From Pigoraptor vietnamica (lineage: Eukaryota; Opisthokonta; Filasterea): a stretch of DNA of 22,999 bases. How positions within the stretch are numbered: position 1 is the stretch's first letter; each line of letters begins with the position of its first letter. The notes under the pieces are model-generated. The model was not told where the DNA came from. It did not search any database and saw only the letters and a program-made list of their open reading frames with translations. Location: NCBI GenBank assembly GCA_943704525.1, contig CALSCQ010002494.1:1-22999 (forward strand). Reading direction: 5' to 3'. A program made the position numbers and the translations under genes. This document shows, one piece after another, positions 1 through 22,999 of the stretch.

Positions 1-164
1 ATGTGGGGGGGGGGTAGGGGGGGAGGAGTGGGAGGGACCTCGCCCTTGATCGTGGTTGATGTTTGCGTCCCATTATCTAGTGTCGTTGGCCAGAGTGCAA
101 GTCGTGCACTTGTAATTCAGCACTGCGTCAAGTGTATCTTAATGCGTCGCATTCACTGCCGCAG
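1..164 (+). other. Left edge: probable intron or 5' flank of the zinc-finger gene
   Basis: No coding sequence is recognised here. The stretch begins with runs of G and ends in a pyrimidine-containing tract followed by AG at 163-164, which would serve as a splice acceptor for the exon starting at 165. It could also be 5' untranslated sequence, because an in-frame ATG lies at 195. Confidence 0.4.
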
Positions 165-1872
165 GTCGTTCCTCCGGATGAGTATGATGGGTCCATGTCG
201 CCGCCCTCGCGCTCGGGCGAAATCCTTGTGCGCTACTTCGAAGACAACAGCTTGTGAGTGCCGGATTCGTGTGTGTTACAGCGTGTGTGCGCGCGTGTTT
301 GCGTGTGCGTGTGTGAGTGTGTGCCTGTGTACATATGTGGTATGCGTGTGACTGTGCGAGTTTTTTATGTTGTGTGTGTGTGTGTGTGTGCGTGCATGCG
401 ACTGTTCTATTGCTGACCCTTCCCTCGTCTCATAGTTCCATCACGAAAGAGTCGGAGGTGAAGGATCTCTATATGTCAGACTCTCTCGCGGAGGAGTTGA
501 AACGGTGAGTGATCGTATCACACACGAATTTTGCACTTGCCACGTGTCGTTGGTGGTTGCTATACGGCGTCCGCGTTCGTCTCATGAGCGCATCCGCTCA
601 ACTCCTCTCGTCATTCGCGCAGGAACATCAATGTGCAAAAGGCGCTTGAGTTTCTCCGCACCGGAAATGTGCCCTCGGGGTTCAAGTGGTCCACGTGGCG
701 TGCAATGGACCGAAAGGTAGGCCTACGTTGCACACAGTCTCGCACTCTGCAACACACAGCTGAGGCCAAACCCAAAGTCTTGTTCACGACTTGCACTGTT
801 GAGTTTACGGTCGAACTAATGCGGCGTTGTTCCTTCATCTCAGCTCAACGGCGCCACGTCCGAGAACGACACAAGCAGCGACGAGTCGATGGACGAAGAG
901 CAGGAGAGCACACCCGCGCGCAGGTCCCCTGCATCAGCAAAGACACCGCTCGCTCTGTCGGGAGGTGTGTGTGTGAGCTCAGCTGTGTTCGGCCTCCCAT
1001 CCGGTCCTATTCTTTCATTATGTCGTTGGCTTGTCGCTGTCACTGCTAACAGTGTGTGGAGTCGACATTAAGCCGATCCGACGTCGCTGTTAACATTGGA
1101 TTATCCACCTGCAGCCGACGCGGAGGACAGGGGGGCCGGCAGTTCTTCAGGCGATTCGGAGATAAAGTCGATGTTTGCGCTTCTCGACGAGAAGGGCGTG
1201 AAGTGGTGCCGCTATTGCGGAACGACGGACGGCGTCAACTGGCGTCCCGGTCCTTGGGGCAGGCAGACGCTGTGCAAGTGAGTGTTCGTGGTCGTTCTTG
1301 CGTCGTGTGAGTTCTAATGTCAGTTCGTGTTATCGTGCGCGTGTGATTTCTAATGTTCGTGGGGTCGGTTGCCGCGTGCGGAGACCATTGACGCGGCACA
1401 AACTTATGTACCCCTTCTGCGAGCGCAGCAAACACGGGCTTGACTGGAAGGGATACGGACAGACGACAAAGAAGCCGCGTCTGGATCTTGAGGCGTATGC
1501 GCGCGAGACAGTTGCGGACCGCAAGCAGCCCGTCCTTCAGGACTGTGGGTATTGTTGTGTGTGTGCGATCGATGTGGTGGCACGTGTGAGCACAACGCAT
1601 CCGCCGGCTGTGCGATTGATGTATGCGAGTGTTGGGATATTGGGACGAGGAGACGTGTTTGCGATGCATTCATGCTACGTTCGTTGTTGTTGTGGTGAAT
1701 TTAGGCCTTTTTGCCGTGTTGGTGCTAATAGTGCGTCGCTTCCCAAAGTCTGTCACCTCGACTCGTGCAAGTTGCCGTCGGATGCGTCCAACCTCGGCAA
1801 GCTCGTGTGTTGCGCGGGCTGCGCGTCCTCGTACCACCGCAAGTGCACGTCGCGGCCGATGCCAGGTGTGTA

Positions 1873-1920
<48 letters not shown>

Positions 1921-2938
1921 CGCCCGTGCACATTGTTGTGCTCGACTGTCATGCTGGTGTCTAACATGTTTGCATGCGCAGCCACCGGAAAATCGGCATT
2001 GTGGTTCTGCTCGGACACGTGCGTCTTTTCACGGCGGATCCTCAAAGTCCGTGGGTATCTGCTGTTTACGGCTACCCTTGGCGATAACTGCGCTCTCGAG
2101 TGTATGTCTGTGTGCGTGTGTTGCATGTAACTCACACGCTTCTTGCGATCCACAGCGGCGTATCCGTCACCGCGCGGAAAGCGCACGCGCACGGATTCCA
2201 CAAGCGACGAGCCAGGTATGCTTTCGCTCTCTCCATGCCCCCTTCATGGCCCCTGATGTCGCCTACATGTCGCGTCAATCTTACACAGTCGCCTCCCGTC
2301 CTCGCGCAGCGTCCAAAAAGCGGCGCCAAATGCTTCCCGCGTCTGCGCGGCAGCACGTGTCCCAACACGGCGCGTACTCCGGCAGCGCGAGCTACGCCCC
2401 GCAGCGCACCATTCTGCCTCGCGGGGACGAGCACCCCACGCACGTCGGTCGCGTGCAGAACACGCCCTCGCGCTACGCGTCATACCAAGGGCATCCGATT
2501 AAGATGTCCGCGTCGCCGCCGCCGGTGCCCATCGTCAACGGCGGTCCGATTGCGAAGGGAAAGCTGCAGTACACGCTGGGCGTAGGTCCCGCGTCGCACC
2601 GGCCACTCTCGTCGCCGTACAGCATACAGGACTCGGACACGTTCTACCACTCGTCCTCGCGGCACGGGCACACGTCGGGCCAGTATGGGATGTATGGCGG
2701 TCAGTCGTCTGACTTGAACGTTCAGTCGCACCGCTACGGCCACTCTGGTCATAGCGGCGTGTCGCACCACGTGAGCGGGTCGCATGGGGCGCGCCAGTCG
2801 CCCGGGAACGAATCGACGAGGTCGTTCAGCAGTGTGTCTTCGATGCACGACGATGAAGACCGCTCTGCGCTCAACGACGCCGTGTTCTCGCTCATTTCGC
2901 TTGGAACGAGCGTGCGCGTGTGCGCCTCGGAACACTGA
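165..2938 (+). CDS. PWWP-like / GATA-like finger / PHD finger nuclear protein (5' end uncertain)
   Basis: Inferred exons: 165-253, 436-504, 623-716, 844-964, 1115-1277, 1429-1544, 1749-1865, 1982-2050, 2156-2215, 2310-2938, stop TGA. This gives about 508 residues counted from position 165. Residues 18-75 contain [12 protein letters not shown] and fit a PWWP fold, the least certain domain. Residues 156-181 form a GATA-like finger, C156-x2-C159-x18-C178-N-K-H181, with His in place of the usual last Cys. It is followed by GLDWKGYG and a basic PRLDLEAY segment. Residues 219-270 form a PHD finger with ligands C219, C224, C239, C242, H247, C250, C266 and C270. A basic segment ([15 protein letters not shown]) then suggests nuclear import, and the C-terminal 200 residues are Ser/His/Gly/Tyr-rich and probably disordered. 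A chromatin-reading or transcription role is inferred; no specific target can be named. ATG 195 is a possible start; otherwise more exons lie outside the window. Confidence 0.8.
1876..1919 (+). repeat. (TG)n microsatellite inside intron 7 of the zinc-finger gene
   Basis: About 22 copies of TG lie just after the 5' splice site at 1866. They form a Cys-Val reading frame with no coding meaning. Confidence 0.95.
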
Positions 2939-3529
2939 CGCGTGCGAGCGTGCATCGATCACGCCGTTTTCTTGAGAACAACGGGGCGCAGCGTTGCAGC
3001 GGCGCCCCGTTCAAAGTTGCTGCGTGCGCGTGCTGCTTATGGTGTGCAAAAGTCTATCGATTGCTTTATGTTGTCATACTCAATTGTACTTATAACACTC
3101 TCACACTCTCTCGCATACACACAATTACACATGTCCCCCAGACTGGCTACTGGCGTTTGTGGTGTGTCTCGTTGTGTCTGTTTCTTGCCGCGTCTGGACA
3201 CGCGGGCGTATAAATACCCGTTCTTCGAATTGTTGTCCGCCAAAAAGTTGGTCAGTCGGCCGGCGCCGGCGTCACCACTTTATAGACGTGGATTCATCGA
3301 CTCCACTTCGTGTGCGTCTGTTTAAGGTTTTTTTCGTTTGAAACCGCCCTAAGGCTTAACGTACTAACAATGGACGGGCGCACGCTCTTGCTCCCTGACG
3401 AGCCCCTGATCCGTCTACAACATTGCGCCGTACCTTGCTCTCCGGAGGCCCGGCACTGCACTCGCACACACGACACGTGTCAGTAGCCGATTGCTACGGG
3501 CGCTTCGCCGCGATCGTCACTGTTCGTTC
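2939..3529. other. Intergenic stretch downstream of the zinc-finger gene
   Basis: It holds the 3' flank of the zinc-finger gene, a TATAAATA at 3209-3216 and a GC-rich patch around 3250-3275 with GCCGGC repeats. No convincing coding exon, tRNA or mobile element was seen. Confidence 0.5.
3209..3216 (+). promoter_or_regulatory. Candidate TATA box
   Basis: TATAAATA sits in a GC-rich context about 320 bases before the first ATG (3530) of the leucine-rich-repeat relic. It matches the eukaryotic TATA consensus. Whether it still drives transcription is unknown. Confidence 0.35.
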
Positions 3530-3812
3530 ATGACAAGCGCTCCGTTGCCCGGAGAGTACGTTCGCGACAGCGGATTCCGCAATCTCGTGACGAAGACACT
3601 CTCGCGCGACGGCGACCGTACGATTTTAATTGGAAATCAGACAGCATGTGCGCTCGGCGGCAATTGCACGCTCAATGCCGACGTGGGAACGGTCACTGAC
3701 GGACGTTTCAACGCTCGGCGGCGTTCACGCGCTCAACCTCAGTTTCTGCGAACAGCTGGTTGACGTTTCTTCGCTCGCCGGCGTTCACTCGACCTCAGCG
3801 ACAGAGGGTTAA
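3530..3812 (+). pseudogene. Leucine-rich-repeat protein relic
   Basis: A short stretch contains two to three LRR-like units. The clearest read LTDVSTLGGVHALNLSFC and LVDVSSLAGVHS, the DVSxLxGVHxLxLS type of about 23 residues per unit. A more weathered unit, around ALGGNCTLNADVGTVTD, lies upstream in another frame. The units do not sit in one open frame and the stretch is far shorter than a functional LRR domain, so I read it as a decayed fragment. This repeat style often occurs in long tandem arrays; no full-length copy is in the window. The ATG at 3530 opens the first frame. Function is unknown and the call is tentative. Confidence 0.4.
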
Positions 3813-4041
3813 AATCCAATTGAAAAGAAAAACGTGCCTTTTGATCAATTTATGCATTCGGTGGCGTCGTCTGCCAGAGACGTCGCACCGGTCATTCACG
3901 GCGATAGAAAGAGAGAGAGAGAGAGAGTAGAGGGAAAGTTGCGAGACGCGGAGACGCAGCGCAAGACGCAATGGAAAAGCCGCGACGATTTCTGAAAAGG
4001 GTCACACGAGCACGCGCGTGGTGCGTGTCTGCGCACGCGCC

Positions 4042-5245
4042 TTACTGGTCTTCCTCGAGGAATGCCATGAAATCCTGCTTGTTCTCAATCGGCGAGCGCG
4101 TCGGCCGCCCAAGGTCCTTGCGGCCACCCTTGTTCACGCGAATCTCGAGAAGCGCCGGTCCCTCCGTCTGCTTGAGCTCGGCCACCTTCTCCCGCGCCTC
4201 GGCCACAGTCTCCGCCACGGCCGTCCACTTGTAGCCGCACGCCTTGGCAATGTCGCGGAAGTTGAGGTTGTCGCGGAGCGCGAGCGTGGGCTGTCCACCG
4301 ACAGAGTCGTGCGCGCCGTTGTTGATCACGACGTGCTTGAAGTTGCGCGGCTGCGTGTTGCCGACCGTCACCATCGCACCCATGTGCATGATGAGCGCGC
4401 CGTCGCCGTCGAGGCAAAAGACCTGGCGCTGGGGCTTGGACCCCGCAATGCCGAGCGCGATCGCAGACGCGTGGCCCATCGAGCCGACCGTGAGAAAGTC
4501 CCTGTCGTGGCCGTGCTTCTTGGCGACGCGGTACTCAAACAGCTCGCGCGAGAGCATGCCCGTGGTGCCGACGACAATGTCGCGGTCGCCGAGCCCGTCC
4601 ACGATGACCTTGAGCGCGCCCTCGCGGTTCATCTCGAACTTGCCCTTGTCCGAGGGGAGCTTGTAGGGAAGGAACGTCTGGCGGCGCACGAGCACGGCAT
4701 AGGGGCCGAGGTTGCTCTCCATGTAGCGCACGGCCTGCTTGATGACCTTCTCGGCGCCCTCTTGGAAGTCGGGGAGCACCTGGAACGGGATGTTCAGGGA
4801 CGCGAGGAGGCCCGGCGTCGACTGCGGGTGGAGAGGGACGCGTTAGGCTCAAATGAAAGACGGTCAAGTGCAAAGGGAAGAAGAGAGTTGAGATTTTTTT
4901 GAAATGCACGAAGTGCTTAACGTATGGTCCTTAATCCAATATAGGTTCCAAGTGCACGAAAGGCATGTTGTGCGTGTGTTTTGAAAGTGTGTGTGGGAAC
5001 CCAGCCCACCTGTCCCTGGATGAGGTGCTGGGGCTCGTCCTTCTTCCCGGGCTCACCGCGCCAACCGACGAGCAGGAGCATGGGAATGCTGTACACTTCG
5101 GGAACAGCGAGCGACATGAGCGGATTCACAATGTTGCCGAGCCCAGAGTTCTGCGGGCGAAAAACTCGGCCCGTTAGTCACATCCAATGCACGCTAGTGT
5201 TGACTGATGAAATCGAAGGAAAGTCAAGAGAGAAGTCAAGCGATA

Positions 5246-5319
<74 letters not shown>

Positions 5320-5765
5320 AGGAAAAAAAGGCGACGCGAACCCACCTGGAGATAGACCATGCCGTACTTGCCCGTCGCAAGGTGATAGCCCGCAGCGAGC
5401 GCAACGGCGTTGCCCTCGTTGGCCGTGATGACGTGGTTCGTCGCCGGCGTGTTTGCGGTCACGTACGCGCAAAAATCCTTGAGCAGCGAATCCGGCACAC
5501 CGCAAAAGTACTCTATCCCGTTGCGCTTAACCGAATCGTAGAAATCCTTCGGCTCGAGGAAATCGCGCACGAGTTCCGTGAAGGGCTGCTTCTCTTGCTC
5601 GGCGGCCGGCTGCTGGGCGACGACGGGGGTCGTGGACACATTCCGCGTCACTTCCATCGTCACGCGCTGGGGAAGAGCAGCGCACACACGCGTTGCAGCG
5701 CGGATGTGGCCGCGCGCGACACCTCGCGAGACGCCGCCGGCAGCACGAACAGCAGTGCGGAGCAT
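4042..5765 (-). CDS. Phosphonopyruvate decarboxylase, thiamine-diphosphate dependent
   Basis: Exons on the minus strand: 5765-5346, 5150-5010, 4821-4042 (stop TAA), all joined in phase 0, 446 residues. The enzyme converts 3-phosphonopyruvate to phosphonoacetaldehyde plus CO2, the irreversible step that pulls C-P bond synthesis forward towards 2-aminoethylphosphonate. Residue E117 in [13 protein letters not shown] is the expected cofactor-activating glutamate. The ThDP/Mg motif runs from GDG (326-328) to NN (354-355), and [13 protein letters not shown] is characteristic of this family. The first 45 residues are rich in Arg and Ala with few acidic residues, like a mitochondrial presequence; without them the length matches bacterial enzymes of about 380 residues. 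Phosphonopyruvate mutase and the aminotransferase are not in this window. A sulfopyruvate decarboxylase is a less likely reading. Confidence 0.9.
5248..5317 (-). repeat. 70-base poly(A) tract (poly-U in the transcript) in intron 1 of the decarboxylase
   Basis: Seventy consecutive A on the plus strand, followed by A-rich sequence up to about 5330. In the sense of the gene this is a long T tract about 15 to 100 bases downstream of the 5' splice site, so it is not at the usual polypyrimidine position next to the acceptor at 5151. Confidence 0.95.
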
Positions 5766-5924
5766 GCTTGAGACTGAAAAACAGACTGGATTGGGGCTGC
5801 GGATTCGAATGCACGCGACAACGGAGTGTCTGTTTTAAGGTGAGAGTGAATGGGGAGTGAGATCAGCCATCGTGGAGTGTGGCCACAATACCCACTCACT
5901 CTCGCACACACACACCGCACGCAA

Positions 5925-5979
<55 letters not shown>

Positions 5980-6478
5980 TACACACACAGCAACCGCACT
6001 CGGAAGGCTCAATTCGGTGGCACATGTAGCGGCATATGTCCGAATCACAAAGTTGAAACGGATCGTACGAAGATCTCTCATACGGAAACCATAATAAATT
6101 GAACATTAATATGCTATTTGACAGCTATCACCGACTCCAAGGTGTCTATTGAATTTTCAAGGGATACAAATTCACTATTTAGTAGACATGTGGCTAATTG
6201 CGAACCAATTTGTGCGTGATCGAGGGTGTGCCTGGCCAACCGCAACACACCGCTTGGTCACGTGATATAATTTACGACGCAGCGGAAGGGGATCGGAAAA
6301 ACGTGGAGAAACAGAATAAGAAGCCTTCGAAACGAAGCCTTTCTTTTCTCTTTGTTTTTAATTTCAGCCAAAACGCAATGCCAAACGCAGCATAACGCAA
6401 GCACGCACACACGCACGCACGCACGCACTACGACGGCACCGTGCCGTCGGGGTCTTTTGCACTCAGGTCGCTTTTTGT
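5766..6478. other. Intergenic: decarboxylase promoter region and 3' flank of the Notch-like gene
   Basis: The genes on both sides are transcribed leftward, so the lower part should hold the decarboxylase promoter and the upper part the 3' untranslated region of the receptor gene. It contains a (CA)n tract and an ACGC-rich patch near 6405-6430. No coding exon or RNA gene was recognised. Confidence 0.5.
5928..5976. repeat. (CA)n microsatellite
   Basis: About 24 uninterrupted CA units lie roughly 160 bases upstream of the decarboxylase start codon. Confidence 0.95.
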
Positions 6479-9400
6479 TCAAATCTCGCTCGTGAGGCCG
6501 CCCATCGTGTCGTCGAGCACCCACAGGAACATGTCGGCATCCGTTGGACCCGGCGGAGACGCCACCATCGACGAGTGCGAGTGGGGGGACAGCGAGTCGA
6601 CATGCGACGGAGGCGTCAGCGCATCGAACGACTTGCGGGGACCAGAGAGCACGTCGTGGAGGAAGAGGTCGGATGAAGGCGATTCCGAGAAGTACGACGA
6701 GTGATGGGTGGCGTAAGAGACGGGCGGCGACAGCGAGTCCCGCAACGAAAAGTCCGACGCCGGCAGCGATGGGCTCAACGAAGGGCGTCCGCTTCCACCG
6801 GCGTGCGCGGGCATCTGAGGCACAACGACGTCGCCTGGAGAGCGATCAGAAGGCGGCGACTGCGAGGGGCGGCCGCCGGGCTGCGGGTCCGCGCACACGC
6901 TGCGCAGCTTGTTCGATCCGCGCGATGCGTTGGTTGCGAGCGTCCAGTCGTTGAGGAGCGCAATGACTTCCTGGTGTCCGTGGGCCGCGGCAATTTGCGC
7001 GGGGTTCTTTTCCTGATTGTCTTCGAGGTTGCGGTTCGCAAAGCGAGAGAGGAGAAGGCGCACGACGTCGGCGTTGCCCTCACGCGCAGCCAAATGCAAC
7101 GGCGTCTCTCCCTGCAAATTTCAAAGACATTTTCAGTAAGAGAACACAAAAGAGCATATGAGTTGCAAAAATGACACATATGCCTCACAATAGCTTCTCT
7201 CCCTAGCCGAAACATGATGCGACGCCAAGACACTCTCGCACAGAAATTTCAGCAACGCACCTTTGCATTCGTCGAGTTGATGTCGACCTTCTTGTCCTTC
7301 TCAAGGAGTTGCACAACCAGCGGAAGACAGTTGACGGCGCACGCCCAGTGGAGCGCATTCCATCCCTTTTTCGTCACGCACAGCACGTTCGCCCCGTACT
7401 CAATCAACCGCGACGCAAGGTCCGTCTGGTTCGCCTTGATCGCACACATCAGCGCCGTCTCGCCATCCGAATCCGCGGCGTCGAGCAGCTCCGTGCACAC
7501 GTCGGTGCTCGACGGAGGAAGGTGCGCCGACGGCCGGGACCGCGCAGCACGTACGAGCACGTCCACGCAAGCGACCGACCCGCGAGCGGCGCATTCGTGC
7601 AGCGCTGTGCGGCCATTTCGGTTAACGGCAAGGAGATCCGCGCCCCGCGCCGCCAGTGTCGCCACCAGCTCGGCGTGGCCGTTGGCACACGCAATGTGCA
7701 ACGGGGATTCGCCAAGGTGGTTCTGCGCCGAGGGGTTCGCGCCCTCGGTAAGCAAGAGCGCGGCAATCTTAGTTGTGCCCTTTTCGGCGGCAAGGTGGAG
7801 AGGCGTGTTGCCGCGCCCGTCCTCGCGGTCGAGGGAGCTCGCCGTCGCGCCGCGTACGGGATAGTTGCACTGCACGCGGGAGCTGTCAACAATTCGCGTC
7901 GCGCTGATAGACACGGCGACGGCCTGGACGTCCCCCTTGAGCACGACCAAGTGGAGCGGACTCAGCATGACGTCGTCCGGCTCGGCCTCGTCCGTGTGGA
8001 ATATGACGACGTCGGTCGTTTGCACATCCGGGATGGCGGGGGGACCTGACGCACGCACGCGCACAGACGACTGCAGTCAGCAAACGTACTCAACACGCAG
8101 CACCGGCTCTCATTTTCACTCCTTCGGTGTGTGTAATCGTTCACCGCCCAACCAGATCTTCACATTGTCCCAACCAACACTTCAACTCTTCACATGCAGC
8201 GCCCCACTACTCACCATATTCCAGCTTGATCGCCTTCGCAGGCCGCTCCACTTCGCCCATCTCGTGGGTACCCGCGCCGCCCGCCGCACTCCCGCCAGCC
8301 TCAGAGTCCCTGCGCCGCTTCCTGTCCTCGTTTTTCCGCATCTGTTTGACGCCATACGCAGCGCCTCCCGCGACCACAGCGACGCCGCACACGCCGAGCA
8401 CACAGCCGACGACAATGCCGACGACATTCACACCGGAAGAGTTGGGTAACGGCGTCGGGGTGGGCGGCACCGTGTTGGCCAGCGTGACGGGCGTGAGGCC
8501 GAATCCGACCTCGCTCGACAGCACGCGTGCCTGGTTCATTACGGCGAGGAAGAGCGCAATGTCGACGGGGCGACGGAAGGGAGAGTCCGGCGCCGCATCG
8601 AACGACAGGCGCACTTGTGTCTTGAAGCGACTGCAGGCGCGGCACATGGTTTTGAGAAACGAAACGCAACACGGCAAAGGAACGGTTCCACAAGGACCAA
8701 GCTCGCATGAACAATCACGGGAGGGACAAAATAAAAAAGAAGAAGAAGAAGAAAGAAACTCACTCGGGTGAGACGTCGTCCGACGGCGACGGGTCCGGGA
8801 GGATGAACGCCTGCGCCGCCTTGATCGTGGCAATGCCGTTGAGCAAGATGCCGAGATTTCGCTGGAACGAGCGCCGCTTGTCAACGAACATGGTGGGCAT
8901 CATCTCGACGACAAGGTCAATGTCCCCTATGTGGTCCATGGGAGTGTCGCAATCGCCGCCGTCAAAGCCACACTCGCGCGACTTGCACAGCTGCACGCAG
9001 GCGAGAACGAGGGCTTGAGCCAAACGCATTCGCAAGGACAACGGAGTCACGCGCGCATGCTACAGGACAATTGCATGATCCCACAGCACATTCATGCTGA
9101 AAAAAAAAAAAAGAAACGCACACGCACGCTGGACACGCAAATATTTCTTACCTGATCGCAGATGCCGTCCTTGAATCGCACCTCGCACGCCATGTCGCTC
9201 GGGCACGCCTGCGTTCCGCTATCGCGCCTTCCGCCGGTGCCGCAGTCAATCGCAGAGCTGAACATGCACTCCGCCGACCCGCACGATGAGACTTCGTTGG
9301 GGGAGCAAATGCCGTCGGCCATCATCGACTCGCAGGCCGTTCTGTTCGGACAAGACGACCAGGCCTTCTCCGCCATCGACTCCATGCAATCGAGTCCGTC

Positions 9401-9556
9401 CCAGTTGCACGCGGCCGTGTTGCACATCGAGTCGCACACCTTGTTGCCGTAGAGTTGCTTGCACGCCTGCGCGACCGACAGATGGAAGAGAGTGAGACAC
9501 GACCGATTCGATTATAATAGAGCGGCACGTGAATCGAGTGAGGAGTCCGATAACAC

Positions 9557-9600
<44 letters not shown>

Positions 9601-9614
9601 AACACACACCATGC

Positions 9615-9646
<32 letters not shown>

Positions 9647-11035
9647 ACAGAGATCAGTAAGGCAAAACGCACAGGTTTCAAACAAACGCACCGGAACCGG
9701 GCAATCCGACCAGTTGGGCTCCGCCGCCAGCGTCAGCTTCCATTTCTCGCAATCGAGTCCGTCCCAGTTGCACGCGAGGTGGTTGCAGTCGCGGTCGCAC
9801 ACGCCGTCCGCAAACACGGCGCGGCAGTGGTCCGCGTTCGTGCAGTTGTCCCACGTGCGCTCGACGAGCGACGTGAAGCCCTGCGGATCGCAGTCAAAGC
9901 CGTCCCAGTTGCACACAAACGAGTCGCACTTGGCGTCGCAGTGGCTGTCCGCGTAGAGATTGGAGCACTCGCTGTGAGAGCAGAGCGACCACTTTGACGG
10001 GTCGTTGAAGAAGCGCGTCGACAGCACCGTGCGGCAGTCCTCAAAGTCCCACATGCACTCGTAGCGCATGCACTGGTCGTCGCACACGCCGTTGTTCATG
10101 GCCGATTTGCAGTAAACTGCCGTGGGGCAGTGTGCCCACAGGTCGTCCGAAGCCCCGGACGCAGACGCGCCGACGCAGTCGCCCGCGTCGTAGTTGCACA
10201 CGTCCGAATTGCACTCGCGGTTGCATATGCCGTTACCGGCAAGCTGCGAACAGTGGGACAGGCACAGGCCGGTGTCGCTGCTGGACGAGCACTCGCCCGA
10301 GTCGAAATTGCACTCGCGCGTGTTGCAAATCTGGTCGCACTGCGAGTTGTTGGCCATCAGAGCGCAGAGATCGCGATAGAGGCACGCGTCGAGGGTCGAG
10401 GGCGCCTTCGTCGTGTCGGACGGCGTCGACGCACCCACGCAGTCCCATCCGTCGTACATGCACTGCGCAGAGTTGCACTCGGCATCGCACGCGCCGTCCG
10501 CAAAACGAAAGCGGCAAAAGTCCGACAGAGCGCACGACGAGTAGGACGAAACAGGCGGCGCGCCGTTCCGGAAGCAATCGAGGCCGTCCCAGTTGCACGC
10601 CGTCTTGTCGCACTCGACGTCGCAGATGCCATCGCCGCTTTTGGCACGGCACTCGTCCGGCGTGCCGCACGCGTCCCAGCGCAGCGTCCCCGACAGCGTC
10701 CCCGACGAGGCGCAATCGAGGCCGTCCCAGAGACATCCGCGCGTGTTGCATTCCGAATTGCACACGCCATCGCCCCACCGATATACGCACATGGCAGCCT
10801 GAGGGCAGTCCGCCCAGCTCCAGTGCACCGACGGGAGCATGCAGTCGAACCCGTCAAAATAGCACTCGCGCGAGTTGCACGACGGGTCGCAGATGCCGTC
10901 GCCCGAGTGCATTTGGCAGTATGTTTCCAGCGCACACCCGTCCCAATTGCGCTCGTCGCTCTGCGCCAATGCAGCCGCAACCGCTAGGGCGAACAACACG
11001 ACGCGCCACATTGACGACGCGCTCAACAACGCCAT
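6479..11035 (-). CDS. Notch-like receptor: LNR array, NOD-like segment, membrane span, ankyrin repeats
   Basis: Exons on the minus strand: 11035-9692, 9466-9152, 8990-8764, 8630-8215, 8045-7261, 7111-6479 (stop TGA). All phases agree and give about 1239 residues. A signal peptide ends near residue 26 (an alternative ATG at 11011 still leaves one). Twelve LNR modules occupy about 32-567, with the pattern GDGxCDxxCNxxxCxWDGxDC. Residues 568-680 resemble the Notch NOD/NODP region: DIDLVVEMMP, then RPVDIALFLAVM. One membrane span lies at about 697-721, followed by KQMRKNEDRKRRR. Seven to eight ankyrin repeats cover about 785-1085, including NALHWACAVN and ETPLHLAAREG followed by LLSRFANR, which match the last Notch repeats closely. 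The tail of about 150 residues is Ser/Pro-rich and ends DADMFLWVLDD. No EGF repeats and no clear RAM W-x-P motif were seen. By family knowledge it should be a cleavable type I receptor that releases a nuclear fragment; ligand and processing are inferred. Confidence 0.88.
9557..9649. repeat. (CA)n-rich microsatellite in intron 1 of the Notch-like gene
   Basis: Interrupted CA repeats (GT in the sense of the gene) lie between the 5' splice site at 9691 and the acceptor at 9467. The interruptions (AAACACA, ACCATG) suggest an old tract. Confidence 0.9.
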
Positions 11036-12233
11036 TTTCGCCAATAGTCCCGAGTCGCGCAAGCCCGCGTCGGCGGAGGGAAAGGCTGTCGATCGAACGA
11101 CGTCTCAAGGCGCACAAAATGCGCGCGTGACCATGTTCGCTGTTCACCGAAGAGTTTGCCCCGCTCTCCCGCTTCCCACTCACGGCACGTTACGTTACTT
11201 TGCTATTTACGCCGCTCAATAAAACTTCCACGCCGAAGGGACACTGAGACGTAATGCGCGCTCGCTCACAGACATACAGAGCACAAAGAAGGAGGAGCTA
11301 TCGAGGGCGATTACTCTTGAAGAGAGAGGGGGAGAGAGAAGGCCGTGAGAGAGAGCGAAAGCAGTGACAGAGCACCCCGACAATCGGAGACAGCCGCAAA
11401 TGGCAGTTGTTTATGCCGAGTCATCGATTTCCATAGTGAATTCATAGTGAGCATAAATTATTACGCCACATTCGCCCGCTGGCCAATCCGAGTGCAGGAA
11501 TCCCACGCGATGCAATGCTACTTATTAGTAAATCGATCGAGAATCACTATGCATTTAATAAGTACATTATACTCTCGCACGAATTCCTGCATCACCAATT
11601 TAGGCTGGTTTTGGCGGTCTGTTCCGACTGCTACTAAATTTAATTCGGCGGCCGGCCGGCGGGTCTCAGCCACGGTCCCGTATTGTCCGGCTCCAACTGA
11701 GAGAACGCCGGCCGCTTTGCAATCGCGGCCACTGCCGGAGCTCACCCCCTCTCCAACCCTCTGCGCCGATCGGCGAACACCGGCGCCAGTTGCCCTCCAC
11801 GAGGATGCCTGAAAGTGGGGCACGGCCCGGTCGCGCTTCAGTTCAGACTGAGTCAGTTTCGCAGTCGCCTCTCGGCGCAGCCCGAGCTCGGCATGCCGAA
11901 CCCCCATCAGCTTACCACCGGGCAGTACACTATGGCACTCTGCAGCGTCGGGAGGCCACCTGCCCCTGTTTATATTACATGGTGGTGGACGTGATGATTG
12001 GCCATTGACAGTTACTTCAGTCACTATGCCGGCGGAGAACTGTGCCCGAGTCATGAGTCAGCCGGGCCGGAGGGACTGAAAGTCCAGCACCGGCAGACGG
12101 ACTACACCACCTACTCCTCAGTACTTGTGCCGAACGGACTGTCGGCTGAGGTGCAGTCGGCCGGCACGCCACTGATGCCTAAAAGACAATTCGGCGTATG
12201 CGAAATTGGCGCATCCATTTTCACTCTCTTCAT
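11036..12233. other. Intergenic block with no recognised gene
   Basis: Bases 11036-11240 are the presumed 5' flank of the Notch-like gene. From 11270 to 11360 the sequence is rich in GA repeats. From about 11640 to 12190 it is rich in CCGG and GGCCGG and carries overlapping long open frames on both strands, none resembling a known protein. No tRNA, terminal repeats or transposase motifs were found. It may be a decayed repeat. Confidence 0.4.
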
Positions 12234-13160
12234 TCAGAGCCCCTTTCGCCTGAGCTCGTCCTCGTTCTTCGTGAGCCAATTCTTCGCCCACCAACTGCCC
12301 TCGTCCACTGCCGCACTCCGCATCAACGCAGCACCCCTCGCCTCGTCACGTGACACTCCGATGCCCCAGAATACACAATCCTGACTCAACACATACATCA
12401 TCCCAAAGTGGCCCATCGCAGCCGCCCTCTCCCACTGCACAACAGCCGCCATTTGGTCGCGGGACACGCCACCGCCAAAGAACAGGCACTTGCCGAGGAA
12501 GAACATCTCCGCCGCACACCCGCCATTCGCAGAAGAGAGAAAGAGCGAATGCGCCTTCACATTGTCCTCTATGGCCGGTCCCAATGCCATAGTAGTGGCA
12601 ATATCCCATCTCAAACGCACGCACAGGGTCGCCAGCGCAGAGAAGGAGACGCGCACTCGCACCGGCAGCCACTTCATGCGGTCTCACCAGCCAGTACTCG
12701 TGGCCACGGCGGCCCCACCAAAGGCCATGGAGCGCGTAGAGTGACAAGTGGGCGCGCACCTTCTCCACCTCCGTCGCACTCTCGTCCGCGAGCGCCTCTT
12801 CGAACAGCGTCCACGCGCGCTTAAATTGAAACGGCTGGAAATGAAATGCTGCATCGCGCATTCAAACGGGCGCAGCACGAGTCAGTTTCTCGCGGGAACA
12901 CGCGAATTCACCTCCTCGCAGAACGCGGCGTCTTCAAGATACTTTCGCATGCACAGCGATGACAGGCGGTAAACGCACTCATGGCGAAGGAGGCGAAGGA
13001 GACGGCCGCACGTCTTGGCCAGCGCGCCCCTCTAGCCATTCGTCAGATGAGGCAGCACGTGGACGACAATCAACTCCGGCGGTAGCATGTCGAGGCTCGG
13101 CAGCGAATCGAGCCGGCGAGGCAGTTTGGCCTCTGTGGGAAGGAAAGCGCTCTCGCGCAT
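12234..13160 (-). pseudogene. F-box and Sel1-repeat protein, apparently broken
   Basis: Read on the minus strand from the ATG at 13160, an F-box-like segment begins LDMLPPELIVVHVLPHLT and continues as RGALAKTCGRLLRLL. An in-frame TAG lies between these halves at 13034-13032. A 77-base intron (12911-12835, GTGAAT to TTCCAG) joins in phase to an exon starting PFQFKRAWTLFEEAL. Sel1-like units follow: VRAFEMGYCHYYGIGTG in one frame, then MFFLGKCLFFGGGVSRD and CVFWGIGVSRDEARGA in a second frame, so one frameshift lies near 12550-12600. The last frame ends in a stop at 12234. F-box plus Sel1 proteins normally select substrates for SCF ubiquitin ligases. Two defects in about 270 residues point to a pseudogene, although sequencing errors in a single-pass assembly could look the same. 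Confidence 0.65.
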
Positions 13161-13944
13161 GTTGCCTTGATGGCCCCGCGACGAAACGGATCAGTTGTGT
13201 CGACGGAAGCATTGGATTCGAACTGCGAAGGCATAGAAAGGGATGTGGACAGCAGTCTCAGAGTGTCGTTCGCATTGGCGCTCATATAACAGCAGAGAAT
13301 GGACATTTTGTGCACAATACGGCCACGCCAACACGGCGAATGAGTGCCGGGCGCAGTGCCACGCACCACTGTACCACAAACCGAAGAATACACCCTCACG
13401 CAAACAGCTTTTTTTCACAGATACAGTTCTGGAAATCATTATAAGTTCGCACATCCACAATACGCACACTCGAGCGGCGCAAAATCACACACCCCCACAC
13501 ACACCGTACTGATGGTTTGATCGGCGGAGCGGCGCCGAACTCACACTGAGTGACTACTCATAACTGCTGTTTTTTGTTTCAGCCTTTTTTGAAATGACGG
13601 TCAGGCATGTACGCCACATTCCACGTTAATTACCTTGGCACAAACCCTGTGAAAACTTGTCGCTGCGGAATGTGTCCAAGCATAAAGTGTGTGGTGTGAG
13701 AAGAACTCAGCTGTCGAAGGCATGAAACGGCCCGGCAACAATAGCGTGGTGGACGTTCCGAACAAAAGTAACATAGGGTTCCGTTGAACCGTAACAATAT
13801 TTTACGATTGTTCCAAAACAGGACCGACGCTTTGCACGTGTGAGCGGCACGTGCAACACTCTGAGTAGGGAAAAGTAATAAATCAGAAAATCGGTTTCTC
13901 TCCTTTCTCGACGGACAAAGCTCCTGAAAACTCGACGAGCAGAA
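13161..13944. other. Divergent intergenic region upstream of the F-box relic and HSPA14
   Basis: The two flanking genes are transcribed away from each other, so both promoters should be here. Sequence near 13840-13944, just before the HSPA14 start, is A/T-richer than its surroundings. No TATA box with strong flanking context, heat-shock element array or coding exon was identified. Confidence 0.45.
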
Positions 13945-14859
13945 ATGGGCGACGAGGGGGAGTCCGTGGGCGTGGGCATCTCCATCGGTGGCACGTACTG
14001 CTCGGTCGCAGTGTGCCGCGGCCGCACGGCCGACATTGTCTGCAGCGAGGACGGCGACCGTGTGACGCCGGCACTCGTCTCCTTTCTCAGTGGCCATGTG
14101 AGTGCTGTCCTTGGCATGGGTTGCACTCACGACGTGTGTATACTTTGCGTTAGTGGGCATGTTATTGGTTCGCCTTCACTGCGTCCACCGTGGCTAATTG
14201 CAAGCCTTTGTCGCCCCCTAATAGGAGCCTGCCATCGGCAACGCCGCCAAGAGCGAGCTTGTTCGCAACCCCGCGAACACGGTGTATGGCACTCGCCGCA
14301 TTCTCGGTCTCCCGTTTGATGATGTTGCCGTGCAAGCGCTAAAGAAGCAGCTCACCGCCTCTGTGGTGGAGCACCAGGGACAGGCTGCGTTCGAGGTGTG
14401 TCATTCGTGTGCCATGCCGCAACTGTTCGCACGCGTTTGCTTGCTTTCATTGCCTCTCAGAGCTGATGGGGATTCAACCCCTATGGCCTTCTATTGAACT
14501 TGACGCTTCGTTTTGTGGCTGTTCGTGACATACGAATGACGTCTTCTGCCGAACCAGGTCGAGGAGGACGGGGACAGGAAGACGCACACGGCTGCCGAAG
14601 TGACGACACTTCTCGTGCGGCGATTGAAGGAGATTGCCGAGCAGAACGTTGGGTCGCAAGTGACAAGCGCCGTCCTCACGGTGCCTGTGGGCTACAAGGC
14701 GGAACAGCGCGCGGCCCTCAAGGCGGCTGCGGAGGGCGCGGGGATTCGCGTTCTGCGCATCATTAACGAGCCCACTGCTGCCACGCTCGCGCATGTCCCT
14801 GAGTTGGGGCGCAATGACAACAAGAATATTGTGGTGGGTGGGGTGTTCGTCTCACGCGC

Positions 14860-14902
<43 letters not shown>

Positions 14903-16612
14903 CGTGCCTGCGTGCCTGCGTGCGTGCATGAATGTGCGGTGGTGTTCTCATGCGTCGATGACAGGTTTTCGATCTCGGTGCGTCGGCCTTGGAAGTGACG
15001 GTCGTTGCGGTGCGCGGCGGCCTCTTCCGCATTCTGTCGACCGTGTCAGAGACGTCCCTTGGGGGCTCTACCTTCGACGAGCGACTGGTGGGTCTTGCGG
15101 TGTGCGCGTGTGCGTCCTTCCATCTACTTATATTGCTCCATAGAGCAGTGATTTTTGTGTTTTTATTTTTATTTTTATTTCTTATTTTTGAAGGAGTATG
15201 CCAGCCGTGCGTGTTGTCGAGACAGTATCTGTTCGAAGAAATGGCACTTATTTTTCGCGTGTGTGTATGTCCCAGGTAAATCACTTTGCGCAAGAATTCA
15301 AGCGCAACCACAAGAACGACATCAGCGGAAACAAGCGCGCGTTGGCCAAGCTGCGCCTTGCGTGCGAGACGGCGAAGCGGACGCTGTCGTCGTCCGCTGT
15401 GGCGCACTGCTCGATCGAGTCGCTCGCGGAGGGCATGGATTTCAACTCGAACGTCAACAGGTGCGCTATAAGCCATGCATATACGTCCCCAGCATGCACG
15501 CACGCATTTTTGAAAATCGCACGCTCGCATGGCACGCACACCTGCACACATGCGGGTTCATATATACTCAACAACAAGCATTTGCCTATTAGACACTGTG
15601 ACCGACACCCTGACGTCGTTTGCGATATGCAGGAGTCGTTTCGACATGATGTGTGCGGACTTGTATCGCCAGTTGGGAGAGCCCATCGACCGAGCACTCG
15701 CTTCGGCGGGTCTCACGGCAGAGGACATCACCGACGTCGTTCTCGCCGGCGGCGCATCGAAAATCCCGAAAGTCAGGACTACAGTCACTGACAAGTGCGT
15801 GGCATTGCACGTATTTTGCTTGTGCTGCCGTTGTGGTGTACACTCACGCACACGCTATAGACCAACGCGCAATTTCACGCAGACACGCACGCACCCCACC
15901 CCAATCGCACGTACACACACACACACACACTCACACACACTCGCACACGCACACACACACACACACACTCTCACACACTCGCACACGCACACACACACAC
16001 ACACACTCTCACACACACACACACACACGCACGCACGACTAAATGGGTGCATCCGTTGAACACGACATCTTTTCTCTTTCGTGCTTCAGGTTCCCGAAGG
16101 CCGATGCGAACAGTCGCATCCAGCCTGACGAGTACTTTGCCATCGGCGCTGCGCATCAGGCTGCCCTTCTTGTCGAGACGGACGACCACGAGGCAAACGA
16201 GGCGCTGAACACGGCGCCGTGCGTGTCGGCCGACATTCTTCTGCAGCTCGACGGCGGCGAATTTGTCACCATGATTGGTGCACACACGCCAGTGCCCGCT
16301 CGCGCCGAGCGCATCTTCGCCGTCCCCGACGGCGCGGAGGGCATTGTCGTCCGCGTGTTCGAGGCAAGCCCTTCCGGCGGGAAGAAGCACCTCGTCGACC
16401 TTGCGCTGAAGCACGCGCACCACCACACGGCTGCCAAAGACGCCCCGAAGGAGGCGCCCGAGTCGCCGTCGAAGCCGGCACTGCAAGGGGACGTTGTTGT
16501 GCACTGTGATGTGACACGCGAGGGCCATCTCCGCGTGTCGGCAACGGAGCGAAAGACGGGCGCGCACGTGCGTGCGGTCGCGCGCGGCCTTCACAGTGCC
16601 GGAGGACACTGA
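13945..16612 (+). CDS. HSPA14: Ribosome-associated atypical Hsp70 (HSPA14/Ssz1 type)
   Basis: Exons: 13945-14097, 14225-14395, 14558-14833, 14965-15087, 15276-15460, 15633-15794, 16090-16612 (stop TGA). All phases agree and give 530 residues, against about 509 in human HSPA14. Partners of this family are Zuotin/DNAJC2-type J proteins; together they form the ribosome-associated complex that helps nascent chains fold. Landmarks: GISIGGTY at 11-18, where the usual catalytic Asp is Ser13; LTVPVGY in the nucleotide-binding domain; INEPTAA; DLGASA at 203-208 in place of the DLGGGT of active Hsp70s; [13 protein letters not shown]; and a short C-terminal domain without an EEVD tail. The segment [19 protein letters not shown] and the SLAEGMDF loop follow HSPA14 rather than Hsc70. 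The exon 3 donor could be at 14831 instead of 14834. Several introns carry TG or CA tracts. Confidence 0.92.
14861..14898 (+). repeat. (TG)n microsatellite in intron 3 of HSPA14
   Basis: Nineteen TG units run into TGCG and TGCC variants, ending about 65 bases before the acceptor at 14964. Confidence 0.95.
15911..16034 (+). repeat. Compound CA repeat in intron 6 of HSPA14
   Basis: CA tracts are interrupted by CTCGCACACG and CTCTCACAC. A unit of roughly 45 bases containing both interruptions is repeated about twice, so the tract grew by duplication of larger blocks as well as by single-repeat slippage. Confidence 0.85.
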
Positions 16613-16845
16613 TGCTCTGCAGAAATAGAGTCATTGTGACCCATCGCCCTTTTATCGGCCTCTCAAAACCCAATACTTTTGCAATCGTGCCGATCTAGGG
16701 AGAGATGGTGTGCACTGCGATCGCTTTCAGCGCTACCACGAAAGGAGAATCCCCCGTGACCATCCGTCGCAGTTTTTCATGTGTGGTACTCATACAAGAA
16801 GGTATGTCGACACGCGCTCTTGACCCTCACTGTGATTCCTGCGAT

Positions 16846-16865
16846 AGCCGGTTTTGCAACCGGCT
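16846..16865. repeat. Perfect hairpin, 8-bp stem
   Basis: AGCCGGTT and AACCGGCT flank a TTGC loop. It lies 234 bases after the HSPA14 stop codon. Confidence 0.9.
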
Positions 16866-16872
16866 GATCAAC

Positions 16873-16913
16873 ATTCGCAGCAAGGGCGCTATATTAGCGC
16901 CCTTGATTCGCAG
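16873..16913. repeat. Perfect 11-bp-stem hairpin flanked by 8-bp direct repeats
   Basis: CAAGGGCGCTA (16881-16891) and TAGCGCCCTTG (16895-16905) pair across a TAT loop. ATTCGCAG occurs immediately before (16873-16880) and immediately after (16906-16913). The arrangement resembles a very small inverted-repeat insertion with a target-site duplication. It could also be a transcribed hairpin. Confidence 0.85.
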
Positions 16914-17010
16914 TTGGCACCTGCCTCCGTCAAAATAGCATGTGGACACGGATATTGATACCTATTTTGGAATTTATAGCACCCTTATTTCCTCGCATGG
17001 TAAGGTTGTT

Positions 17011-17028
17011 GGTAACCGCAGGGTAACC
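17011..17028. promoter_or_regulatory. Paired GGTAACC palindromes upstream of the FG-GAP gene
   Basis: GGTAACC occurs twice with start-to-start spacing of 11 bases, about one helical turn, and 70-90 bases upstream of the TATA box. The spacing would suit a dimeric transcription factor; the factor is unknown. Confidence 0.3.
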
Positions 17029-17098
17029 ACCACCAGCCACACGTGCGTTGGGGTACACATTCACTCACGTCACACACAGTTTCACACCACATACGTGC

Positions 17099-17106
17099 TT
17101 ATATAA
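17099..17106 (+). promoter_or_regulatory. TATA box of the FG-GAP/NlpC gene
   Basis: TTATATAA lies 73 bases before the ATG at 17179. A start site about 30 bases downstream, near 17130, would leave a leader of about 50 bases. Confidence 0.6.
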
Positions 17107-17178
17107 CACACTGACCCTCTCATTACATGAGGCATCACAACACACAAAACCGACGGAAGTCTCTTGCGTCGATAGAAA

Positions 17179-19530
17179 ATGGCTCCAATTCGCGCCCTTG
17201 GTTTGTTTATCGCCGCCGTCCTTGCGGTATCTCAAATCGTGCGTGCGGACAAAGATGCAAATTTCACCGCCGCCACTCTTGCCATTTGCGATCCCTTCGG
17301 CAGCGGCTCTCCTAACATCGTCCACGGGACCGTCTCCGGCGACACCATCGTCGCCATCACGAACAGCCAGTCGGGCTTGCAAATGGGGTCGTGCAACCTC
17401 GCGTACCTTTACGGCAACGCCACCGTCGTGTCAATCGCCTGCGGGGACTTCCTCTCCCAAGGGATTCAGCTCATCGCAGTGTATGCCGGGGGCAGCAATG
17501 TGACTGTTCTGAATGCGAACGGATGCGCCGTTGTCGCCCAGATTTTGCTCGACAGCCGCGTGCTCTCCGGTGCCCAAGTTCAGCTTGCCAGCGGGGACGT
17601 GGACGGTGACGGCGAGTTTGAGCTGATCGCCGCGGCGGGACCCGCTGCTGCATCTGCGCACGTGGGCGTTTACAACGTGAGCACGGGATTGCTCAAGTAC
17701 GACATGTTTGACGCGTTTTCGGGTGCATCGTACGCAAACGGAGTGTCCGTTAGCGCCGGGGATGTAAACGGCGACGGGGTCGACGACATAGCCGTGGGCC
17801 AGTTGGGCGCCAATCCGCTTGTGCGCATGCTCAAGTACGCGTCCGGCGCCTTCTCGCGCGCCATCGATGTGACGTCATTTCAGGCGCTCGCCCCCTTCTC
17901 CACTGCAGGCGTGCGCGTCGCCGTGTGCGCCGCGCCGCCCTTCTCTTCCGGGAGCGTGCTCGGCGTTCCCTTTGCGCGCGCCAAGAACGCCGCCGTGTAC
18001 GTCGCAACGCTCAACTCGACGCTCGCGAACGTCGTCTCGTTCGCCGACGTGACGTCCCCGGAACTTGCCAGTGCGGTGGCATCCTCGAACGTCGACGTCT
18101 CCCTCCTCGTCTCGGGCTCGCAGATGACCTATCCCGCGGCGCCGAGTACGGCCACGTCGAAGTTCGTGCAGCCGCCCCTCTTCCCGGCGTTTATCGCCAC
18201 GGTCGATGCGGCCGCACTCGCGGCTGCAAACGTCGCCGTCCCGTCCGCCTTCAGCGACGTCTTCTTTGCTTCGGCGTCGAACCAAACCGCCGCGCTCAAA
18301 GCAGCCGACGCCGGCTCGCCCTCGTGGCCATCGCAGCTCGTTAACATGCCGTACTTCGCGCCGCCCCCTCGCAATTACAAGAGCCCCTACTACATCTACC
18401 TCTCCTTCGCGAACGTCACTTTCGACTTCAACGTCGGCGCGCGCGGCAACAGGGCAATGTGGGCGCAGGACCCTTCGAGCCAGTGGTACCTCCCGTCCAA
18501 CGAGGCGCGGTATACGGGGTGGGGACCACTGCCGGCACAGTTCCCGCCCGTTCCTTCCGTCGATTCCCTCCCCGCCGTTTGGCTTCAGGAGCGGTACGTC
18601 GCGTCGATCGCGAACCTCGTCGGCTGGACCGACTACCAGCACCATCACGTGCCCGTGTGGGTGCCGTCGAGCGACGTGTGGGAGTGGAACCCCGTCCAAG
18701 TGGGTGCGCACACGTCCGGACTCGACTGCTCCGACCTCACGGCTTGGGGATGGACGTACGGCTTTGGCCTGTCGATGACGGCGGAGACGGCGGACCAGGG
18801 TGCCCTCGCGGGGGTCGTGGCGCCGTGGAACGGGCTCTTTCTCAATTTCCAGGTCGTCCAAGCGAACCAGTCGCACTACGGGGAGCTCATCGCGGCGCTG
18901 CAGACGGGCGACATGCTGTACATCAAGGGGTGTGCCACGTGCACCAACGTCACGCACGTGATCTCGTGGCTGGGGCCGACGGGCAAGTGCGCGTTCGACG
19001 GAGAGTGCCCGCCTCTCGTCCTCGATTCGTACGGCTTTGGGATCGTCGACAGCAACGGCATTGTTGTTCCGAGCGGCCCGCACATCCGGCCGTTCCTCAG
19101 CGACTCGTGGTACTTTAGCTCCCTTTCGCACGTCGTCCGCCTCATTCAGCCGACGGGCTTCAACTACACGGCCAATGCAATGGCATCCAGCGCCTCGCCC
19201 GTCGCCTCGGCGACCGTTTCCGCGACAACGGCCGCTATTTCGCCGTCCACCACGTCGAGTGCGACGAGGGAAAGCACCGCAACAGTCGCTCTTCAGAGCT
19301 CGTCGACGCAAGCGCACGCTTCGTCCGCGTCCTTTGTGCCGGCGTCGTCTACGGCAGTGCCTCCGCCACCCATTCTTCCCGTGTTGCGCTCGTCGGGATC
19401 CAGCCTCAGCGGCGGTGCAATCGCAGGGATAGTGATTGGGTGTGTTGTGGGCGTCGCACTCATCGCGCTCGGCGCGTGCTATTGCGCCCGCGGCCGTCGT
19501 CTGTCAGGCCCTCGTAGCGTCGCTGTGTGA
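17179..19530 (+). CDS. Type I membrane protein with FG-GAP repeats and an NlpC/P60-like cysteine-peptidase domain
   Basis: A single exon of 783 residues. A signal peptide covers about 1-23. The N-terminal part looks like an FG-GAP beta-propeller with two clear calcium loops: D140-V-D142-G-D144-G and D195-V-N197-G-D199-G. After a low-motif region, residues about 455-660 resemble NlpC/P60 peptidases: DYQHHH at 485-490, SGLDCSDLT with the presumed nucleophile C517, LQTGDMLYIKG, and THVISWLG with H593; H635 is a candidate third residue. A Ser/Thr/Ala-rich stalk (about 665-735) suits heavy O-glycosylation. A membrane span at about 746-768 is followed by a short basic tail (RGRRLSGPRSVAV). Expected location is the cell surface. 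NlpC/P60 enzymes usually cut peptidoglycan stem peptides, so handling of bacterial walls is possible but unproven. The lack of introns contrasts with most neighbours and would fit acquisition of at least the peptidase part from bacteria. Confidence 0.82.
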   Translation: MAPIRALGLFIAAVLAVSQIVRADKDANFTAATLAICDPFGSGSPNIVHGTVSGDTIVAITNSQSGLQMGSCNLAYLYGNATVVSIACGDFLSQGIQLIAVYAGGSNVTVLNANGCAVVAQILLDSRVLSGAQVQLASGDVDGDGEFELIAAAGPAAASAHVGVYNVSTGLLKYDMFDAFSGASYANGVSVSAGDVNGDGVDDIAVGQLGANPLVRMLKYASGAFSRAIDVTSFQALAPFSTAGVRVAVCAAPPFSSGSVLGVPFARAKNAAVYVATLNSTLANVVSFADVTSPELASAVASSNVDVSLLVSGSQMTYPAAPSTATSKFVQPPLFPAFIATVDAAALAAANVAVPSAFSDVFFASASNQTAALKAADAGSPSWPSQLVNMPYFAPPPRNYKSPYYIYLSFANVTFDFNVGARGNRAMWAQDPSSQWYLPSNEARYTGWGPLPAQFPPVPSVDSLPAVWLQERYVASIANLVGWTDYQHHHVPVWVPSSDVWEWNPVQVGAHTSGLDCSDLTAWGWTYGFGLSMTAETADQGALAGVVAPWNGLFLNFQVVQANQSHYGELIAALQTGDMLYIKGCATCTNVTHVISWLGPTGKCAFDGECPPLVLDSYGFGIVDSNGIVVPSGPHIRPFLSDSWYFSSLSHVVRLIQPTGFNYTANAMASSASPVASATVSATTAAISPSTTSSATRESTATVALQSSSTQAHASSASFVPASSTAVPPPPILPVLRSSGSSLSGGAIAGIVIGCVVGVALIALGACYCARGRRLSGPRSVAV

Positions 19531-19862
19531 GCGGCGCGCGTGTGTTCGGGCTAGTTTAGTGCGTGTGCGTTGCGCGCGTCGACGTCGCATGCAGCCGGCC
19601 TGCAATTGCGGCGTAATTTTTGTGTACTTTTTTTAAAAAAAGAAGGAAATATCGCATTCGTCAAAGCGAAGTCTCATTGCGAGCGCGCGCGCGCACGCAC
19701 ACATCAATGCATTATCCTTGCACTCCACCCCAACGTAGAATTCCACTTCCATGAAACGTCTGCATTGCGAGCGCGCGCGCACACGCACACACCAATGCGT
19801 TATCCGTGCACTCCATCCCAACGTAGAATTCCACGTCCATGAAACGTCTCCTTCATTCAACG
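19531..19862. other. Convergent 3' intergenic region
   Basis: The FG-GAP gene and the signal-peptidase gene end towards each other here. A T8A7 run near 19628-19641 could supply A-rich 3' processing signals on both strands. The rest is occupied by the tandem duplication at 19675-19849. Confidence 0.55.
19675..19849. repeat. Tandem duplication of an 87-88 bp unit
   Basis: Copies 19675-19761 and 19762-19849 align almost end to end. Each begins with CATTGCGAGCGCGCG, contains CCCAACGTAGAATTCCAC and ends with CATGAAACGTCT. They differ at a few sites and in the length of the GC/CA run. The duplication lies in the shared 3' region of two convergent genes. Confidence 0.9.
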
Positions 19863-20665
19863 TCATTTCGCCTTCTTGGCGTCATCTCCTGCTGAGGCGG
19901 CGTTCGGCTTCTTCGCTTCGGGCAGCCACTGCACGGGCGATCTTCGGTAAAAGCCCCACGGAGGAAGGACGAGCTGCGTCCGAAGTTAAGATAAATGTCG
20001 GGTCAGCATAAATCATAGGCGTGTGTCCATCGACTCAAACGTCAAACGTAGGGCTTCCAATACACAAGGGCCCCACACAACGTCTTCGGTAACGCCAGTC
20101 AATCGAGAATTACTCACAAGTGCCACAAGGGCGACGCCGGCGGCAAAGACATAAAGTGTGTGCGAGAAATCTTGCGTAATGATACCGACGATAAAGCCGA
20201 TGATCTGCAACACAAACGCGGATAAGCGCATATCTCGTCTCCATTATTGTACGGTGAGTGCATGCGTGGTGGGTGTATATGGGTGTGTGAGTAAGTGAGT
20301 GAGTGAGTAATTGTGTGTGTGTGTGTAAAGTGTGCATGTGTGAGTAAGTGAGTGCGTGAGTGACTGTGTGTATGTGTAAAGTGTGCGTGCATGTGCAACA
20401 TGTGGGGCATGCGGGCACACATCAACTAGGCTCATGCAAGCCATTCGACAGGTCAAGCCACAGACGAGCATGAAGCGCAACGCACCCCAAACGCCGCCAC
20501 AGCGTACTGGTACACTTCCTCGGCAAGCTTTTGCCCCTTGAAATCCTTTGGGGAGATTCGTATGTTGAGGGGCGCAAAACCTAAGTTAATAAACGTGGCA
20601 AAAACCCAAAAAGAAACAAAAAAAATGACACGGCTCGCAATCGAACCTGCGGAGGAAGAAGACAA
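19863..20665 (-). CDS. SPCS1: Signal peptidase complex subunit 1 (Spc12 family)
   Basis: Exons on the minus strand: 20665-20632, 20580-20486, 20204-20118, 19973-19863 (stop TGA), 108 residues (human SPCS1 is about 102). The protein is a small ER membrane subunit that assists the signal peptidase that cuts secretory leaders. Diagnostic features: DFKGQKLAEEVYQ at 24-36, a first membrane segment about 34-54 ending in IIGFIVGIIT, a second at about 57-75, then LPPWGFYRRSPVQWLP and a Lys/Ala-rich cytosolic tail, the usual Spc12 pattern. The first intron (20631-20581, T-rich, GTGTCA to TTAACTTAG) is only 51 bases and keeps the frame. If it is retained, the N-terminus gains 17 hydrophobic residues, so the start region is less certain than the rest. 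The gene is head-to-head with ULK3. Confidence 0.9.
20285..20392. repeat. Tandem duplication of a ~54-bp TGAG/TGTG block in intron 2 of SPCS1
   Basis: Units 20285-20337 and 20338-20392 each start GTGTGAGTAAGTGAGTG and end with GTGTAAAGTGTGC followed by a short TG/CAT stretch. The repeat is GT-rich on the strand opposite the gene. Confidence 0.8.
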
Positions 20666-20869
20666 TTCTCACCATAGGAGGGACAACAATGCCCAAGTAG
20701 TGCAGCATTCTCTCGCGATGGCACACACCGAACCGTTCGTGCGCCTCTTTGCTTTCTTTCCCAATCGCGGCTTTCTTTACTGTGTGTGTAACGTTACATC
20801 TGTTACTCGTATGTTACTTGCCTTCCGTGGTTTTTCTGTCTGAAGTTGTTTCACTGGCCGTGTATGTGT
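20666..20869. promoter_or_regulatory. Short head-to-head promoter between SPCS1 and ULK3
   Basis: Only about 200 bases separate the two divergent start codons. The interval is a plausible bidirectional promoter. No TATA box facing either gene was seen. If SPCS1 has an extra upstream exon, the interval would be shorter. Confidence 0.5.
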
Positions 20870-21694
20870 ATGCATTCGCCCTCGACCGACGCAAGCATGT
20901 CCGCGCGGTCACCGGCACCCGTGGGCATCGACGACTATGTGCTATTGGAAAAGGCAGGCAGCGGTTCGTACGCTGTCGTTCACCGGGCCAAGCACAGAGA
21001 GACTGGCGCCGTCGTTGCCATCAAGTGCGTGAATCGCCGGAAGATTGGAAAGAACGGCGTCGATAACCTCGTAGCGGAAATATCGATATTGCAGCGGGCG
21101 AATCACCCGCACGTTGTGCGACTCATCGACTTCCGATGGGATGCGTCGACAGTATGGCTCGTTATGGAGTGGTGCGGGGGAGGGGACCTCGCGCGTTACC
21201 TGCGAGCGCGTGGCCGCCTTCCGGAAGCGACGGCGAGGCACTTTCTCAGACAACTCGCGCTCGCGCTCAAGTTTCTTCACTCGCACGGAATAGTGGGTGG
21301 CGCACTGTTGTATGTGGGCGTCTGCGTGTGTTATGTGAGTGCATGCATGTGACAGTCGTGTGTGTGTGTGTGTGTGTGTGAGCTTTTGCTGTGGCATGTG
21401 TGAGTGTATGGGGATATGACTGTGTTGTCAGTGTGCATGAGTGTATTGACGTCTCCATTACTTCATGCTCCGTTCGCAGGCTCACTGTGACCTGAAGCCG
21501 CACAACCTCCTTCTCCTCTCTCGCGAGCGGCCGATTCTAAAAGTCGCCGACTTTGGTTTTGCGCAACACTTGACACAGGAAGAGAAGGCCGTGAACTTGC
21601 GCGGCTCGGTGAGTGCACAGGCTACTCCGCACAATGTACTGCCAACGTTGTCGTGTTTATTCTCATATCCCACACGCATGCACCCACACGCACG

Positions 21695-21751
<57 letters not shown>

Positions 21752-22717
21752 CAGCTCCTTTACATGGCACCAGAAATGCTTGCGGCCTTCATGTCCCGGC
21801 GTCCCTCTCCTGAAAACGCCGACAATTCCTCAAGCGTCGCCTCTCCGCCGACGCAAGGTTACGACGCTCGCGTGGACCTCTGGTCCGTGGGCGTGATACT
21901 CTACGAGGCCATATATGGACGTGCACCGTTCGACTCGGCTTCGGAATCGGACGTTATTGCAAAGCTTCAAGCGGACAGTCCAGTCGCTGTTCCGGAAATG
22001 GCGGGCGGTGTGCCTGTCTCGCTCAGCTGCCGGGATCTAATCGGTCGCCTGCTGCAGCGGCGACCCGAAGAGCGCATTTCGTTTGAGGAGTTTTTCGCGC
22101 ACCCCTTTGTCGATCTTGATCACATGCCGAGCGCCGACTCGCTCGATCGCGCGATTGAGATGTTGTCGGACGCGACGGCGAAGGATAGGGACGGGAATGT
22201 GAAAGAAGCGCTCGTGTCGTACACGCAGGGCATCGAACACTTGGTGAGCCGAGTGTGTCTGTGTGTGTGCGCGCGCGTGCGTGTGCTTATGCGTATGTGG
22301 GAGGATGGGATGAGAGCGTGGTGTTGTAGCTGTACAGTTTTTCTTACGTCGTTGTTTCCCGGCCGCACAGCTCGCCGCGGCGCAGTTCGAAACTGACCCG
22401 CAACGTAAGGAGGGCCTTCGTCGACAGCTCGAGCAATATCTCGATCGTGCTGAAACGCTCAAGGCGAAAGTGCGCGGAAAGGAGTCCGGGGATAGTAAGG
22501 AAGGAAAGGGCGCCTCTGTGCCGGTAAGCGACAAGCCCGTGCCTTCGTCTGTCGATGGCGTTGTCGGCGGAGAAGAGGCCTACGCACGGCCCACGAGCGA
22601 CGTGCGATTGAGTGACCTTTCGGCCACGAACGCGAGTGTTGCGGCCGCAGTGTACGAGACGCAAGAGGTTGGAGTTTATGTCTGCCATGCCGTTATTGCC
22701 TCTCTTCTGTGTGTGTG

Positions 22718-22765
<48 letters not shown>

Positions 22766-22963
22766 TGTCTTGTGGTAGTGTGACAGCAGAACGAGTTCTG
22801 CACCCTTAATGTGCGTTCGAGAGCTGGAACACATCACTCTGGCTCATGCGTCGGGCTGCCTGTTATCCGTGGCAGGCGTCGCGCGCAGACCGCCTGGGAT
22901 CGCCGCATGACGCGCTCGTGCGTTACCGGAGGGCCATTTCGCACTGGATGAACGCATTGCAAG
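20870..22963 (+). CDS. ULK3: ULK3-like serine/threonine kinase with two MIT domains (3' end outside the window)
   Basis: Exons: 20870-21292, 21480-21608, 21755-22243, 22371-22667, 22876-22963, then an intron running off the window. About 475 residues are visible. The kinase domain spans about 23-303: GSGSYAVV glycine loop, VAIK with K52, E70, HCDLKPHN with catalytic D145, DFG at 165-167, YMAPE and DLWSVGVILYEA. Its HCD lacks the usual Arg before Asp, as in human ULK3 (HLDLKPQN). RGSxLYMAPEM and FAHPFVDLDHMPS also match ULK3. MIT 1 covers about 310-385 (RAIEMLSDATAKDRDGNVKEAL), and MIT 2 starts near 432 (DALVRYRRAI). By family knowledge, MIT domains bind ESCRT-III tails; ULK3 acts in abscission timing, autophagy and Gli regulation. 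Starts at 20846, 20864 or 20897 are also possible. The exon 4 donor (GTTGGA at 22668) is unusual but gives a continuous MIT helix. Confidence 0.9.
21699..21748 (+). repeat. (CA)n microsatellite in intron 2 of ULK3
   Basis: About 25 CA units end only six bases before the AG acceptor at 21753-21754, so the repeat itself takes the place of the normal polypyrimidine tract. Confidence 0.95.
22708..22768 (+). repeat. (TG)n followed by (TGCG)n in intron 4 of ULK3
   Basis: About 11 TG units pass directly into about nine GCGT units. It lies between the donor at 22668 and the acceptor at 22875. Confidence 0.95.
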
Positions 22964-22999
22964 GTGTGTTTGTGCCTGTGTGTGTGGTGGCGGGGGGGG

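Follow-up and report, generated by a model that had tools for sequence, protein, structure and literature searches.

A putative Notch-type receptor with twelve LNR modules and no EGF repeats from a probable holozoan protist

The origin of Notch is an open question, as its domains lie on separate genes in Monosiga and are found as a whole in one choanoflagellate. In the excerpts of Richter et al. 2018 (PMC6040629) consulted here, a Notch protein with EGF-LNR-TM-ANK architecture is described from the choanoflagellate Mylnosiga fluctuans, EGF repeats form part of the 'strong evidence' rule for Notch, and neither NOD nor NODP is reported from any choanoflagellate or sponge of the set. Gazave et al. 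2009 (PMC2770060), likewise in excerpt, describe an EGF-LNR-TM-ANK 'Notch-like' gene in Monosiga brevicollis with very weak similarity to Notch. The background given in a first-pass annotation of our locus, by which Notch had long counted as animal-specific with its domains scattered in Monosiga, is outdated, since the excerpts of both papers report EGF-LNR-TM-ANK proteins from protists. The excerpts consulted hold no description of a Notch core outside choanoflagellates and animals.

On the minus strand of the window (the whole stretch of 22,999 nucleotides that was analysed) we found a gene running from an ATG at 11035 to a stop TGA at 6481-6479, whose six exons give, when spliced, one open frame of 1239 residues. 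Recomputing the spliced frame returned exactly the coordinates (6479-11035) and length of the first-pass annotation, and its single gene of six exons in consistent phase was borne out, with GT-AG borders at all five introns (133-225 bases each) and an even GC3 of 0.78-0.85 over all six exons, the introns having a GC content of 0.42-0.54. Based on the spliced frame, exon 1 (9692-11035; also Pfam and a sequence pattern) encodes the signal peptide and LNR 1-9, and exon 2 (9152-9466; also the pattern) most of LNR 10, the degenerate LNR 11 and the start of LNR 12. Exon 3 (8764-8990; also Pfam NOD, hhalign and PDB matches of the last LNR with the heterodimerisation-like segment, HD) encodes the end of LNR 12 and the NOD-like half of the HD, and exon 4 (8215-8630; also hydropathy) the NODP-like half, the membrane span and a basic juxtamembrane stretch. 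A linker and ankyrin repeats A1-A6 are encoded by exon 5 (7261-8045; also Pfam and repeat scores), and A7-A8 with the Ser/Pro-rich tail by exon 6 (6479-7111; also repeat scores). The claimed Notch-like order of parts (signal peptide, LNR modules, NOD-like segment, single membrane span, basic stretch, ankyrin repeats, Ser/Pro-rich tail) held up in the Pfam searches, hydropathy, LNR+HD matches and ankyrin tree.

Hydropathy gave a strong segment at residues 692-724, a weak one at 599-617 within the HD, and one at residues 1-24 (10964-11035), which we regard as a signal peptide from hydropathy only, the cleavage site not being predicted. The LNR array (residues 34-567, 8949-10936, across introns 1 and 2) has twelve modules: Pfam matched LNR (PF00066) in the full protein with an E of 2.1e-101 over 11 stretches, the sequence pattern gave 11 canonical modules, and the twelfth, degenerate and eleventh in order, was read by eye at residues 487-523. 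The EGF, NOD and NODP models had no match at E <= 0.05 in the full-length protein, the EGF-like cysteine pattern had none anywhere in its 1239 residues, and no EGF remnant was recognisable by Pfam or pattern. As no EGF repeat, RAM W-x-P motif or furin site in the HD was found, the published definition of Notch in its strict form does not cover the protein.

The HD (residues 568-683, 8468-8948, across intron 3) was placed by the LNR+HD matches, a sub-threshold NOD match and hhalign. When the last LNR and the HD were searched against the PDB, Notch1, 2 or 3 were the best seven of the 13 sequences listed at E <= 1 (E 6.9e-18 to 4.2e-9), the last LNR aligning with a Notch LNR and the alignment continuing into the HD; GNPTAB was the next match (E 1.1e-4). 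In a Pfam search of a 49-residue HD piece alone, NOD (PF06816) was the sole family at E <= 10, with an E of 0.0012 and 18.6 bits, below the cut-off of 20; a 127-residue piece matched NOD with an E of 0.0076. The HD scored 55 against that of human Notch2, which none of 2000 shuffles reached, and 344 of 2000 shuffles scored as high against the Notch1 HD alone. With hhalign, the HD matched a Notch1/2 profile with an E of 0.004 that was reached by 0 of 150 shuffles, at a probability of only 8.4%, and the NOD half gave a probability of 20.8% (0/150 shuffles). The NODP half was no better than shuffles (38/150 reached its score) and had no Pfam family at E <= 10 when searched alone; it is collinear with Notch in the LNR+HD and profile alignments. 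The HD alone retrieved no Notch chain from the PDB at E <= 10 with phmmer, and it holds no furin-type R-x-K/R-R S1 site, the only one of the protein lying at residue 732, intracellularly.

The membrane span (residues 697-723, 8348-8428) has a hydropathy maximum of 2.79 and is followed by the basic stretch KQMRKNEDRKRRR, read off the sequence at residues 724-736 (8309-8347), which is a possible nuclear localisation signal. The RAM motif of Notch is hydrophobic-W-hydrophobic-P; a pattern search found no xWxP anywhere in the protein. By composition the tail (residues 1089-1239, 6482-6934), a possible counterpart of the C-terminal TAD/PEST region of Notch, is rich in Ser (21%) and Pro (14%), and its acidic-hydrophobic end, DADMFLWVLDD, is a possible activation domain.

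The ankyrin block (residues 794-1088, 6935-7968, across intron 5) comprises about eight repeats and matched the Pfam ankyrin models in the full protein with a best E of 9.3e-43. By repeat scores, tree and columns, its last three repeats (6935-7371, also across intron 5) are the counterpart of Notch ANK5-7: A6, A7 and A8 each scored best, among 44 repeats, with human Notch ANK5, 6 and 7, in this order, with a narrow lead over ankyrin repeats for A8 (43 vs 41). Together they scored 183 against human Notch1, compared with 64-119 for the other 18 repeat triples, and they carry nine Notch-typical columns, compared with 0-3 in each of 17 controls. In a small tree of repeat triples (21 rows) they formed a clade with the Notch triples (support 100/98); two or three animals supplied the Notch sequences for the ankyrin comparison, and the triples set against them, which are not independent controls, were overlapping ones of ankyrin-1 and ankyrin-2, one of NompC and A2-A4 of the protein itself. 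However, the block as a whole scored higher with ankyrin-2 (321) and ankyrin-1 (291) than with Notch (261 and 248), a PDB search with it ranked Notch1 after more than 50 ankyrin and designed chains, and A1-A5 are generic, with no Notch-specific signal. A generic ankyrin/LNR protein was nevertheless rejected, given the NOD signal in the HD, the score of the last repeats and their clade with Notch.

The first-pass annotation had called the last ankyrin repeats Notch-like, which is true of the last three and not of the rest of the block; the motifs that it named (NALHWACAVN, ETPLHLAAREG and LLSRFANR) do lie in these last repeats, which the small tree of triples places with Notch. Its NOD-like segment stands for the NOD half and not, on its own, for the NODP half. 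In the profile searches that it suggested, LNR and ankyrin models matched at full length, NOD with the HD alone and below cut-off, and NODP did not match.

Its Notch interpretation is thus supported, and we give a probability of about 0.7 to the reading of the product as a holozoan protist's Notch-type receptor, its LNR-HD-membrane-ankyrin core being homologous to that of animal Notch and twelve LNRs standing where animal Notch has EGF repeats. It probably signals by regulated intramembrane proteolysis. The sequence itself shows the domain order, the Notch-like NOD half, the Notch-like last repeats and the CSL, presenilin and ADAM-type genes of the genome.

Profile searches of the genome found a CSL gene (LAG1-DNAbind E 2.1e-12, BTD E 1.2e-6), presenilin (seven of eight matches on one contig, C92, best E 2.1e-16) and two Reprolysin_5 matches above cut-off, indicating ADAM-type proteases; an exon-by-exon search without positive control gave no match to disintegrin or nicastrin at E <= 0.001. 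For Mastermind the best match had an E of 0.18 and 17.3 bits against a cut-off of 25; with a threshold loose enough to admit it, 4 of 14 control genomes also match. The candidate on contig C1032 was rejected on this E value and for having no MamL-like frame by eye. MNNL matches lie on contigs C117 and C830. On C117 a tyrosine kinase and EGF-like repeats share a strand with MNNL, and on C830 the module after MNNL gave no DSL match. DSL had 32 matches, 31 of them on C583, but there the Teneurin-EGF model comes out slightly ahead. Other parts of the genome hold numerous EGF repeats. Further LNR genes lie on contigs C1171 and C854 (the latter LNR alone confirmed by profile search); they were rejected as additional Notch genes because of their neighbours as read by eye, which we take to be a GNPTAB-like sequence on C1171 and a HEYGH protease motif on C854. 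The host had been suggested to be unicellular, and its genome does resemble that of a holozoan protist: T-box and integrin-beta genes are present, and a Wnt search without positive control came up empty. It looks like a non-choanoflagellate holozoan, probably a filasterean.

The cleavages, trigger, nuclear entry and CSL binding that we infer for the receptor would run as follows. The last LNRs would clamp the HD and mask a membrane-proximal cleavage site, which a pull, a ligand or calcium loss at the LNR array would open. An ADAM-type metalloprotease could then make the extracellular cut and presenilin the intramembrane cut, and the released fragment of basic stretch, ankyrin repeats and tail would enter the nucleus and act with CSL. 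As neither W-x-P nor Mastermind was found, the ankyrin block would have to provide the binding to CSL, and the transcriptional output may not be the same as in animals.

How the EGF-less ectodomain arose can be explained in two ways. Secondary loss, in which an EGF-LNR-HD-TM-ANK ancestor had its EGF arm replaced by amplified LNRs with signalling as proposed above, comes close to even odds: EGF repeats are present in Mylnosiga, as excerpted from PMC6040629, and in animals, they are plentiful elsewhere in this genome, and the LNR count is four times that of animals, so the ectodomain has certainly been remodelled. The protein, however, retains no EGF-like remnant. More tentatively, the gene could be a Notch branching outside choanoflagellates and animals with the ancestral LNR-HD-membrane-ankyrin core, a CSL-wired proteolytic switch that would predate EGF repeats and DSL ligands, the EGF arm being added later to give a cell-cell receptor; if so, LNR arrays would have been the first sensing arm.

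It is unlikely that the protein is a Notch homologue without nuclear signalling, namely an adhesion or prey-contact receptor with its ankyrin repeats anchored to the cytoskeleton. The absent W-x-P motif, the lack of a credible Mastermind and an ankyrin block whose first part is generic and resembles ankyrin-1/-2 would fit such a role, but the basic stretch by the membrane, the Notch-like last repeats, the acidic-hydrophobic end and the CSL and presenilin genes speak against it. Independent assembly, by shuffling of LNR, membrane span and ankyrin repeats apart from animal Notch, could formally apply to choanoflagellate Notch as well; here it appears distinctly doubtful. Both LNRs and ankyrin repeats occur as modules in many proteins, the genome has a pool of LNR genes (C1171, C854), A1-A5 are generic and the NODP half is undetectable alone, but both NOD after the last LNR and ANK5-7 at the block end would need to have originated again.

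A gene-model artefact is very improbable. The model rests on genomic sequence, and among the five introns GC is highest (0.544) and T lowest (0.25) in intron 4, which would lie between an LNR-HD-membrane gene and an adjacent ankyrin gene with separate transcripts. Two neighbouring genes were rejected, however, since the exon 4-5 join is GT-AG and in frame, GC3 is uniform, the parts are only 169 bases apart, the first Met in the exon 5 frame falls within the first ankyrin repeat, and Notch-type features lie on either side of intron 4. An animal origin, be it of a contaminating contig or of the genome as a whole, might be suggested by the T-box, integrin-beta and CSL genes. It hardly merits consideration given a genome of 32.5 Mb, the short introns, a GC of 0.57-0.64 in 11 stretches of other contigs vs 0.58 here, the EGF-less architecture and the lack of a Wnt match in that uncontrolled search.

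The EGF-less LNR-array ectodomain, the NOD signal in a probable protist and the likely branching outside choanoflagellates and animals are new. In a fused core with NOD and without EGF, the proteolytic switch stands apart from the ligand-binding arm, and the order in which Notch was assembled can be tested. The genome also carries CSL, presenilin and ADAM-type proteases, and search rules that require EGF overlook such proteins.

Among known systems, other LNR proteins such as GNPTAB and the pappalysins share the common LNR modules and have no HD-membrane-ankyrin core. The Delta-like receptor tyrosine kinase of Capsaspora, as excerpted from a review (PMC4810162), resembles the MNNL/EGF/kinase content of C117, which suggests a genome of a similar kind; it is not Notch and is separate from the LNR receptor gene. 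The Monosiga brevicollis 'Notch-like' gene, according to the excerpt of PMC2770060, shares signal peptide, LNR, membrane span and ankyrin repeats with our gene and differs by its one EGF, two LNR and three ankyrin repeats, and the Notch of Mylnosiga fluctuans has, by its description in the excerpt of PMC6040629, the same LNR-membrane-ankyrin order in a unicellular animal relative, with EGF present. Unlike animal Notch, the protein has no EGF, no W-x-P, no furin-type HD site and about one extra ankyrin repeat, and it has 12 LNRs compared with the three given for animal Notch in the excerpts of PMC2770060 and PMC7649014. With animal Notch (Notch1-4, fly Notch, LIN-12/GLP-1) it shares the LNRs, a NOD-like HD, one membrane span, a basic stretch, an ANK5-7-like end of the ankyrin block and a Ser/Pro-rich tail.

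The Notch-like gene is located on the minus strand and runs from an ATG at 11035 to a TGA at 6481-6479, giving a spliced translation of 1239 residues. Its five introns are all GT-AG and 133-225 bases long, with a GC of 0.42-0.54, and GC3 was uniform over the exons (0.78-0.85 in 6/6), which agrees with the single gene model proposed in the first-pass annotation. From the genomic sequence we predict that the LNR-membrane part and the ankyrin part belong to one gene. This is favoured over two separate genes because exon 4, if read on, meets a stop codon just beyond its donor, because exon 5 offers no in-frame Met until within the first ankyrin repeat, and because the gap between the two exons is 169 bases.

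The protein has a hydrophobic N terminus (residues 1-24), followed by LNR modules that span residues 34-567. Eleven LNR stretches were detected with Pfam and eleven canonical modules with a pattern scan; a degenerate module was seen by eye at residues 487-523. A Trp precedes the first Cys by three residues in 8/12 modules (10937-9242, minus strand), and given this position the repeat unit seems to take in the linker. The reported lack of EGF repeats was confirmed, as neither the Pfam models nor the scan for an EGF-like cysteine pattern gave one in this protein.

In a PDB search with the last LNR and the following 116 residues, the seven best of 13 sequences at E <= 1 were Notch1, 2 or 3 (E 6.9e-18 to 4.2e-9), and GNPTAB came next (E 1.1e-4). 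Much of this score against the Notch chains is supplied by the LNR itself, and without it the heterodimerisation-like segment (HD, residues 568-683) gave no Notch chain by phmmer against PDB at E <= 10. When the HD alone was compared with 24736 Pfam models, NOD was the sole model listed; two cuts of the segment gave E-values of 0.0012 and 0.0076, and neither reached the Pfam cut-off of 20 bits. Local alignment gave a score of 55 with Notch2 (0/2000 shuffles as high) and of 29 with Notch1 (344/2000). With hhalign, the HD matched a Notch1/2 profile at E 0.004 over 81 columns, at a probability of only 8.4%, and 0/150 shuffles scored as high. The NOD half gave E 0.0011 (0/150 shuffles), whereas the NODP half was no better than shuffles (38/150 as high). 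Based on these results, the earlier claim of a NOD-like segment stands for the NOD half, which is Notch-like as judged from its sequence; the NODP half corresponds to Notch only by position.

A single membrane span (residues 697-723) is followed by KQMRKNEDRKRRR. Pattern scans detected no xWxP motif in the protein and no R-x-K/R-R site within the HD. The ankyrin block comprises about eight repeats and as a whole aligned better with ankyrin-2 (321) and ankyrin-1 (291) than with human (261) or fly Notch (248). Likewise, ankyrin and designed repeat proteins topped the lists of PDB searches with the whole block and with its C-terminal part, since scores over many repeats add up. The last four repeats scored 209 and 182 with human and fly Notch versus up to 189 with ankyrin stretches, and the last three 183 and 158 versus up to 144. 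Among 44 comparison repeats (7 human Notch, 6 fly Notch and 31 ankyrin), the best matches of the last three, A6, A7 and A8, were human Notch ANK5, ANK6 and ANK7, with leads over the best ankyrin repeat of 13, 12 and 2. In a tree of 21 repeat triples these three grouped with the Notch triples of human and fly at a support of 100/98, and nine columns were common to them and both Notches, each present in at most 1/17 controls; a control put in their place had 0-3 such columns. As 18 other triples scored 64-119 against human Notch, compared with 183, the last repeats are indeed close to animal Notch and not generic. A Notch affinity was recovered for the last three repeats, but not in the scores of the whole block.

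Of the animal pathway partners, CSL was found on contig C653 (LAG1-DNAbind E 2.1e-12, the match being interrupted by one stop; BTD E 1.2e-6), and 7/8 presenilin matches were on C92. Two Reprolysin_5 proteases exceeded the cut-off, on C869 and C68, the latter with one internal stop, and HExxH motifs were read in these loci. Exon-by-exon searches of the assembly gave no match for disintegrin or nicastrin, both also silent in control genomes, and no credible match for Mastermind, so that these absences are provisional. The parts of the protein would fit a proteolytic switch, with the order of steps inferred from animal Notch. Because the EGF repeats are absent, the known DSL-binding site is missing, and the trigger may be binding of something by the LNR array, or the switch may respond to calcium or force.

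The assembly (32.5 Mb, 1395 contigs) contains 13 LNR matches, ten of them on C1027, which is the entire window; as the others are only two on C1171 and one on C854, no second Notch gene was seen from LNR matches. MNNL matches were present on C117 and C830. On C117 (L034, 2000-11999) MNNL at contig 6060-6233 is followed on the same strand by EGF-like repeats, a weak TM_ErbB1-like span (E 0.021) and then a tyrosine kinase (frame at locus 9094-9999, E 2.9e-37), apparently a Notch-ligand head on a receptor kinase, given this single-strand domain order. The C830 locus (L035, 40000-47937) resembles it, with MNNL at contig 43537-43710 and EGF-like repeats, and the contig stops too early for a kinase to be seen. 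A Delta-like receptor tyrosine kinase is reported from the filasterean Capsaspora (PMC4810162). DSL matched a giant module array on C583 (L019, 22000-31999; contig 24069-31690) 31 times, on the minus strand, but Teneurin-EGF (219 bits) scored slightly higher than DSL (212 bits) in the frame that was tested. T-box gave 11 matches, ten over the cut-off, on six contigs (C844, C791, C1344, C123, C1365 and C854), with the C844 gene Brachyury-like by eye, and integrin beta gave six on four contigs, five over the cut-off. According to PMC6040629, Monosiga and Salpingoeca rosetta are without T-box, and a single choanoflagellate was found to have integrin beta. Wnt gave no match in the exon-by-exon search, which was silent in control genomes too, so this absence stays provisional. 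Together with the MNNL-kinase locus, this gene content points to a filasterean as the probable host, or otherwise to another holozoan that is not a choanoflagellate.

Four other candidate genes were noted in the window. An intron-free frame of 784 residues at 17176-19530 (plus strand) carries FG-GAP repeats and an NlpC/P60 match below threshold (E 0.0071); inspection by eye added a signal peptide and a membrane span at the C-terminal end. At 20792-22778 (plus) a protein kinase domain is followed in a downstream frame by an MIT domain that scores weakly (25.3 bits against a cut-off of 30), and the gene is possibly ULK3-like. The minus-strand gene at 4042-5834 has a TPP-enzyme C-terminal domain (E 3.2e-20), with further upstream exons by eye, and is possibly phosphonopyruvate-decarboxylase-like. 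An intron-split gene at 13882-16612 (plus), with long GT/AC repeats, matches Hsp70 in two frames (E 3.3e-21 and 1.4e-5).

No EGF-less LNR-NOD-TM-ANK protein from a protist other than a choanoflagellate was encountered in the literature covered; the Capsaspora genome paper lies outside that set, so one may already be in print. Vlachakis et al., 2020 (PMC7649014) claim NOD/NODP motifs throughout eukaryotes and even for bacteria, and Richter et al. (PMC6040629) detected no NOD/NODP in choanoflagellates or sponges. Shalchian-Tabrizi et al., 2008 describe partly Notch-related domains in Ministeria and ichthyosporeans, with the typical N-terminal domains absent. The Pigoraptor gene falls outside the strict Notch definition, as the EGF arm is missing, and by its core it is a real Notch homologue.
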